Shown here: positions 1-64,000 of the stretch, one piece after another
How the letters are laid out: every line of letters begins with the position of its first letter
Position numbering within the stretch: position 1 is the stretch's first letter
Origin: Natronobacterium gregoryi SP2
GTDB taxonomy: Archaea; Halobacteriota; Halobacteria; Halobacteriales; Natrialbaceae
NCBI RefSeq assembly: GCF_000230715.2
Contig: NC_019792.1
Location: 186,001 to 250,000, forward strand
Reading direction: 5' to 3'
DNA length: 64,000 nucleotides
Program-made: the position numbers and the translations under genes
Notes under the pieces: model-generated
The model's input: only the letters and a program-made list of their open reading frames with translations
Told to the model about the DNA's origin: nothing
Databases searched by the model: none

Positions 1-104
1 CGTGATCTACCGGGAGTAACTACCAGCGCTCCGTATGAGTAGTTGGTTACGAATCGGCGGTCGAGACCGACTCGCAACAGTTTTGTCCCGGGCGGTCGGG
101 TCGG

Positions 105-1262
105 TTACAGTGATTTCCAGGACTTTCTCGCTTCGTTCCAGGAGGTGACGTTTGCGATCCAGATGGCACCAGTTAGCTTCTTTAGTTGCTTGGCCGGGAA
201 TCCGTCGAAGGTGTCGACGACTGGCAAGACGTCCACGCCGGTGGCGACGGCGTCGTGGCCGACGGAGATAGCGGTTCCTTTGTCGTTGTGTTCCCAGGTT
301 TTGAGCGGGCGATTCTCCATTTCCCGAACGACGTTGTCGCCGACGACCTTCGCAGCCTGCCAGGCAGCCTGTGAAGTCGGTGGTGCAGGCTGGTCACCCT
401 GGTCGATAAGCGCCGCGTCACCGAGAGCGAACACGCGCTCGTCGGAGGTCTGAAAGTTCGCTTCCGTGGTGACGCGGTTGTGTTCGTTCTCGAGTTCCGC
501 GTCCGCGAGTGCATCACGACCAGTGATCCCGCCAGTCCAGACGAGAACGTCGTACTCGAGTGGCTTGCCTTCGTCGAACGTGATTTGCTCGGCGTCGGCC
601 TCCGTGATGGGGTCGCCCGTGTGGATTTGGATGCCAGCCTCCTCGAGCAACTCACGCAGGTACTGTCGGGCTTTCTCGTTGCCAGATGGGAAGATTTCGT
701 CGAGAGCTTCGACGAGGTGGACATCGATCGGAGCGCGGTGGTTGTCTCGGAATTCGGCAACTTCGCCAGCGACCTGGATTCCAGAGAGGCCGGCACCGCC
801 GACGACGACCTGTGCAGGGTCGCTACGTGTTGCGTCTTTGCTAGCCTCGGTGACCGTCTCGTGAATCTCAAGAGCGTCGTTCAGGCTCTTGAGCGTCAGG
901 GCGTGTTCTTCGAGGCCGGGAATGCCGTAGAATGCGGTCTGGGTACCGAGGGCGACGACGACGTAATCGTATTCGACGTCGTCTGCGTCGTCGAGTTCGA
1001 CGACTCGTTCGTCGACGTCGAGTCCAGTGACCGTGGCCTGAATGAACTGGGTCGACGGATCTGCGATCTGGTCGACCGGGAACACGATGTCGGATTGGAC
1101 GTTGGGATCACGGACTACACGGTGGACCTCGTGTAAGAGGAGGTGATAGTCCACGTCGGCGATCCACGTCAGTTGGGCATCACTATCGAGTTTGGACTGC
1201 AACTCGACGACAGCACCCGCACCAGCGTACCCCGCTCCGAGCACGACGACGTTGTCGGTCAT
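105..1262 (-). CDS. NDH-2-like NAD(P)/FAD-dependent oxidoreductase
   Basis: This is a 385-residue single-chain flavoprotein disulfide-reductase-type enzyme of the type II NADH dehydrogenase group. It probably passes electrons from NAD(P)H to quinone at the inner face of the membrane. An FAD-binding Rossmann motif (VVLGAGYAGAG) lies at residues 6-16 and a second, NAD(P)-binding one (VVVGGAGLSG) at about 152-161. A C-terminal FAD contact (VFALGDAAL) is followed by the usual PPTSQAAWQAA segment. Length fits the family. The ATG is preceded by a TATA-like element (TTTGTATTG on the minus strand, 1284-1292) placed for a leaderless transcript. The exact acceptor (quinone, or sulfide as in SQR relatives) cannot be read from the sequence. 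It stands alone and is divergent from the DtxR gene. Confidence 0.85.
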   Translation of the reverse strand: MTDNVVVLGAGYAGAGAVVELQSKLDSDAQLTWIADVDYHLLLHEVHRVVRDPNVQSDIVFPVDQIADPSTQFIQATVTGLDVDERVVELDDADDVEYDYVVVALGTQTAFYGIPGLEEHALTLKSLNDALEIHETVTEASKDATRSDPAQVVVGGAGLSGIQVAGEVAEFRDNHRAPIDVHLVEALDEIFPSGNEKARQYLRELLEEAGIQIHTGDPITEADAEQITFDEGKPLEYDVLVWTGGITGRDALADAELENEHNRVTTEANFQTSDERVFALGDAALIDQGDQPAPPTSQAAWQAAKVVGDNVVREMENRPLKTWEHNDKGTAISVGHDAVATGVDVLPVVDTFDGFPAKQLKKLTGAIWIANVTSWNEARKSWKSL

Positions 1263-1604
1263 ACAGTCCTTTCAGGAATACTCCAATACAAAGGTGTTGG
1301 AAACATCACAAACTGTCGAACGGTCACAATGCACAATGACGTGACGTTCTCGAGAGGTAGCCACGACTAATCGTGATTGTTCGCATTCGATTCCGTGAAA
1401 ACGGTGACGAGCCGGTCGGTCGTCTCGGATGGCGGTCGCCGCGCGTACCCGCCGATTGCCAGTCGGGCCGGTCTGTACGGCCGGTTCCACCCCGACGGCG
1501 ATCGGAACGTCTGCACGCGACGCGGCCGACGTGACAGTGACGGTATCGAGCCGGCGGCTCCTGGGTGCGATAGTTTTAGGGTTAGACGACTCTAAACCCG
1601 ACCT
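1263..1604. other. intergenic region between divergent genes
   Basis: I see no supportable gene in these 342 bases. The left end holds the minus-strand promoter of the flavoprotein. The right end holds the promoter and operator of the DtxR-type regulator. The middle is GC-rich and contains only short open frames without family resemblance. Confidence 0.6.
1579..1599. promoter_or_regulatory. putative DtxR-type operator, self-regulatory
   Basis: The segment contains GTTAGACGACTCTAAAC (1581-1597) flanked by GGG and CCC, an interrupted palindrome. It lies between the probable TATA element (about 1571-1580) and the regulator start codon at 1605. It shares the half-site (G)TTTAGA/TCTAAA(C) with the two boxes upstream of the ZIP gene. 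Autoregulation is inferred from this match and position. Confidence 0.65.
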
Positions 1605-2285
1605 ATGATGCTGAGCGACGTGATGGAAGATTATCTCAAGGCGATCTATCAGCTCCAGCGGGGGACAGAGGACCGAATCAAGACCTCCGAAATCGCCGAG
1701 GAACTGGAGGTCACGTCGCCAACCGTCACCAGCATGCTCGACAAACTCGAGGAGCGCGGCCTCGTCGACCGCGAAAAGTACCGCGGCGTTACCCTTACCG
1801 ACGAGGGAGAGACCGTCGCGCTGGAGGTCGTTCGGCATCACCGACTGCTCGAGGCGTATCTCACCGAACATCTGGATTACGACTGGTCGGAAGTTCACGC
1901 AGAGGCCGACCGCCTCGAACATCATATTAGCGAGGACTTCGAAGCTCGGGTCGCCGACGCACTCGGCGAACCGGAGGTCGATCCACACGGCTCGCCGATT
2001 CCGAGCCCCGAACTCGAGCCACCGGACCGGCCGGAGGGCGAGCCGGTCTCGGAGTTCGAAGAAGGCGAGACAGTCGTCGTCGAAGAGGTCGCTGACCGCG
2101 ATCCAGAGATCCTCTCCTATCTCGCCGATCACGGCGTCGAACCAGGCGTCGAACTCGAGATACTCGAGGTCGCCCCGTTCGGAATGGTGACCGCTCGTTC
2201 GAGTGGGGCTGACGACCCCGTGTCTCTTCCCGACCACGTCGCCCACCACGTCCGCGTCGCTCAGCCTGCCCAACTCGAGCAGTAA
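1605..2285 (+). CDS. DtxR/MntR-family metal-dependent transcriptional regulator
   Basis: This 226-residue repressor-type protein has the DtxR order of domains. A winged helix occupies residues 1-70 (MEDYLKAIYQL, then EIAEELEVTSPTVTSMLDKLEERGLV). The metal-binding/dimerisation helices follow at about 75-140 (VVRHHRLLEAYLTEHLDYDW, HAEADRLEHHIS), and a C-terminal SH3-like FeoA domain at about 150-222. Such proteins bind Fe2+ or Mn2+ and then DNA. The start reads ATGATG; the second ATG (1608) gives the MLSDVMEDYL beginning usual for the family and may be the real start. The next gene is a ZIP transporter carrying the same palindrome, so the pair looks like a metal-homeostasis unit. Which metal is sensed is not evident. 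Confidence 0.9.
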   Translation: MMLSDVMEDYLKAIYQLQRGTEDRIKTSEIAEELEVTSPTVTSMLDKLEERGLVDREKYRGVTLTDEGETVALEVVRHHRLLEAYLTEHLDYDWSEVHAEADRLEHHISEDFEARVADALGEPEVDPHGSPIPSPELEPPDRPEGEPVSEFEEGETVVVEEVADRDPEILSYLADHGVEPGVELEILEVAPFGMVTARSSGADDPVSLPDHVAHHVRVAQPAQLEQ

Positions 2286-2309
2286 CTGGCTCTCTCCTCT
2301 AATCTCGTT

Positions 2310-2327
2310 GTTTAGAGCGACTCTAAC
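2310..2327. promoter_or_regulatory. putative DtxR-type operator 1 of ZIP gene
   Basis: GTTTAGAGCGACTCTAAC is an interrupted palindrome in the gap between the regulator stop codon and the ZIP gene. It matches the box in front of the regulator (whose reverse complement begins GTTTAGAG) and the second box 42 bases downstream. Confidence 0.6.
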
Positions 2328-2351
2328 GGAGAGTCTAGTGAAAAGGGATAA

Positions 2352-2369
2352 GTTTAGAGGCATCTAAAC
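2352..2369. promoter_or_regulatory. putative DtxR-type operator 2 of ZIP gene
   Basis: GTTTAGAGGCATCTAAAC has perfect 7-base half-sites (GTTTAGA and TCTAAAC) around four bases. It overlaps the probable TATA region (ATAAGTTTAG, about 2348-2357), about 25 bases before the leader ATG at 2377. A bound repressor there would block the pre-initiation complex. Confidence 0.7.
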
Positions 2370-2376
2370 ACGAGTA

Positions 2377-2424
2377 ATGGGTAAGCTATCTACTCCGTTC
2401 GGAGGTGTCGACTTCGATGGGTGA
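2377..2424 (+). CDS. leader micro-ORF upstream of ZIP gene
   Basis: This is a 15-codon frame (MGKLSTPFGGVDFDG) whose ATG lies where a leaderless transcript from the operator-bearing promoter would begin. It contains the GGAGG at 2401-2405 that can serve the ZIP start codon, and its stop codon overlaps the ZIP frame. Translation is inferred. Its placement is repeated in front of two other genes in the window. Confidence 0.4.
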   Translation: MGKLSTPFGGVDFDG

Positions 2425-3349
2425 TCGGGCGATATACGATCTGCCGCGGTGGATGCTCGCGGTCGGTCCCGTGGTCGTCCTGACGGCAGTGTTCGGTCTC
2501 CTGTATTTCACCTCACCGTTCGGTGATCTCTCCGGCGTCGACGAGGCGAGCACGCTCGAGATAATCTGGATGCTGACCGTAATCGGTTCGATCGCAGGGA
2601 TCATCCCCGTCGTGATCGGGATGCTTTGGTTCCCGTTCATTCGCGAGCTCGAACCGCGGTATCTCCACGCGTTCATGGCACTCGCGGCCGGTGTGCTCGC
2701 GTTCATTGCTCTCGAGATGACCGAAGACGTCTTCGAACACGCCGGTGCAGCCGAGAGTACGTCGCTTGCGCTCGCGCTCGGTGCTGGCGGTGTCACAGCC
2801 ACGTTCGCAGTCATGTACCTCGCGAGCCGGTGGCGTCAGCGCAAGATGGCCGACGTCGAGAAGAGTGGTCTGGAGATCGCCTATCTCGTCGCGCTCGCGC
2901 TTGGGCTGCACAGCATCGGCGAAGGACTCGGCATTGGTGTCGCCTACGTCCAGGGTGACGCTTCGCTGGTCATGTTGTTGGTCCTTGCTTTCGTGATGCA
3001 CAACGTGATGGAAGGACCGACGGTCGTCGCCGCGGTGGCCCGGGACCGGGAGACGCCGCCGCTGCGACACTTCGCGGCGATGGGCATCATCGCCGGCGGT
3101 CCCGTCATCCTCGGCGGCTGGATCGGCAGTTTCGCCCAGTCGGACGTACTCGCTGCCCTGTTTTTCGGCATCGCGATCGGTGCCATCCTGCAGGTGCTGA
3201 TCGAGGTCGCAGACCTCATCCGATTCGACGCCGAAGCCGTCGCTACCCCGACGAACACGTTCACGTTCTTCGTCGGCTTCGTCCTGATGTTCCTCCTCGA
3301 GGACGTCCTCACCGAGGTCCTACTCGAAGGCTGGCTCGTCCCGGCTTGA
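2417..3349 (+). CDS. ZIP family divalent metal transporter
   Basis: This integral membrane protein of 310 residues belongs to the ZIP (Zrt/Irt-like) family and moves Zn2+, Fe2+ or Mn2+ into the cytoplasm. It has about eight hydrophobic segments. The two metal-site helices are clear: HSIGEG at about residues 165-170 and HNVMEG at about 195-200, the paired motifs of transmembrane helices 4 and 5. I chose ATG 2417 because GGAGG at 2401-2405 is well spaced for it; an in-frame GTG at 2405 overlaps that sequence. Two palindromes shared with the upstream DtxR-type regulator indicate metal-dependent repression. The stop codon TGA runs straight into a copy of the dispersed palindromic repeat (TGATACGG). 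Confidence 0.88.
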   Translation: MGDRAIYDLPRWMLAVGPVVVLTAVFGLLYFTSPFGDLSGVDEASTLEIIWMLTVIGSIAGIIPVVIGMLWFPFIRELEPRYLHAFMALAAGVLAFIALEMTEDVFEHAGAAESTSLALALGAGGVTATFAVMYLASRWRQRKMADVEKSGLEIAYLVALALGLHSIGEGLGIGVAYVQGDASLVMLLVLAFVMHNVMEGPTVVAAVARDRETPPLRHFAAMGIIAGGPVILGGWIGSFAQSDVLAALFFGIAIGAILQVLIEVADLIRFDAEAVATPTNTFTFFVGFVLMFLLEDVLTEVLLEGWLVPA

Positions 3350-3618
3350 TACGGTTTACTGTAGTCGAGTACCGCCGATCGCCAACTCCGTTCTGACGAT
3401 TGGCAGTACTAGTACTGCCCCAAGTGTGGACCGACTAGTTGAGAGTTGGCTCAAACCGATCACGATTCTCGGTCAGAAGTACAGCGCACTAGTTAGAGTA
3501 GACTTGGGACGCTACTAGTGGCGGGCCAAGCCTACACTGATGGGTCGAATCTGTCGGTGTGGCTCGATTCGACCCGTCAGTCGACGGTTGGGACGATACT
3601 AGTTACAGTAATCCGTCT
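3350..3618. repeat. palindromic intergenic repeat, interrupted copy
   Basis: The left end TACGGTTTACTGTAG (3350-3364) and the right end TTACAGTAATCCGTCT (3603-3618) are reverse complements apart from one or two bases. They match the ends of the intact copies near 35.7, 51.3 and 59.0 kb. In those copies the ends are about 82 bases apart; here they are separated by about 240 bases that include the ACTAGT array. The natural reading is a copy split by an insertion, with part of its central hairpin lost. Confidence 0.65.
3393..3603. repeat. tandem ACTAGT-bounded repeat array without transposase
   Basis: ACTAGT occurs at 3408, 3434, 3488, 3514 and 3598, with spacings of 26, 54, 26 and 84 bases, that is one partial unit, one 80-base unit and one 84-base unit. 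The unit 3514-3597 is nearly identical to the units at 53293-53460 inside the IS6-family element. Its hairpin stem is GGGTCGAATC (3542-3551) with GATTCGACCC (3566-3575). An 18-base perfect palindrome, GGCAGTACTAGTACTGCC, sits at 3402-3419. No coding capacity is evident. The 26-base pieces resemble the tail of the long unit. Confidence 0.75.
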
Positions 3619-3719
3619 GTGATCTGCGACTACTTCCCACGATTGGCGGCCCCGAACTTCTCGGGATTTTCGGGACGAACGTTGAAATTCCGGGGAAAAC
3701 GGCGCTTCTCACCCGCCGG

Positions 3720-3727
3720 GTTTAAGG
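3720..3727 (+). promoter_or_regulatory. TATA box of winged-helix gene
   Basis: GTTTAAGG lies 24-31 bases before the ATG at 3751, the spacing expected for a leaderless haloarchaeal transcript. It decides the start of the following gene against an upstream in-frame extension that runs through repeat sequence. Confidence 0.65.
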
Positions 3728-3750
3728 AATACAACTACGAACAGTTCACT

Positions 3751-4284
3751 ATGTCGTCAATCGAATTGACACCGAGTCAAAAGAAAATCCTTCGTGCACT
3801 AACTAACCTCCACAAGGACTCGGAGGATGCCATCAAGGGCGAGGACATCGCCGACCAGGTCGACCGAAACCCCGGAACGATCCGCAACCAGATGCAGAGT
3901 CTCAAAGCTCTCCAACTCGTCGAAGGTGTCCCCGGCCCCAAAGGCGGCTACAAACCAACCGCCGCAGCGTACGAAGCCCTCGAGATCCAGCAGATGGACG
4001 ACCCCGCCACCATCCCCCTCGAGCACGAGGGCGACCTCATCGACGGTGTCATCGTCGAAGAGATCGATCTCTCGAGTGTTCACCATCCCGAACTCTGTCG
4101 AGCGGAGGTCCACATGCAAGGGACCATCGACGATGTCTCCGAGGACGATGCCGTCACCGTCGGACCGACGCCGCTGTCGAAACTCGTCATCGACGGTCGG
4201 GTCGACGGAACGGACGACACGAACAACATCCTCATCCTGCGAATCGAGAGCATGACCGCACCGGCCGAAGAACCCGAACACTGA
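3751..4284 (+). CDS. haloarchaeal winged-helix regulator (Rrf2/TrmB-like)
   Basis: This 177-residue protein has an N-terminal winged helix at residues 5-70 (KKILRALTNL, IADQVDRNPGTIRNQMQSLK, wing GVPGPKGGYKPT). A C-terminal part of about 100 residues follows (DLSSVHHPELCRAEVHMQG, VTVGPTPLSKLVIDG) that I take as a small-molecule or dimerisation domain conserved in haloarchaeal relatives. A single Cys lies in the HHPELCRAE segment. The start is fixed by a TATA box at 3720-3727. It is monocistronic and convergent with gyrA. Its target is unknown, and the family assignment at the C terminus is from memory of related sequences. Confidence 0.75.
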   Translation: MSSIELTPSQKKILRALTNLHKDSEDAIKGEDIADQVDRNPGTIRNQMQSLKALQLVEGVPGPKGGYKPTAAAYEALEIQQMDDPATIPLEHEGDLIDGVIVEEIDLSSVHHPELCRAEVHMQGTIDDVSEDDAVTVGPTPLSKLVIDGRVDGTDDTNNILILRIESMTAPAEEPEH

Positions 4285-4379
4285 TCAGTCTCGATTCGAC
4301 TCGGGACGGTCGACTACTCGCGTAGATGTCACGTCTCTCTTCTCTCGAAAACTGAACGCCGTCTCGTCGCCACGAGTCG

Positions 4380-6875
4380 TCAGTTCGAGTCGTCGGCCTC
4401 GGCCTCGTCGGTTGCAATCGTGGCGGCCGGAATCTCGTCGACGCTCGCGACGGCGTCGTCGCCTTCGACTTGCATCACGATCACGCCCATCGTGTTCCGT
4501 CCGACAGTCGAGACCTCGTCGACGCGAGTGCGAACGATCTGGCCGTCCTCGCTCATCAACACGAGGTGATCGTCCTCGGAGACGGCCTTGATCGCGGTAA
4601 CTGGACCGTTCCGGCCTTCGGTCTTGATGTCGATCAGCCCCTTCCCGTACCGGGACTGAGTGCTGTACTCTTCGATCGGCGTGCGCTTGCCGTAGCCGTT
4701 CCGGGTGACGGTCAGTAGGGCCTGGCCGTCGCCGTCGTCGCCGTTCGCGGCGACGAGTCCGGCGACTGCATCGTCCGCTTGCAGTTTGATGCCGTTGACT
4801 CCGCGGGCCGTCCGGCCCATCGCGCGGACCTCGTCTTCGGCGAACCGGATCGTCATCCCGCCTTCGGTCGCGATGACCAGATCCTGGCTCCCGTCGGTGA
4901 CCTCGACATCGACGAGTTCGTCGCCCTCCTCGAGGTCGGCGGCGATGATCCCCGTCGAACGAATATTGTCGAACTCCTCGCTGGCGGTGCGCTTGACGTA
5001 GCCGTTCCGGGTGGCCATCGTCACGAACTCGTCGCCCTCGAGAGCGTCGGTGTCGACGATGGCGGTAATGTCCTCACCGTCGTCCAGATCGAGAATGTTG
5101 ACCGCGGACTTCCCGCGTGCGGTCCGACCCATCTCGGGGATTTCGTACGTTTTGAGCTGGTAGACGTTCCCCTGATTCGTGAAACAGAGGAGGTAGTCGT
5201 GGGTGTTGGCCCGGAAGACCGTGGCGACGCGGTCCTCGTCTTTGACGTCTGCGCCGATGATGCCTTTCCCGCCTCGACCCTGGGGGTCGAACGTCTCGAT
5301 CGGCATCCGCTTGACGTAGTCGTCCTCGGTCATGACGACGACGACCTCCTCTTCGGGGATGAGGTCCTCGTGGGTGACCGTCCCCTCGTCCTCGACGATC
5401 GAGGTGCGGCGTTCGTCGTCGTACTCGTCTTTGACTTTCCGGAGTTCGTCTTTGATGACCTCGAGCAGTTCCTGCTCGCTGTCGAGGATCGTGGTGAGTC
5501 GTTCGATCTCTGCTTGGACGTCTTCGTACTCGTCTTCGATCTCGGCGGCCTCCATCGAGGTGAGGCTTCCGAGTTGCATACGGACGATGTGGTCGGCCTG
5601 ATCCTGCGAGAAGCCGTAGGCCTCCTGCAGCGCTGCTTTCGCGTCGGCTCGAGTCTCGCTATCCCGAATCACCTCGACCACGTCCTCGGCGTTCTCGACG
5701 GCCTTCAAGCGCCCCTCGAGGATGTGAGCACGGTCTTCGGCCTCGGCGAGGTCGTACTCGCTGCGCCGACGAACCACCTCGCGGCGGTGGGCGACGTACT
5801 CCTCTAAGGTCTCTTTCAGCGAGAGTACCTGTGGCTGGCCGTCGACCAGCGCGAGGTTGATGACGCCGAACGTTCGCTCGAGGTGGTTCTCGAGCAGTTT
5901 GTTCTTGACTACCTCGGTGTTGGCTCCGCGGTTGAGCTCGACGACGATGCGGACGCCGTCGCGGTCGGACTCGTCACGCAGGTCCGATATGCCCTCGATT
6001 TTGCCCTCGGTGACGTCTTCGGCGATGCGTTCGACCATTCGGGCCTTGTTCGCCTGGAACGGGAGTTCGGTGATGACGATCCGCTCGCGGCCGTTCTTCC
6101 ACTCCTCGACTTCGAACTCCGCGCGGACGCGGATTCGTCCGCGCCCGGTCTTGTACGCCGAGTAAATGGCGTCACGACCGACGATGTTCGCGCCGGTCGG
6201 AAAGTCGGGACCTTTGACGTGTTCCATCAGGTCCTCGACGGTCGCCTCGGGATCGTCGATCAGTTCGATCGTCGCGTCGATCACCTCGCCCAGGTTGTGC
6301 GGCGGGATGTTCGTACTCATCCCGACCGCGATCCCCGAGGACCCATTTACCAGCAGGTTCGGGAAGGCGGCGGGGAGCACGTCCGGTTCCTGCAGTCGGT
6401 CATCGTAGTTCGAGGAGAAGTCGACCGTATCCTTGTCGATGTCCTCGAGTAATTCCTCGGAGATAGGCGACATCCGGGCTTCGGTGTATCGCTGTGCTGC
6501 GGCCGGGTCACCGTCCATCGAACCGAAGTTCCCCTGGCCGTCGACCAGCGGATAGCGCATCGAGAAGTCCTGGGCCATCCGCACGAGCGTGTCGTAGATC
6601 GCGCTGTCACCGTGGGGGTGGTAGTCACCCATCGTCTCGCCGACGATCGACGAGGACTTGCGGTGACTGGAGCCACTCGTAACCCCCATCTCGTGCATCG
6701 CGTACAGGATGCGTCGGTGGACGGGCTTTAAGCCGTCCTCGACGCGGGGGAGCGCACGACCCGCGATGACGGACATCGCGTAGTCGATGTAGCTCTGTTC
6801 CATCTCGTCCTCGATTCGGACGTTCTCTACCGCTCGAGCCTCTACGTCTGTCGGATCGGGTACCTCTGAACTCAT
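4380..6875 (-). CDS. gyrA: DNA gyrase subunit A
   Basis: This is the breakage-reunion subunit of DNA gyrase, 831 residues, acting as an A2B2 complex to introduce negative supercoils. The winged-helix/tower region carries the catalytic tyrosine at about residue 130 ([11 protein letters not shown]). The quinolone-determining region reads [11 protein letters not shown], with Ser91 and Asp95 at the classic positions, so it looks drug-sensitive. The C-terminal beta-pinwheel starts with the GyrA box QGRGGKG and shows repeated G-(K/R)-x-(A/G) blades ([30 protein letters not shown]). Bacterial-type gyrase is normal in haloarchaea. It lies 301 bases downstream of gyrB in the same direction, with an array of hairpins between them. 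Confidence 0.97.
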
Positions 6876-6934
6876 ATCTTCATTGGGTTTCGTAGTCTGT
6901 GTGAATTAGCTGGCGAGCACTGCATCCGTGAGAG

Positions 6935-7160
6935 CGTCCGCTCTGCGGACGATCGAGCGGGCCGACGACCGACCCGGAGCGCGGCTTGCCGCGCGGCGGG
7001 GAGGGAGGAGTGCTTTTCATCAAAGCTAAGCGGGAGCTTCGCTCCCGCGAGGTCGTCGGGCGGCGTTCCCGCCCGACTGCTCGAGGGACTTCCATCCCTC
7101 GCTGTCCGAGAGAGCTTTGCTCTCTCGAGATTTTGCCGAGGGTGCGCCTTCGGCGCACCC
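6935..7160. repeat. array of seven perfect hairpins between gyrB and gyrA
   Basis: Seven consecutive inverted repeats fill this stretch: 6935-6951 (CGTCCGC stem), 6979-6994 (GCGCGGC), 7030-7048 (GCGGGAGC), 7055-7077 (GTCGGGCGG), 7082-7101 (CGAGGGA), 7107-7127 (CGAGAGAGC) and 7140-7160 (GGGTGCGCC). Stems are 7-9 bases and perfect; loops are 2-6 bases, often TTC or TTT. The stem sequences differ from one another, so this is not a simple duplication. No gene is supported in the gap of 6876-7176. Read as RNA from gyrB toward gyrA, the loops are GAA, AAA or similar. Confidence 0.85.
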
Positions 7161-7176
7161 GCAGCGCAAAAGTTTG

Positions 7177-9111
7177 TTAGATGTCGATCCATTCGGCTTC
7201 CGGCGCGTTCTCTTTGATGAACTGCTTTCGCGGTTCGACGGCGTCGCCCATCAGCACCGAGAACATCTTGTCCGCGGCAGCCGCATCCTCGATCGTGATC
7301 TGTTTGAGAATGCGGTTGTCCGGGTTCATCGTCGTGTCCCAGAGCTGCTGGGGGTTCATTTCACCGAGGCCCTTGAACCGCTGGACCTGGGTCGGATTGC
7401 CGTCGCATTTCTCCGCGACGATCTCGTCACGTTCGGCTTCGGTCATCGCGTCGTAGGTTTCCCCACGGTAGCGGACGCGGTACAGGGGCGGCTGGGTCGC
7501 ATAGACGTAGCCACCCTCCAGCAGCGGCCGCATGTGTCGGTAGAAAAACGTCAACAGCAAGGTGCGAATGTGTGCACCGTCGACGTCAGCGTCTGTCGCC
7601 ATGATGATCTTCTTGTACCGGACGTCCTCGACATCGAATTCGTCGCCGATTCCCGCGCCGATCGCGGTGATCATGTTCCGGATCTCGTCGTTCTCGAGGA
7701 TGCGATCCAGCCGGTGTTTCTCGACGTTCAAGATCTTCCCTTTAATCGGCAGGATCGCCTGAAAGTCGGGATTTCGAGCCTGTTTTGCACTGCCACCGGC
7801 GGAGTCACCCTCCGCGATGAACAGTTCGGCTTCCTCGGGATCTTTGGTCTGGCAGTCTGCGAGTTTGCCCGGCAACGAGGTCGACTCCAGCGCCGACTTT
7901 CGCCGTGTCAGTTCTTCGGCTTTCTGGGCGGCTTTCCGGGCCTTTGCGGCCTCGACTGCTTTGGTGACGATCGCTTCGGCCGTGTCCGGCTGTTCCTCGA
8001 AGTAGGTACCAAGCCCGTCGTGCATCGCGCTCTCGACGATGCCCCGCACCTCCGAGTTGCCGAGTTTCGTCTTCGTCTGACCCTCGAACTGCGGATCGGG
8101 GTGTTTAATCGAGACGACCGCTGTCAGTCCCTCGCGGATGTCCTCGCCTTTGAGGTTCTCGTCGAGATCCGAGAGCAGGTCGTTCTCGTTGGCGTAGTCG
8201 TTTACCGTCCGGGTCAGTGCAGTTTTGAACCCGGTGAGGTGTGTCCCGCCCTCGCGGGTGTTGATGTTGTTTGCGAAGGCGTGGATCGAGCCCTGTAGCT
8301 CCTTGGTGGCCTGCATCGCCACCTCGACGTGAATGTTCTGAGTTTCGTCCTCGAAGTAGATGACGGTCTCGTGCATCGCCGAGCGCGTCTCGTTGAGATA
8401 CTCGACGAACTCGCGGATACCACCCTCGTACTCGTAGGTCTCCGTGGCGACTCCAGCCGCGTCGTCGGCGTCTTCGCGCTCGTCACGCAGCGTGATCCGG
8501 ACGCCGGAGTTGAGGAAGGCAAGTTCCCGAAGCCGGTTCGCCAGCGTCGAGAACGAGAACTCGTCGGACTCGAAGATACTCCCGTCGGGCCAGAAACGGA
8601 TCTCGGTGCCGGTCTCCTCGTCCGATTCCATGTCACGAACCCGCTCCATGTCGCCGACGGGTTCGCCACCCTCGAACGCGTGGCGATAGACGCCGCCGTC
8701 GCGTTTGACCTCGGCCTCGAGTCGCTCGGAGAGTGCGTTGACGACGCTCACCCCGACCCCGTGGAGGCCGCCGGAGACCTGGTAGGACTTGTTGTCGAAC
8801 TTGCCGCCGGCGTGTAGAACAGTCAAGATGACCTCGAGCGCGGGGCGATCGTACTCCTCGTGTGTGTCGACCGGAATACCTCGGCCGTCGTCTGTGACGC
8901 TCACCGACCGATCCTCGTGGATGGTGACGGTGATGTCGTCGCAGTGACCAGCCAACGCCTCGTCGATCGAGTTGTCCACCACTTCGTAGACGAGGTGATG
9001 GAGCCCTCGAGAGTCGGTAGAGCCGATGTACATCGCCGGACGCTTTCGCACGGCCTCCAGGCCCTCGAGGACCTGGATCTGTCCAGCGCCGTACTCGCTT
9101 TCCTGGGACAT
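7177..9111 (-). CDS. gyrB: DNA gyrase subunit B
   Basis: This is the ATPase/TOPRIM subunit of gyrase, 644 residues. The GHKL ATPase motifs are EVVDNSIDEA, DDGRGIP and HGVGVSVVNALS near the N terminus. The TOPRIM motifs EGDSAGGSAKQ and DADVDGAHIRTLLLTFF lie in the last third, followed by the C-terminal KGLGEMNPQQLWDTT segment. Length matches archaeal and bacterial short GyrB. It is the first gene of gyrB-gyrA. A TATA-like TTTATTAG on the minus strand (9143-9150) lies about 32 bases before the ATG. Confidence 0.97.
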   Translation of the reverse strand: MSQESEYGAGQIQVLEGLEAVRKRPAMYIGSTDSRGLHHLVYEVVDNSIDEALAGHCDDITVTIHEDRSVSVTDDGRGIPVDTHEEYDRPALEVILTVLHAGGKFDNKSYQVSGGLHGVGVSVVNALSERLEAEVKRDGGVYRHAFEGGEPVGDMERVRDMESDEETGTEIRFWPDGSIFESDEFSFSTLANRLRELAFLNSGVRITLRDEREDADDAAGVATETYEYEGGIREFVEYLNETRSAMHETVIYFEDETQNIHVEVAMQATKELQGSIHAFANNINTREGGTHLTGFKTALTRTVNDYANENDLLSDLDENLKGEDIREGLTAVVSIKHPDPQFEGQTKTKLGNSEVRGIVESAMHDGLGTYFEEQPDTAEAIVTKAVEAAKARKAAQKAEELTRRKSALESTSLPGKLADCQTKDPEEAELFIAEGDSAGGSAKQARNPDFQAILPIKGKILNVEKHRLDRILENDEIRNMITAIGAGIGDEFDVEDVRYKKIIMATDADVDGAHIRTLLLTFFYRHMRPLLEGGYVYATQPPLYRVRYRGETYDAMTEAERDEIVAEKCDGNPTQVQRFKGLGEMNPQQLWDTTMNPDNRILKQITIEDAAAADKMFSVLMGDAVEPRKQFIKENAPEAEWIDI

Positions 9112-9142
9112 GAGAAACCTGCTTTCGGGTAGTGGACGACGA

Positions 9143-9150
9143 CTAATAAA
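9143..9150 (-). promoter_or_regulatory. TATA box of gyrB
   Basis: CTAATAAA on the plus strand reads TTTATTAG toward gyrB and lies 32-39 bases before its ATG, compatible with a very short leader. The 200 bases up to the next gene otherwise show only an alternating CG tract (about 9160-9174). Confidence 0.5.
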
Positions 9151-9311
9151 GGTTCACGTACGCGCGCGAGCGCGAGACACGCTGTGGTGCAACTATCAAT
9201 TTGCCCATGAGCATGCAAGTAGCTCACACGCTCGTCAGTCTGAACCCGGACACTCGACTCACGCTCAGACGCTGCCAATCACTGTCCGGGCACGGCAGCG
9301 AGCAGTTTCGG

Positions 9312-10400
9312 CTATTCTGCCTCGAGCAACAGCGACTCACACAGCGCGTCTGGCCCTTCCTCTTCGAGCAGTCGGCGCTGCCGTTCAGCCCCACTCTCGC
9401 GTTCGTAGATCGTTTTGATCCCGTCGATCCCCAGTCGCTCGCACTCACGGTCGACGAGTTCGCCGAGGTCGACAGTCCCCTCCATCTCGCGGTCGAGGAG
9501 ACGCGCGTCGTGACCGTGGCGGATCGCTCGCCACTTCTGTTCGTCGAGTAGTTCGCGCCGGTGTTCCCGTCCGTACCCCGGTGCGCCGTCCTCGTACTCC
9601 TCGGCTAGGGCCTCGACGAGCGCGTGAGAGTACTCGACGAAGGCCATCACGACGTCGGGATCTGCCTGGCCGTCCGGCGTCCGAATCTCGACGGTCCCGT
9701 GGGCAGTGTGGGGCCGGACGTCGTACCAGAGTTCGCCACGGTCGTTGATCGAGTCGGTCTCGAGCATCCGCCGTTCGAACCGATCGAACGCTTCGAAATC
9801 CTCGAAGTAGGTCGGCATCCCGGTGTTTGGCAGTCCCTCGAAAATCTTCGCGCGGGCGGACTGGAGTCCGGTGTCGAACCCGTTCCAGAACGGTGAATTT
9901 GCGGAGAGCGCGAGCATGATCGAGACGTACCACCGTAGCTCGTTTGCGATCCAGACGGCCTTGTCGGCGTCGTCGACGCCGACGTGGACGTGCAGGCCAG
10001 CAGTCGTGTTCCGGTGTTGTGGGTACTGGATGCGGTCGAGTTGTGAGCGATAGCGGGACTTCTCAGCGTGCTCGAGTTCGCGCCACCGCGCGAACGGGTG
10101 GAGGCCGGCGGCAGCGACATCGTAGCCGTGTTCGTGGGCGTGAGCGAGCAGTGCTCGGCGAATATCCCGCAGCGCCTCGCGGGCGTCGTCGGGATCTTCT
10201 ATCAGGGGCGTCTGGGTTTCGACGACGAACTTGAACAGTTCGTGATCGAGTCGGTTCTCGAGGATCTCTGGCGGGTCGTGTTCGTAGACGAGTTCGTCGG
10301 TACCGCTCGTGGGACGGCCGTGCTCGTCGACGACGAAACACTCCTCTTCGATCCCCAACGTGCCCATACGCGTAAACGAATCCGGCGACCCGCGTTCCAT
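9312..10400 (-). CDS. gshA: glutamate--cysteine ligase (gamma-glutamylcysteine synthetase)
   Basis: This enzyme of 362 residues belongs to the GCS2/carboxylate-amine ligase family and makes gamma-glutamylcysteine, the main low-molecular-weight thiol of haloarchaea. The N-terminal active-site strand is [12 protein letters not shown]. Other family blocks are [22 protein letters not shown] (metal/nucleotide site), [13 protein letters not shown] and [15 protein letters not shown] placed the start at the ATG giving [13 protein letters not shown]; the longer frame adds 21 residues through the promoter side. No glutathione synthetase is nearby, in line with gamma-glutamylcysteine being the end product in these organisms. 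Monocistronic. Confidence 0.88.
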
Positions 10401-10528
10401 CGTATACCCGTTTCGAGTCCGACAGTAAATACGGTTTGGAGTCGGAACTCTGGGCCCAGTCACCGACGACCGGCCCGGAGCGATCGTCGATCGAAGCTAT
10501 TACCGTCGAAGGTGAGAATGGTCGAGGG

Positions 10529-11139
10529 ATGCCCTCCGGCGACTTCGGTCGGACTCGCCACGGATTTCTCGCGGTGGGTACCACCCGCGTGACTGCCGGT
10601 CTCGCAGGTTGTTCCAACCGGATTGCCCGCGATACCGGCCCGCTCGAGGATGCGTCTCCGGCGGATCGTCGCGTGGCCGGCGACTACGCGCCGGACGACG
10701 ACGCGTGGCTCGGTTACACGCGAACGCTTTCGAACGACCTGCCTTCACCGACGACGTCGCCGGCTGCGATAGTTCCGCGTCGGCGATGGAAAAAAGCAGG
10801 TTCGCCCTGCTCGAGCGGGAGACAGGGTCGACGCTGTGGGAGACGACGGTGCCCGACCCGGCTGGGCCCCCAGTAGTCGCCGACGGCGTCGCCTACGCCG
10901 GCGGTGCCCATCTCGGTCAGCCGTCGATCGACGTCGAAGTCCGTGACGAAACCGACGCCGAACCCGCGGTCGAAGGGAGTCTACCGGCCGAGAGCGGGAC
11001 CCTGTCTGCGCTCGACGTCGAGACCGGAGACGTCCTGTGGCAGCGAACGATGGGTCCGTCCAGGGGTGGCTACGCGCTCGCGCCAGTCGACGACGTCCTC
11101 GTGGTCGGTACCAGTGACGGGATCGTCGTTCTCGAGTAA
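10529..11139 (+). pseudogene. frameshifted PQQ-type beta-propeller lipoprotein remnant
   Basis: The frame from ATG 10529 encodes a degenerate Tat/lipobox signal (GFLAVGTTRV then TAGLAGCS) and a stretch containing DDDAWLGYTRTLSNDLP. The homology then continues in another frame (from about 10790) with propeller blades: FALLERETGSTLWETTVPDP, PPVVADGVAYAGG, LSALDVETGDVLWQRTMG and VDDVLVVGTSDGIVVLE, ending at 11139. A frameshift and internal loss are needed to explain this; about 170 codons remain of a protein that usually has about 400. It is convergent with an intact paralogue at 11194-12408. Confidence 0.65.
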
Positions 11140-11193
11140 CGGTCGCGTTGCAAGCTGACGGGATCGACTGTCGGTCGAATAGAAACAGCTACG

Positions 11194-12408
11194 TCAGGTC
11201 TCTTCGAGCGCGTAGACGGAGCCGTCGCCGCTGCCGACGTAGACGACGCCGTCGACGACGGCGGGAGAACTCGCGATCCAGTTTTCGGCGTTGAACTGGA
11301 AGCGTCGTTCGCCGGTTTCGGCCTCGAGTGCGACGAATGCGCCGCTCTGGTTGCCGACGTAGATGGTGTTGTGGGCAACGGCCGGACTGCCTCGAATCTC
11401 GCCGAAGTCGGTATCGTACCAGTAGAAGTGCTCGGGACGTGGCTCCCGGTCGCCCTCGGGTTCGTCGGCGGCAGCCGAGAGTGCGTAGAGCCGGTTGTCG
11501 TAACTGCCGACGAAGACGACGTCGTCGACGACGGCGGGTGAACTCGTCACCGATCCCTCCGTCACGAACTGCCAGTGCAGGTCGCCGGAGTCGGCGTCGA
11601 TCGCGTAGAGGCTGTCGTCGTTGCTCCCGACGTACACCGTCCCGTCTGCGACTGCCGGGCGGCTCTGGACCCAGTCGTCGGTCTCGAACGCCCACACCTC
11701 CTCGCCGGAGGCGGCGTCGACCGCGTAGAGGAACCCGTCGGTGCTCCCGGCGTAGACGACGCCGTCGGCGACCGCGGGCGCGCGCTGTACCGAGCCGCCC
11801 GTTTCGAACGTCCACGACTCCTCGCCGGAGTCGGCGTCGATCGCGTAGAGGCTGTCGTCGTTGCTCCCGACGTACACCGTCTCGTCGACGACCGTCGGAC
11901 TGCTCGCGACCATCTCGCCCGTCTGGAACGTCCACTCCTCTGCTCCGTCGTCAGCCTCGAGTGCGTAGACAGTCTCGTCGTGACTGCCGACGTAAACCGT
12001 TCCGTCGACGACGGCTGGACTGCTCGAGACTGTGTCACCGGTTCGAACGCGCCACTCTTCGTCGCCGGAGTCGGCGTCGATCGCGTAGAGGCTGTCGTCG
12101 TTGCTCCCGACGTAGACGACGCCGTCGACGACGGCTGGACTGCTGTAGACGGCTTTCTCTGTCGGGAACTCCCAGCGGGCCCGTACGTCGCCTGTCGGGC
12201 CGGAAGCTGCTGTGTAGCCGGTGTTTCCGGGGTCGAACTGAAAAGAGGGCCACGAGTCGGGCGCGTCATCGAGTTCCTCGAGCGAGAACTCCGGGGACTC
12301 GTCGTCGGGGACCGGTCCCTCCTCGTCGGCCGCACAGCCGGCTAACCCGACGACGCCGACGACGGCGGCCGTTCGCAAGAACCCACGCCGCGCACGTTCG
12401 TCTCTCAT
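11194..12408 (-). CDS. PQQ-binding-like beta-propeller repeat lipoprotein
   Basis: This exported protein of 404 residues has a Tat-type lipoprotein signal (RARRGFLRT, then lipobox GLAGC). After a linker rich in Asp, Glu and Pro, it folds as a beta-propeller built of about eight 40-residue repeats of the type SSPAVVDGVVYVGSNDDSLY-AIDADSG-EEW. Such propellers (BamB/PQQ-dehydrogenase-like) are usually scaffolds or binding domains; no quinoprotein dehydrogenase active site is visible, so enzymatic activity is not claimed. Every second blade is almost identical at the DNA level with a 240-base period (11584, 11824 and 12063), a sign of recent duplication or gene conversion. The start ATG gives MRDERARRGF. 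No partner genes are adjacent. Confidence 0.82.
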   Translation of the reverse strand: MRDERARRGFLRTAAVVGVVGLAGCAADEEGPVPDDESPEFSLEELDDAPDSWPSFQFDPGNTGYTAASGPTGDVRARWEFPTEKAVYSSPAVVDGVVYVGSNDDSLYAIDADSGDEEWRVRTGDTVSSSPAVVDGTVYVGSHDETVYALEADDGAEEWTFQTGEMVASSPTVVDETVYVGSNDDSLYAIDADSGEESWTFETGGSVQRAPAVADGVVYAGSTDGFLYAVDAASGEEVWAFETDDWVQSRPAVADGTVYVGSNDDSLYAIDADSGDLHWQFVTEGSVTSSPAVVDDVVFVGSYDNRLYALSAAADEPEGDREPRPEHFYWYDTDFGEIRGSPAVAHNTIYVGNQSGAFVALEAETGERRFQFNAENWIASSPAVVDGVVYVGSGDGSVYALEET

Positions 12409-12452
12409 TGGCGAAAGCCACTCGTTCCGGCTACATATGCTTCTTGATACCT

Positions 12453-13082
12453 CTACGACCGCGCGACGATCCCGAGGTGGTCCGCGTGGTAGGGCTCGAG
12501 ACGCTGGCTCTCGAGAATCTCGTATCCGGTCTCGAGTTCTTCGCGGACGTCTGTAAACACCTCGCTGGGGTCGCGCGTGACGTCTTCGCTTCTGGCTTTC
12601 ACCGCCAGCAGGAGTCGGCCGCCGTCGGCGAGGAACTGCCGGTTCTCGAGGGCGACCCGGGCCTGGCCGCGGGTCGCGACGTCTTGGACGACGACATCGA
12701 CGTCGGATTCGACGACGTGGCCGTACTCCTCGGGTTTCCGGGCGTCGGCGAGCAGCGGAAAGAGCCGCGGGCGGGAGTCGGCAGCGTCGAGCAGGTCGCG
12801 TGCCGGCCGCGCGGCGAACTCGACGGCGTAGGTCGGCCCCGCGAAGTCGGCGACGTGGCTCACCGTCGTTCCGCTTGCAGCACCCAGGTAGAGCACTGTC
12901 TCGCCGCCCTCGAGGCCGGTGTCCATCCCGAGTTCGAGCATCGCGCCGAGCTTCGAGCGGTCGGGGTTCCAGGCACGCCACTCCCCATCGGTTGGCTCGC
13001 CGTAGACCGGTTCGCCGCGGGTAGCGAGGCGTTCGGTCCCGTCGAACGAGCGGCGTTCGACGCCGTCGGGAAGGTTACTCAT
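12453..13082 (-). CDS. flpA: fibrillarin-like rRNA/tRNA 2'-O-methyltransferase
   Basis: This is the catalytic subunit of box C/D sRNPs, 209 residues. It transfers a methyl group from SAM to ribose 2'-OH at sites chosen by guide RNA. The family opening (GVERR, ERLATRGEPVYGE, WRAWNPDRSKLGAML) leads to the SAM site VLYLGAASGTTVSHVAD and later blocks YAVEFAARPARDLL, VDVVVQDVA and LLLAVKARSED. Its ATG overlaps the end of nop5 by eight bases, so the two are translationally coupled, as expected for proteins that form a complex with L7Ae. The longer upstream frame is only nop5 read in another phase. Confidence 0.95.
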   Translation of the reverse strand: MSNLPDGVERRSFDGTERLATRGEPVYGEPTDGEWRAWNPDRSKLGAMLELGMDTGLEGGETVLYLGAASGTTVSHVADFAGPTYAVEFAARPARDLLDAADSRPRLFPLLADARKPEEYGHVVESDVDVVVQDVATRGQARVALENRQFLADGGRLLLAVKARSEDVTRDPSEVFTDVREELETGYEILESQRLEPYHADHLGIVARS

Positions 13083-13950
13083 CGTTCTCACCCCCATCGT
13101 CGGCCGTTCGCGCCTGGATCGTCTCGATTCGATCCGCGAGTTCCGCGTCGAGTTCGGGCTTGCGCTCGCCCGAGTAGTGGTCGACGCGGGCCGCGATGGC
13201 GAGTTTGCCTGCCAGTGCCCGCGCCGCAGAACCGCGGTGCTCGGGATGAGTCCCCTGGATCGCCTCGTGCGTGTAGATGATCCCGTGTTTCGGCGAGGGC
13301 GCGTGACCACGCAGGTGGGCAAACAGTGCGTCCTCTGCACCCAGCACCTGGATCGTGCCGCTGGGTTTCTTCGCCAGCGACTCGAGACCGCCCGCAAGCG
13401 AGATCAGTCGCGCGGCGAGGACGGGACCCGCCAGGGCAGCGAGGTTCGGCGCGACCGTCGGGGTGCGTCGCTCGACGAACTCCCGGAGTTTCTCGGCCTC
13501 GCCGGCGAGGTCGGCGACGCGTTCGGCCAGCGAGACGATCTGGCCGTCGGCGTCCTCGAGGTCCGTGCGCTCTCCCGTCGCGAGTTCGCGTGCGTAGTCG
13601 ACCCCCGTTCCGGCGTCGGGGTCGACGGTCCCGGCCCACTCGGCCAGTCGCTCCGCCAGTTCGTTGGCCGTCCGCTCGCAGTCGTCCATCGCTCGCACGG
13701 CGTGGACGAGCTGGCGGTCGTCTGCCCCCTCACGTTCGGTCACCTCGGCGCGGGCGGCCGCCGTCGTCGCCTCCTTCAGCGCGTCGTAGTACTCCTCGGC
13801 GTCGTCGGCGACGCCCGACTCGACGGCCAGCGCCGGCCAGTCACGTGGCTCGTCGGCCGAGCCGGTCCGGACGACCTCGGCCGCCGCCTCGAGGTCCGTC
13901 GGATCGACGGCCGAGAACCAGCCCGATCTCTCGGGATCAGTTGCAGTCAT
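13075..13950 (-). CDS. Nop5/Nop56-family C/D box sRNP core protein
   Basis: This is the scaffold protein of archaeal box C/D ribonucleoproteins, 291 residues, binding fibrillarin at its N terminus and L7Ae-bound guide RNA through the Nop domain. The coiled-coil middle part (VHAVRAMDDCERTANELAER and on) is followed by the Nop domain NLAALAGPVLAARLISLAGG, LAKKPSGTIQVLGAEDALFAHL and HPEHRGSAARALAGKLAIAAR. The start is the ATG giving MTATDPERSGW; a TATA element (TATATG on the plus strand at about 13976-13981) lies 26-31 bases before it. The frame is open without a stop into the upstream thioesterase gene. It overlaps flpA downstream. Confidence 0.93.
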   Translation of the reverse strand: MTATDPERSGWFSAVDPTDLEAAAEVVRTGSADEPRDWPALAVESGVADDAEEYYDALKEATTAAARAEVTEREGADDRQLVHAVRAMDDCERTANELAERLAEWAGTVDPDAGTGVDYARELATGERTDLEDADGQIVSLAERVADLAGEAEKLREFVERRTPTVAPNLAALAGPVLAARLISLAGGLESLAKKPSGTIQVLGAEDALFAHLRGHAPSPKHGIIYTHEAIQGTHPEHRGSAARALAGKLAIAARVDHYSGERKPELDAELADRIETIQARTADDGGENDE

Positions 13951-15372
13951 TACCCACCAGTAGTCGCCCTGCTTGTATATGCGTTCTCGAAACGGGCGAG
14001 GCCACTCGAGCGTGGAAAACGCGTCCACCACCGCTGGCCAGTGATCGTGTGCAGCGTCGGCGTTCCCGGCGACCGAACCGCCGTAGCCCGCGCCGTACGT
14101 CTCTTCGAGCGGGAAGTACGGCTGGAAGATCCCGTGGCCCGCGTCGTCGTAGACCAGGTGGTCGAACGAGGAACCGTCAGCCGCCTCGAGTCGGTCGGCC
14201 GCAATCGCCTGCAGTCGCTCGGCGGGCCACAGATCGTCGTTGCCGCCGGAGACCAGCAGGACCGGTCCGCCGATTTCTTCGACCGGGACCGTCGCGTCCT
14301 CGAGCACGTCTAACTCCGCGGTCTCGAGGGCCTCCGTGAAGCGTTCCGCGAGTGGCGCTTCCGGCTCCCACTGGACGTCGCTCAGCGAGACGTCGGGGAC
14401 CGGGTCGCCGTCGATCGACCACGAGGAAGTCTCGGGGAGGTCGTCGGCCGAAGAGCCACCCTCCCAGACGATACCGCTACCGGCGATCGAGACGACCGGT
14501 CCGACGGCGTCGAGTTCGCTACCCGCGAGCAAGGCGAGTTCGCCACCTTTCGAGACGCCCCAGAGCCCGACCCGATCGCCCGCGACGCCGTCGTACTCGA
14601 GCAGCCAGCCGATCGCTCGCTCGACGTACTCGAGTGGGATCTCGACGAGGTCGTCCGGCAGTCCCGGCCCGTCGAAGTACTCGAGTGCGAGGACCGTGAA
14701 GCCGTGCTCGGCGAGTTGGGCGGCGACGTGGTCTTGTGAGCTACCGCCAGAGCCATGAAGGACGACAATCCCGGGCGGTTCCGCCGCATCGTCGGGTTCG
14801 TACACGTTTCCGATGAGGTCGCCGTCCGGTTCGGCGTCGGCCTCGAGATCCGGATAGTGGCGTTCGATCGTCGTCGAGTCGAGTTCCTCTCCGTCTGCCT
14901 GGACGCTAAGCTGGAGCGTCCGTTCGTCGGGCCACTGGAACTCCGCCGGCGGCTCGGGACTGGTGCGGTGGAACTCCCACCAGGACACGTCGGCAAACTG
15001 GATCAGCGCGACCGTCGTCGGCACCGCGAGTCCGGACGGAACGTCGCCGTCGACGATCGGTGCATCGTTCACGTCGAGGGTCTCGCCGTCCGTCTCGAGC
15101 GTGACGGCAGCACCGAATGGCTCGTCGTCTTCGACCTCTCCCTTGAGGACGACCTCGAGAGCCGTCTCGGCAGGGACGCCGGCGACCTCCAGCTCGAACG
15201 GTTCGTCGACGCGGACGCGATCGGGATGGTCGAACGACGGTGACTGGTCGTCGCCCGTGCTACAGCCTGCGAGGGCGATACTGCCGCAGCTACCGAAGAG
15301 AGCGAGGGTTCGACACCTCGTTCGTCGGGGACCAGTCTTTCGAGTACGACACGATACGAGCGTTTCGAGCAA
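13951..15372 (-). CDS. acyl-CoA thioester hydrolase/BAAT-type lipoprotein, no stop before nop5
   Basis: About 470 residues resemble the bile-acid-CoA:amino-acid N-acyltransferase/acyl-CoA thioester hydrolase family: an N-terminal beta domain (residues about 40-170) and a C-terminal alpha/beta hydrolase domain. The catalytic triad candidates are Ser in GVSKGGELALL, Asp in GGNDDLWPAERL and His in DDAGHGIFQPYF. The N terminus has a Tat/lipobox pattern (GPRRTRCRTLAL then IALAGCS), so it is probably exported and anchored. There is no ATG; the only reasonable start I see is TTG at 15372. The reading frame has no stop codon after the domain (HWPAVVDAFSTLEWPRP) and runs directly into the Nop5 ATG. 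The coordinate 13951 is therefore only the start of nop5, not a true end. A lost stop codon or a natural fusion are both possible. Confidence 0.65.
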
Positions 15373-15449
15373 AAATGTTGGTGTGTAGATACGATAGTGG
15401 AACGTCGGGTACGTCTCCTGTCGTAAGCGACGGTCGAGTCGGGGTGCAG

Positions 15450-15923
15450 TCACTCGAGGTCGCTTCTGACGGTGCTGCCGATCACGAGCGCCGCGCCGAT
15501 GATGACGAGGTTCTTGACGATGTACTGGCCTTCGACGGTGAGTCCGTAGGGGAAGATCGTGAAGACGACGCCGGGAAGTAAGACGATCGGCAGGAAGGTG
15601 CCTGGAAGCTGGAGAAAGAGGAGGAAGATTCCCACGCGAACGAGCGGCCGGTAGAGGAGGCTGAGACCGATGAGGATCTCCCAGACCCCGAGGACTGGGA
15701 TGAAGAGTTCCGGTGGGACGAGGTAGACCGTCGCCGCAACGAGTTCGGCCGCGGGGCTGGCGTCGAAGACCTTGAGCGCGCCAAACCAGACGAAGACTAT
15801 GGCGACGGCGACCCGCAACACCGGGATACCCCACCGGTCCATCCAGGCTGCGATCCTCGCGTCGATCTCGTCGAACCGCCGCCGATACGTCTGGACCCGT
15901 TCGGAGACCGTTTCGGTGGTCAT
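15450..15923 (-). CDS. DoxX family membrane protein
   Basis: This 157-residue protein has four hydrophobic segments (RVAVAIVFVWFGALKVF, ELVAATVYLVPP, FIPVLGVWEILIGLSLLYRP, VGIFLLFLQLPGTFLPIVLLP) and the Gly/Lys/Pro pattern of the DoxX/DoxD-like family. A charged amphipathic N terminus of about 30 residues precedes the first helix. Members are linked to thiol or quinone redox chemistry at the membrane in some organisms, but no specific role can be read here. It stands between the thioesterase-like gene and trkH, all on the minus strand, with gaps of 77 and 41 bases. Confidence 0.75.
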   Translation of the reverse strand: MTTETVSERVQTYRRRFDEIDARIAAWMDRWGIPVLRVAVAIVFVWFGALKVFDASPAAELVAATVYLVPPELFIPVLGVWEILIGLSLLYRPLVRVGIFLLFLQLPGTFLPIVLLPGVVFTIFPYGLTVEGQYIVKNLVIIGAALVIGSTVRSDLE

Positions 15924-15964
15924 GTCCCGGATACGTACTCAGTGCCGAAAACAGTTGTACCGGC

Positions 15965-17482
15965 TCACGAGCGCCAGAACGACGGCGTGAGCAGCACGAG
16001 TACTGGAATGATCTCGATGCGGCCGACCCACATCACGACCACCATCGCGGCCTTGGTCGTCGTCGAGAACACGTCGTAGGTGCCGTACGGCCCGGCAGGA
16101 CCGAACGCGGGTCCAATGTTCAAAAACGTCGAAGCGGCCGCACCGAGAGCCTCGAACTCGCCGAAGCTGCCGTCGCCGACGTCGTAGAGCCCGGTCCGTG
16201 CGCCGTCGACGACGATCAAAAGCGTCACGAGGAAGACGCCGAGGACGGCGACCAGCGTGTATGAGTAGACGTCCCTGATCGTCTCCTCGTCGACCGGCTG
16301 GCCGCTGAGCCTGACTGGCCGGATCGCTTCCGGACGAAACGACGTAAACAGGTCCCGACGAAACGCCTTGAAGACGACCAGCCACCGTAGCGACTTGATC
16401 GAACAGGTGGTCGACCCGGCCATCCCGCCGAGGAACATACACATGAAAAGCAGGTGTTTGGCGAACGGCGACCACGCGTTGAAGTCGGCGTTTGCGTACC
16501 CAGTCGTCGTGATAATCGAGACGACGTTGAACGCCGACTGGCGAACGGTATCGCCGAACCCGTCACCAGTCGGATTCCCCTCGAGCGTCAGTATCGTCAT
16601 CACCAGCCCGGCAAAGAAGACGATCGACCCGACGTAGAACCAGAACTCCTCGCTGTTGCGGAGCCGATCGAAGTTCCCCTGCAAGACGAAGTACATCAGC
16701 ACGAAACTGGTCGAGCCGAGGATCATAAAAGGCATGAGCGCCCAGTGGACGATCGGTTCGAACGCCTCGATGCTCAGCGGCTCCGGCGAGAAACCCGCAG
16801 TCGCGACGCTGGTAAAGGCGTGGGCGACGGCGTTGTAAAGTGTCATGTTCGGCGCGAGTCCGAGCAGGTACAGCGAGTAGAGAACACCGATCGCGGCCGC
16901 TGTAAGTCCCGTGTACAGCTTCAGGATCAAGCGCGCGGTGTCTTCGATGTGTGGCGTTAGCCTGTTGACGTTGTCGTACTGGGTCTCCGTCTCCATCAAC
17001 TGTGCACCAGCGACCGAGAGCTGCGAGAAGACCGCCGTCACGAGAACGAGGATACCGAGCCCGCCGAGCCACTGGATGAGCTGTCGCCACATCATGATCG
17101 ATTGGGCGTGTTCGTCGAAACTCCGGAGTACCGTCGCGCCGGTCGTCGTAAGCCCACTCATCGCCTCGAAGGCCGCGTTGACGGGGTGGGAAATCGTTCC
17201 GTGTCCTGCAACGACGAACGGAATCGCTCCGACGAGTGCGACCAGCAGCCAGGTTAACGCGACCATGAGAAACGCCTCTCGAGGCCCGAGGCGGCCGTCG
17301 CTCTCGAGTTGTTCGAAACTGAGGCCGAGTGCCAACGTGACCACGATCGTCGCGAGAAACGGCGCTACCGGTTCGCCGTAGTAGACTGCGAGAACGAGTG
17401 GAAAACAAAGTGGCACGGCGAGCCACTTGAGGACAGTGCCGGTAAGCGTGAGACTGTGTCGCCAGGCAACCCGAATTCTCAT
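15965..17482 (-). CDS. trkH: TrkH-type potassium uptake channel (copy 1)
   Basis: This K+-translocating subunit of the Trk/Ktr superfamily has 505 residues and four M1-P-M2 repeats. The four selectivity-filter loops are TTTGATVLRS, TSVATAGFSPEP, ITTTGYANADF and LNIGPAFGPAGP, each with the central Gly. It imports K+ together with a cytoplasmic TrkA-type regulator; the nearest intact trkA lies at 23233 beside the second trkH. K+ accumulation is the main osmotic strategy of haloarchaea. It starts MRIRVAWRHS. Alone between DoxX and an APC-UspA gene. Confidence 0.93.
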   Translation of the reverse strand: MRIRVAWRHSLTLTGTVLKWLAVPLCFPLVLAVYYGEPVAPFLATIVVTLALGLSFEQLESDGRLGPREAFLMVALTWLLVALVGAIPFVVAGHGTISHPVNAAFEAMSGLTTTGATVLRSFDEHAQSIMMWRQLIQWLGGLGILVLVTAVFSQLSVAGAQLMETETQYDNVNRLTPHIEDTARLILKLYTGLTAAAIGVLYSLYLLGLAPNMTLYNAVAHAFTSVATAGFSPEPLSIEAFEPIVHWALMPFMILGSTSFVLMYFVLQGNFDRLRNSEEFWFYVGSIVFFAGLVMTILTLEGNPTGDGFGDTVRQSAFNVVSIITTTGYANADFNAWSPFAKHLLFMCMFLGGMAGSTTCSIKSLRWLVVFKAFRRDLFTSFRPEAIRPVRLSGQPVDEETIRDVYSYTLVAVLGVFLVTLLIVVDGARTGLYDVGDGSFGEFEALGAAASTFLNIGPAFGPAGPYGTYDVFSTTTKAAMVVVMWVGRIEIIPVLVLLTPSFWRS

Positions 17483-17566
17483 CGTCGACCCCGTTGCACA
17501 GTGATAGCTGTGATGACGGTCGTATTAATTCCGGCTATAGAGGTCGGCGGTGTCACAGGCCGTTGC

Positions 17567-19912
17567 TCACCGGGCGAACAGCCGCTCCCACAGCGAACGC
17601 TCCGTCGGCCGTTCAGCAAGCACGACCGAACAGTCGACGTCGTTGACGACGTCGTACGCGAGCGACCCCCGGAGGAGCCGCGAGAGGAGTCCGCGTTCGG
17701 TCGCCCCGATGACCAACAGCGAGTGGTCCTCGGCGGCGTCGGCGATCGCTCCCTCGATGTCGCCGGAGACGTCGACCCGGATGGTCGCGTCCTCGAGTGA
17801 GTGTTCGCTAGCCCACTCGGTGAGGAACGTTTCGCCGGCCTCCCGCTCGCTCTCGTCGCCGACGACGTGCAACAGCGTGACCTCGGAGCCGAACTGGTCG
17901 CACACGTCCCGTGCGATTTCGGCGCTGAGAACGGAGTCGGGACCGCCAGCGGTCGGGACGAGCACGCGGTCGGTCTCGAGGCCCTCGTCGTCGAACACGA
18001 GGAAGTCACAGGGCAGGTCGTGGGTGAGTTCGTCGATCGGCCCTTCGGCGCGGCCGGCCGACCACGGTCGGCCGGGGCCCCAGCCCATGACGACGGTGTC
18101 GGCCTGCTCCTGACTGGCGATGTCGAAGATTTGCTCGAAGCCGCGGTGGGAAGCGACAGTCGTCACCTCGACGGGGACGTCCAGCGTTTCAGTGCTTTCC
18201 CGGACCTGCTCCATGAGTTTCTGGGACTCCTCGTCGATCCGCTTGACGTGTTCGGACCCTTCCTGTAGGGGTGTCTGGTCGGGTACTTCGACGACGTGGA
18301 CTGCTTTGACGACGCCGTCGTTTGCCTTGGCGACGACGCTTGCAAGCGAGAGCAGGTTCGACTCGGTTCGCGGATTCGACACCGGGACGACGACCGTGTG
18401 TTCGTCGCCACCGGACGGCCGCACGGCGCTCGCCGCGGAAACCGCCGCGTCCGGCATCTCACTCGAGCGGTCGAGAATGTACGAGCCGAGAATGCCCTCG
18501 AGTTCGGTCTCGGTGCGGGCGTACCAGAAGTACCAGGCGACCGCGAACACGACGAACGCGCCGGCGATCGCAGTCGCGAGGTTGTCCATGAAGTAGATCA
18601 GCGCGAGCGAGAGGAAGAAGCCGGAAATCGGCAGGTAGGGGTAGAACGGCACCTCGAAGTCGGGATCGTACTCCGGCGGGTTCGTCTCGCGGAAGACGAT
18701 CAGCGAAGCGTTGATCAGCGCGTAGACGACAAGGTGGAGGATGCTGGCCGCACTCGAGAGGATCTCGACGGTCTCGCCGAGCGCGACGATGAAGACGATG
18801 ATCATCGCACCGGTGATTGCGATCGATCGGTACGGCGTCGCGAATCGGGGGTGGATCGCGTTGAGTTTGTCCGAGACGATCTTGTCCCGGCCCATCGCGA
18901 AGTTGATGCGAGCCGAGGCGAGGATCGACGCGTTCGCACTCGAGGCCGTCGCGAGCAGTGCGCCGACGCTGATCGAGGTCACGCCGACGCCGAGAAGAGA
19001 AATCTCGAGGCCGGCGACCGTGAACGCGTAGTCGAAGACGATCTCGGCGGCGTAGGACATCGGTGCTTCCTCGACGGTATCGAGGAAGAACGCCTCGTGT
19101 GGGATCAGGCCCATCAGGAGGCCGACGATAATCGTGTAGATCGCCATCACGATCCCGACGCTGCCGATGATCGCGATCGGGAGGTTGCGGCCGGGGTTCT
19201 TGAGTTCCTCGCCGATCGTCGCGATCTTCGCGTAGCCGAGATAGGAGACGAACACGAGCGCCGCACCGGGGAGGATCGCGCCGGTCCCTTCGGGGGTATA
19301 GCTGCCGTCGACGGTGACGGTGCTCCAGTCGAACGAGAAGAAGCCGACGATGGTAAAGACGGTGAGTATGCCGAGCAAAAGTGTGACGATGGCGGTCTGG
19401 ATGCCGCCGGTTTCTTTCGCGCCCATGTAGTTGACGGCGACGAAGACGATTCCGGCGAGTACGGCTCCGATCTGGACCTCAGTGAGGACGAACGAGCCGA
19501 TCGCGATCGTCGGGAGGAGTGCGAGTTCACCGACTCCTGGGATCGGGACCACCACTCCGTCGAGCAGGTCGGCCAGGTAGCCGCCGAACCCGATGGCGTA
19601 GAACGCGCTCGCGAAGGCGAGTCCGATCCAGTCGCCCATCCCGGAGATCGAACCGAACAGCGGCCCCAGCGCGCGGTTGATGTAGTAGTACGCGCCGCCG
19701 GCCTTGGGCATCGCCGTCCCGAGTTCGCTCACCGAGAACGCGTTGATCATGGCGATCAGTCCGCCGATAATAAAGGAGATGATGACCGCCGGCCCTGCTT
19801 CCTGTGCGGCGATGCCGGGTAGAACGAAGATTCCCGCGCCGATCATCGTCCCGATCCCGATCGCGAGGGCCGAAATCAGCCCGAGGTCCTTGGCGAGTTC
19901 TTCGTCGCTCAT
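17567..19912 (-). CDS. APC-superfamily permease fused to two UspA domains (copy 1)
   Basis: This 781-residue protein has two parts. Residues 1-450 form a 12-helix amino-acid/polyamine/organocation permease with the family signature GTMIGAGIFVLPG in helix 1 and SSANASILASARINFAMGRD later. Residues about 475-781 hold two universal-stress-type domains (HTVVVPVSNPRTE; VVMGWGPGRPWS; VLVPTAGGPDSVL; LLVIGATERGLLSRLLRGS). The last keeps the G-2x-G-9x-G(S) ATP-site pattern. The UspA part probably senses nucleotide to gate transport; the substrate is unknown. A TATA-like element (AGATATAAG on the plus strand at 19971-19979) suggests a short leader. A relative lies divergently at 20928. Confidence 0.85.
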   Translation of the reverse strand: MSDEELAKDLGLISALAIGIGTMIGAGIFVLPGIAAQEAGPAVIISFIIGGLIAMINAFSVSELGTAMPKAGGAYYYINRALGPLFGSISGMGDWIGLAFASAFYAIGFGGYLADLLDGVVVPIPGVGELALLPTIAIGSFVLTEVQIGAVLAGIVFVAVNYMGAKETGGIQTAIVTLLLGILTVFTIVGFFSFDWSTVTVDGSYTPEGTGAILPGAALVFVSYLGYAKIATIGEELKNPGRNLPIAIIGSVGIVMAIYTIIVGLLMGLIPHEAFFLDTVEEAPMSYAAEIVFDYAFTVAGLEISLLGVGVTSISVGALLATASSANASILASARINFAMGRDKIVSDKLNAIHPRFATPYRSIAITGAMIIVFIVALGETVEILSSAASILHLVVYALINASLIVFRETNPPEYDPDFEVPFYPYLPISGFFLSLALIYFMDNLATAIAGAFVVFAVAWYFWYARTETELEGILGSYILDRSSEMPDAAVSAASAVRPSGGDEHTVVVPVSNPRTESNLLSLASVVAKANDGVVKAVHVVEVPDQTPLQEGSEHVKRIDEESQKLMEQVRESTETLDVPVEVTTVASHRGFEQIFDIASQEQADTVVMGWGPGRPWSAGRAEGPIDELTHDLPCDFLVFDDEGLETDRVLVPTAGGPDSVLSAEIARDVCDQFGSEVTLLHVVGDESEREAGETFLTEWASEHSLEDATIRVDVSGDIEGAIADAAEDHSLLVIGATERGLLSRLLRGSLAYDVVNDVDCSVVLAERPTERSLWERLFAR

Positions 19913-20118
19913 GGTGTCCTCGCAAGTGTCTGCGACCGTCGAAGAGTGTCTTTGGTATACGTCATTAGAGATATAAGTGGTCGACTCACGGTTCCGTTCA
20001 TACCGAAGCGAAACAGTAGCTTCCCCTTAACTGGTTTGTTTGAGGTTCGGGGGCTAGTGAGTGTGAGTCGTGTGGATCACTGTCTCGCGGTACCGGCACA
20101 ACGTCGACCGTGTCACGG

Positions 20119-20620
20119 TTACGCCAAAGATGATAGGGGAGTGTCAGTGTCAATGGACAAACTCGAGGGGCGCTCGGTTGCGTCGTCGCTTCCCGAGACG
20201 ACCACCACGTCGTCGTCTTGCTTTCCGAAGTCAGCACCCGGCTCCGCCACAGTTCGTCTTCCCGCTCGACCGCCACGACCGGACAGCCAGTCAGTGAGCG
20301 AACCGACTTCTTCGAGAGTCTGGCCGGCGAGTGCTGGCGCTTCCGTCCGAGCGAACTCGAGTTCGGTCTGTGCCGTTAGCATTTCGTCGTGGTCGAGGAG
20401 TGGCGACGCGAGCAGGTTGCCGGTGACGGCCGACAGTGAGAGAACGAAGTCAGCGCCTGCGTTGTACAGGCCAAACGGTGTCGTGTTCGTGACTGCGAGC
20501 GATCGTTTCGCCGTCGGGCGCGAGTTGATAGCGTACGAGCGTCGCAACGAGAGCCGTCTGGGATCGCCGTGTTCGTGGCCACCTGGCCGGACATCTATTC
20601 TGGCACGGCGAACGTATCGG
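20119..20620 (-). pseudogene. TrkA-like K+ channel/regulator remnant, frameshifted
   Basis: In one minus-strand frame I read ATLVRYQLAPDGETIARSHEHDTV, a TrkA-N-like strand-helix-strand. The match continues in the next frame as LYNAGADFVLSLSAVTGNLLASPLLDHDEM, then TELEFARTEAPALAGQTLEEVG and DDDVVVVSGSDD, the layout of a TrkA-N end plus TrkA-C domain. The switch of frame lies near 20470-20480. The N-terminal nucleotide-binding part (GxGxxG) is missing. It is therefore a decayed gene of the same functional class as the intact trkA at 23233. The 5' limit is approximate. Confidence 0.65.
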
Positions 20621-20857
20621 AGCGAAACGGCCGGGCGGAGCCTCCGTGTCGTCTGGTTCGTTCTCTCCAATCCCGTTTGTCTCGTCCGACAAGCAGGTAA
20701 CGCGGTTCTTGGATCGGGCACGTCGCTCGACCCCTGAATTTTCACACAGTATCTGAGGGGCAACTTTAATTTCTAATCCTGAACTGAGCCACTCATGATT
20801 TCGGAATTGAAATTCGAACCGGTGGTCTTATACTACTCTCCCCGATACCGAACGGAC

Positions 20858-20926
20858 ATGAACCAGAAGAGATCGGGAGCAGTCCCGATCGGTCGGACGG
20901 GTATCGCTGGAGAGGAGGTGACCTGA
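20858..20926 (+). CDS. leader micro-ORF upstream of APC-UspA permease
   Basis: This is a 22-residue frame beginning MNQKRSGAVP and ending AGEEVT. A TATA-like CTTATACTAC at 20827-20836 lies 22-31 bases before its ATG, so a transcript would start at or just before it. Its last codons contain GGAGGTGA (20914-20921), a strong match to the 16S anti-Shine-Dalgarno end. Its stop codon ends one base before the GTG of the permease. Translational coupling or attenuation is inferred. Confidence 0.5.
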   Translation: MNQKRSGAVPIGRTGIAGEEVT

Positions 20927-20927
20927 C

Positions 20928-23183
20928 GTGACCGAGACAGACGCTGAACTCGCCCGCGACCTCGGCTTCCTCGAGGCCTACACCCTCGGGCTGGGGACGA
21001 TGATCGGTGCGGGAATCTTCGTCCTGCCCGGCCTCGTCGCCGAAGCCGCAGGGCCGGCAAGTATGATCTCGTTCGTCATCGGTGGCGTCGTCGCCCTGCT
21101 TGCGGCGCTTTCGCTTTCCGAACTCGCCACCGGGATGCCCAGGGCCGGCGGCAGCTACTACTACGTGAACCACGCCCTGGGGAGTTTCTTCGGCACCGTC
21201 GTCGGCTGGGGAATGTGGGCCGGGCTGATGTTCGCGACCGCCTTCTACATGCTCGGGTTCGGGCAGTACCTCCTCGATCAGCCGTTCGACGCCCTCCCCG
21301 TCGTCCTCGCGGCCCTGGCGATGGCCTCGTTGCTCGTCGCGGTCAACTACCGCGGCGTCAAGGAGACGGGGTCGCTGCAGAACGTGATCGTCATCGCACT
21401 CGTCTGCCTCATTCTCGTCTTTATCGCCGTCGGGATCGTGAACCTCGATCCCGTACTCCTCGATCCGTTCGCGCCTGAAGGCTGGAACGCCGTCGGCGCG
21501 ACTGCGGGAACCGTCTTCGTTGCCTTCATCGGCTTCGAGGTGATCGCGACCAGCGCCGAGGAGATCAAAAATCCCGGTCGAAACCTTCCACTGGCGATGA
21601 TCGCGGCAGTCGTCACGCCGACGACCCTCTACGTGCTGGTCATGCTCGTCAGTACGGGAATCCTCCCGACAGACGCCCTCGCCAGCTCCGACGTCCCGGT
21701 GGCCGACGTGGCCGCCACGGCCGCCGGCGTTCTCGGCCCGGAGTTTGCCACTGTCGGCTCGCTTCTCATGATCGCCGGTGCGACGCTTGCGACGATCTCT
21801 TCGGCGAACGCCTCGATCCTCTCTGCCGCTCGAGTCAACTTCGCGATGGGGCGCGACCAGATCCTGACCAACTGGCTCAACCAGATCCACGAGCGGTACC
21901 GGACGCCCTACCGTGCGATCCTCGCGACCGGCGTCGTCATCCTCGCGCTCATCGCGAGCCCACTGCCGATCGAGACGCTCGCCGACGTCGCGAGTTTCAT
22001 GTTCCTCATCACCTACGGGCTGGTCCACGTCGCCGTCGTCGTCCTGCGACGGGCCGACCCCGACGAGTACGACCCCGACTTCCGCATCCCGTCGGGATTG
22101 TACCCGATCGTTCCCGCCCTCGGTCTCTTCACCTGTCTCGCCGTCATGTACCAGATGTCGCCGACCGTCCAGGGGATCGGTCTCCTCATCGTCCTCGTCG
22201 GCTCGGCCTGGTACGCGTTCTACTCGAAGGAGAAAGCGGTCTCGACGACGCTCATCGGCGAGGCCGTCGCCCCCGAGGAACCGGACCGCGAGGAAGACGC
22301 CTACCGCGTCGTCGTCCCCGTCTCGAACCCCGAGACTGAACGCCTGCTGATCAAGTACGCCGCCGCGAGCGCGGCCAGCCACGAACACGCCGAACTCGTC
22401 GCCGTCAACGTCCTCGAGGTACCACCCCAGACCTCGCCAGCCCAGATCGAACTCGAGGAAGAACGAGTCGAACGCCAGCAAGCCCTCCTCGAGAACGCAC
22501 GCGACGTGGCCGAAGACTTCGACGTTCCGTTGCGAACGCGTGCGCTCGTCGGTCGCTCCGCCGGCGACACCCTGCTGTCGGTGCTCGAGGAAGAAGACGC
22601 CGACCACGTGTTACTCGGCTGGGCGGGCGAACGTCGCCGTCGGGACGTACTCTTTGGCTCGACGATCGATCCCGTCCTCGAGCGCGCTCCGTGTGACGTG
22701 ACCCTCGCCAAAGACCCGACCGAGTCGCCGGGAGAGATCGTCACACTCGCCGGCAGTGGGCCGAACGCCCCTGTTTCGGCGCGGCGTGCCCGTGAACTCG
22801 ACCGGGTGTGCCCCGAGAGTACGCTCACCCTACTGAACGTCCAGGCTGCGGCGGACGGCGACGACGCGGGAATCGATCCGAGAGCCGTCGGCGAACAGGC
22901 CATCGAGAGCGTCGCGTCCGAGGCCGGCCTGGCGGACGACGAGTACGAGTCACGCGTCGTGGTAACCGAAGAAGACGTTCGCGAGACGGTCGTCTCCGAA
23001 GCCGCGGCCTACGATACCGTCTACGTCGGCGCGACTGGGACGAGTCCGGTTGCACAGGCACTGTACGGAACGATCCCCGAGTCGATCGTCGACGAAACCG
23101 AGAGGGCGGTTCTGATGGCCCGCGGCGAACAACGCTCGCCACGGACGTTCAGACAGGCTCTCGTTCAGCGATTGGAAGGATAA
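20928..23183 (+). CDS. APC-superfamily permease fused to two UspA domains (copy 2)
   Basis: This 751-residue paralogue of the 17567-19912 protein has an APC permease at residues 1-430 (GTMIGAGIFVLPG; SSANASILSAARVNFAMGRD; TPYRAILATG). It is followed by two UspA-like domains (YRVVVPVSNPETERLL; HVLLGWAGERRRRDVLFGSTID; VYVGATGTSPVAQALYGTIPE). It starts with GTG, supported by GGAGGTGA six bases upstream; the gene directly follows a micro-ORF. Downstream come trkA and trkH on the same strand (gaps of 49 and 0 bases), so amino acid or cation transport and K+ uptake may be expressed together under osmotic stress. Substrate unknown. Confidence 0.87.
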   Translation: MTETDAELARDLGFLEAYTLGLGTMIGAGIFVLPGLVAEAAGPASMISFVIGGVVALLAALSLSELATGMPRAGGSYYYVNHALGSFFGTVVGWGMWAGLMFATAFYMLGFGQYLLDQPFDALPVVLAALAMASLLVAVNYRGVKETGSLQNVIVIALVCLILVFIAVGIVNLDPVLLDPFAPEGWNAVGATAGTVFVAFIGFEVIATSAEEIKNPGRNLPLAMIAAVVTPTTLYVLVMLVSTGILPTDALASSDVPVADVAATAAGVLGPEFATVGSLLMIAGATLATISSANASILSAARVNFAMGRDQILTNWLNQIHERYRTPYRAILATGVVILALIASPLPIETLADVASFMFLITYGLVHVAVVVLRRADPDEYDPDFRIPSGLYPIVPALGLFTCLAVMYQMSPTVQGIGLLIVLVGSAWYAFYSKEKAVSTTLIGEAVAPEEPDREEDAYRVVVPVSNPETERLLIKYAAASAASHEHAELVAVNVLEVPPQTSPAQIELEEERVERQQALLENARDVAEDFDVPLRTRALVGRSAGDTLLSVLEEEDADHVLLGWAGERRRRDVLFGSTIDPVLERAPCDVTLAKDPTESPGEIVTLAGSGPNAPVSARRARELDRVCPESTLTLLNVQAAADGDDAGIDPRAVGEQAIESVASEAGLADDEYESRVVVTEEDVRETVVSEAAAYDTVYVGATGTSPVAQALYGTIPESIVDETERAVLMARGEQRSPRTFRQALVQRLEG

Positions 23184-23232
23184 CGGAGGCGTTATTCATG
23201 CTTATATCAAACACACCCGTTGGAAGGAAACG

Positions 23233-24567
23233 ATGCGCGTAGTAATCGTCGGCGCAGGCGAAGTCGGTCGAGCAATCGCTCGCAACCTCGAGGACGCACA
23301 CGACGTCGTCGTCATCGATCGGGACCGCGAACTCGTCGAGGAGCTCACCTACTCGCTCGATGTCCTCGCGATCTGCGGTGACGGGACGGAGCTCGGGACG
23401 CTCGAGCAGGCAGATATCGCCAAAGCGGATCTCGTGATCGCCTGTACGAACGACGACGAGGTCAACGTCGTGACCTGTGGGGCTGCGAAGGCAGCGAGCG
23501 ACGCGTTTACGATCGCCCGCGTCCGCCGACGGACGCTGTTAGAGACCTGGGAAGGCTCCGAGGGAGCGCTCGGTGTCGACTTCATGGTCTGTACGGACCT
23601 GCTGACTGCACGTGCGATCGTTCGGATCTCCGGATTGCCGGCGACTCAGGACGTCGATACCTTCGTTGGTGGGCTCGTCCGGATGGCCGAGTTCGAGATT
23701 CGGGCGGACAGTCCGATCGTCGACACGCCGATCAGCGAGGCCGATCGGTACGACTCGCTGACTTTCGCCGGCGTCTTCCGCGGTGAGGAGATGATCGTCG
23801 CCACCGGCGACACCGTCCTCGAGGCTGGCGATCGGGTCGTCGTCATCGGCAGTTCGGATTCCGTCGCCGACTTCGCCGACGACGTCGTCGAGCGGACGGC
23901 AGACGACGGCGACGAGGTCGTCGTCGTCGGTGCGAGCGAGATCGGGTTCCAGGCCGCCCGCGAGTTCGAAGAACACGGCTACCGGCCTCGGCTGATCGAG
24001 CAGAACCACGAGCGCGCTCGCGAGGTCGCCGAAGCGCTCCCAGAAACGCTGGTGATGGAAAGCGACGCGACCGACACGGAGTTTCTCGACAGAGAACACG
24101 TCGGCGAGGCTGACGTCGTCGTTGCAGCACTCGACGGCGACGAGAAGAACTTGCTCGTCTCTTTGCTCGCTCACCGTCTCGGCGTCGACCGGACCGTCGC
24201 AGTCATCGAGAACCTCGAGTACGCCGAACTGTTCGAGACGGTCGGCATCGACGTCGCGATCAATCCACGCGAGGAGACGGCCGAAGAAATCGTCCGGTTT
24301 ACACGCGCCAGCCAGACCGAGAAAGTCGCGATGCTCGAGCACGACCGCGCGGAAGTGATCGAGTTCGAAGTACACGCCGACAGCGTCCTGGCCGAGACGC
24401 CCATCGTCGACGCAACGGAGACGCTCCCCGACGGCGTCGTCATCGGCGCGATTTCGCGTGGTGGTGAACTGATCACGCCACGGGGAGAGACCGTCGTTCG
24501 GCCCGGCGACCACGTCGTCGTCTTCGTCGACGCAGCCGTCCTCGAGGAGGTCCTCGATCTCATATAG
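23233..24567 (+). CDS. trkA: Trk potassium uptake regulatory subunit TrkA
   Basis: This peripheral cytoplasmic regulator of TrkH has 444 residues and the full-length double layout TrkA-N/TrkA-C/TrkA-N/TrkA-C. The first nucleotide site is VVIVGAGEVGRAIARNL with acidic VIDRD; the second is VVVVGASEIGFQAAREF with LIEQNHERA. TrkA-C blocks include EFEIRADSPIVDTPISE and EFEVHADSVLAETPIVD. NAD(H) or ATP/ADP binding gates the channel. The stop codon is followed immediately by the ATG of trkH, as expected for a channel/regulator pair. Confidence 0.95.
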   Translation: MRVVIVGAGEVGRAIARNLEDAHDVVVIDRDRELVEELTYSLDVLAICGDGTELGTLEQADIAKADLVIACTNDDEVNVVTCGAAKAASDAFTIARVRRRTLLETWEGSEGALGVDFMVCTDLLTARAIVRISGLPATQDVDTFVGGLVRMAEFEIRADSPIVDTPISEADRYDSLTFAGVFRGEEMIVATGDTVLEAGDRVVVIGSSDSVADFADDVVERTADDGDEVVVVGASEIGFQAAREFEEHGYRPRLIEQNHERAREVAEALPETLVMESDATDTEFLDREHVGEADVVVAALDGDEKNLLVSLLAHRLGVDRTVAVIENLEYAELFETVGIDVAINPREETAEEIVRFTRASQTEKVAMLEHDRAEVIEFEVHADSVLAETPIVDATETLPDGVVIGAISRGGELITPRGETVVRPGDHVVVFVDAAVLEEVLDLI

Positions 24568-26112
24568 ATGACTCGGACTCGGCTCCACGTCGACTTGCGT
24601 GCTGGCTTGAGCCTCGTCGGGACGATCCTGGCGTTTCTTTCTTTCGCGTTTCTGGTTCCGATCCTCGTCGCGCTCGTCTACGGTGGCGAGGATCTCTGGG
24701 TGTTCGTCGCCTCGATGGCTGTGACCGCCGGCCTTGGGCTTGCGTTACGAAAACTCGACCCGGAGCCGGGCGCTCGAGAGGCGTTCCTGGTCGTCGCCCT
24801 GACCTGGCTGTTCGCGGCGATGGTCGGCGCGCTGCCGTACGTCCTCGCGGGCAATGGCACCGTCGCTCATCCAGTCAACGCCCTCTTCGAAAGCATGAGC
24901 GGCTTCACGACGACCGGAGCGACGGTGATGGGCGACATCTCGTTCGACACCCACTCCCGGGCGATGTTGCTGTGGCGACAACTCACTCAGTGGCTCGGCG
25001 GGATGGGGATCATCGTCCTCGCGGTGGCGATCCTCTCCCAGATGGCCGTCGGCGGCGCGCAGTTGATGCAGGCTGAGACACCGGGACCGGGCGTCTCGAA
25101 ACTCACACCCCACATCGCCGAGACCGCGCGGGTGCTGTGGATCGCCTACATTGCACTCACGGTTGTGTTCATCGCGTTGCTGTACGGAGTCCACCTGCTC
25201 GGCTACGCGCCGAACATGGACCTCTACAACGCCATCGCCCACGGGTTCACGACGCTACCGACCGGCGGTTTCTCGCCGGAGGCCCGCAGCATCGAGGTGT
25301 TTTCCCCGGTCGTCCAGTGGCTCGTGATTCCGTTCATGTTCGCCGCAGGCGTCAACTTCGTGCTCTGGTGGCACGTCATCTCCGGCGACGCACGGACACT
25401 GCTCCGAGACAACGAATTCAGGCTGTACCTCGGTGCAACCGCCGTGCTCGCGGTCCTGACGACCGCCGTCCTGTTCGTTTCCGCCCTCGAGACGCCCGAA
25501 ACCGGCCAGATCAGCGGCAACCTCGAGCGGTCGGCTCGCTACGCCACGTTCCAGATCGCGTCGCTGATCAACTCGACGGGGTACGCGAACATGGACTTCG
25601 ACGCCTGGAACGGCTCCGCGAAGGCGCTGTTGCTATTTGCGATGTTCGTCGGCGGTTCGACGGGATCGACCGGTGGTGGCATCAAGATCCTGCGGTGGCT
25701 GGTGATCCTCAAGTCGCTCCGGCGGGAAGTGTTCACCACGATCCATCCGGAAGCGGTTCGCCCAGTCCGGATGAACGGCCGCGCCCTCGACGAAGAGGCA
25801 GTCCGGGGAATATATGCGTTTACGCTGCTGTACGTCGTGATCTTCTTCGCCGGCGTCGCGCTCTTTGCCGCCGACGCGTCCCGCGTCGGCCTGTACGCCG
25901 ATCCCGAATTCGGGTTGCTCGATGTTATCAGCGCGTCGATAGCGACACTCGGGAACATCGGACCGGGACTGGGAACGATGACCGGCCCGATGGGCGGCTA
26001 CCTCGACTTTCCCGACTCCTCGAAGCTTCTGATGACGCTGTACATGTGGATCGGCCGCCTCGAAATATTCCCGGTGTTGGTGTTGCTGACGAAGGCGTAC
26101 TGGACGGACTGA
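24568..26112 (+). CDS. trkH: TrkH-type potassium uptake channel (copy 2)
   Basis: This K+ channel subunit of 514 residues is paralogous to 15965-17482. The filter loops are TTTGATVMGD, TTLPTGGFSPEA, INSTGYANMDF and GNIGPGLGTMTGP. The signature SQWLGGMGIIVLAVAIL-type segment after the first loop and STGSTGGGIKILRWL before the M2 of the third repeat are typical. It is encoded directly after trkA with no intergenic base, so this is the complete TrkAH unit of the window. Confidence 0.95.
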   Translation: MTRTRLHVDLRAGLSLVGTILAFLSFAFLVPILVALVYGGEDLWVFVASMAVTAGLGLALRKLDPEPGAREAFLVVALTWLFAAMVGALPYVLAGNGTVAHPVNALFESMSGFTTTGATVMGDISFDTHSRAMLLWRQLTQWLGGMGIIVLAVAILSQMAVGGAQLMQAETPGPGVSKLTPHIAETARVLWIAYIALTVVFIALLYGVHLLGYAPNMDLYNAIAHGFTTLPTGGFSPEARSIEVFSPVVQWLVIPFMFAAGVNFVLWWHVISGDARTLLRDNEFRLYLGATAVLAVLTTAVLFVSALETPETGQISGNLERSARYATFQIASLINSTGYANMDFDAWNGSAKALLLFAMFVGGSTGSTGGGIKILRWLVILKSLRREVFTTIHPEAVRPVRMNGRALDEEAVRGIYAFTLLYVVIFFAGVALFAADASRVGLYADPEFGLLDVISASIATLGNIGPGLGTMTGPMGGYLDFPDSSKLLMTLYMWIGRLEIFPVLVLLTKAYWTD

Positions 26113-26415
26113 CCGGCCCGATGTCGCTTCCCCCTGCTCGCTCTCGTTCTCGGACCTGCCGAGAATCGGGTGGCTCGGCTGTCCCGTCACCGAACGGCCC
26201 TGCCGACCTATCGACCACTGGATCGCTTCCGACGAGAACTCGAGCCCGGCGTCTGCGAGCGTCTCCGTGCCACTCGGTCGCCCCGTAATCAACGACCACG
26301 GGCCGTTCGTGGACGATTCCAGCAGCGGTATCGACACGCCTTCTCGCGATACGAACCGCGCCGCGACGGATTCCACAGGAGAGACGACCGCAGCGGGCGT
26401 CCCAGCCGAGGGAGA
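26113..26415. other. intergenic region, convergent gene ends
   Basis: These 303 bases lie between the ends of trkH and the RND exporter. A minus-strand frame here (ending SSTNGPWSLITGRPSGTE and so on) looks codon-like but has no supported end because it continues antisense into trkH. I assign nothing. Confidence 0.4.
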
Positions 26416-28836
26416 TCAGCCGAACAACCGCTCCCACACCACGAGCGTCGGTGGCAACACGATCACTGCCATCAGGTACGAGTAGATGACGCTGATGACC
26501 ATCAACACCCCGAACTGGCCGATGGCGGGAGTGACCGCGATTATCAGCGATCCAGCGCCCCCGAGCGTCGTCAGCATCGAACCCGTCAGCGCACCGCCCG
26601 TTCCGCGAAGGGTCGTCAGCAGCGATTCGTAGGCGTCATCACACTCGTTGTACTCGTCGATAAACCGGTGTGTGATGTGAACCGAGTAGGCGACACCCAC
26701 TCCGATCGTGATCGACAGCACTGTCCCGGTCAGTGCGTTCAACGCGATACCAACCACTGGCATCGTCCCGCCGAGAACGGCGACTGTGACGACGATCGGA
26801 ATAAGATTCGCCACGCCAAGCGACGCCCGCCCCTCGAGTACGTGGTAGATGAGCATCAGGAACCCGGCCGTGAGACCGAGTGCGATTGCGAGGCTGAGCA
26901 GTGACGACTCGAAGACGAGATTCGAAATCTCGTGGAAGACGACGATATCACCGGTCGGCGTCGTATCGAGACGGTAGTCAGCGGCTAGTTCCTCGGCGTC
27001 GTCGCTGACTTCTTCCTGCGTCGCGTCGGCCTCGACGGTGTAGATGACGCGCATACTCCGCTGATCCTCGGTGACGTACTCGAGTGCGTCATCTCGTGCG
27101 TCGGAGCTAAGCAGTTGCTCGAGGACGTACCCTACGTTCCGATCGGGAACGCCGTTCCCGCTGACGTCGTTTGCCTCGAGCAGGTAGGCGAACTCGTCGT
27201 CGTCGTCGGCGTGGTCGTGCATGACATCGACGACGCTTCGGCTCTCGGCGACGCCGTCCTCGGTGATGATCGTCGATGGTGGGTCGGACCCAGCCCGATA
27301 GACGGACTCGAGGATGTGATCCTCGTGTATCGGTCCCTCGACGTAGATCGTCACCTCGTCGTCTTCGCCGCTCTCGAAGTTCGCCTCGAGGTAGTTGATG
27401 GTTCCCGTCGCGGTGTACTCCGCTGGAGCCAGTGACTCTGGAGCGGCTTCCGCGTACGCTGGCAGTTCCTCTGCGGGAAGGAAGTCTTCGTCTTCGAAGG
27501 TGGTGTCGACCGTCGTTGCGTACGCGCCAGCACTCGCGGTCAACAGGAGAGCGATCAGGAGCATCGCTTTGGGAACCTCGTTTCCTGCATGTGCCCCGTA
27601 CGGCAGTATTCGCCCAAGTGTCGAGTCCTCGGAACCGAGCGGTGACGAGTTAAACGACGGTAACTCGTGTGCTTGGCGAAAACGCTCCAACTCGACTTTG
27701 GCTGCCGGGAGAAAGACACCGAACAGGAGGAACGTAAACACGATTCCGACACTCGCGACGAACCCGAACTCTCGGATCGGGTCGAGTTCGCTCATCACGT
27801 TGGCACCGAATCCGATGACGGTCGTCCCGGTGACGATGAAAAACGCGACGAGCAACTGTTCGGCTGCGTCTCGCATCCCGTCTTCGATTCCGGCTCCTGC
27901 TGCACGCTCCTCTCTGAACCGGTTGACCGCGTGGATACCGAAGTCGATCCCGATAGCGAGCAACAGCGGCGGAATCGCGATCATCATGTCGGTGAACGGG
28001 ATTCCGGTGTAGCCCATGAACCCGAACGTCCAGATGACGGCCATCACCAGTGAGACCAACCCGAGCACGAGGTCGAACGGATCACGGTACGCTGACGTCA
28101 GAAACGCCAGAATCAGCAAGATGACGACGGGAACGATAAGCGTCAGCGAGTCCTCGATGGCGTTTTCGAACTCGGAGTTGAGAATGCCACTACCGAAGAC
28201 GACGATGTCGTCCGGCATCGATTCCGCTGCCTCCAGTGTTCGCTGCTGGACGGCCTGTTCGTCGGCGTCCTCCGCGTGGGTTGCGGTGGCGACGACGGCC
28301 GATGCCCGGGGTTCCTGTCGGTTGAAGTCGTTGCTCAGCGGTGCGACAAAGTCGGGGTTCTCTCCTAGGTCACGGACGACATCACGAACCTGCCCGTCCG
28401 AACTGCGTTCCAACGTCCGAATCTGTTCCGCACGAGTATCCGCAGTCGGATCGATCGTCAGGGCAACGAACTCCGCTATACTGGCGGTTTCCTCGACGCG
28501 GAACTCGTCGTTTTCTTCCAGATAGTGTTGGAACTCGAGGAGTCCTAACAGTGACTCCTGGGAGACGACGTTGTCTCCCCGCTTGATGATCTGTGTGGTC
28601 GCAGCATCGCCTTCGAACGGCGGTTCGAACTCCTCTTCGATCGATTGCTGTGCTTCGTAGGCAGGGACGCCTTCTGCGAACACTTCGACGCCTTCTTCGA
28701 CTTCGATGTTGCCGAGGCCGCCTGCAAACAGCGCTGTGACGAGCAGAAAGACGACGATGACTGCTCGCGGCCGCTCGGTGATCCAGTAGTTTGCGGTCTC
28801 GAGCGCTCGCTCGATAGAGTCCGGTTGCGTTGCCAT
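26416..28836 (-). CDS. RND/MMPL superfamily exporter
   Basis: This 806-residue integral membrane protein has the RND layout: one helix, an extracytoplasmic loop of about 190 residues, six helices, a second large loop and a final helix bundle. Charged residues in the middle of the helix-4-type segments (IGIDFGIHAVNRFREE and IGVGVAYSVHITHRFIDEY) mark the proton/Na+-relay position of the HpnN/MMPL-like archaeal group. The second copy keeps no Asp (GVGVAYSVHI). Substrate unknown; export of lipids, drugs or surface components is typical. It lies six bases downstream of an exported partner protein gene, divergent from a TrmB regulator. Confidence 0.88.
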   Translation of the reverse strand: MATQPDSIERALETANYWITERPRAVIVVFLLVTALFAGGLGNIEVEEGVEVFAEGVPAYEAQQSIEEEFEPPFEGDAATTQIIKRGDNVVSQESLLGLLEFQHYLEENDEFRVEETASIAEFVALTIDPTADTRAEQIRTLERSSDGQVRDVVRDLGENPDFVAPLSNDFNRQEPRASAVVATATHAEDADEQAVQQRTLEAAESMPDDIVVFGSGILNSEFENAIEDSLTLIVPVVILLILAFLTSAYRDPFDLVLGLVSLVMAVIWTFGFMGYTGIPFTDMMIAIPPLLLAIGIDFGIHAVNRFREERAAGAGIEDGMRDAAEQLLVAFFIVTGTTVIGFGANVMSELDPIREFGFVASVGIVFTFLLFGVFLPAAKVELERFRQAHELPSFNSSPLGSEDSTLGRILPYGAHAGNEVPKAMLLIALLLTASAGAYATTVDTTFEDEDFLPAEELPAYAEAAPESLAPAEYTATGTINYLEANFESGEDDEVTIYVEGPIHEDHILESVYRAGSDPPSTIITEDGVAESRSVVDVMHDHADDDDEFAYLLEANDVSGNGVPDRNVGYVLEQLLSSDARDDALEYVTEDQRSMRVIYTVEADATQEEVSDDAEELAADYRLDTTPTGDIVVFHEISNLVFESSLLSLAIALGLTAGFLMLIYHVLEGRASLGVANLIPIVVTVAVLGGTMPVVGIALNALTGTVLSITIGVGVAYSVHITHRFIDEYNECDDAYESLLTTLRGTGGALTGSMLTTLGGAGSLIIAVTPAIGQFGVLMVISVIYSYLMAVIVLPPTLVVWERLFG

Positions 28837-28842
28837 CGCTCG

Positions 28843-30741
28843 TCAGTTCTCGGCGTCCGACTCGGTAGTCGACGGGGAGTGGTCGTCGTCCGCTCCTCCT
28901 CCGTCGGCCGCGCCCTGGTCGGCGTTGCTCTCGTCGCCCGTCGACCCGAAGTGCGATCCCGAAACTCGGCCGACGTCACCACTGCCACCACCGTCGGCGT
29001 CGACCGACTCTTCGGCGTCGCTCTCGAGTTCCTGCTGGATCGAGGCCGGCAACGACAGGTCGGTGACCTGCTCTAGGACCGGGACACCCTCGAGTTTCTC
29101 GTCGATCGGCTCCTGGAACCGCCAGTAGACGCCGGTGGCTCCGACGACGAATCCGAGCACGAGCAGCACGGACAGTGCGGAAAGTCGACTTTCCGGCTCC
29201 TGTACCTCGAGCGGGATTCGGTACGTATCGGTTAGCTGGGAGTTCGACCGCTCGTCGTCGTACCGGAAGTCCATCCGAAGCGGATACGTCTGCGGGGTGG
29301 CGTCGTCGTCGACCTCGACTTCGAAGGTGACTGTCGCCGATTCGCCAGGCTCGAGTGTGGGGATGAACCCTTCGTCGTCGAGGTTGTCGAGTGGATCGTT
29401 CGTGTAGAGTTTCGCCTCGACGTCGGTCACGGTCTCTGCCTTCGCGTTCGTCACCTGCAGCGTGACCGGCTGGGTCTCGCCGACCTCCTGGGTGCCGTTG
29501 TCGATCTCGATGTCGAACTCGTCGCGTTCGGGTGCAACCTCGAGCGGGACGTCGATCGGTTCGTGGGTCATCCGGATGTCGTCGTGGACGTTGCGGTACC
29601 TGACGTCTGCTTCCATCACCCGCGGACCCGGCTCTGCTTCACCGCCGATACCGACTCGGAACTCGAACGGCACCGACTCGCCCGGCTTCAGGTCACCGAT
29701 AGCGTACTGCGTTTCGCGCGGGTAGACGTTCGACCCGCTCCCGAGACCGTCCTCGAGATTCGGGACGATGGAATCCTCGCCGTCGTCGACGACGAGAACG
29801 GCGCTCTCGACTGGCTTCGGGCCGTCGTTGAGTACCGTTCCTTCGATCGTTCCGTCCTCGCCGACGTAGAGGTCGGTCTCGAGTGTCTCGACTGCGAACC
29901 GCTGTTCCGGTGCGGTTTTCGCACCGACCCGGACCTCGCGGGACGTTCGGTCGACGCCGTCACTGTCGCGGAAGTCGACGGTAACGGAGACGGGATAGGT
30001 CCGTGCGACGGCGTCGGGGTCGACGTCCATCGCTGCCTGGACCGTCGCGGTCTCGTTGACGGACCAGTCACCGACGTACTCCTCGCTGCCGGCAGTCCGG
30101 AGCTCCGACTCGTCGGTCGTCGGGGTGATCGACTGAACGTTCGGGTCAGGAGAGTCGAACTGAACCACGGCGTCGCTGGCGTTCTCGACGCCGGTGTTGT
30201 TCAACTCGAGCGTGACGAGGCCCCGGTCGCCGACGACGAGATCGGACTGGACGTCGACGGCGTCGAAGCGCGCTCGCTCTTCGACGACGACCTCGACGGT
30301 TTCGGTCGTGGTCGTCGTATGCTCGTGACCGCCCTGTCTCGTGTAGGTGTACTCGATCTCTGCCTCGAGTTCGTACGTTCCCGCCGCAGCGTTCTCGTCG
30401 ACTGCGATCGTGAACGACTCCGAGGCGAGCCGTTGGGCTGGCATCCTCGGCAGCGGCGTCTCGCCGGTCTTCACTTCGACCGGCGCGTCTTCGGCCACGA
30501 GTTCGACGGTCACGTCGCGTGCCTCGGTCATCGGCGTGTCCCCAATGTCGTCGTCCTCTTCGGTCGACGCCCCGTTGCGGATCTCGAGTTCGAGGTTGGT
30601 CTCCTCGCCCGGTTCGACGATGTTCTCGGGCGTGTAGACGTCGAAACTCGGGGAACTCGAGGCGGCTGTGGAACCGATCAACGGGATACTCGTCACCACC
30701 AGCAAAACAACCACGAACGCGACGATTCGGTTCCGTCTCAT
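28843..30741 (-). CDS. exported COG1361-type protein, RND partner
   Basis: A signal peptide (RIVAFVVVLLVVTSIPLIGSTAASS) precedes several Ig-like/CARDB-type beta domains typical of COG1361 S-layer-related proteins: residues about 35-160, 160-260, 270-390 and 395-510. These are followed by a transmembrane helix (LSALSVLLVLGFVVGATGVYWRF) and a cytoplasmic Asp/Ser/Gly-rich tail of about 95 residues. 632 residues with the start at MRRNRIVAF; a longer frame adds eight. Such proteins regularly accompany haloarchaeal RND exporters and may act as the extracellular adaptor. It is cotranscribed with the exporter downstream. Confidence 0.78.
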   Translation of the reverse strand: MRRNRIVAFVVVLLVVTSIPLIGSTAASSSPSFDVYTPENIVEPGEETNLELEIRNGASTEEDDDIGDTPMTEARDVTVELVAEDAPVEVKTGETPLPRMPAQRLASESFTIAVDENAAAGTYELEAEIEYTYTRQGGHEHTTTTTETVEVVVEERARFDAVDVQSDLVVGDRGLVTLELNNTGVENASDAVVQFDSPDPNVQSITPTTDESELRTAGSEEYVGDWSVNETATVQAAMDVDPDAVARTYPVSVTVDFRDSDGVDRTSREVRVGAKTAPEQRFAVETLETDLYVGEDGTIEGTVLNDGPKPVESAVLVVDDGEDSIVPNLEDGLGSGSNVYPRETQYAIGDLKPGESVPFEFRVGIGGEAEPGPRVMEADVRYRNVHDDIRMTHEPIDVPLEVAPERDEFDIEIDNGTQEVGETQPVTLQVTNAKAETVTDVEAKLYTNDPLDNLDDEGFIPTLEPGESATVTFEVEVDDDATPQTYPLRMDFRYDDERSNSQLTDTYRIPLEVQEPESRLSALSVLLVLGFVVGATGVYWRFQEPIDEKLEGVPVLEQVTDLSLPASIQQELESDAEESVDADGGGSGDVGRVSGSHFGSTGDESNADQGAADGGGADDDHSPSTTESDAEN

Positions 30742-30785
30742 TACCAGATAGTTTTCGGAGCCCACCTATCAACCTTTCTATTCCA

Positions 30786-30803
30786 AACCACAAGCTTGTT
30801 GTT
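30786..30803. promoter_or_regulatory. palindrome between TrmB and the RND operon
   Basis: ACAAGCTTGT (30790-30799) is a perfect palindrome, extended by AAC and GTT arms with one mismatched pair on each side. It lies centrally in the 83-base gap between the divergent starts at 30741 and 30825, a good position for a regulator of both. Confidence 0.45.
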
Positions 30804-30824
30804 TCTTCCCCACCACTTCCTTGT

Positions 30825-31616
30825 ATGGACGAACACACCGATTTACTCGCCGAACTCGGCCTCTCGAACTACGAAGCGAGAGCCTACGTCGAACTCGTAC
30901 GAGGTGGGGCCATGACCGCAGACGAGGTTGCCGCCGCCTCCGACGTCCCACAGGGACGAGTCTACGACGTTCTCAACTCCCTGGTCGATCGGTCGCTTGC
31001 CAGAGCCGACGACGGCCGTCCCCGGACGTACGTCCACGTCGAGCCCGACGAAGCAGTCGATCGTCTGCTCGAGCGCCGCGTCGACGAACTCGAGACCCAG
31101 CGAACGGCGTACGAACGGACAGCCTCGGCAGTAATCGATACACTCTCGGGGATCACCGAAGAGACGACCGCAGGCGGGTTCACGACCAGCGCGCTCCACG
31201 AAGACGCGGCCAGAGAACTCCTGCTCGAGCGGTTTGCTGCGGCCGACGACTCGATCAGAATCGTCGCCGATACGGTCGATGTCAGTCCAGAGTTCGAAGC
31301 CGCCTTCGCCGATCGACTCTGTGATCTCCTCGAGATCGGCCTCCCGGTCCGGTTGCTAGCGACCGACCTCGAACAGGCCGCCGACCGGATCGACGACCTC
31401 ATCGACGCCGGAATGGACGTCCGGCAAGCCGAGCGAGTGCCGGAACAGCGGTTCATCGTGTTCGACGGGTCGGAGGTCTGTCTCGAGGTCGTCAACCCCG
31501 CGGCACCGGACGAACTGCTCGCCGTCGTCAACTTCCGGGAGGACGAGACTGCACGCGAGCTCGCGGAGAGTTTCGACGAACTCTGGGAAGAGTCGGAGCC
31601 CTGGACGATCGGTTAG
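30825..31616 (+). CDS. TrmB-family transcriptional regulator
   Basis: This 263-residue protein has the TrmB winged helix at residues 5-75 ([48 protein letters not shown]). A coiled-coil dimer helix follows at about 80-115, and then a C-terminal ligand or PLD-like domain ([46 protein letters not shown]). The ATG at 30825 gives the usual [13 protein letters not shown] opening; the longer frame upstream is antisense to the neighbour. It is divergent from the COG1361/RND operon, which it probably controls. It is convergent with the DUF63 gene, and the two stop codons overlap (31613-31616). Confidence 0.88.
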
Positions 31617-32746
31617 ATACCAAACGTCGCTCGGAGCATGTCACGCGTCCCAGGACCGAGCCCGACGGCGACGACGGTGATCAGCAGCAGGATGGCATAG
31701 CGCGGACTCTCGTCGAAAACCTCTTCGTTGAAGATCCAGACGACGACGACGGCTGCCGCGAGTTTCACGAGCAAGAATGGCCACGCTTCGCCGGTGATGT
31801 CGACGATCTCTGGCGGGAGAATCGAACCGGTGACGTCGACGATCGTCGCGTTGACCGGGTGTTTCGGAACGAGATTTTGCCCGTGGCCGAAGGCGATCGC
31901 CCAGTCGAGGCCGATGACGTTTGCGACGCCGTCGACCGCGTGGGCCCAGATGACGACCAGTCCCATGTACCGCGTTCCACGGTTGACATCGGGCACGAAC
32001 CGCTGGACTGCGGTCCAGGTGACCCATGTCGCGAGAGTAGCGCCGACGAGGACCGTCAACAGGAGCCACGGGTAGAAGGTCGCGTACTCTTGTACTGCAG
32101 TGTAGCCGAGAAACGCGACCGTGATCACGAGATAGGCGGTCCCGATCGCCGCCAGTGGATACTCATATCCCGGCACGTAGTCGTTGCGCTCGAGCCAGAC
32201 GGCGATTACGATCGCGACCACTGCGAGCATGGTCACGGTGACGTAGATCAGCGGACTGATCAGAAACCCGGACCAGGGGAGTTCGATCGCGAGTTCGCCA
32301 GTGTGTCGGAACGCGGCGACGTTTGCGTCCTCGACGGTCCGGAGTGCCCCACCGAACAGGATAAACGGGAACAGCGCGTAAAAGCCCGCCCGATAGCGTT
32401 CGATCCCGAGTCGTCGGACGAGAAAGACGATCCCGATGACGCCGAGGACCAGCGCCGGAATGTAGCCAGCGTAAGAGACGAACGTGTATCCGGGTGAGGC
32501 CGTCGGTCCGGTAGCAACACCCTCGCTTATCGCCGCGTTACAGGCCATCGGGTCGCCGCCTGCCCAGTCGACACAGCCCCAGCCGTGGGCGTCGGCGACG
32601 ACCGGCCCCCAGTAGTACTGCCAGATAAGATCGACGTACACCCGCTGAGGGAATCGCACGGCAAGAAGCGCGATTCCGACAGCGAGCACGAGCACGGCCA
32701 CGGCCCAAACGCGTTCGGGACCGTACCGCTCGATGTACTCGTACAT
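31613..32746 (-). CDS. DUF63 family membrane protein
   Basis: This archaeal membrane protein of 377 residues has about nine hydrophobic segments, and I recognise it as DUF63. Typical features are an early extracytoplasmic Trp/Cys segment ([16 protein letters not shown]), [35 protein letters not shown] and the late [17 protein letters not shown]. Function unknown. It starts [14 protein letters not shown]. It overlaps the TrmB stop by four bases tail to tail. Confidence 0.8.
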
Positions 32747-32798
32747 ACCCGATATCGATAGTGGCGGCTGTTTACCGTTTCCGGTTTTTCGTGCGAAA

Positions 32799-33611
32799 TC
32801 AGTCGCCGTCTATCTCCCCTGCTGCCTCGAGCAACTCGTCGTGAATGCCGCCGTTCGACGCCACCAATCCCTGACTGTCGTGTCGCCAGCGGTCTCCCTC
32901 GAGGTCGGTGACGGTGCCGCCAGCGGCCCGAACCAGCGCGACGCCGGCGACCGTATCCCAGGGGTTCGCCTGCAGGTTCGTCACCGCACCCTCGAGTGCG
33001 CCAGCAGCGACGAGTGCGAGCTCGAGTTGTGCACACCCGAATCGCCTGATGTCGGCGAACCGCTCGACGAGCGCGCTGGTCGCGTTCGCATACTGATCGC
33101 GCTGGTGGAAGTCCCACCAGAACGTCGGACAGACCGTCGCTAGCTCGGGATCGGTGTGACCGCTGACCGACAGTGGCTCGCCGTTGCGAAAGACTCCATC
33201 GGGACCGACGCGATAGGTGTCCGAGAGTGCGGGGAAGACGTTCGCACCGGCGACTGGCTCGCCGTCGACGACCGCCGCGACGGCAGTGCCGAAGCCTCGA
33301 ATTCCGGCGACGTAGTTGTTCGTCCCGTCGATCGGATCGACGATCCAGGCCGGCCCCTCGTCGGGAACCGCCTTCAGTTCCTCGTCTTCCTCGCCGACGA
33401 TCGGGTCGTCGGGAAACGCGGCCCGGATCTCTTCGATAACGGCCGTCTGAGCGTCTCGGTCGGCCTGTGTCACTAGGTCCGTCTCTCCGTCTTTCGAATC
33501 GACCTCGAGGTCGCCCCGAAACGAGTCTGTTGCAACCTCGGCCCCAGCCTCGGCCGCACTGACGGCGACCGACGTTCGACGGTGTTTCGTTCGATCAGAT
33601 GAGTGGCTCAT
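32799..33611 (-). CDS. inositol monophosphatase family protein
   Basis: This 270-residue Mg2+-dependent sugar phosphatase belongs to the IMPase/FBPase superfamily. Motifs are [11 protein letters not shown], the metal ligands in [21 protein letters not shown] (DPIDGT) and [17 protein letters not shown] (WD). Archaeal members act on inositol phosphate and/or fructose-1,6-bisphosphate; the substrate cannot be chosen from sequence alone. It starts [12 protein letters not shown]. It lies downstream of the HTTM gene on the same strand with a 68-base gap. Confidence 0.9.
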
Positions 33612-33679
33612 TGTCGATGCTCGGCGCGGGCGTCGAAAAGATGTAGCGGTTCGCGACGGTCACGAGTGGCAAGTCGCGA

Positions 33680-35155
33680 TTAGCAGGCGTACTCGAGTCG
33701 TCGCTCCGCCGACGGCTCTCCGACCGGTCCGTCCGTCGTGACCGGCTGTTCGACGTAGTAAACGGCCAGTGACTCTGGCCGATCGTCGTACTCGTCTGTG
33801 GCTTGCTCACATCGATACGCTGCCAGCGGTTCGTACGGCGTCCGACCGGCGGCCCGAAGCTCCGAGCCGTATCGTTTCCAGAGAACCGAGGGGTCCCTGG
33901 CGGCAGCGTCGGGCGGCCGGTCGAGTTTGCCGTCCTCGTCGACGAGCGTCCCGACCGTCTCGCCACCCTCGAAGTCTGCTTCCCAGGCGTACCACCAGTA
34001 GGCGTCGGGCGGGCTCGGCGCGAAGAAAGACCAGCTCGCGTCCTCGAGTTCGCCGGGTGTCGACGACGGCGGATCGACGAGGCCAGCACCTGCCAACTGC
34101 CAGCCGACGATCGTCACGAGGAAGGCGACGAGGAAGACGGAGCGAACGGTCCGCGCGCCGCGACGAAGCCCCGGCGGGAACTCGAGGCCCGCGTCTGGTC
34201 GCTCGGCGGAGGGCAACACTGTGGCGGGATCGGCGATCCGCTCGAGTCGATCCCAGACCTGCGGCGGCAGGAACAACAGGAGTGCAGCGACCATCACGAA
34301 GGGAAAGACACCGAGTCGCATCGTCGCCGCGAGCCCGAACTGTGCGACGATGAACGACGAGACGAGCGCGATCCGGAGCCGGTCGGTGACGACGAGCAAC
34401 AGAACGGAGCCACAGAGCAGTGCCGTCCAGACCCAGTTCGAGACGACCAGAAGCGACTCCAGCTCCGCGATCCAGGGGCCGAGCCAGACGACGAACTGCT
34501 CCAGTTGAAAGACCCGCGGTGTTGCTGTCCCGTCCATCCAGGAGTCGCTCTGGAACTTGAGCGCGCCGTTGACCGCGTAGATGGTCACGAAGTGAACGAG
34601 AATCGTCGCGGTCGCGAGCGAAAACAGGCGGCTGTCGCCGTCGTCGGCTCGAGACCCCGCGTCGATCGCCCACCGACGCTCGAGGGGCAGGAAGACCCCG
34701 AGGACGAGCAGTGACAGCAAGATCGTGTCGCCACCGTTGAGCACCAGCGGATTCCTCGCGTGGAGAGACGCGAGCAAGAGGGCAGAGACGAGCGTCGCAA
34801 GTCGGGCCCGGTAGCCGACAGTCAGGGAGACGGCGGCGACGACGCCGATCGCAAGCAAAAGCACCTGAAGCCAGACGCCCCCGGAGAGGGCGTGCAGTGA
34901 CACTGTTTCGAACGCCGGATACAGCTCCGCGAGCGTCGATCGTGGGAACACGCCATCGTCGGTGTAAAACGTCGTCACGCCCGGGAAGCGGACGAGAAGC
35001 AGGTCGGCAAGCACCACCAACCCGATCGCGATCCGGAACGCAGCGAGTGCTCGCGGGTCGATTCCAAGCCGGGGCTCGAGGGTGCTTTTCGCCGTTTTGT
35101 GTATCGACGCGATAGTCGACAGTCCGCTGTCCGTCGGTGCTGTGGAGGGACTCAT
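33680..35155 (-). CDS. HTTM domain membrane protein
   Basis: This 491-residue protein belongs to the HTTM (horizontally transferred transmembrane, gamma-carboxylase-like) family. The N-terminal part is LGIDPRALAAFRIAIGLVVLADLLL, then FYTDDGVFPRSTL. About eight helices follow, with the conserved NGGDTILLSLLVLGVFLPLERRWAID and VYAVNGALKFQSDSWMDGTA-type segments. A soluble C-terminal part of about 130 residues ends in YVEQPVTTDGPVGEP. Function of archaeal members is unknown; carboxylase activity is not implied. Confidence 0.82.
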   Translation of the reverse strand: MSPSTAPTDSGLSTIASIHKTAKSTLEPRLGIDPRALAAFRIAIGLVVLADLLLVRFPGVTTFYTDDGVFPRSTLAELYPAFETVSLHALSGGVWLQVLLLAIGVVAAVSLTVGYRARLATLVSALLLASLHARNPLVLNGGDTILLSLLVLGVFLPLERRWAIDAGSRADDGDSRLFSLATATILVHFVTIYAVNGALKFQSDSWMDGTATPRVFQLEQFVVWLGPWIAELESLLVVSNWVWTALLCGSVLLLVVTDRLRIALVSSFIVAQFGLAATMRLGVFPFVMVAALLLFLPPQVWDRLERIADPATVLPSAERPDAGLEFPPGLRRGARTVRSVFLVAFLVTIVGWQLAGAGLVDPPSSTPGELEDASWSFFAPSPPDAYWWYAWEADFEGGETVGTLVDEDGKLDRPPDAAARDPSVLWKRYGSELRAAGRTPYEPLAAYRCEQATDEYDDRPESLAVYYVEQPVTTDGPVGEPSAERRLEYAC

Positions 35156-35347
35156 GAAAGACCGTGTGAATCGATGCCAGAGTTATCAGCGATAATATAA
35201 GTATTTTGTCCTCGTTTCACCCTGTTGAAAAAACGAGTGCAAAGAGAGCGGCTGCTCTCGTCTCGGTACGTCGGGAAAATTTGCGAGGAAAGATCCCGCG
35301 TCGGACCTTCGGCATCTCGTTTGGCACGAGTTTGTGCCTCACTGCGA

Positions 35348-35430
35348 TGCGAGGGGAGGGAATCGAACCCACGAACGTCTACACGAGCGGATCTTGAGTC
35401 CGCCGCCGTTGACCGCTTGGCTACCCTCGC
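35348..35430 (-). tRNA. tRNA-Leu (CAA anticodon)
   Basis: Read on the minus strand, the acceptor GCGAGGG pairs with CCCTCGC. The anticodon arm is GCGGA, loop CTCAAGA, TCCGC, giving anticodon CAA. A long variable arm (class II) identifies leucine. The T arm has GGG/CCC around TTCGATT with one T-T mismatch. No encoded CCA. 83 nucleotides. Confidence 0.93.
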
Positions 35431-35658
35431 AGGCGTCCCGTACAGCGGTCGGCTGTACGAAGCTGTCTTTATTCGGGCTTCGTGCCCACCTCTGCCTACG
35501 GTCGTCGGATATAAACCAGCTACGGAATCGCCCTCGAGACGTGAGCACGCCTCGTCGGTGAACGGATTGCTGTCCCGCTCGATCGGTGTGCTCGCTTCGA
35601 GTCACTGTGTGCTGGGATGACCGACAGGAAACCGTATATGGATTCCCACAGGCGACGG

Positions 35659-35740
35659 CATACGGACTGATGTATCGATGTCCCGGCGCGACCGCGAGCC
35701 CCCTGTGGCCGCGCCGGAACTGACTGACGGCAAACCGTCT
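35659..35740. repeat. palindromic intergenic repeat, copy near tRNA-Leu (first of pair)
   Basis: The left end is ATACGGACTGATGTA, the right end ACGGCAAACCGTCT. The central hairpin is CCGGCGCGACCGC against GTGGCCGCGCCGG. It is directly followed by a second copy. A further degenerate right end (GACAGGAAACCGTAT) is at 35623-35637. No gene is supported between the tRNA and this repeat. Confidence 0.7.
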
Positions 35741-35824
35741 CATACGGATTACTGTACCGATTTACCGGCGCAACCGCCGCCCGGGTCGCGGTTGTGCCGA
35801 AAATGACCTACAGTAAACCGTATC
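35741..35824. repeat. palindromic intergenic repeat (second of pair)
   Basis: Ends ATACGGATTACTGTA and TACAGTAAACCGTAT are reverse complements with one mismatch. The inner stem is CGGCGCAACCGC against GCGGTTGTGCCG. The repeat abuts the stop codon of the DUF364 gene. Confidence 0.75.
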
Positions 35825-36656
35825 AGTCGCCGTCGATTTCCAGATCGATCGTCGACGGGTGACGACGTGTCGCGTAGACTTTTCGCACGCCGTTGTCGTG
35901 TAGCCCCGTTCCACACACACCACGGCCGACCGCCGCACGCGCCCGTGACAGATCGACGACGTCGGCTCCAGCGACGATGTCGACGCCAGCGTCGAACAGT
36001 GGGCCCGGTAGCAGCGACGCGGTCGCGCCGACGAGAACCACGGTCGCCTCCGGCGGTGCTGTCTCGAGGTAGCGATCGATCCCGCCGTAGATCAGCGTCG
36101 ATCCAGTCACGAAGACGACTTCGGCACCGTCCATCGCTGCTGTCGTCTCCTCGGGAGTGTACGACCGCAGATCGACCGAATCCGGCGTCGACACCTCGTC
36201 CGGTAGCTCGCGTTCGACGACCCGTACCTCGACGTCGTCGAACTTCCGAAACGCCGGTTTGAACAGTCCGATCGTCACGACCGTTTCGACCGATGGAGAA
36301 AGCAGCGACATCGGATCGCCGTTCTCCCACGCGACGTACGGCGTCGAAACGGCGTTCACTATCGCGACGCCGACCACTCGAGCGAGGCGCTCTTCGGGCT
36401 CGAGCGCGTCGAACGGCCGCTCGATTTCGTCGACCAGCCACTCGAGCAGGTCGGTCGAGTCTTTCCCGCTCCAGCCGTCGGCGTCGAGGGCCGACGACGG
36501 TCGATGGGCAAGCCCGGCGACGGTCGTGGCATCGGAGGGCCGTTCACACTCTACGAGGACGGCCGCGTCTCCGACGGTCAACTCCTCCAGACGCGCCGCG
36601 AGTCCACCTCGTCGTTCGAGGTCGTCGACGACCGACGACAGGACGTGCGTATGCAT
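35823..36656 (-). CDS. DUF364 (heavy-metal chelation/Rossmann-like) protein
   Basis: This 277-residue protein resembles the DUF364 group, whose crystal structure suggested a metal-chelation/Rossmann fold related to methyltransferases. Visible blocks are an N-terminal enolase-like start, VVGVAIVNAVSTPY, VVTIGLFKPAFRKF, VDLRSYTPEETTAAMDGAEVVFV-type strand/helix, TGSTLIYGGIDRYLE, and VVLVGATASLLPGPLFDAGVD. I chose ATG 36656 (MHTHVLSSVVDDL); the longer frame adds 16 residues. It lies between two copies of the palindromic repeat and is divergent from the DyP/P19-like operon, which also points to metal handling. Function is inferred only. Confidence 0.7.
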   Translation of the reverse strand: MHTHVLSSVVDDLERRGGLAARLEELTVGDAAVLVECERPSDATTVAGLAHRPSSALDADGWSGKDSTDLLEWLVDEIERPFDALEPEERLARVVGVAIVNAVSTPYVAWENGDPMSLLSPSVETVVTIGLFKPAFRKFDDVEVRVVERELPDEVSTPDSVDLRSYTPEETTAAMDGAEVVFVTGSTLIYGGIDRYLETAPPEATVVLVGATASLLPGPLFDAGVDIVAGADVVDLSRARAAVGRGVCGTGLHDNGVRKVYATRRHPSTIDLEIDGD

Positions 36657-36837
36657 TCTGCTCTCCCCATCGAGTCCGTTCGCGCAGACGGGACTCGAGT
36701 CCATCGGTTCCTCGAGGTCACGACCCCCGATGTCGAGACCACTCCTCTCTCGGGCGAAACACTGTGCCGAGTTGCCGGCGCAATCGTAGGCCGGGTCGCG
36801 GTTGCGTCGAAACTAGCTTCCGACCGGTAGCGACTCC

Positions 36838-36920
36838 TGATACGGTTTGCCGTCAGTCAGTTCCGACGCGACCGCGAACTCCTGCGGTCGCGCCGGGACA
36901 TCGGTACACCAGTCCGTCTG
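36838..36920. repeat. palindromic intergenic repeat, copy upstream of DyP operon
   Basis: The left end TGATACGGTTTGCCGT pairs with ACACCAGTCCGTCTGA at the right. The inner stem is CGCGACCGC against GCGGTCGCG. A degenerate copy (GGCGCAATCG, GGTCGCGGTTGCG) lies just to the left at about 36760-36830. Together they fill most of the 362-base gap between the divergent DUF364 and DyP-like genes; the rest carries the promoters. Confidence 0.7.
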
Positions 36921-37018
36921 AGCCGTCGGTCCGACCGTCACGCACTCGGCGTCGTAGATGCCAGTCAAATTTTCGACGAGAGAAAACCCTTTGAGTCTCT
37001 CTCACCGACTCTCGAGCA

Positions 37019-38320
37019 GTGACGCTCCCAGATCGGTCCGCGCTCTCCCGCCGAGACTACGTCCGGACGCTCGTCGCCGTCGGTGGAGCGAGTGCGCTCG
37101 CTGCCTGCCTCGAGACGGTCCGCGACGACGAGGAGCGGCTGATTCCGTCGGGAACCGACGAGCCCGGTTCGCTTCCTGCTCGCCAGCACGCCTGGAACGA
37201 CACACTCCCGACCGACGACCACGGCAATGTAACGCCGCCGGAACACCACGTGCTGGTCGCACTCTCGCTCGCAGAGGGTGTCGATCCCACCGACGGTGAC
37301 GCCCGCAAAACCGCCGAATCCGCGCTTCGAACGCTCGAGCGTGCCTACGAGTGGAGCAACGAGGGGCTGTTGTTTACACTCGGCTACACGCCGACGTACT
37401 TCACCCGGTTCGACGAGTCGCTGCCAGCGTCCGTCGACTTGCCGACACCGGAGCCGCTGCTCCGCGGGGGCACCCCCGCGCTCGACGAGTACGACGCCAT
37501 CTTGCACCTCGCGAGCGACGAACCGGACGCCGCTCTCGAGGCAGAACAGGCGCTGTTCGGTGATCGGGAGACGGTCAACGGTATCGACCTCGAGACGGAT
37601 CTCACTGGCGTCTTCGAGTCACTCGAGGATCGCCGCCGAACGGGATTCGTCGGCGAGGGGTTGCCAGCCGAGTACGTGGACGTTCCAGGCGTTCCCGATT
37701 CGATTCCGGAAGAAGCCCCGTTTTTTATGGGGTTCCGCTCGGGCTTTCGCCGAAATCAGGCGACCGAGGATCGGGTGACGATCGAGTCCGGCCCGTTCGC
37801 CGGTGGGACGACCCAGCAACTCTCTTCGATGGAGCTGCAACTCGAGGTCTGGTTCGAGCAGGAAAACCACTTTCAGCGGGTTTCGAAGCTGTTCAGCCAA
37901 GAACATGCTGCGGACGACCTCGTCGGCGACTACGGCGAGGCGCTCGCGGACTCGAACGGGCTGACCGACGAACGAATCGAGTCGACGGCGGCGGACGCAC
38001 GCGAACACGGCGTCGTCGGCCACGCACAGAAGACTGCGCGCGCGAGAGTCGACGGCGAACCGCCGTTGCTTCGCCGGGACTTCAACACCGTCGACGGGGA
38101 CCGACCAGGGCTGCACTTCCTCTCGCTGCAGCGCGAGATCGACGACTTCGTCCGGGTCCGCGAAGCGATGAACGGGGAGGCCCTCGACGTGCCGTCGGCG
38201 AACAACGGCATCCTCCACTACGTCTTCGTCGATCGGCGCGGTAACTACCTGATTCCGCCGCGGTCGCTGCGGGCGCTTCCGTCGCCCGACCCGGATGCGG
38301 AGTACAGAACGGACGATTGA
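37019..38320 (+). CDS. Tat-exported DyP-type peroxidase-like protein (EfeB-like)
   Basis: This 433-residue protein has a Tat signal (SRRDYVRTLVAVGGASALAAC) and then a ferredoxin-like double domain resembling dye-decolourising peroxidases such as EfeB. The region aligning with the catalytic GxxDG motif reads GFRSG, so the distal Asp appears replaced by Ser. Downstream are a candidate haem-ligand His in HGVVGHAQKTARAR and a strand GLHFLSLQREIDDFVRVREAMN matching the typical C-terminal part. GTG start. First gene of a cassette with a P19-like lipoprotein (19-base gap) and a cohesin-domain protein; EfeB and P19-type proteins act in iron uptake elsewhere. Enzymatic activity is uncertain. Confidence 0.72.
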   Translation: MTLPDRSALSRRDYVRTLVAVGGASALAACLETVRDDEERLIPSGTDEPGSLPARQHAWNDTLPTDDHGNVTPPEHHVLVALSLAEGVDPTDGDARKTAESALRTLERAYEWSNEGLLFTLGYTPTYFTRFDESLPASVDLPTPEPLLRGGTPALDEYDAILHLASDEPDAALEAEQALFGDRETVNGIDLETDLTGVFESLEDRRRTGFVGEGLPAEYVDVPGVPDSIPEEAPFFMGFRSGFRRNQATEDRVTIESGPFAGGTTQQLSSMELQLEVWFEQENHFQRVSKLFSQEHAADDLVGDYGEALADSNGLTDERIESTAADAREHGVVGHAQKTARARVDGEPPLLRRDFNTVDGDRPGLHFLSLQREIDDFVRVREAMNGEALDVPSANNGILHYVFVDRRGNYLIPPRSLRALPSPDPDAEYRTDD

Positions 38321-38339
38321 CCGAGCGAGACCAACAGCC

Positions 38340-39644
38340 ATGCACGAGACAGACGCCAACCGTCGTATCGACCGCCGAACCCTCCTGACAGCCACCGCCG
38401 CAGGCACGCTCGCGCTCGCCGGGTGTGCTGGCGACGACGGCGGCGACGATGACGAGGGAGAGACGAACGACGAAGCCGAGTTCGAAGATCTCGCTGTCGG
38501 GCCCGAGTTCCTCGAGATCGAAGACCCGCCGGACGCGGTGTACCTGCCGACCCACCGGGAGTCGATGCGAACCTACGATCCGATCGATGCCGGCGATTAC
38601 ACTCTCGCACCGATGGTCTCCTATCCCCATCCGTTCTGGATCGTCGCGGGTGGAGCGGGAGAAGACAACGTCGCACGAGAAGAACCCGACGATGGGCGCG
38701 GCGTTCACGTGATGGTTACTCTCTGGGACGAGGCGACCGGCGTCGTCTTGCCGGTCGACGACGGGGCAACACTCCGTCTCTACAAAGACGGCGAGCAGGT
38801 CGGCTCACCGCGGTCTCCCTGGGCGATGCTCTCCCAAGAGATGGGGTTTCACTTCGGAGACAACGTCTCGCTACCCGAGGACGGCACGTACACCGTCGAG
38901 GTCGACCTGCCACCGCTTGCGACCCAAACGACGGGCGACCTCGAGGGCCGGTTCGACGAGAGTGCAACGGCGAGGTTCGAGTTCGTCTACGACGACGAGT
39001 TCCGCCACGAGGTCGCCGACGGCGTCGACTACCTCGACGAGGAAGAGTGGGGGCGACGGGACGCCCTCGAGCCGATGGATCACGGCGGACACGGTCACGG
39101 GAGCGATCACGGCAAAGAGCACGAGCATCACAGTGGCGAACACGACGATCACGAGGGCGGCGACGAACACCAAGACCACGCCCACGTCCCGTACTCCGCA
39201 CTCCCCGCGATCGACGACTATCCCGATCGGCTCCTCGTCAGTCCAGACGACGGTCGTCCCGACGAACACGAGGACCTCCCGCGAAGCGGCGACGCGGCCG
39301 TCCTCGCGACGCTGTTCGAGTCCGGGTTCCGACTCGCGGACGGCGACGAGCAGTATCTCCTCGTCTCGCCACGCACACCCTACAATCGCGTTCCGCTCGC
39401 TGACGCATCGCTCTCGGCGACGATCGAACGCGACGGCGACACCGTCGCGGACGATATCGGCCTCGGGCAGACCATCGACGGCGAGTACGACCACCACTAC
39501 GGTGTGTCGGTCGCCAACATCGAACCGGGGGACTCGGTGACGGTCACCGTCGAGTCGCCGCCACAGGTCGCCCGCCACCAGGGGTACGAGACGGCGTTTC
39601 TCGAGATGCCGGCGGTGGAACTCGAGGTCCTGGGGGAGACCTGA
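38340..39644 (+). CDS. P19/Tp34-like metal-binding lipoprotein with His-rich insert
   Basis: This 434-residue protein has a Tat/lipobox signal (RIDRRTLLTATAAGTLALAGC) and an acidic linker. The first beta domain resembles iron-transport P19/Tp34 proteins: YTLAPMVSYPHPFWIVAGG, VHVMVTLWDEATGVVLPVDDG, SPWAMLSQEMGFHFGDNVSLP and GTYTVEVDLPPL. A His/Asp/Gly-rich stretch follows (about 39080-39185, 16 His). The second beta domain (ALFESGFRLADGDEQYLLVSPRTPYNRVPL-like, HHYGVSVANIEPGDSV) is related to the first. The layout suggests an exported Fe or Cu binder. The ATG at 38340 is chosen because the Tat motif follows directly. Part of the DyP-like cassette. Confidence 0.7.
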   Translation: MHETDANRRIDRRTLLTATAAGTLALAGCAGDDGGDDDEGETNDEAEFEDLAVGPEFLEIEDPPDAVYLPTHRESMRTYDPIDAGDYTLAPMVSYPHPFWIVAGGAGEDNVAREEPDDGRGVHVMVTLWDEATGVVLPVDDGATLRLYKDGEQVGSPRSPWAMLSQEMGFHFGDNVSLPEDGTYTVEVDLPPLATQTTGDLEGRFDESATARFEFVYDDEFRHEVADGVDYLDEEEWGRRDALEPMDHGGHGHGSDHGKEHEHHSGEHDDHEGGDEHQDHAHVPYSALPAIDDYPDRLLVSPDDGRPDEHEDLPRSGDAAVLATLFESGFRLADGDEQYLLVSPRTPYNRVPLADASLSATIERDGDTVADDIGLGQTIDGEYDHHYGVSVANIEPGDSVTVTVESPPQVARHQGYETAFLEMPAVELEVLGET

Positions 39645-39646
39645 TC

Positions 39647-40321
39647 GTGTTCGAACGCTCGCGACTGCCGACTACTGCTCTCGCGCTCGCACTCGTCTGT
39701 GCCGTCGCAGGCACGGTTGTGGTCGGGACGTTCGCGGCCCCCGCCGCGGCCGGCGACAACATCGCGATCTTCGCGCTCGATCCTGCCGAAACCGACGCGG
39801 AAGTCGGCGAGACGATCGAGATAGACCTCGTAGTGAGTACTCACGGGGACTACGTCGGGGATGGGATCGACGAACTGTCCGCGACCGTCGTGTACGACGC
39901 CGATGTCTTCTCTGTCGCGGAGGTGACTCACGGCGAGATGCTCGCCCACGGCGATCCGGACGCAGAAGTCACCGGGTCCTCCGAGGTTGCCGACGGCGAA
40001 GTGACGATCAGCCAGGAACGCGAACCGTCCGGCGACGGCGCAGCGACGACCGAGCCAGCGGCCACGATCGCGTTCGACATCGCCCCGGACGCGCCGACGG
40101 CCAACGAGACGCTCGAGATCACCGACGCGTCGGCGATCCTCGTCAGCGACTATCCACAGGGAACGATCGAACGCGAGTCGACCGTCAGTATCGACGCCGT
40201 CGAGACCTCCAGTGGCTCGAGTGCGAGCACCGACGCCGTGCCCGGAGTCGGTGCAATACCGGTTCTCGCCCTCGGTGGCGCGGGTCTGATTCTCTACTTG
40301 GTACGCCAGGGCCGCTCGTAG
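39647..40321 (+). CDS. cohesin-domain surface protein with C-terminal anchor
   Basis: This 224-residue exported protein has an N-terminal signal (TTALALALVCAVAGTVVVGTFAAPAAA). A cohesin-type beta domain at about 38-190 follows (FALDPAETDAEVGETIEIDLVVSTHG, DELSATVVYDADVFSVAEV, ATIAFDIAPDAPTANETLEITDASAIL), then a Ser/Gly linker. The C terminus is a Pro-Gly-Val-Gly segment plus one hydrophobic helix and a basic end (AIPVLALGGAGLILYLVRQGRS), like an archaeosortase-type or simple membrane anchor. GTG start two bases after the stop of the P19-like gene, so almost certainly cotranslated with it. Role in the cassette unknown. Confidence 0.7.
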   Translation: MFERSRLPTTALALALVCAVAGTVVVGTFAAPAAAGDNIAIFALDPAETDAEVGETIEIDLVVSTHGDYVGDGIDELSATVVYDADVFSVAEVTHGEMLAHGDPDAEVTGSSEVADGEVTISQEREPSGDGAATTEPAATIAFDIAPDAPTANETLEITDASAILVSDYPQGTIERESTVSIDAVETSSGSSASTDAVPGVGAIPVLALGGAGLILYLVRQGRS

Positions 40322-40387
40322 CCGAACTATTGATGGCGAAGGTACCGTTCCGACCGATTTATCCTTGGGGAAACGACACTCGCGGAC

Positions 40388-40696
40388 ATGTTCCCTGACT
40401 CACCCCGCGGTCGCCTCGAGTGGGCGGTGACGGAGTCGCTGATCGTCCTCGGCATTTTCCTCTTCTGGGTCGCCATCGCAGTCGCGGTCACGATCCTGTT
40501 GCGGCTGCTTTTCCTCCCGTTTCAGCTAATCGGGAGGGAGATATTTTTGCCACTCGCCGAGTTCGGACCGACGATGATAACCGGCTTCTGGAGCGTCGTC
40601 GTCCCGCTGACGATCGTCACCGCGACGCTGTACGTCTTCGTCAGAGCTGGGACCCTTCTCGTCGACTACTATCGCTGGACCGCCCCGGAAGCGTAG
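40388..40696 (+). CDS. small two-to-three-helix membrane protein
   Basis: This 102-residue protein has hydrophobic segments at about 15-45 (SLIVLGIFLFWVAIAVAVTILLRLLFLP) and 65-88 (VVPLTIVTATLYVFVRAGTLL). I do not recognise the family. An ATG and a TATA-like element (GATTTATCC, about 40355-40363) 25-33 bases before it support a separate leaderless transcript. It lies between the DyP cassette and menA. Confidence 0.55.
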   Translation: MFPDSPRGRLEWAVTESLIVLGIFLFWVAIAVAVTILLRLLFLPFQLIGREIFLPLAEFGPTMITGFWSVVVPLTIVTATLYVFVRAGTLLVDYYRWTAPEA

Positions 40697-40831
40697 CCGA
40701 GCTCTCCCTTGCTGGCAGGTACAGACTGGTTGCGACGCCCGATAGCGATCGATCGGCATCGTCTGGTTGCTGTTCGCTCGCTCGCAATGCCAACGTTGAC
40801 ACTCTCTCGAGTGGGACACTCGAGACAAGAC

Positions 40832-41773
40832 ATGACCGAGGTTGAGACGTCACGGACGAAGGCGTGGTTGATGGCGGCACGCCCGCAGACCTTGCCAGCG
40901 GCTGCGGCACCCGTCATCGTCGGGACTGGCCTTGCGATCCACGAAGGCGTGTTCGCGCCCTGGCCGGCGCTTTTGGCTTTCGTCGGTGCAGCGCTGATCC
41001 AGATCGGGACCAACTTCGCGAACGACTATTACGACGCGGTCAAGGGGACAGACACCGAAGACCGGGAGGGCTTTACTCGAGTTACGCAGGCTGGCATCAT
41101 CTCGCCCGGGCAGGTTAAATTCGCGACAATCGTCACGTTCGCGCTGGCGATTCTCTCGGGAACCTACCTCGTCTACGTCGGCGGCGTGCCGATCCTCGTG
41201 ATCGGACTCGTAAGCGTCCTCTGTGGCTGGGCGTACACGGGCGGACCCTACCCGCTTGGCTATCACGGACTGGGGGATCTCTTCGTCTTCGTCTTCTTCG
41301 GGATCGTGGCGGTGATGGGAACGTTCTACGTGCAGGCAGCGGCTGTCCTTCTCGCACAGCCGTTCCCGGTGTCGGTCCCCGAGGGAACCGTCACCGTCGA
41401 GGCGTTCGTCGCCAGCCTCCCCGTCGCTTCCATCTCGACGTGTATCATCATCGTGAACAACGTCCGCGACAAAGAGACCGACGCCGAAACTGGAAAGCGA
41501 ACGCTTGCAGTCCGACTCGGCTACCGCTGGAGTCGCGTCGAGTTCGTCGCGTTGCTCGCGCTCGCCTATCTCGCGCCGCTGTGGTTCTGGCCCGTCTCCG
41601 GCGAGTTCGGCCCTGCGGTCTTGCTGCCGCTTGTGACCCTGCCCTACGCTGCCATCATCACCCGGACCGTCTGTACGCGAACCGACGGCGAGGCACTGAA
41701 TCCGGCACTCGAGGCGACCGGGAAACTGCTCGCACTCTACGCCGCTCTCTTCGCGGCGGGGCTCTCACTATGA
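40832..41773 (+). CDS. menA: 1,4-dihydroxy-2-naphthoate polyprenyltransferase
   Basis: This UbiA-superfamily membrane prenyltransferase has 313 residues. It attaches the isoprenoid chain to DHNA in menaquinone synthesis. The two Asp-rich prenyl-diphosphate/Mg sites are NFANDYYDAVKGTD and NNVRDKETDAETGKRT. The MenA-typical N terminus is WLMAARPQTLPAAAAPVIVG. I chose the ATG at 40832; the longer frame adds 41 residues through promoter sequence. It overlaps menC by an ATGA junction. Menaquinone is the haloarchaeal respiratory quinone. Confidence 0.92.
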   Translation: MTEVETSRTKAWLMAARPQTLPAAAAPVIVGTGLAIHEGVFAPWPALLAFVGAALIQIGTNFANDYYDAVKGTDTEDREGFTRVTQAGIISPGQVKFATIVTFALAILSGTYLVYVGGVPILVIGLVSVLCGWAYTGGPYPLGYHGLGDLFVFVFFGIVAVMGTFYVQAAAVLLAQPFPVSVPEGTVTVEAFVASLPVASISTCIIIVNNVRDKETDAETGKRTLAVRLGYRWSRVEFVALLALAYLAPLWFWPVSGEFGPAVLLPLVTLPYAAIITRTVCTRTDGEALNPALEATGKLLALYAALFAAGLSL

Positions 41774-42870
41774 ATTCGAACGGAAACGATCGCTCGGCGT
41801 CGGCTCTCGAACTCGAGATTCGGTCGTTCTCTCTGCCCCTCGAGCAGCCGCTCGGGACGGCCGGCGGGTCGATCGAGTCCCGCGACGGGTTTCTAGTGCG
41901 GGTCGTCGATCGGACGGTCGACGAACCGACGGCAACGAGCGTCGGCTACGGCGAGGCGACACCGCTTGCCGGGTGGACCGAGTCGCCCGACGACTGCGAA
42001 GCAGCCCTCGAGCGCGCCCGAACGGCGATCAGGTCTGGTGGGCCAAGCGGCGCACTCGGGGAAGTCGACGAACAGGTCGCGGCCCGCCATGCGGTCTCGC
42101 TCGCACTCGCCGACCTCAAGGCTTCCCAGTCGGCGACGCCGCTGTATCGACACCTCGGACAGGAGTCGATGGTCGGTCGCGTCCCGGTAAACGCGACGAT
42201 CGGTGACGGAACGCCCGACGAGAGCGCACGGACAGCCATGGACGCGGTCGAACGCGGTTTCACGTGTTGCAAGCTGAAAGCCGGGCTCCGCGATCTCGAG
42301 GAAGACGTCGCCCGCGTCCGCCGGGTTCGCGAGATGGTCGGCTCCGATGTCGAACTCCGGGTCGACGCAAACGAGGCCTGGACCTATGCCGAGGCCGAAC
42401 GCGCACTCGAGGCGTTCGACGAACTGGACGTTTCGGTCCTCGAACAACCCCTTCCAGCGGGTGCGCTCGAGGGCCACGCAGATCTCCGTGAAGCGGCCGG
42501 CGAAGTCGAGATCGCACTCGACGAAGGCGTCCTCGAGCACGGCATCGACGGGATCTGTAGCGCCGGCGCGGCCGATGTCGTCGTCCTGAAACCGATGGCA
42601 CTCGGCGGTGTCGACGTCGCCTACGAGGTCGCAGCGTGGGTGAGCGAACTCGAGATCACGCCGCTTGTGACGACGACGATCGACGGCGCCGTCGCGCGAA
42701 CGGGTGCCGTCCACCTCGCGGCGGCGATCCCCGACGTTCCTGCCTGTGGGCTCGCGACCGCAGAGTTGCTCGCCGAAGATCTCGGCCGCGATCCGGTCGT
42801 CCTGGAGAACGGTGCGGCAGTGATCCCACAGGCGAAGGGACTGGGTATCGACGGGGTGTGGCCGGACTGA
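41770..42870 (+). CDS. menC: o-succinylbenzoate synthase
   Basis: This enolase/mandelate-racemase superfamily member has 366 residues. It dehydrates SHCHC to o-succinylbenzoate. Barrel motifs are CCKLKAGLRDLEED (KxK catalytic Lys), LRVDANEAWTY (Asp), SVLEQPLPAG (Glu), IALDEGV (Asp) and VVLKPMALGG (Lys). N-acyl-amino acid racemase relatives share them, but the position between menA and menE makes the menaquinone role the best reading. ATG overlaps the menA stop; its own stop overlaps the menE ATG (TGATG). Confidence 0.9.
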   Translation: MNSNGNDRSASALELEIRSFSLPLEQPLGTAGGSIESRDGFLVRVVDRTVDEPTATSVGYGEATPLAGWTESPDDCEAALERARTAIRSGGPSGALGEVDEQVAARHAVSLALADLKASQSATPLYRHLGQESMVGRVPVNATIGDGTPDESARTAMDAVERGFTCCKLKAGLRDLEEDVARVRRVREMVGSDVELRVDANEAWTYAEAERALEAFDELDVSVLEQPLPAGALEGHADLREAAGEVEIALDEGVLEHGIDGICSAGAADVVVLKPMALGGVDVAYEVAAWVSELEITPLVTTTIDGAVARTGAVHLAAAIPDVPACGLATAELLAEDLGRDPVVLENGAAVIPQAKGLGIDGVWPD

Positions 42871-44411
42871 TGCCCGAGCTCGGAGAACTGACCACGGACC
42901 TGCTCTCGACTCGCGTCGCTGCCACTCCCGAAGCCACGGCCCTGATCGACGTCGAGACCGACCGCGAGTGGAGTTACGCCGAGTTCGACGAGCGCGTCGA
43001 CGCCACTACTCGAGCACTCGCGTCCCTCGAGACCGACTCGTCTCGGATCGGAGTCCTGATGGGCACTCGACCCGCCTTCGCCGTCGTTTTCTTCGCCACG
43101 ATGCGGATGGGGAGGACCGTCGTTCCGCTGAACGTCCGCGAGACGACCGAGACGCTCGCAGGGAAGGTCGAACGAACCGATTGCGAGACGATCGTCTGTG
43201 ACCGCGAGACGGAGTCGACGGCACTCGAGATAGCCGACCTGGCGGATGCTGGGCCGGTCGTCTCTGTCGACGAGCCCAGGGCAGGAACCGTCGAGTATCT
43301 CTCCGATCCGACGGAAGACGGCGTCTCGAGCGCGTCGGATCGCGAAATCGATCCCGACGACACTCAGTTGATCATGTTCACGTCGGGCACCTCCGGCGAG
43401 CCGAAAGGTGTCCGACTGACCGTCGGCAATCTCGTCGCGAGCGCGACCGCTTCGGCGTTCCGGCTCGGCGTCGCTCCCGACGACCGGTGGCTCTGCTGTC
43501 TCCCGATGTACCACATGGGTGGGCTCGCACCCGTCCTCCGGTCGACGCTGTACGGAACGACCGTCGTGATCCAGCGCGAGTTCGACCCGGACGAAACCGT
43601 CGCTATCCTCGAGGCGTACGACGTCACCGGCGTCTCGCTCGTCCCGACGATGTGCAAGCGACTGCTCGAGGGCGGCTGGGAACCCGCCGACTCGCTGCGG
43701 TTCGTCCTGCTCGGCGGTGCGCCTGCAACCGAGGACTTGCTCGAGCGCTGCCTCGAGGCCGGCGTCCCCGTCCACCCTACCTACGGGATGACCGAGACGG
43801 CCTCCCAGATTGCGACGGCGACGCCCGCAGAGATACGGTCGCACGAGGGAACCGTCGGCCGGCCACTCGTCGGCACCGAGGTGACTGTCGTCGACGATGG
43901 CGGCAAACCAGTTTCGCCGGGTGAACCCGGAGAACTCGTCGTCTCGGGGCCGACGGTGACGCCGGGCTATCTCGAGGACGAGCAGACTGCTGCAGCCATC
44001 GGAGAACGAGGGCTACACACGGGTGATATCGGGTACCGCGACGAGGGCGGCCGGCTCTGGATCCTCAACCGCCGAAGCGACCGGATCGTCACGGGCGGCG
44101 AGAACGTCGACCCCGGCGAGGTGATCGACGCCCTGCGCTCCCATCCGGCGGTCGACGACGCCTCCGTCGTCGGCCTCCCCGACGAGGAGTGGGGCGAACG
44201 GGTCGCTGCTGTGATCGTGCCAGTGGGAGACGGCCTCGAGTACGCATCGGTGCTCGAGCACTCCGACGAGCGACTCGCGGGGTTCAAGCGGCCAAAGACG
44301 CTCGCGGCCGTCGACGAACTTCCCCGGACTGCGTCGGGGACGGTCGATCGCGAGGCAGTTCGAGAGCGATTGCTCGAGGACGGCGTCGACGTGAGTGACG
44401 TTCTTCGGTAA
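42870..44411 (+). CDS. menE: o-succinylbenzoate--CoA ligase
   Basis: This 513-residue ANL-superfamily adenylating enzyme activates o-succinylbenzoate as its CoA thioester. The P-loop-like motif is MFTSGTSGEPKGVRLT, then LPMYHMGGLAP, PTYGMTETASQIA, the hinge LHTGDIGYRDEGGRLWILNRRSDRIV, GGENVDPGEVID and the catalytic Lys near LPRTASGTVDR. It is the last gene of menA-menC-menE; the remaining men genes are outside the window. The three genes overlap by one to four bases. Confidence 0.92.
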   Translation: MPELGELTTDLLSTRVAATPEATALIDVETDREWSYAEFDERVDATTRALASLETDSSRIGVLMGTRPAFAVVFFATMRMGRTVVPLNVRETTETLAGKVERTDCETIVCDRETESTALEIADLADAGPVVSVDEPRAGTVEYLSDPTEDGVSSASDREIDPDDTQLIMFTSGTSGEPKGVRLTVGNLVASATASAFRLGVAPDDRWLCCLPMYHMGGLAPVLRSTLYGTTVVIQREFDPDETVAILEAYDVTGVSLVPTMCKRLLEGGWEPADSLRFVLLGGAPATEDLLERCLEAGVPVHPTYGMTETASQIATATPAEIRSHEGTVGRPLVGTEVTVVDDGGKPVSPGEPGELVVSGPTVTPGYLEDEQTAAAIGERGLHTGDIGYRDEGGRLWILNRRSDRIVTGGENVDPGEVIDALRSHPAVDDASVVGLPDEEWGERVAAVIVPVGDGLEYASVLEHSDERLAGFKRPKTLAAVDELPRTASGTVDREAVRERLLEDGVDVSDVLR

Positions 44412-44593
44412 TCCTCGGTCGACTGATGGTTGCGGGAGACGGCGCCGGCTCGTCGAACGCACTCACCGCACGGCCTTTGAGGTTTCAAATACCGTGGGAT
44501 ACTGACGTTGTAGCGACAACTGCGAAGCCCCGACAACAACGACTGATAGGGAGCGTAGCTGAGGTGGCTAAACCGGTCGCGATGGCACGAGTT

Positions 44594-45142
44594 TCAGGCT
44601 GTGGTCGAACTGCTGACCGTGTACGCTACGCCCACGAGACAGCCAATCGGAATAGTGAGCCACCATGTGAGGGCGAACCCGACGGCGACAACGATACCGG
44701 CCAGTTCGAGCGCGTTCGCCAGCGCCGACCCCGCCGCCGCTGACCCGACTCCTGTAACGAAGAAAATCGCCGCAATAGGGACGAACGCCGCGACGTACGT
44801 CGCCGCAGCGCCGACGACACCTCTCAACACACCGCTGAATGCGGTCTGGGTTTGGATGGCTCGCCATCCGGCCACTCCGATAAGAAACGCTGTCGGTGCG
44901 GCAATGACCGATCCGACCGTCGAGGAGTAGACGACCCAGTGGAACTCGAGCGCTGCAAAGTACGGCGACCAATCGAGGCCGAGATGGCCGGAATTGACGA
45001 GCCAGACTGATAAAACGTACAGTGCGGCCGAAAGGACGGCACCGATCGCGGCTGCGTATCCTGCAGCGATATCGTCTCGGTCCGTTCTGGGGCCGTATTG
45101 GTCGTAGGCAGTTCGGAGGGCGTGCTGGTTGGAGGGCAGCAT
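44594..45142 (-). CDS. hypothetical membrane protein
   Basis: This 182-residue protein has about five hydrophobic helices (AAAIGAVLSAALYVLSVWLV, WVVYSSTVGSVIAAPTAFLIGVAG, VVGAAATYVAAFVPIAAIFFV, ALELAGIVVAVGFALTWWL, GCLVGVAYTV) after a polar N terminus. I do not recognise the family. It is convergent with menE. Confidence 0.55.
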   Translation of the reverse strand: MLPSNQHALRTAYDQYGPRTDRDDIAAGYAAAIGAVLSAALYVLSVWLVNSGHLGLDWSPYFAALEFHWVVYSSTVGSVIAAPTAFLIGVAGWRAIQTQTAFSGVLRGVVGAAATYVAAFVPIAAIFFVTGVGSAAAGSALANALELAGIVVAVGFALTWWLTIPIGCLVGVAYTVSSSTTA

Positions 45143-45328
45143 ACGATATATTACTGTTCTAACTAATTATAAATGCTTTCTTCTGTTGAAACGATCGAAG
45201 TGTACCGACCCGTGGAGACTGCGACTGCTGTGGCTGGGAGTTTGCGAGTTGCGTTCGTTCGATTACGTCCTCCCGATTCGACCGTCGCCCACAGACAAGT
45301 TAAGAGTCTGCTATCCGTACTACGAGTC

Positions 45329-46156
45329 GTGTGTACGCTCACGCTCGCGTGGCAGGTTTTCGACGACGCACCGGTCGCGGTCGCAGCGAACCGAGACGAG
45401 CGCCTCGAGCGCGACTCGATTTCGCCAGACGTCTACAGCGAGGAGCCGAGGGTCGTCGCGCCGCAGGACGCCGAGGCTGGCGGCACCTGGATCGGCTACA
45501 ACGAGTTCGGCGTCTTCGCGGGAATCACGAACCGCTGGATCGACCACGAGCTGGCCGGTGACCGTTCCCGTGGACTGCTGGTGGCGGACGTCCTCAAGGC
45601 GCGTTCGGCTGCCGAAGCAGCCGCACTCGTCGAGGACACGACTGCCGCCGACGAGTACGACGGCTTTCACCTGGTGATCGCCGACGCCGAGAACGCGTAC
45701 TGCTACCAGTGGGACGGGGACCTCGAGATCACGGAATTCGATCCTGGCGTCCACGTCGTGGTCAACGTCGCGGTCGACGACGACGCGGACGTCCCGTCCG
45801 CTCGGGCGGACGCGGCTCGAGCGCAGGCCGAAAACGGCCGCGAGATTCGCAAAGAGCTTTCGGTTCTGACGGACGAGAGAGGGGAGCCGACCGAGACGGT
45901 CACAGCGTGGCTCGAGCGTGCCGGCGACGTGCTCGGTGACCACGAGTACGGCGTCTGTCTCCACGAAAACGGCTTTGGAACTCGGTCGTCGTCGTTGATC
46001 GCGATCGGTCCCGAACAGTCGCCGCCCGCCGCTCGCTACTCGTTTGCGGCCGGACCGCCGTGTCAGACTGAGTACGATCGACTCGAGGTGTCACTCTCGG
46101 AACCGGAGACGGAAACGGACACCACGAGCGAGGTCGACGACGAAAGGCACATTTAA
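45329..46156 (+). CDS. NRDE (TANGO2-like) family protein
   Basis: This 275-residue protein has the family opening MCTLTLAWQ with Cys2 and the signature VAANRDERLERDS. Further blocks are GGTWIGYNEFGVFAGITNR, SRGLLVADVL and YGVCLHENGFGTRSSSLIAI. These proteins have an Ntn-hydrolase-like fold. The function is unsettled, with links to haem/lipid handling in eukaryotes. I chose GTG 45329 because it puts Cys at position 2; a TTAAGAG element lies about 25 bases upstream, fitting a leaderless mRNA. The frame upstream of it is non-coding. Confidence 0.85.
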   Translation: MCTLTLAWQVFDDAPVAVAANRDERLERDSISPDVYSEEPRVVAPQDAEAGGTWIGYNEFGVFAGITNRWIDHELAGDRSRGLLVADVLKARSAAEAAALVEDTTAADEYDGFHLVIADAENAYCYQWDGDLEITEFDPGVHVVVNVAVDDDADVPSARADAARAQAENGREIRKELSVLTDERGEPTETVTAWLERAGDVLGDHEYGVCLHENGFGTRSSSLIAIGPEQSPPAARYSFAAGPPCQTEYDRLEVSLSEPETETDTTSEVDDERHI

Positions 46157-46181
46157 GCGGCTCCCCGACTCTGTTGTGGAC

Positions 46182-46232
46182 ATGGACGAACTCCTGCCTG
46201 TCGCGGCGAGCACGGAGGGGTGGTCACCGTGA
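46182..46232 (+). CDS. leader micro-ORF upstream of small HTH gene
   Basis: This is a 16-codon frame (MDELLPVAASTEGWSP). A TATA element TTTAAGC at 46152-46158 lies 24-30 bases before the ATG, the leaderless position. GGAGG (46213-46217) sits inside it. The stop codon TGA overlaps the GTG of the downstream HTH gene (GTGA at 46229-46232). Translation is inferred. Confidence 0.5.
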   Translation: MDELLPVAASTEGWSP

Positions 46233-46579
46233 GCGTTCCTGCGGTCGAACAAGAACTGTCCGAGGACGAGCACGCCGGGCTCGAACTCGTTCGCGAGACC
46301 GGTGGCATCCACCAGAGCGACTTCTGGAAGGAACTGGACGTCTCCTCGCGCAAAGGGAGTCGGATCGTCGAATCGCTCGTCGAGAAGGAACTGGTCGACC
46401 GCGAGGAGACCGTCTACGACGGGCACAACACCTACTATATCAGCCCGACCGCACGGGATCTGGATTTCACACTCCTGATGGCCGGCGACATGCTCTCGCC
46501 GTTTATCGGCGAGGAGGAGGTCGATCCCAACAGCGACGCCTTCTCGCAGTGGATCATGAACCTCGCCTACGAGGAATAA
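46229..46579 (+). CDS. small winged-helix regulator
   Basis: This 116-residue protein has a MarR/Lrp-type winged helix at residues about 10-80 (DEHAGLELVRETGGIHQSDFWKEL, SSRKGSRIVESLVEKELVDREE, wing VYDGHNTYYISP) and a short C-terminal helix. I place the start at GTG 46229, which overlaps the leader stop codon and has GGAGG at a proper distance; GTG 46220 lies too close to it. The family resembles small archaeal HTH proteins that fine-tune neighbours; target unknown. Confidence 0.75.
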   Translation: MSVPAVEQELSEDEHAGLELVRETGGIHQSDFWKELDVSSRKGSRIVESLVEKELVDREETVYDGHNTYYISPTARDLDFTLLMAGDMLSPFIGEEEVDPNSDAFSQWIMNLAYEE

Positions 46580-46598
46580 CCGTTTTTCGACGGTCGAG

Positions 46599-46997
46599 TC
46601 ACTCGCTGCCGACGTACGCCGTCGCTTCGATTTCGACGAGTAGTTCCGGCGAAATCAGTCGGTTCACCTCGACCATACTCGTTGCCGGTCCAATCTCCCC
46701 GAACACTTCGGCGTGTGCTCGTCCGATCGCGTCCCAGTCGTCGATGTCGACGACGTAGATCCGCGTCCGAACGACGTCCTCGAGCGTGGTGTCGGCCTCC
46801 TCAAGTGCGTTCTGGATGATTTCCAGCACGTAGCGTGTCTGTTCGGCAGGATCGTCGCGGCCGACGACGTTCCCGTCCTCGTCCGTCGCGGTCGTCCCTG
46901 AGACGTGGACGTGGGGACCGGCTCTGACGGCTCGAGAGTAGCCGACGCGTGACTCCCACTCGGTCTCCGAAGAGACGTGCTGCCGTGATCGATCCAT
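46599..46997 (-). CDS. RidA family protein (YjgF/YER057c/UK114)
   Basis: This 132-residue trimeric enamine/imine deaminase-type protein clears reactive 2-aminoacrylate-like intermediates. Typical segments are YSRAVRAGPHVHVSGTTATDEDG, QTRYVLEIIQNALEEADTTLEDVVRTRIYV and SMVEVNRLISPELLVEIEATAYV. The position of the catalytic Arg of canonical RidA (near SPxLPxARVCVE) reads NRLISPELLVEIEA, so catalysis is uncertain; many subfamily members lack it. Monocistronic. Confidence 0.85.
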   Translation of the reverse strand: MDRSRQHVSSETEWESRVGYSRAVRAGPHVHVSGTTATDEDGNVVGRDDPAEQTRYVLEIIQNALEEADTTLEDVVRTRIYVVDIDDWDAIGRAHAEVFGEIGPATSMVEVNRLISPELLVEIEATAYVGSE

Positions 46998-47021
46998 GGG
47001 CGACGTCGTGATCGAACCTCC

Positions 47022-47273
47022 TTAGTTACTGATGGTGTTCGGTCGATTTCGAGAGACGCCGATCAGGTACAGACCGATGGCCACCGCCTGAACGAGCACC
47101 ACGAGGAAAACGCTCTCCACGAGTAGTGCGGCGACGATACTGAAGACGAACGCGCTGATACCGATTACGAGTGGGGATCGACGGTCGTGAGCCACGGCTT
47201 CGCGGTACACGAAGCGTGCGATGAACGCCTGAACGACGAGGTAGATGGGGGCACCAATTCCGATTGCGGGCAT
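47022..47273 (-). CDS. small membrane protein
   Basis: This 83-residue protein has three hydrophobic segments (GIGAPIYLVVQAFIARFVY, LVIGISAFVFSIVAALLV, FLVVLVQAVAIGLYLIGV). Family not recognised; haloarchaea have many such proteins. Confidence 0.5.
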   Translation of the reverse strand: MPAIGIGAPIYLVVQAFIARFVYREAVAHDRRSPLVIGISAFVFSIVAALLVESVFLVVLVQAVAIGLYLIGVSRNRPNTISN

Positions 47274-47350
47274 ACGCTCCCATCTATGTAAGACTGCATA
47301 ACGTTGGTGTGTCTACGAGCGCGTTCGTCGAGTGGCTGTCGACAGTTCCG

Positions 47351-48622
47351 TCACTCGAGCGCGCTGGCCGCTCGAATAATCTCTTCCTCACCAAACGCGG
47401 GACCGATTAGCTGCAGGCCGACAGGAAGTCCGTCGGTTTCACCGGCGGGAACCGAAATCGCGGGCAGGTCCGCGAGGTTGACCGGCACCGTGTTCGCGTC
47501 CGCGAGGTACATCTGGAGCGGGTCGTCGAGACTCTCGCCGAGTTCGAACGGCGGCACGGGCATCGTCGGCGACGCGAGGACGTCGGCGTCGGAGAGCGCC
47601 TCGTCGAAGTCCTGTTTGACCCACGCTCGAGCGTCCTGAGCTTTCTTGTAGTACTTGTCGTGGTAGCCTGCCGAGAGCGCGTACGTGCCAAGCAGGATGC
47701 GCCGTTTGACCTCGTCCCCGAACCCTTCCTTGCGGGCCGCCGAGAACGCCTCGTTCCAGTTGCCGTCGTAGCCGCCGGAGTTGCCGTAGCGGACGCCGTC
47801 GAACCGCGCGAGGTTCGAGGACGCCTCTGACATCGCGATCACGTAGTAGGCCTCGACGGCGTGTTCGACCGACGGCAGGGAGACCTCGTGGTACTCCGCA
47901 CCTTGTTCCTCGAGGTCGGCGATGGCGTCCCAGAAGGTCTCGACGACGCCCTCGTCGGCACCCTCGAGTAGTTCCGTGGGGACGCCGACCGAGAGGTCGT
48001 CGATGTCGGCGGTGGCGGCGTCTGCGTAGCGCTCGCCCTCGAGTTGGGGCTCACGCGTGGTCGCGTCACGGTCGTCGGGGCCCGCGATCACGTCCAGCAG
48101 TTCGGCCGCGTCCTCGACGCTGTTTGCGAAGGGACCGATCTGCTCTAGGCTGTTGCCGTAGGCGACGAGCCCGTATCGCGAGACCAGTCCGTAGGTGGGT
48201 TTGATGCCGACGACGCCACAGAACGCGGCCGGACAGCGGATCGAGCCGCCGGTGTCGGAGCCGAGCGCGACGTCTGCCTCGCCTGCGGCGACCGCGGCGG
48301 CCGACCCACCGGAGGAGCCGCCGGGGACGTGACCGGATGCGGCGGGGTTGTCGACGGCACCGAAATTCGAGGTCTCCGTGGTCGTCCCCATCCCGAACTC
48401 GTCCATGTTTGCCTTGCCGACGATGGTCGCGCCCGCCTCTTTTAGTCGGCAGACGACCGTCGCATCGTACGGCGGGACGTACTCTTCTAACATCGCCGAT
48501 CCGCAGGTCGTCCGGACGCCCTCGGTGGAGATGTTGTCCTTGACGGCGACGGTCGTACCTGCAAGCGGCCCGTCCTCGTCGCCCTCGATACGCTCCTCTG
48601 TGATGAAGATATTCGCCGACAT
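47351..48622 (-). CDS. gatA: Asp-tRNA(Asn)/Glu-tRNA(Gln) amidotransferase subunit A
   Basis: This amidase-signature subunit of 423 residues frees ammonia from glutamine for tRNA amidation by GatB. The Ser-cisSer-Lys triad is visible: Lys in [10 protein letters not shown], and Ser pair in [23 protein letters not shown] followed by [14 protein letters not shown] terminus [14 protein letters not shown]. It lies two bases after gatC. gatB is not in the window, so the third subunit must be encoded elsewhere. The longer frame upstream is gatC in another phase. Confidence 0.95.
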
Positions 48623-48624
48623 GA

Positions 48625-48903
48625 TCAGGAAACGTTCGGGCCTTTGAAGTGGCCATCCTCGGTCTCCGGCGCGTTCCGGAGCGCTTCCTCGCTGGAAAGC
48701 GATTCTCGTTTCTCGTCCGGTCGCATCACGTTCACAAGGTCGGCCTCGCGGTCGACCGCTGGCACCTCGTCCAGCGTCTCGAAGTACTCGAGGATGTCCG
48801 CGAACTGCTGAGTGAACCGACCGACCTCGTCGTCGGCGAGGTCGACGCGGGCCAACTCCGCGACGTGACGGACCTCCTCGGGGCTGACGGCGTCGTCGCT
48901 CAT
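48625..48903 (-). CDS. gatC: Asp-tRNA(Asn)/Glu-tRNA(Gln) amidotransferase subunit C
   Basis: This 92-residue protein fits the GatC pattern: VRHVAELARVDLADDEVGRFTQQFADILEYFETLDEV, then a region with conserved R(P)DE. It wraps GatA and GatB together and orders the ammonia channel. First gene of gatC-gatA, divergent from TFB. Confidence 0.92.
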   Translation of the reverse strand: MSDDAVSPEEVRHVAELARVDLADDEVGRFTQQFADILEYFETLDEVPAVDREADLVNVMRPDEKRESLSSEEALRNAPETEDGHFKGPNVS

Positions 48904-49098
48904 ACGTGTTCGAACCCGCCTCCGGGGAGTAAGGGTTTCGATACGTGGGAACTGGCCACCGGGTCGGCTCGAGTCGGTCGTTTCGTTCGAAACGTCCTGT
49001 AGTTACAGAACATCTCACCGAAAGCTTTAAGTAACCGAGATTCTTTACTAGAGAGCACTACAGAGCGTTTTCATCGACGTTTCGATCGGTCACAATAC

Positions 49099-50076
49099 AT
49101 GACTGATTCCAGCATACGAACCCGCAATGACCAGCGACACCAGGCCGACCGAGTCGAATCCCGTGACGAGACGACCGAGCGCGAGCAGTGCCCCGAGTGT
49201 AGCGGTCGCCTAGTCTCCGACGACGAACGTGGCGAGACCGTCTGTGAGGACTGTGGCCTCGTTGTCGACGAAGGAGAAATCGACCGCGGCCCGGAGTGGA
49301 GAGCCTTCGATTCCGCAGAGAAAGACGAGAAAAGCCGGGTCGGCGCACCGACGACGAACATGATGCACGACCAGGGGCTGTCGACCAACATCGGCTGGCA
49401 GGACAAAGACGCCTACGGCAAAGCCCTCTCGAGTCGCCAGCGCCAGAAGATGCAGCGCCTGCGCACCTGGAACGAGCGGTTCCGAACCCGCGACTCGAAA
49501 GAGCGCAACCTCAAGCAGGCACTGGGCGAAATCGACCGGATGGCTTCTGCCCTCGGCCTGCCGGAGAACGTCCGCGAGACTGCAAGCGTCATCTACCGAC
49601 GTGCACTCGAGGAGGACCTCCTGCCAGGTCGCTCGATCGAAGGCGTCGCGACCGCTGCGCTGTACGCCGCCGCCCGACAGGCCGGCACCCCCCGCAGTCT
49701 CGACGAAATCTCTGCCGTCTCCCGCGTCGAGAAAGACGAAATCGCCCGCACCTACCGGTACGTGGTCCGGGAGCTTGGCTTGGAGATCCAGCCGGCCGAT
49801 CCCGAGAGCTACGTGCCGCGGTTCGCGAGCGACCTCGACCTCCCCGACGAGACCGAACGGCGCGCACGCCAGTTACTCAAGACCGCCAAAGACGCCGAAA
49901 TCCACAGCGGCAAGTCTCCCGTCGGGCTGGCCGCCGCCGCGGTGTACGCCGCAGCGCTGCTGACCAACGAGAAAGTAACCCAGAACGACGTCAGCGAGGT
50001 CGCAAGCATCTCCGAGGTCACGATCCGCAACCGGTATCACGAACTCCTCGAGGCCGAAGAGGGTGCGCCAGTCTGA
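49099..50076 (+). CDS. tfb: transcription initiation factor IIB (TFB)
   Basis: This archaeal TFB of 325 residues bridges TBP-TATA and RNA polymerase. The N-terminal zinc ribbon uses Cys31, Cys34, Cys49 and Cys52 (CPEC, CEDC). The B-finger region GPEWRAFDSAEKDEKSRVG is followed by two cyclin repeats (about 120-215 and 220-315), the second with an HTH that reads the BRE (TQNDVSEVASISEVTIRNRYHEL). Haloarchaea have several TFBs; which copy this is cannot be told. A TATA element (CTTTAAG, about 49024-49030) lies some 70 bases upstream, so it has a leader of roughly 45 bases. Confidence 0.96.
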   Translation: MTDSSIRTRNDQRHQADRVESRDETTEREQCPECSGRLVSDDERGETVCEDCGLVVDEGEIDRGPEWRAFDSAEKDEKSRVGAPTTNMMHDQGLSTNIGWQDKDAYGKALSSRQRQKMQRLRTWNERFRTRDSKERNLKQALGEIDRMASALGLPENVRETASVIYRRALEEDLLPGRSIEGVATAALYAAARQAGTPRSLDEISAVSRVEKDEIARTYRYVVRELGLEIQPADPESYVPRFASDLDLPDETERRARQLLKTAKDAEIHSGKSPVGLAAAAVYAAALLTNEKVTQNDVSEVASISEVTIRNRYHELLEAEEGAPV

Positions 50077-50364
50077 CCGACTCTGCCGGTGAGAACGGAC
50101 CACGGTATTCGAACTCGTTCTCTTTCGCGTTCGTTCACTGCGTTAACCAGCTCGTACTGAACAGGTCGATGCTCGCCTGCGGAGTGTGGCGTTCGCTCCG
50201 TCACCTGTCGTTTGGCGGAAGTCGTAGACACGCTCAAGGTGCACTCGAAGACTGGCGACGTCGAGCACGTGGACCCGTCTCTCTGTTCGACAGATCGGCT
50301 CCGAATCTGACCGTCACCCGCTCGTAGGCTGGTTTTCAAGCTCTATCGGATCGTATACGACGAT

Positions 50365-51258
50365 ATGGTCACCTCGAATCCGGCAGTCGACCCGGCGTCG
50401 CTCGCGACGAACGTGGGAACGTCGACGTTCAGGTCGGTAAACGGCCTCCGGTTGCACGCGCGAGTCGCCGGCGACCCAGACGACCCACTCGTCGTATTGC
50501 TCCACGGCTTTCCCGAGTTCTGGTACGGGTGGCACGAGATGATCGAGCCGCTCGTCGAGGCCGGCTTTCGCGTGGTAGTCCCGGACCAGCGAGGGTACAA
50601 CCGCAGCGAGAAACCACAGTCGGTGCGAGCGTACCGCCGGCCCGAACTCGCGCGGGACGTGGCGGCGCTGATCGACACCGAAGACCGGGCCACGGCGGAC
50701 ATCGTCGGCCACGACTGGGGCGGGATCGTCGCGTGGGACCTCGCGCTTTGCCATCCCGAGGTCGTCGACCGACTCTCCGTCGTCAACGCGCCCCACCCGA
50801 CCGCGTTTCGACGACAGTTGCTCTCGAATCCCGAGCAACTGCGTCGGAGCTGGTACGCCTACAGTTTCCAGCTTCCCTGGCTTCCCGAACGGCTCTGTCG
50901 GTACGACGACTTTCGGCTCCTCGAGCGAGCGCTCCGTGGAACCTCGGCACCGGGAACGTTCTCCGACGCGGATCTCGAGCGATACCGGCGTGCGTGGCGG
51001 CGGGAAGACGCTCTCGAGGGGATGATACACTGGTACAGGGCCACCGCACGATATCCGTCACCCTCACCGCGGGACCGCGTCGACGCGCCGACGCTCGTCG
51101 CTTGGGGTGAAGCTGACACGGCGCTCGTCCGCGAACTGGCACTCGACAGCTACGACCACTGTCGCGACGGACATCTCGAGTTGTTCGCGGACGCGAGCCA
51201 CTGGCTCCAGCACGAAAAGACCGATCGGCTGGTCGATCTGCTGTGTGAGCACCTGTAG
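50365..51258 (+). CDS. alpha/beta hydrolase, epoxide-hydrolase-like
   Basis: This 297-residue soluble enzyme has the oxyanion motif LLHGFPEFWYGWHEM, nucleophile elbow GHDWGGIVAWDLA (Asp as nucleophile), cap domain at about 150-225 and catalytic His in DASHWLQHEK. The Asp nucleophile with the HGFPE and GHDWGG motifs indicates the epoxide hydrolase/haloalkane dehalogenase branch. Substrate unknown. The 288 bases upstream (50077-50364) hold no gene I can support. Confidence 0.85.
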   Translation: MVTSNPAVDPASLATNVGTSTFRSVNGLRLHARVAGDPDDPLVVLLHGFPEFWYGWHEMIEPLVEAGFRVVVPDQRGYNRSEKPQSVRAYRRPELARDVAALIDTEDRATADIVGHDWGGIVAWDLALCHPEVVDRLSVVNAPHPTAFRRQLLSNPEQLRRSWYAYSFQLPWLPERLCRYDDFRLLERALRGTSAPGTFSDADLERYRRAWRREDALEGMIHWYRATARYPSPSPRDRVDAPTLVAWGEADTALVRELALDSYDHCRDGHLELFADASHWLQHEKTDRLVDLLCEHL

Positions 51259-51278
51259 TCGGTCCGGCGTCGGGCTTT

Positions 51279-51364
51279 CGTACGGTTTGCTGTCAGTCAG
51301 TGCCGGTGCGACCGCGAGCGCGCCTGCGGTCGCGCCGGGACATCGGGACAGCAGTCCGTATCAG
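51279..51364. repeat. palindromic intergenic repeat, copy after hydrolase gene
   Basis: The left end CGTACGGTTTGCTGTCAGTC pairs with GACAGCAGTCCGTATC at the right; the inner stem is CCGGTGCGACCGC against GCGGTCGCGCCGG. It lies 21 bases after the hydrolase stop codon and shares GTCAGTCAGT with the copy at 36838. Confidence 0.75.
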
Positions 51365-51550
51365 GTGACGGGGGCCGATCTCGCGCACGTCTATCGTTCG
51401 ATCAACTCACTCAATAATCATCGAGTACTGCTTCGTTCCGGTCGAAAGTAGCTGTTTATCACGTGTCCGTCAATCTGTTTCCCCCGAGTAAAAATGATAC
51501 CGAACATATTCGTAGACAGGGGTTTATACTGCCGTTTAGAACGCAGCACT

Positions 51551-52222
51551 ATGGTGCAAGCGACCCTCACGGTCACCCTGCCCGAGCAAGTCTGGGTGCA
51601 ACAGGTCTCGAGTGCGTATCCGGCGGCGACGTTTCGCGTCCTCGCGGCGGTACCGGGCTCGGACAGCGGGTTCGCCCTTGTCAGGGTCACCGGCTCGGAC
51701 GTCCCGGACGTGATCGACGACATGGACGGTCATCCCCAGATTACCGAGCTGACGCTCGCCCAGTGGAGCGAGAAGGAAGCGACCGTTCACTTCGAGACGA
51801 CGGCACCACTGTTGCTGTTTTCCTCTCGGGAGTCGGGAATGCCGATCGAGCTGCCAGTCGAGATCAGCGACGGCGAGGCGACGATCGAAGTCACCGGCTC
51901 ACGTGACCGGCTTGCCGGGCTTGCCGAGCAACTCGAGAACTTCGGACTCCAGTATCGTATCGAAAACGTCCACGAACGGCTCCACGGAACCCAACTGCTC
52001 TCCGAACGACAGCTCGAGGTCGTCGTCGCTGCCGTCGAAGAAGGATACTACGATACGCCCCGGGAGTGTTCGCTAACGGAGCTGGCAGACCACCTCGACA
52101 TCGCGAAGTCGACCTGTAGCGAGACCCTCCACCGGGCAGAAGAAGCGATCGTCAAACGGTTCGTCGATGACCTGCCGACGACCGAGGAATCGCTCGAAAA
52201 GCAGTTCGTCTCGAGCCGATAG
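51551..52222 (+). CDS. HTH-10 (bacterio-opsin activator type) regulator
   Basis: This 223-residue protein has an N-terminal beta-rich sensor region (about 1-150) and a C-terminal HTH-10 domain at about 155-215. The latter shows the family pattern LLSERQLEVVVAAVEEGYYDTPRECSLTELADHLDIAKSTCSETLHRAEEAIV. Such proteins respond to oxygen, light or small molecules in haloarchaea. The start ATG is fixed by a TATA element TTTATAC about 22-28 bases upstream. The longer frame upstream adds repeat-side sequence. Target unknown. Confidence 0.88.
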   Translation: MVQATLTVTLPEQVWVQQVSSAYPAATFRVLAAVPGSDSGFALVRVTGSDVPDVIDDMDGHPQITELTLAQWSEKEATVHFETTAPLLLFSSRESGMPIELPVEISDGEATIEVTGSRDRLAGLAEQLENFGLQYRIENVHERLHGTQLLSERQLEVVVAAVEEGYYDTPRECSLTELADHLDIAKSTCSETLHRAEEAIVKRFVDDLPTTEESLEKQFVSSR

Positions 52223-52441
52223 AATTGAACTCGGTCCGTGGAGTTTCAGGCTGGCAAGCGAGAGATGGCTATTGGCGGGGAGAAACAGTAGCAGATCCGT
52301 GAAATTAGTGTTGTTTGCTACCGGTTTCCATGTTTCTCCATCTTGTTCAGGTAGATGAAATCCATGGCACGAGCTACGGAAAATATCTGCCGTGGGTAAT
52401 AGTGGGCAACGCTTATTCAGCAATAAGTCCAAGTCGGTAAC

Positions 52442-52681
52442 ATGACAAAAGTAGATGTTCGGGACCTCCGAACGAACGAGACCGATGACCGAGGTCGAAT
52501 CTATCTCGGGACGGAGTATGCGAACAAGCGTGTGACCGTTGCCGTCGTCGAGGTAGAATCTGACCAGCCCGACGAAGACGAACTGGCTGCTGCGTACCGC
52601 GAGGCATCTGAGAGTGCGGAAGAGCTTGCAGAAGAGTGGGACGACGAATCGGACGAGGCGTGGGACGGGCTGGATAAATGA
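52442..52681 (+). CDS. antitoxin of a MazEF-like module
   Basis: This 79-residue acidic protein has a short beta N terminus (VDVRDLRTNETDDRGRIYLG, tolerant of an AbrB/SpoVT-like fold) and an acidic helix rich in Glu/Asp (ELAAAYREASESAEELAEEW) that would bind the toxin. It overlaps the toxin start by an ATGA junction. A TATA-like element lies at about 52410-52416. The AbrB-type assignment is inference from the partner and layout. Confidence 0.7.
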   Translation: MTKVDVRDLRTNETDDRGRIYLGTEYANKRVTVAVVEVESDQPDEDELAAAYREASESAEELAEEWDDESDEAWDGLDK

Positions 52682-53031
52682 GCGAAGACTCGGAACTTCG
52701 TCGCGGCGACGTCGTTATCGTTCGACTTGCTCCTGCGGAAGGGCACGAAATGAAGAAAACTCGCCCTGCGGTAGTCGTCCAGAACGATGTTGGGAATACA
52801 AATGCTAGTACGACTATCGTTGCCCCTGCGACGGGGACATATCGGGGCTATCCGTTCGAGATTCTCGTCGAAGCGGCGGAATCACCGTTCGAGAAAAATT
52901 CCTCGATTCGCCTCGATCAAATTCGTGTCATCTCCATCGAAAAGCGGATTCACTCGGTGCTTGGAAGCCTCGACACAGAGACGATGGAGACAGTGGACGA
53001 AGCGCTAAAACTGAGTCTCGGACTGGACTAA
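52678..53031 (+). CDS. MazF/PemK-family endoribonuclease toxin
   Basis: This 117-residue protein has the MazF fold pattern RRGDVVIVRLAPAEGHEMKKTRPAVVVQND, then STTIVAPATG, SSIRLDQIRVISIEKRI and the C-terminal helix. MazF enzymes cut mRNA at short sites. Together with the upstream acidic protein it forms a toxin-antitoxin pair immediately before the IS6-family element. The cleavage site cannot be inferred. Confidence 0.85.
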   Translation: MSEDSELRRGDVVIVRLAPAEGHEMKKTRPAVVVQNDVGNTNASTTIVAPATGTYRGYPFEILVEAAESPFEKNSSIRLDQIRVISIEKRIHSVLGSLDTETMETVDEALKLSLGLD

Positions 53032-53208
53032 CGTATCTGCTGTGATCAGTATAGCGAACCGCTGGAGGGCTCTTGCTACCATGATACGACTATTCTTTAC
53101 ACCAGAACTAACGGTTCTGTTTCAAGGAAACAATCAGTCTGTACGTGTAGTGTCCGCTGGCTCCAGTGATCGGTCCACCGCTCATATCCTTCGATACGAA
53201 CGGCACTG

Positions 53209-53466
53209 TCTAGTACTCGGCCAAGCGTCGACTGCTGCGTGAACCCAGACGACTGCATTCGGTTTCACTCATCCGTTCAGGCTTGCCAAAGCACTAGTGG
53301 CGGGCCAAGCCTGCACTGATGGGTCGAATCTGGCGGTGTGGCTCGATTCGACCCGTCAGTCGACGGTTGGGACGGTACTAGTGGCGGGCCAAGCCTGCAC
53401 TGATGAGTCGAACCCGGCCACGTGGGCCGGTTCGACTCGTCGGTCGACGGTTGGGACAGTACTAGT
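53209..53466. repeat. three tandem 84-bp ACTAGT-bounded units in IS left end
   Basis: Units start at 53209 (TCTAGT, diverged), 53293 (ACTAGT) and 53377 (ACTAGT), and a final ACTAGT is at 53461, all exactly 84 bases apart. Each has a hairpin at offset about 29-62: GGGTCGAATC with GATTCGACCC in the second unit; GAGTCGAACC with GGTTCGACTC in the third; GTGAACCC with GGTTTCAC in the first. Paired changes keep the stem. The last ACTAGT supplies the transposase stop codon. A similar array without transposase is at 3393-3603. Confidence 0.8.
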
Positions 53467-54148
53467 TCAGCACCTCCTCGGCTGGTGTTCGACCATCGAG
53501 TGCTTGATTCGGCCGATCGTGGTTATAATGATGTCTGAAGCGTCTCAGCCACCGTCTTGCGCTCGTTGGACTGCCCCGCCAGAAGGAGTGAAAGCGGTCG
53601 ATCTGCATTGAGGCGGTCTGAACCCACTTTTCGACGTGGTTTCGATCACTGTAGTTGAGCTGGCCGCTCAAGTCGTGGCGTGCAAGGGCAGTCAGATAGC
53701 CGCCAGCATCGACAAGAAACTCCGCATCGCCGATCTCGTGTTTCTCGATGAGACGGTGTAGGAACGCCGCCGCGGGGTCAGTCCCGCGGCGACTGAACAC
53801 GTCAATTTCGAGCAGGAGTTTCGATTCTGTATCGATCGTCGCGTACAGCCACTTTGTCTCGCCGTCGACCTCGATCTGTTTCTCGTCGACCGCGACCCGC
53901 GACGGCGCTGCCGTCGGCGGGTCGCTCTGTGCCTCCCAGAGTTTGTGCGTCCAGTTCCAGACCGCGCCGTGAGAACGGCCAATGCCGAGGAATTCGAGCA
54001 CTGCGACGACTTCTCGAACCGATAATCCCATCGAATGGAGACGCACCCCGAACACCCTGACGGGTGTCTGGGTGCGCTCGTTCTCCCAAACCTCATCACA
54101 ATCTACGTCTACGGTCTCTTTGAGCAGGTTGGCGAGTTGCATGAGCAC
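53462..54148 (-). CDS. IS6-family transposase
   Basis: This 228-residue DDE transposase resembles haloarchaeal IS6 proteins. An N-terminal HTH (GLSVREVVAVLEFLGIGRSHGAVWNW) is followed by the catalytic domain. The triad is Asp88 (VAVDEKQIEVDG), Asp147 (EFLVDAGGYL) and Glu173 (RNHVEKWVQTASMQIDRF). The end is RRWLRRFRHHYNHDRPNQALDGRTP. It looks intact. IS6 elements move by replicative transposition and make cointegrates or adjacent deletions. The stop codon TAG lies within the array's ACTAGT. Confidence 0.93.
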   Translation of the reverse strand: MLMQLANLLKETVDVDCDEVWENERTQTPVRVFGVRLHSMGLSVREVVAVLEFLGIGRSHGAVWNWTHKLWEAQSDPPTAAPSRVAVDEKQIEVDGETKWLYATIDTESKLLLEIDVFSRRGTDPAAAFLHRLIEKHEIGDAEFLVDAGGYLTALARHDLSGQLNYSDRNHVEKWVQTASMQIDRFHSFWRGSPTSARRWLRRFRHHYNHDRPNQALDGRTPAEEVLN

Positions 54149-54196
54149 TTCTCGCCACCACCTGCTCGTTCCTCAAACTCTCATCTAGACAGTGCC

Positions 54197-54481
54197 GTCC
54201 GGGACGAAATCCCCTGGATCATCGAAGAAGACGGCGAGACGCCGATCGTCCACACCGCGGACGACGAGTACGAACGCCGACTGCTCGAGAAACTGGCCGA
54301 GGAGGTCACGGAGTTTCAGGAGGACAAAGACATCGAGGAACTGGCCGACGTACTCGAGGTCGTCCACGCTATCCGGGCCCACGAGGGAATCTCGAGGGAG
54401 CGCCTCCAAGAACTCCGCTCCGAGAAAGCCCAGGAACGGGGACGGTTCGCGGAGCGGATCGTGCTCGAGCGAGTGGAGTAG
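54197..54481 (+). pseudogene. MazG/PRA-PH-like nucleotide pyrophosphohydrolase, 5' end removed by IS
   Basis: The first 94 codons after the IS end read VRDEIPWIIEEDGETPIVHT, LLEKLAEEVTEFQEDKDIEELADVLEVVHAIRA and on to FAERIVLERVE. This is the all-alpha NTP pyrophosphohydrolase (MazG/phosphoribosyl-ATP diphosphatase-like) pattern with the EExxE and ExxD metal motifs. Relatives begin with about M..YDKLVRD; here the IS inverted end occupies the place of MxxYDKL and the Val codon follows directly. The frame is open into the IS as far as an ATG at 54035, so a chimeric protein is possible. It could still fold because the metal site remains. Confidence 0.7.
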
Positions 54482-54543
54482 CGTAGTTCACTCGAGCCGA
54501 ACGATCGAACGGCTTTTGCGACGGCGGGCGGTACGACTCACCG

Positions 54544-55302
54544 ATGGACGTACTGATCGTCGGCGCGGGATCGATGGGGACGTGGTTCGGGCAGGCTATC
54601 GACGCACCCGTCACGTTCGCCGACGTCGACCCGGAGGCCGCGGTCGAAGCCGCCGACGTCGTCGGGGATGCCGATGTCACGGATCTCGAGGCTGACGATC
54701 GCTACGACGTCGTCTGTTTCGCGGTGCCGATGGCACACGTCACCGACGCGGTTGCCGCCCACGCGGATCGTGCCGAGCGAGCGGTCGTCGACGTTTCGGG
54801 CGTGATGGAACCAGCCGTCGAGGCGATGCGGGAACACGCTCCCGAACGCGAGCGAGTGAGTCTCCACCCGTTGTTTGCCCCCGAGCGTGCTCCCGGTTCG
54901 ATCGCGGTCGTTCGCGACCGCGAGGGGCCAGTAACGGAGGCGTTGCTCGCGGACCTCGAGATGGGGGGCAACGACCGCCACGAGACGACGGCGGCCGAGC
55001 ACGACAAGGCGATGGAGACGGTCCAGGCGACGACCCACGCAGCCGTCCTCGCGTTTGCGCTGGCGGCGGAGTCGGAATCGATCCCCGGGGGGTTCGAAAC
55101 GCCGATTTACGAGCAGATGAAGACACTCGCCGAACAGATGACCGAGGGGACGCCGCGAGTCTACGCCGACATCCAGGACGCCTTCGACGGTGCGGACGTC
55201 GTCGCGGAGGCAGCACGTCGAATCGCGGCCGCCGACGGCGACGAGTTCGAGCGACTGTACCGAGACGCAGCGGCCCAATGGCAAGAGGGTGATCACGAAT
55301 GA
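54544..55302 (+). CDS. tyrA: prephenate/arogenate dehydrogenase family protein
   Basis: This 252-residue NAD(P)-dependent dehydrogenase belongs to tyrosine biosynthesis. An N-terminal Rossmann motif VLIVGAGSMGTWFG, VVCFAVPMAHVTDAV and VVDVSGVMEPAVEAM are followed by SLHPLFAPERAPGS (His of the active site) and a C-terminal helical dimer domain. It overlaps the next gene by four bases. Enzyme versus arogenate preference cannot be told. Confidence 0.88.
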   Translation: MDVLIVGAGSMGTWFGQAIDAPVTFADVDPEAAVEAADVVGDADVTDLEADDRYDVVCFAVPMAHVTDAVAAHADRAERAVVDVSGVMEPAVEAMREHAPERERVSLHPLFAPERAPGSIAVVRDREGPVTEALLADLEMGGNDRHETTAAEHDKAMETVQATTHAAVLAFALAAESESIPGGFETPIYEQMKTLAEQMTEGTPRVYADIQDAFDGADVVAEAARRIAAADGDEFERLYRDAAAQWQEGDHE

Positions 55303-56774
55303 GCGACCAGCGTGAGGCGATCCGATCGAACGCGAAGTACCTGCGGAACGTCCGACCGATCGACCCCGAGGAGATCTGCGAGTACGTCGAGGGGACACCT
55401 CATCCCGCGGTCGTTCGCCAGCACCTCCGCGAAGACGCGCCCGTCCTCGGACTGATCGAACGCGATGACGGGAGCTTCGTTCCCGTCGAGGACGACCCCG
55501 TCGGGCCAAACCAGCGACCGGTCACCGAGTTCCCCGCCGAGTACGGAAACGCACTCGAGGAGTTGCTGGTCGACCGCTACGGTGTCGACTGGCACGAAGA
55601 CGCCGCAGGGAACCTGCTACGGTCGACGATCCGTCGGTTCAAGGACCGCTACCTCGAGGGCCGCCACGTCGAGTACGACGAGGACGTCGCGTCGGGCTAT
55701 GCGATCTACCACCTGCCGGGGTATTACGCGGCGATCCAGTACGCACTCGACGATCTGGCCGAGCGCGGGTTGCTCGGACGGAACCTGCGGGTGCTCGACG
55801 TCGGGGCCGGCGTCGGCGGGCCCGCGCTGGGTCTCTCTGACTACCTCCCTGACGACGCCTTACTCGAGTACCACGCGATCGAACCGAGCGCGGCCGCGGA
55901 TGTCCTCGAGAAACTGCTCGCGGAGACGGGCCGGAACGTACACACGACGGTCCACCGGGAGACTGCCGAGGCGTTCGACCCCAGTTCCGTCGCCGACGAC
56001 TCGTTCGATCCGAGCGACGCCGACGACGGCTTCGACCTCGTGCTCGCCTGTAACGTCCTGAGCGAACTGGAAGACCCCGAGGCCGTCCTGCAGACGTATC
56101 TCGAGACGCTCGCACCCGACGGCACCCTGCTCGCGATGGCACCCGCAGACAGGAACACGAGCATCCAGTTGCGCGACCTCGAGCGGGCTGTCGAGGACGA
56201 ACGCCGCCACGACGGGACGGACGAAGAAGTTACCGTCTACAGCCCTGCTGTCAGGCTCTGGCCGAACGAACGGCCGTCCGATCGGGGCTGGTCGTTCGAC
56301 GTTCGACCCGACCTCGAGGTGCCGTCGTTCCAGCGCAACCTCGAGGACGCCGCAGACGTTTCGGACCGCGAGTTCGTCAACGTCGACGTCCAGTTTTCCT
56401 ACTCGCTGTTGCGCGTCGACGGCCGGCGTCGGATCGATTTCTCGCTCGAGACCGAAGACTGGGCGAAGATGGCCGAGATGGATCGCCACGTGACGAATCG
56501 GATCGACATCGTCGCGGCGAAACTGAGCCGATCGCTGAGCGAAGACGACGCCGGTCGTTCGGGGTCGAATCCGCTGTTCAAGATCAGCGACGGCAGCGAG
56601 TCGATCGATCACTACGCCGTCGTGACTACGGAGACGGCACTCAACCGGCCGTTGTTCGAGGCCGATTACGGCGACGTCTGCTCGTTCGAGCGAATTCTCG
56701 CGCTCTGGAACGGCGACGAAGAGGCGTACAATCTGGTCGTCGACGAAGAGACGATCGTCGACCGGATCACCTGA
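55299..56774 (+). CDS. Rsm22-like SAM-dependent methyltransferase
   Basis: This 491-residue protein has a helical N-terminal part. The class I methyltransferase core then has the SAM motif LRVLDVGAGVGGPALGLSDYL, an acidic EYHAIEPSAAA and motif IV LVLACNVLSELEDPEAVLQTYLETLAPDGTLLAMAP. The C-terminal third is unassigned. It resembles the Rsm22 group of mitoribosome-associated methyltransferases, but the Cys set often seen in those proteins is not obvious. Probably cotranscribed with tyrA (ATGA overlap). Confidence 0.7.
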   Translation: MSDQREAIRSNAKYLRNVRPIDPEEICEYVEGTPHPAVVRQHLREDAPVLGLIERDDGSFVPVEDDPVGPNQRPVTEFPAEYGNALEELLVDRYGVDWHEDAAGNLLRSTIRRFKDRYLEGRHVEYDEDVASGYAIYHLPGYYAAIQYALDDLAERGLLGRNLRVLDVGAGVGGPALGLSDYLPDDALLEYHAIEPSAAADVLEKLLAETGRNVHTTVHRETAEAFDPSSVADDSFDPSDADDGFDLVLACNVLSELEDPEAVLQTYLETLAPDGTLLAMAPADRNTSIQLRDLERAVEDERRHDGTDEEVTVYSPAVRLWPNERPSDRGWSFDVRPDLEVPSFQRNLEDAADVSDREFVNVDVQFSYSLLRVDGRRRIDFSLETEDWAKMAEMDRHVTNRIDIVAAKLSRSLSEDDAGRSGSNPLFKISDGSESIDHYAVVTTETALNRPLFEADYGDVCSFERILALWNGDEEAYNLVVDEETIVDRIT

Positions 56775-56838
56775 CCGACGGCGAAGTCGAGAGACGTGGA
56801 AGCGGTGTTCTTTTCGCACCGGCGGCCGACGATCCGGT

Positions 56839-57657
56839 ATGAGCGACTCCCTCGAGATCCTGTTGACCAACGACGACGGGATCGACAGCACCGGTATCCG
56901 GGCGCTGTACGACGCGCTCTCCGAGCGCGCTGACGTGACCGTCGTCGCTCCTGCGAACGACCAGAGTGCGTGTGGTCGCTCGATCTCACACGAGGTCGAC
57001 GTCTACGAGCACGAACTCGGCTACGCGCTCGACGGGACGCCCGCCGATTGCGTCGTCGCGGGACTGTCCGCGCTCACGCCGGAGACGGTGCCGGACCTGG
57101 TCGTCGCTGGCTGTAACGAGGGAGCGAACCTCGGCGAGTACGTCCTCGGGCGGTCTGGAACGATCAGCGCTGCCGTCGAAGCCGCCTTCTTCGACGTGCC
57201 TGCGATTGCGACATCGATGTACGTCCCCGTCGGCGACATCTCGTTCCAGGATGTCACACTCGAGGCCGACGATTTTGCAGAAGCGACTCGCGTAACGACG
57301 TTCCTCGCGGAACACGCACTCGAGGCCGGCGTCTTCGAGCACGCCGCGTACCTCAACGTCAACGTGCCGATCGCAGACGGTGAGCCAGCGCCGATCGAGA
57401 TCACTCGTCCATCGAAACGCTACGAGATGGACGCCGAACGCGACGGCGATCGGATTCGTCTCAAGGATCGAGTCTGGGAGTCGATGGATCCCGAGGCGAT
57501 CCCCGATCCCGAGGGAACCGACCGTCGCGCCGTCACCGAAGGTCGGAGCAGCGTCTCACCGCTGACCGCCCCCCACTCGACGAACCACCACGAACTGCTC
57601 GCAGAACTCGTCACGCAGTACCACGCCAAGATCGGGATCGGCGAACCAGACAGTTGA
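56839..57657 (+). CDS. surE: 5'/3'-nucleotidase SurE
   Basis: This 272-residue survival protein E is a metal-dependent nucleotide monophosphatase. Metal site and family motifs are LLTNDDGIDSTGIRALYDAL, APANDQSACGRSIS and VVAGCNEGANLGEYVLGRSGTISAAVEAAF, where GxNxGxNLG-type reads GCNEGANLG. An SALT-like middle and C-terminal part follow. Substrate breadth is typical of the family. Starts MSDSLEILLTN. Confidence 0.92.
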   Translation: MSDSLEILLTNDDGIDSTGIRALYDALSERADVTVVAPANDQSACGRSISHEVDVYEHELGYALDGTPADCVVAGLSALTPETVPDLVVAGCNEGANLGEYVLGRSGTISAAVEAAFFDVPAIATSMYVPVGDISFQDVTLEADDFAEATRVTTFLAEHALEAGVFEHAAYLNVNVPIADGEPAPIEITRPSKRYEMDAERDGDRIRLKDRVWESMDPEAIPDPEGTDRRAVTEGRSSVSPLTAPHSTNHHELLAELVTQYHAKIGIGEPDS

Positions 57658-57728
57658 CGCCTCGGGTGACTTTCAGAATTCGGTGGCGATCCCGGGTGAT
57701 TTGTACCCTGGTGACGAACAGTCTCTCT

Positions 57729-57959
57729 ATGGTAACGGTCGAGATCGAGTACTGCGTTCCCTGTGGCTTCCTCTCGCGTGCACAGGACGTCCAGCATGCC
57801 CTCCTGTCGACGTTCGGTGAGGAACTCGAGGCAGTCACGCTGCGAACGGGAACGGATGGTGTGTTCGTCGTCCGGGTCGGCGACGAGGTAGTCTTCGACA
57901 AGGCAGAAGACGAGTTCGATGTCGATGGGATCGTCCGACAGGTTCGAACGCATCTGTAG
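57729..57959 (+). CDS. SelT/SelW/SelH (Rdx) family thioredoxin-like protein
   Basis: This 76-residue protein has the Rdx pattern VTVEIEYCVPCGFLSRAQDV with CxxC redox centre, then a Glu/Leu-rich helix and VVRVGDEVVFDKAEDEFDV. Members are selenoprotein-W-like redox proteins of unknown partner; here Cys replaces selenocysteine. The ATG at 57729 is chosen because the longer frame runs through the surE end. Confidence 0.82.
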   Translation: MVTVEIEYCVPCGFLSRAQDVQHALLSTFGEELEAVTLRTGTDGVFVVRVGDEVVFDKAEDEFDVDGIVRQVRTHL

Positions 57960-58201
57960 CGTTTGTGCCCGAAATCGCGTGTCAGGTCCCACCGATCGGC
58001 TTGCACGTCGCAGGGCCGATTCCCTTCGGCACGGGAGGCCGTATCGGCATCGATCGACGTTGTCGGTACGCTGGATGCGATACAAATATATGTGCGATGA
58101 AATCGAAACGAAAGATAACTGCGTGCTCGCGGATCGACGGTCGAACCGTCGTCTGTGACAGCGCTATCGTCACCGTTCATGCAAACGAAACGTAGCCAAC
58201 C

Positions 58202-58597
58202 ATGGTACTGAACTCACTCTGGACTCGTCTCTCGTCTCTCTTGTCAGGGGGGTCGACCGACGATTCGTCGGCCGACGAGTCCGCGACGACGGAAGAATCG
58301 GACGCCGAACAGCGAACAGACGAGACGTTGAGCTACGCCGAAGAGATCGAGTACGGCGTCGACGAACGGGCCCTCCCCGACGAGGACAAGGTTCTCAGGC
58401 TGCTTGTCAACCGCGGCGGTCGGGTCAACCAGGAGACTGTCCGGGAAGAGACTGGCTGGTCGGAGGAACGACTGGCCGACGTCATCAGCCGCATGGAAGA
58501 CGATGACCAGATCAGCGCGATCACGGTCGGTCGAAAAGAGGTCATCTGTCGGCGCGGGTTCGAACCCAAAGGGTATCGGTCACATATAAACGAGTAG
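58202..58597 (+). CDS. winged-helix DNA-binding protein with acidic N terminus
   Basis: This 131-residue protein has an N-terminal hydrophobic stretch (MVLNSLWTRLSSLLSG) and an acidic Ser/Asp/Glu linker (about 20-45). A C-terminal winged helix at about 60-125 follows (DEDKVLRLLVNRGGRVNQETVREETGWSEERLADVISRMEDD, wing VGRKEVICRRG). It resembles archaeal DUF7343-type MarR-like regulators, possibly membrane associated. Target unknown. Confidence 0.7.
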   Translation: MVLNSLWTRLSSLLSGGSTDDSSADESATTEESDAEQRTDETLSYAEEIEYGVDERALPDEDKVLRLLVNRGGRVNQETVREETGWSEERLADVISRMEDDDQISAITVGRKEVICRRGFEPKGYRSHINE

Positions 58598-58669
58598 CCC
58601 GAGTGAGTTTGCGGTCCGGCCGCGTATGAAGGCCGAATTTCCTTCCCTCTGGTGGACTTTATCTCGTCC

Positions 58670-58816
58670 ATGCTAGAACTTGCACTGCTGTTTTTCGTCA
58701 TCGCGATCGTTGCCGGCGCGCTCGGCGCGACCGGCGTCGCCGGACTCACGATGAGCATCGCCAAGTGGCTCGTGTTGCTGTTTCTCGTGCTCGCCGTGCT
58801 ATCGCTCCTGCTGTAG
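58670..58816 (+). CDS. DUF1328-like small membrane protein
   Basis: This 48-residue protein ([19 protein letters not shown], then a Gly-rich turn and [17 protein letters not shown]) shows the two-helix pattern of the YtjA/DUF1328 family. Role unknown, probably a small envelope protein. It is too short for routine gene calling but the frame is complete from ATG to TAG. Confidence 0.75.
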
Positions 58817-58929
58817 TCACGAGACCGCTCGCCGAGTGGCGACAGGCACCTCGTTTTCGGCCGACTCGAGCGAGCCGACCCGACGGCACCGCCGGGGTCG
58901 GCGACGGACGGAAGGTGTGCCGGTAAACT

Positions 58930-59100
58930 GTCTCGCTCGTCTGGGTTGCCGTCCCGATGTTCCGGTGCAATCGACCCGAAGCGGTTACACCGGAACTGAT
59001 CGGCCAGACACCGTCTCGTACGGATTGCTGTAAGTCATCGACGGTGCAACCGCGCTCAATCTTGCGGTTGCACCGGTAAATCGTTACAGCAACCCGTCTC
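58930..59100. repeat. pair of palindromic intergenic repeats
   Basis: A degenerate copy (about 58930-59016; stem TTCCGGTGCAATCG with CGGTTACACCGGAA) is followed directly by a good copy at 59017-59100. The good copy has ends ACGGATTGCTGTAA and TTACAGCAACCCGT and the perfect inner stem CGGTGCAACCGC with GCGGTTGCACCG. Together they fill most of the 339-base gap between the DUF1328-like gene and the gene at 59156. Confidence 0.75.
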
Positions 59101-59155
59101 AGAAACTGACCCTAGCCGCTCTAAATTTATCTCGGGCGGTGGCGAACAGGCAACT

Positions 59156-59440
59156 ATGACGAACGGGACGGCAGAGACGACTCGCGTCTGGCTGGTCGAA
59201 CGCACCTACTCGGACGACGAGCAGAACCTGATCGTGCTCACGTACGCGACGACCGACGGAAGCCAGTACTTCCGGAAGGAACGGGCGCTGACATCCTGCT
59301 CCGACGCCCGGGAGACGACCGCAGCGGTCGCAGCCGAGCCATCCAACCTCGGCTCGATTGACGATCCCGAACTGGAAACACAGTACGCCGCCGAGGCGAC
59401 GCGAATGGCGAAACAGTACGACACGGACGACACGATCTAA
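59156..59440 (+). CDS. small hypothetical protein
   Basis: This 94-residue soluble protein (RVWLVERTYSDDEQNLIVLTYATTDGSQYFRKERAL and a polar C-terminal helix) belongs to a family I cannot name, but codon use and an upstream TATA element (AAATTTATC, about 59125-59133) placed for a leaderless transcript support it. Convergent with valS, stops one base apart. Confidence 0.6.
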   Translation: MTNGTAETTRVWLVERTYSDDEQNLIVLTYATTDGSQYFRKERALTSCSDARETTAAVAAEPSNLGSIDDPELETQYAAEATRMAKQYDTDDTI

Positions 59441-59441
59441 C

Positions 59442-62096
59442 TTACTCGACGATGACGACCGCCGACGCCGTCTCGATCATCTCTCCCTCGCCGGAGTAGG
59501 TACGCTCGAGTTCGACCTCGAACAGATCGTCCTCGAGTTCCTCGCCAGCAACTCGAAGCACGTTCTCATCGTCGTCAATTTCGTACTCGCCGCTCTCGAT
59601 GCCGGCGTCGATCTCGCCGACTTGTTCGCCGTACTGTGGCCCGACCTGCGAGTAGTCGAGGTCGATCGCGGCGACTTCGGTGGTGATCTCCGGTTGGTCG
59701 TCGAGCACCTCGAGGGCGTCGACGTGCATCACGTTCGCGATGGCGTCCGCGAAGCCGTCGATTTCGCCGTAGACGGCCACCGCGTCGAGATCGGCGTTCA
59801 GCGGGAGTTGGTTCTCGCTCTTGTACCGGCGCAGCGCCGAGATGACCTCCATCGCGGTCTCGCCGGCAGCAAGGTCGGCGTCGTACCCCTGCGGTCGCGG
59901 CCACTCGCGGGTGTGGACACTGGTCTCTGCGAGGTTGCCGTCCGCTGCGTAACCGGACTGCCAGATCTCCTCGGTGACGTGGGGTAAGAACGGTGCCCAC
60001 AGCTCCAGGAACGTGCGGTGAGCCGTCCGCAAGGCGTACTGCGTCGACGGGTTGTCCTCGCGTTCTTTCGCAATCTCGAGGTAGTCGTCACAGAACGTGT
60101 TCCAGAAGAACGTTCGGAGGCGATCGCGGGCTTTCGCGAACTCGTAGTTCTCGAACTGATCCGTGAGCTCCTCGATGGCGTCGTCGAGTTCGGCGAGCAG
60201 CCAGCGGTCGATCGGCTCGAGCTCTGTGGGTTCGTCGGGAGCACGCGGCGCGAGGTTGTCGACCAGCTTCGAGGCGTTCCAGAGTTTGCGTAGCAGTTTC
60301 TCGCCGGCCCGGAGGTCTTTCTCCTGGTACGGGAAGTCGTCGCCGACGGCGGCGCTTGCGGCCCAAAAGCGGACGGCGTCGACGGGGTACTCCGCGAGTA
60401 CCTCGTCGGGCGCGACGACGTTGCCCCGCGATTTGGACATCTTCTCGCGGTTTTCGTCTAAGACGTGGCCGTTGATCATCGTCGCGTCGAAGGGCACCTC
60501 GCCGGTGTGTTCGTAACACTTGACGACGGTGTGGAACAGCCAGAACGAGATGATATCGTGGCCCTGGGGACGCAGGTCGAACGGGTACAGTTCCGGCTTC
60601 TCCATGGTGAACGTCTCTGCATCGGCGTCCCAGTCCCAGCCGGCGTTGATGAGGGGGGTCAGCGAGGAGGTCGCCCACGTATCGAAGACGTCCTCTTCGG
60701 CGACGAACTCGTCGCCGCCACACTCGGGACAGGAATCGACGTGTGGCTCGTCGGAGAGAGGATCGACCGGGAGCTCCTCCTTCCGAGCGACGATCTCGTG
60801 GTCGCAGTCCGCACAGTACCAGACCGGGAACGGAATCCCCGAGTCGCGCTGGCGCGAGATGAGCCAGTCCCACTCGAGGCCCTCGATCCAGTGTTTGTAG
60901 CGGGTAAACATCTTCTCGGGGTACCAGTCCATCTCCCGTCCGGCCTCGAGGTACTCCTCTTTGTGATCTAAGATCTCGACGTACCACTGCTTGGAGACGC
61001 GGAACTCGACGGGCGTGTCACAGCGTTCGTGGACCTGGACGGTGTGGGAGATCTCCCAGCGGTCACGGAGGTAGCCTTCCTCCTCTAAGTCGTCGACGAT
61101 GGCCTCGCGGGCCTCCTCGGTGGACATGCCCTCGTAGTCGCCGGCGAGTTCGGTCATCGTCGCGGACTCGTCGATGGCGACGCGCAGCGGCAGGTCGTGG
61201 GCCTGGTACCACTCGATGTCCTTCTGGTCGCCGAAGGTACAGCACATGACGATCCCGCTGCCTTTCTCCATGTCGACGCGCTCGTCGGCGATGATCGGCA
61301 CCTCGTGGCCGAAGATCGGGATGCGAGCGGTCTCGCCGACGAGGTCCTGATTCTCGTCGTCGTCCGGATGGACGAAGACGGAGACACAGGCCGGGATCAG
61401 TTCGGGGCGCGTGGTAGAGATGACGAACTCGTCGCGGTCGGTGCCGGCACTCGTCACCTCGAACGCGACGTCGTTGAAGTGTGAGCCGCGTTCGTCGTCT
61501 TCCATCTCGACCTGCGAGATCGCAGTCTCGCAGTCGGGACACCAGATCGCCGGTGCTTTCTTGCGGTACTCGCGGTCGTTCTCGTAGAGGTCGATAAAGG
61601 AGAGCTGGGAGATCCGCTGGACGCGCGGTTCGATCGTCTTGTAGGTGTTGTCCCAGTCGATCGAACAGCCAAGCCCCTGCATCTTGTCGGTGAACTCGGC
61701 CTCGTACTCCGAGCAGACATCGCGACAGAGTTCCTGGAACTCGCGGCGTTCGTAGTCCTGGTGGCGGATGTCTAGTTCTTTCTCGGTCAGGCGCTCGGAG
61801 GCGATCCCGTTGTCGTCGTAGCCAAAGGGGAACAGCACGTCGCCGTCGTGCATCCGCTGGAAGCGCGCCGCGAAGTCCTGCAGCGTGTGGCCGTAGAGAT
61901 GGCCCATGTGCAGACTCCCCGACACCGTCGGCGGCGGCGTGTCGATCGCGTAGACGGTGTTCGGGTCGCGTTCGGCATCGCTCTCGTAGGCGTAGACGTC
62001 CTCGTCGACCCACGCCTCCTGCCAGCGGTTCTCGACCGCTTCGGGGTCGTAGCCACCCTCGAGGGTCGGTTCTTCGCGCTCCTGTTCCATGCTCAT
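59442..62096 (-). CDS. valS: valyl-tRNA synthetase
   Basis: This class Ia synthetase has 884 residues. The HIGH motif is GSLHMGHLYGHT and the KMSKS motif is KMSKSRGNVV. The editing domain (CP1) carries STTRPELIPACVSVFVHPDD, and the anticodon domain starts near WLLAELDDAIEEL. A pair of CxxC zinc sites (WCPDCE; CADCDHE; CPECGGDE) is typical. I chose the ATG at 62096 (MSMEQEREEPTLEGGYDPEAVE); the longer frame adds 37 residues of poor quality. The family core begins at YDPEAVENRWQE. Confidence 0.95.
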   Translation of the reverse strand: MSMEQEREEPTLEGGYDPEAVENRWQEAWVDEDVYAYESDAERDPNTVYAIDTPPPTVSGSLHMGHLYGHTLQDFAARFQRMHDGDVLFPFGYDDNGIASERLTEKELDIRHQDYERREFQELCRDVCSEYEAEFTDKMQGLGCSIDWDNTYKTIEPRVQRISQLSFIDLYENDREYRKKAPAIWCPDCETAISQVEMEDDERGSHFNDVAFEVTSAGTDRDEFVISTTRPELIPACVSVFVHPDDDENQDLVGETARIPIFGHEVPIIADERVDMEKGSGIVMCCTFGDQKDIEWYQAHDLPLRVAIDESATMTELAGDYEGMSTEEAREAIVDDLEEEGYLRDRWEISHTVQVHERCDTPVEFRVSKQWYVEILDHKEEYLEAGREMDWYPEKMFTRYKHWIEGLEWDWLISRQRDSGIPFPVWYCADCDHEIVARKEELPVDPLSDEPHVDSCPECGGDEFVAEEDVFDTWATSSLTPLINAGWDWDADAETFTMEKPELYPFDLRPQGHDIISFWLFHTVVKCYEHTGEVPFDATMINGHVLDENREKMSKSRGNVVAPDEVLAEYPVDAVRFWAASAAVGDDFPYQEKDLRAGEKLLRKLWNASKLVDNLAPRAPDEPTELEPIDRWLLAELDDAIEELTDQFENYEFAKARDRLRTFFWNTFCDDYLEIAKEREDNPSTQYALRTAHRTFLELWAPFLPHVTEEIWQSGYAADGNLAETSVHTREWPRPQGYDADLAAGETAMEVISALRRYKSENQLPLNADLDAVAVYGEIDGFADAIANVMHVDALEVLDDQPEITTEVAAIDLDYSQVGPQYGEQVGEIDAGIESGEYEIDDDENVLRVAGEELEDDLFEVELERTYSGEGEMIETASAVVIVE

Positions 62097-62406
62097 GCTC
62101 TCACCGCCCGTGACGGGCGTTGTCGGTGCGTCGATCGCGGAGTCGTCGGTGTTCGGTCGTCCATAGCTGATACTGGCCGTTGATCGGTGAATTTCGGTCT
62201 GGAACAATACATCCGTCGAAACGGGGCGGGAAATGCGGGGCTACGAGGCCCCTACGAAGACGGCGTCACGCGGGCCGTCAAACGTGCCGGCCGCAAAACA
62301 GATCATACTCACCTGTAGTAACGTGCAGCGTGTTAGATGTTTCGCGTGCTCGTTGCTCGCCCGCCGGCACATCACTAAGGAACTGCCCGGTATACGACGA
62401 GGCGCT
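62097..62406. other. intergenic region between divergent valS and hydrolase
   Basis: No gene is supported in these 310 bases. Short inverted repeats are visible (CGCCCGTGACGGGCG near 62105, and GGGCTACGAGGCCC near 62236). The right end near 62395 has GTATACGA as a possible TATA region of the hydrolase gene. Confidence 0.45.
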
Positions 62407-63201
62407 ATGGATCGACCTACTGCGGTCTCGACGGAGATTCGTGGCGTCGACGTCGTCGGTCCGCCCGACGCCCGCTCGATCGTCTTCGTCCACGGCGCGA
62501 TGGTTACCCGGAAGATGTGGGGGCCACAGCGGGACGCATTGGCCGACGACTACCGCGTCGTCGCCCCCGACCTCCCGGGACACGGCAATCGGGCCGACGA
62601 GTCGTTCGAACTCGAGTACGCACTGACGGTGCTCGACGACGTCGTCGACGAACTGGCCGACGGGAACGCGATCCTCGTCGGCCTCTCGCTCGGCGGCTAC
62701 GTGATCACGGAGTACGCGAGCCGATACCCGAACAAGGTCGACGGTCTCGTGATCGTCGGGAGCAGTGCCAACCCCGTCCGGGGGATGAACCTCCTGACGC
62801 GACTTACGGGCGGTGTCGCGCGGTTGGCGACTCGCAGCGACCTGGTCGAACGGGCTGTCGAGCGACTCGGCGAACGCTGGGTTCGCAACCGCGATCTCGA
62901 CCCCGAACACGAACGAGAGATCCTCGAGTCGGGGATCTTCCCACGGGAGTTCGGCACGCCGGGACCGGACCTTGCGGGACGTGACGTCCGGGCGACGCTC
63001 CGGGCCTATCATGGCCCCGTCCTCGTGGTCAACGGCGAACGCGACGAGATCATGCGCCGTGGCGAGCGGGACCACGCCGCGGCCGCCGATGCGGACGTGG
63101 TCGTCCTCGAGGGCGTCGGTCACGTCTGTACCCTCCACCGGCCGGAGACGTTCACGAACCTCGTCGAGCAGTTCGTCCGGCGAGTCGACGCGTCGGCGTG
63201 A
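62407..63201 (+). CDS. alpha/beta fold hydrolase
   Basis: This 264-residue serine hydrolase has the oxyanion motif VFVHGAMVTRKMWGPQRDAL, DLPGHGNRAD, the nucleophile elbow VGLSLGGYVIT, Asp in VVNGERDEIM and His in EGVGHVCTLHRPE. It resembles lactonase/carboxylesterase-type enzymes (MhpC, PldB-like). Substrate unknown. The longer upstream frame is not supported. Confidence 0.85.
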   Translation: MDRPTAVSTEIRGVDVVGPPDARSIVFVHGAMVTRKMWGPQRDALADDYRVVAPDLPGHGNRADESFELEYALTVLDDVVDELADGNAILVGLSLGGYVITEYASRYPNKVDGLVIVGSSANPVRGMNLLTRLTGGVARLATRSDLVERAVERLGERWVRNRDLDPEHEREILESGIFPREFGTPGPDLAGRDVRATLRAYHGPVLVVNGERDEIMRRGERDHAAAADADVVVLEGVGHVCTLHRPETFTNLVEQFVRRVDASA

Positions 63202-63306
63202 CCCGTCGTTCTGGGGGAAACCATTATCAGCGTCCGTGTTCGACCGGTATTCTAATGGAGCGGCTGCGAGCAGTCAGTCGAGATCACTGCGTCGACTGGA
63301 GTAGCC

Positions 63307-64000
63307 ATGCCAGGTGATCTCGCAGAGTGGTACGCCGACGGCCTGATTGCCCGAAGCAAACTCGTCGTCGTCGTCTTGCTACTCGTGACTGCCGGGATCG
63401 GTGCAGGAGCCGTCGTCAACGAGACCGAAGACGCCGGCATCGGCGAGTTCGAAACCGACTCCGACGCGCAGGCTGCCCTCGAGTACGTCGATGCCAACTA
63501 CGCCACGAACGACGCCGTCGTCACACAGATTGTCGTCCGCGACGAGGGTGGCGACGTCCTTACCCGTACATCGCTGCTCGAGTCGTTGTCCCTCCAGCAG
63601 GACGCCCTCGAGAACGAGTCGATAAACGAAACCGTCGGCGACGACGGCTTCGTCGGCCTCGAGAACGTGGTCGGGATCACAGCCCACACGGGGGATCGGA
63701 TCGACGAGTTCGAACAACGCGGGGAGGAACTCGGCGAACGCCAGGCCGAACTCGAGGCCAGAAGCGACGCACTCGAGGAGGGAATAAACGAGAGTCGCGA
63801 GATTCAACGCGAGTACGAAGAACTACACGCGACGACGAACGAAACCGACTCCGAGTACCAGGAGGGTGCCGCCGAACTCGAGGCGCAGTTCACGGGAGTC
63901 GTGGAGGAGACGACCGCGGCGGCCGACCTCGACGACGAGGAAGCCGACGAGTACGCACAGCTCGCAGCACAGGCCCGTGAGGTCGAATCGGGCCTGTTCG
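63307..64000 (+). CDS. RND/MMPL family exporter, N-terminal part (cut by window end)
   Basis: Starting at ATG 63307 (MPGDLAEWYADGLIARSK), the frame is open to the end of the window, 231 codons. An N-terminal transmembrane helix (LVVVVLLLVTAGIGAGAVV) leads into an extracytoplasmic domain containing a long charged coiled coil (about residues 140-200, EFEQRGEELGERQAELEARS and on). This is the layout of haloarchaeal MMPL-type exporters related to the 26416-28836 protein. The remaining membrane part lies outside. Confidence 0.75.
   Translation, partial: MPGDLAEWYADGLIARSKLVVVVLLLVTAGIGAGAVVNETEDAGIGEFETDSDAQAALEYVDANYATNDAVVTQIVVRDEGGDVLTRTSLLESLSLQQDALENESINETVGDDGFVGLENVVGITAHTGDRIDEFEQRGEELGERQAELEARSDALEEGINESREIQREYEELHATTNETDSEYQEGAAELEAQFTGVVEETTAAADLDDEEADEYAQLAAQAREVESGLF

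Follow-up and report, generated by a model that had tools for sequence, protein, structure and literature searches.

What are the hairpins that crowd the spacer between gyrB and gyrA of Natronobacterium gregoryi SP2, and do they belong to gyrase at all? According to an earlier note, seven consecutive perfect hairpins lie at positions 6935-7160 of the window, that is, of the whole 64-kb stretch of DNA analysed here. The cluster is real: the spacer contains six perfect hairpins, with 7-9 bp in the stem and 3-6 nt in the loop, and a seventh that can form as 7 bp around a 2-nt loop or as 6 bp around a 4-nt loop. The claimed excess over expectation holds as well. The window contains 84 hairpins in total (stem of at least 7 bp, loop of 3-8 nt), corresponding to ~0.3 per 226 nt, and the densest 226-nt segments in a scan of the 64 kb all fall at this array, with five hairpins each. 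Moreover, the predicted fold of the 256-nt array has an energy of -148.7 kcal/mol, compared to -117.4 ± 4.9 kcal/mol in dinucleotide shuffles (z -6.35). A generic terminator scan yielded one site against 0.4 expected.

A structured element family dispersed across Halobacteria

A DNA search with the gyr spacer matched unannotated sequence on Natrinema, Halostagnicola and Haloterrigena megaplasmids, as well as at further places in the host's own chromosome. A conserved 19-mer occurs in 75 stretches among 84,980 prokaryote genomes, ~70 of them in Natrialbaceae. Twenty-eight short copies were aligned with MAFFT (alignment A1), and the covariance model R1 was then built. A1 was seeded by an exact motif, whose constancy in this alignment is therefore in part an effect of ascertainment; that motif played no role in the choice of the opposite strand of the GA helix or of the copies taken from other families. 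Matches to the model are present in 155 of 242 sampled Halobacteria genomes and in 118 of 125 genomes of the host's family, with about one to thirty copies per carrier and at least 28 in the richest genome; these counts are lower bounds, as the number of candidates scored in each genome was capped, and the E-values of the matches are rough. The host genome itself has seven matches with E<1e-6, two of which are the halves of the gyr copy. Altogether, the gyr array is a single copy of a structured element dispersed across Halobacteria, directly abutting the gyrB stop codon, in which long-range pairs link the individual hairpins (Table 1).

Without optional hairpin cassettes the element spans ~120-140 nt, and many copies add a fourth hairpin domain (GCCTGCC..CTCCCGGCCA) 14-18 nt past HP3. 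None of the 4227 Rfam covariance models matched positions 4000-10000 of the window at E<=1, and eight other loci gave only tRNAs at the gathering threshold. Phage records contained no match to the element.

Table 1. Features of the gyr copy and its neighbours (positions in the window), and loci of two groups of copies elsewhere
Feature	Position or locus	Strand	Remarks
gyrA, downstream co-directional gene	4380-6875	-	TIGR01063, E 0
Entire gyr element	6917-7176	+ (folding strand, antisense to gyrB/gyrA)	R1 matches 6926-7055 and 7079-7176; checked against the other 20 gyr spacers that carry the element
GCACT, putatively paired with AGTGC (7009-7013) to close a three-way junction	6917-6921	+	read by eye
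HP3: CCGT-GA-stem-GA-GCGG	6926-6960	+	inner stem variable
GA helix 5' arm: GC-C-GA-C-GA-CC-GA	6961-6975	+	tandem TC/CT (gyr sense) is GA/GA here in 95-97 of 97 copies
HP2, tip of GA helix	6979-6994	+	seventh hairpin
GA helix 3' arm, GGGGAGGGAGGAGTGC	6998-7013	+
T-run TTTTC, immediately past GA helix	7014-7018	+ (antisense)	putative terminator tract
P1 5' arm, partner 7173-7176	7021-7024	+	CAAA/TTTG, CGAA/TTCG, CGAC/GTCG, CAAC/GTTG among copies
Optional 105-nt cassette of four hairpins	7026-7130	+	hairpins 7030-7048, 7055-7077, 7082-7101, 7107-7127; exactly missing from near-identical allele L132
P2 arm TTTTGC, partner 7166-7171	7131-7136	+	inner pair changes G-C/C-G/A-U
HP1, 9-bp stem	7140-7160	+	arms swapped among relatives, pairing preserved
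P2 arm GCAAAA (gyr strand: TTTTGC)	7166-7171	+	begins 5 nt past gyrB stop on the gyr strand
P1 3' arm	7173-7176	+	adjoins gyrB stop codon
Six perfect hairpins	6935-6951, 7030-7048, 7055-7077, 7082-7101, 7107-7127, 7140-7160
gyrB stop codon	7177-7179 (complement)	-	directly adjoins the element
gyrB, upstream gene	7177-9111	-	TIGR01059, E 7e-292
Copies near S6e-like gene	L194 = G000:C1:1883535-1883713; L118, L055, L070, L079, L105, L224		L194 in the host's own genome
Subtype M loci	L234 = G023:C1:3400930-3404173; L233, L235; L236-L238

Covariation and the folding strand

The element comprises P1, P2 and HP1 on the stop-codon side, a helix bearing HP2, and HP3. Among 97 distinct copies (alignment A2), 96.2% of the pair cells are paired, and two-sided changes number 379, compared to 100.5 ± 14.2 in shuffled and 17-53 in slid controls. 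A2 was fitted to the covariance model; the independent alignment A1 agrees, with 97.7% standard pairs and 94 two-sided changes versus 26 shuffled and 3-12 slid. These data show that the fold is kept by compensatory changes. The earlier note had taken stems kept with changed sequence, in the same gap of related genomes, as what would support function, and this is the pattern found, also between the close gyr alleles L121 and L130. Their right halves are nearly unchanged. In the left 46 nt of L130, most differences are matched changes of both members of a pair, of which P1 and P2 have one each and HP1 has two; a loop base differs as well. Within the 5' arm of the GA helix, an adjacent pair covaries between C-G and U-A (52:41). 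The GCACT/AGTGC pair has one compensated case, GCGCT/AGCGC in L144, and was left out of the covariation tests.

At three places the gene-sense strand carries internal loops of TC opposite CT in 95-97 of 97 copies, which become tandem G.A pairs on the antisense strand; both these and a conserved G.G mismatch are nearly invariant. As RNA, the antisense strand folds better in 82/82 copies (mean fold z -3.86 vs -2.33 for the sense strand), and with DNA parameters it does so in 78/82. Enrichment of tandem-GA hairpins in general sequence is weak. G.U pairs are scarce on both strands. Wobble asymmetry was tried as a test for the folding strand and is not decisive: the full-length copies have 24 G.U and 53 A.C, and a single pair supplies 27 of the A.C cases. 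Since G.U is rare on either strand, the data do not tell RNA from single-stranded DNA as the folding molecule.

Both strands carry a T-run past gene ends, TTTTGC on the sense and TTTTC on the antisense strand, with lengths of 4-5 kept. The sense run in the P2 arm measures 4-5 in 28/28 copies from other families, in which the A-run complementary to TTTTC is likewise kept at ~4-5. In the L305 copy, the antisense GA hairpin is immediately followed by T5.

Placement and spread among genes and genomes

Comparison of 70 gyrB-gyrA spacers revealed 21 with the element (158-449 nt, one to nine hairpins) and 49 without it (26-138 nt). The earlier note would have given up its idea upon uniform transcript coverage together with loss of the hairpins in close relatives; of these two, the loss is what the 49 empty spacers display. 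The allele L132 differs from the window copy by three substitutions and the exact lack of the optional cassette. A second recurrent cassette, GTCGTT-hairpin-TGATGA-hairpin-AACCAC, is found in L141, L164, L094, L103, L089, L072 and L269, where it sits in different hairpins and in both orientations. The gyrA leaders (6876-6916 in the window, and the spacers L122-L170) differ completely between occupied and empty spacers; therefore, whole spacers were exchanged, not the element alone. A GAGGTGA-like Shine-Dalgarno motif is absent from occupied spacers, and GAGGTGA is often present in empty ones.

As judged by a home-made codon-usage gene caller, 54 of 84 main-type copies begin 0-4 nt past the stop of a gene in the same orientation, and no copy begins at 5-14 nt; in other families, 11 of 28 copies lie 0-5 nt after a stop. 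Host genes recur between genera, with eight copies at each of two gene families, seven at gyrB and two to four at several others. Judged from their sequences, the recurrent hosts presumably include EngB, geranylgeranyl reductase, PurF, L10e, a TbsP-like regulator, acyl-CoA dehydrogenase and TFS. Of 30 genomes, 5 have a model match at the stop of the geranylgeranyl reductase gene; they belong to four families (f1, f2, f4 and f6), and a likely sixth copy, in f9, was recognized by eye. Similarity is higher among copies that share a host gene than between copies at different genes (0.788 vs 0.759; 1 of 2000 permutations). The recurrence at the same gene ends across families indicates an association that is either old or has been re-established repeatedly.

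Convergent gene pairs hold no excess of copies (45:37 vs a background of ~60:55). One group is not post-stop and lies ~44 nt upstream of a divergent S6e-like gene, by its look ribosomal protein S6e. A right-half-only remnant (L198, G000:C1:1720392-1720473) is located downstream of a gene with the terminal sequence GGMGGMM, which we take to be probably a thermosome subunit. A supposed post-tRNA copy, L279, was dropped, the called tRNA being ~160 nt away.

Subtype M lies in intergenic regions. Genome G023 has four identical copies of it and G077 has three, at unrelated places and with flanks that differ. Its ends carry the short match (C)TAC...GTA(C), and the direct repeat CTGTACTGAACGGCAACTAC(G)(C/T)GTGCGA borders one copy on either side, suggestive of insertion into, or excision from, such a site. 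Judged from these sequences, some copies appear to have been mobile recently, and subtype M is probably still spreading. Matches to the Y1 transposase family (PF01797) are present in the host genome and in G023; neither G063, with at least 23 copies, nor G061, with at least 17, has one. A search of 36 TnpA/TnpB loci (115 kb) gave no significant element match (best E 0.014), and an IS605/PATE or TnpB guide-RNA origin was accordingly rejected. The host genome has TnpB-like (PF07282) matches at twelve places, more than the three relatives searched.

Possible function and relation to known systems

A processing or termination role, also raised by the earlier note, still appears to be the leading idea, whereas a device for gyrase alone is not supported, since the same element follows many unrelated genes. 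In Haloferax volcanii, the main intergenic terminator motif is a T-stretch followed by C (PMC7237163). We favour a 3'-border element because the sense and antisense T-runs, and the T5 of L305, resemble such terminators, and we tentatively propose, with a probability of roughly 40%, that hairpins and T-runs together stop transcription, mainly antisense and perhaps part of the sense. Antisense transcripts entering from downstream would run into GC-rich hairpins ending in TTTTC and be stopped before reaching the gene, and the gene's own transcript may be terminated or thinned at the TTTTGC tract 5-9 nt past the stop codon. In the gyr spacer, the element would act as a partial terminator or insulator. 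A strong sense terminator there would starve gyrA, because the two genes are co-directional and no TATA-like box was seen by eye between the element and gyrA. The extra hairpin cassettes may be tolerated insertions in the junction.

Several observations speak against the border model. The identical subtype M copies mark a recent spread that a purely regulatory element does not need, and the precise spacing of 0-4 nt is not obviously needed by a terminator. In addition, the rarity of G.U on both strands is unusual for RNA, copies show no enrichment at convergent gene pairs, and the S6e-like group is not post-stop.

The main rival, which we consider possible but rather unlikely, is a non-autonomous element whose mobile form is a folded single strand, like REP/BIME with RAYT or like PATEs, its place after stop codons reflecting target choice or survival. 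It would account for the strand-specific fold, for at least 28 copies in one genome, for identical copies with different flanks and presence/absence among close relatives, and for the near lack of wobble pairs, as expected of DNA folding. However, the known Y1/IS605 route is unsupported, as genomes with at least 17-23 copies lack a PF01797 match and the TnpA/TnpB loci gave nothing significant; moreover, the same genes are occupied in different families and same-gene copies are more alike.

Two other readings are improbable, to a similar degree. The better fold of the antisense strand and its tandem G.A loops, typical of structured RNA, would suit a transcribed antisense non-coding RNA with a function of its own (guide, protein sponge or antisense regulator), but in 31 aligned copies the sequence on the element's right shows neither an AT-rich nor a TATA-like promoter signal, the window copy has no Rfam match, and G.U is not preferred over A.C. 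A 3' UTR structure on the sense strand, protecting or processing the upstream gene's mRNA, would explain the fixed sense orientation at 0-4 nt from the stop codon, and the hairpins form on that strand too; its loops, however, are C.U/U.C mismatches, and its fold under RNA parameters is the weaker one in every copy compared.

It is very unlikely that the element is a neutral by-product, in which recombination spreads the repeats, and palindromes are corrected at replication so that stems stay perfect. Whole stem arms do vary among close relatives with pairing kept and almost no wobble intermediates, yet such correction would erase the nearly invariant G.G and tandem G.A mismatches, and the post-stop position would be left unexplained. 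A supercoiling sensor specific to gyrase and working through cruciform extrusion, one of the earlier note's suggestions, is scarcely credible despite the long perfect palindromes between gyrB and gyrA, because the element is mostly elsewhere and missing from 49/70 gyr spacers, and because a cruciform requires both strands, whereas the internal mismatches that are conserved have a meaning on only one.

Literature searches found no description of this element, and a survey of REP sequences in bacteria and archaea contains no haloarchaeon (PMC12306157). We put at about even odds that it is a previously undescribed Halobacteria family, marked by an antisense-strand fold, tandem G.A helices, a position flush to housekeeping stop codons and gain or loss of cassettes, and serving either as an antisense-blocking 3'-border device or as a domesticated single-strand mobile element. 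Given its wide spread and strong covariation at conserved gene 3' ends, it should affect transcript ends in Halobacteria. It offers a concrete, testable candidate for the means by which haloarchaea keep neighbouring or antisense transcription apart, and the gain and loss of cassettes provides a natural record of how a multi-hairpin structure grows.

Like the REP/BIME of enterobacteria (RAYT, TnpA_REP), the element is a dispersed intergenic array of palindromes, often 3' of genes, with a single-strand fold and several units per cluster. Unlike them, it reaches several hundred nt, has long-range pairs and tandem G.A loops, lies flush to stop codons, and is present in genomes without a Y1 transposase match (G063, G061). 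The PATEs and small mobile repeats of Haloquadratum (PMC3119063) are likewise transposase-free, palindrome-rich and haloarchaeal, with nested insertions; the ends of PATEs match IS605-type ends, whereas the present element has no significant match at the transposase loci. The identical copies of subtype M at different places of one genome recall MITEs, from which the element differs in that no clear target duplication or partner transposase is established. ERIC/IRU-type structured repeats are intergenic, 100-200 nt long, with long inverted repeats and internal insertions; they resemble the present element in these traits and come from another domain of life. Finally, haloarchaeal T-stretch terminators share the T-run followed by C at gene 3' ends, and some have hairpins upstream of the 3' ends (PMC7237163), but the tracts of the present element lie within a conserved multi-hairpin fold, and the second of them is antisense.
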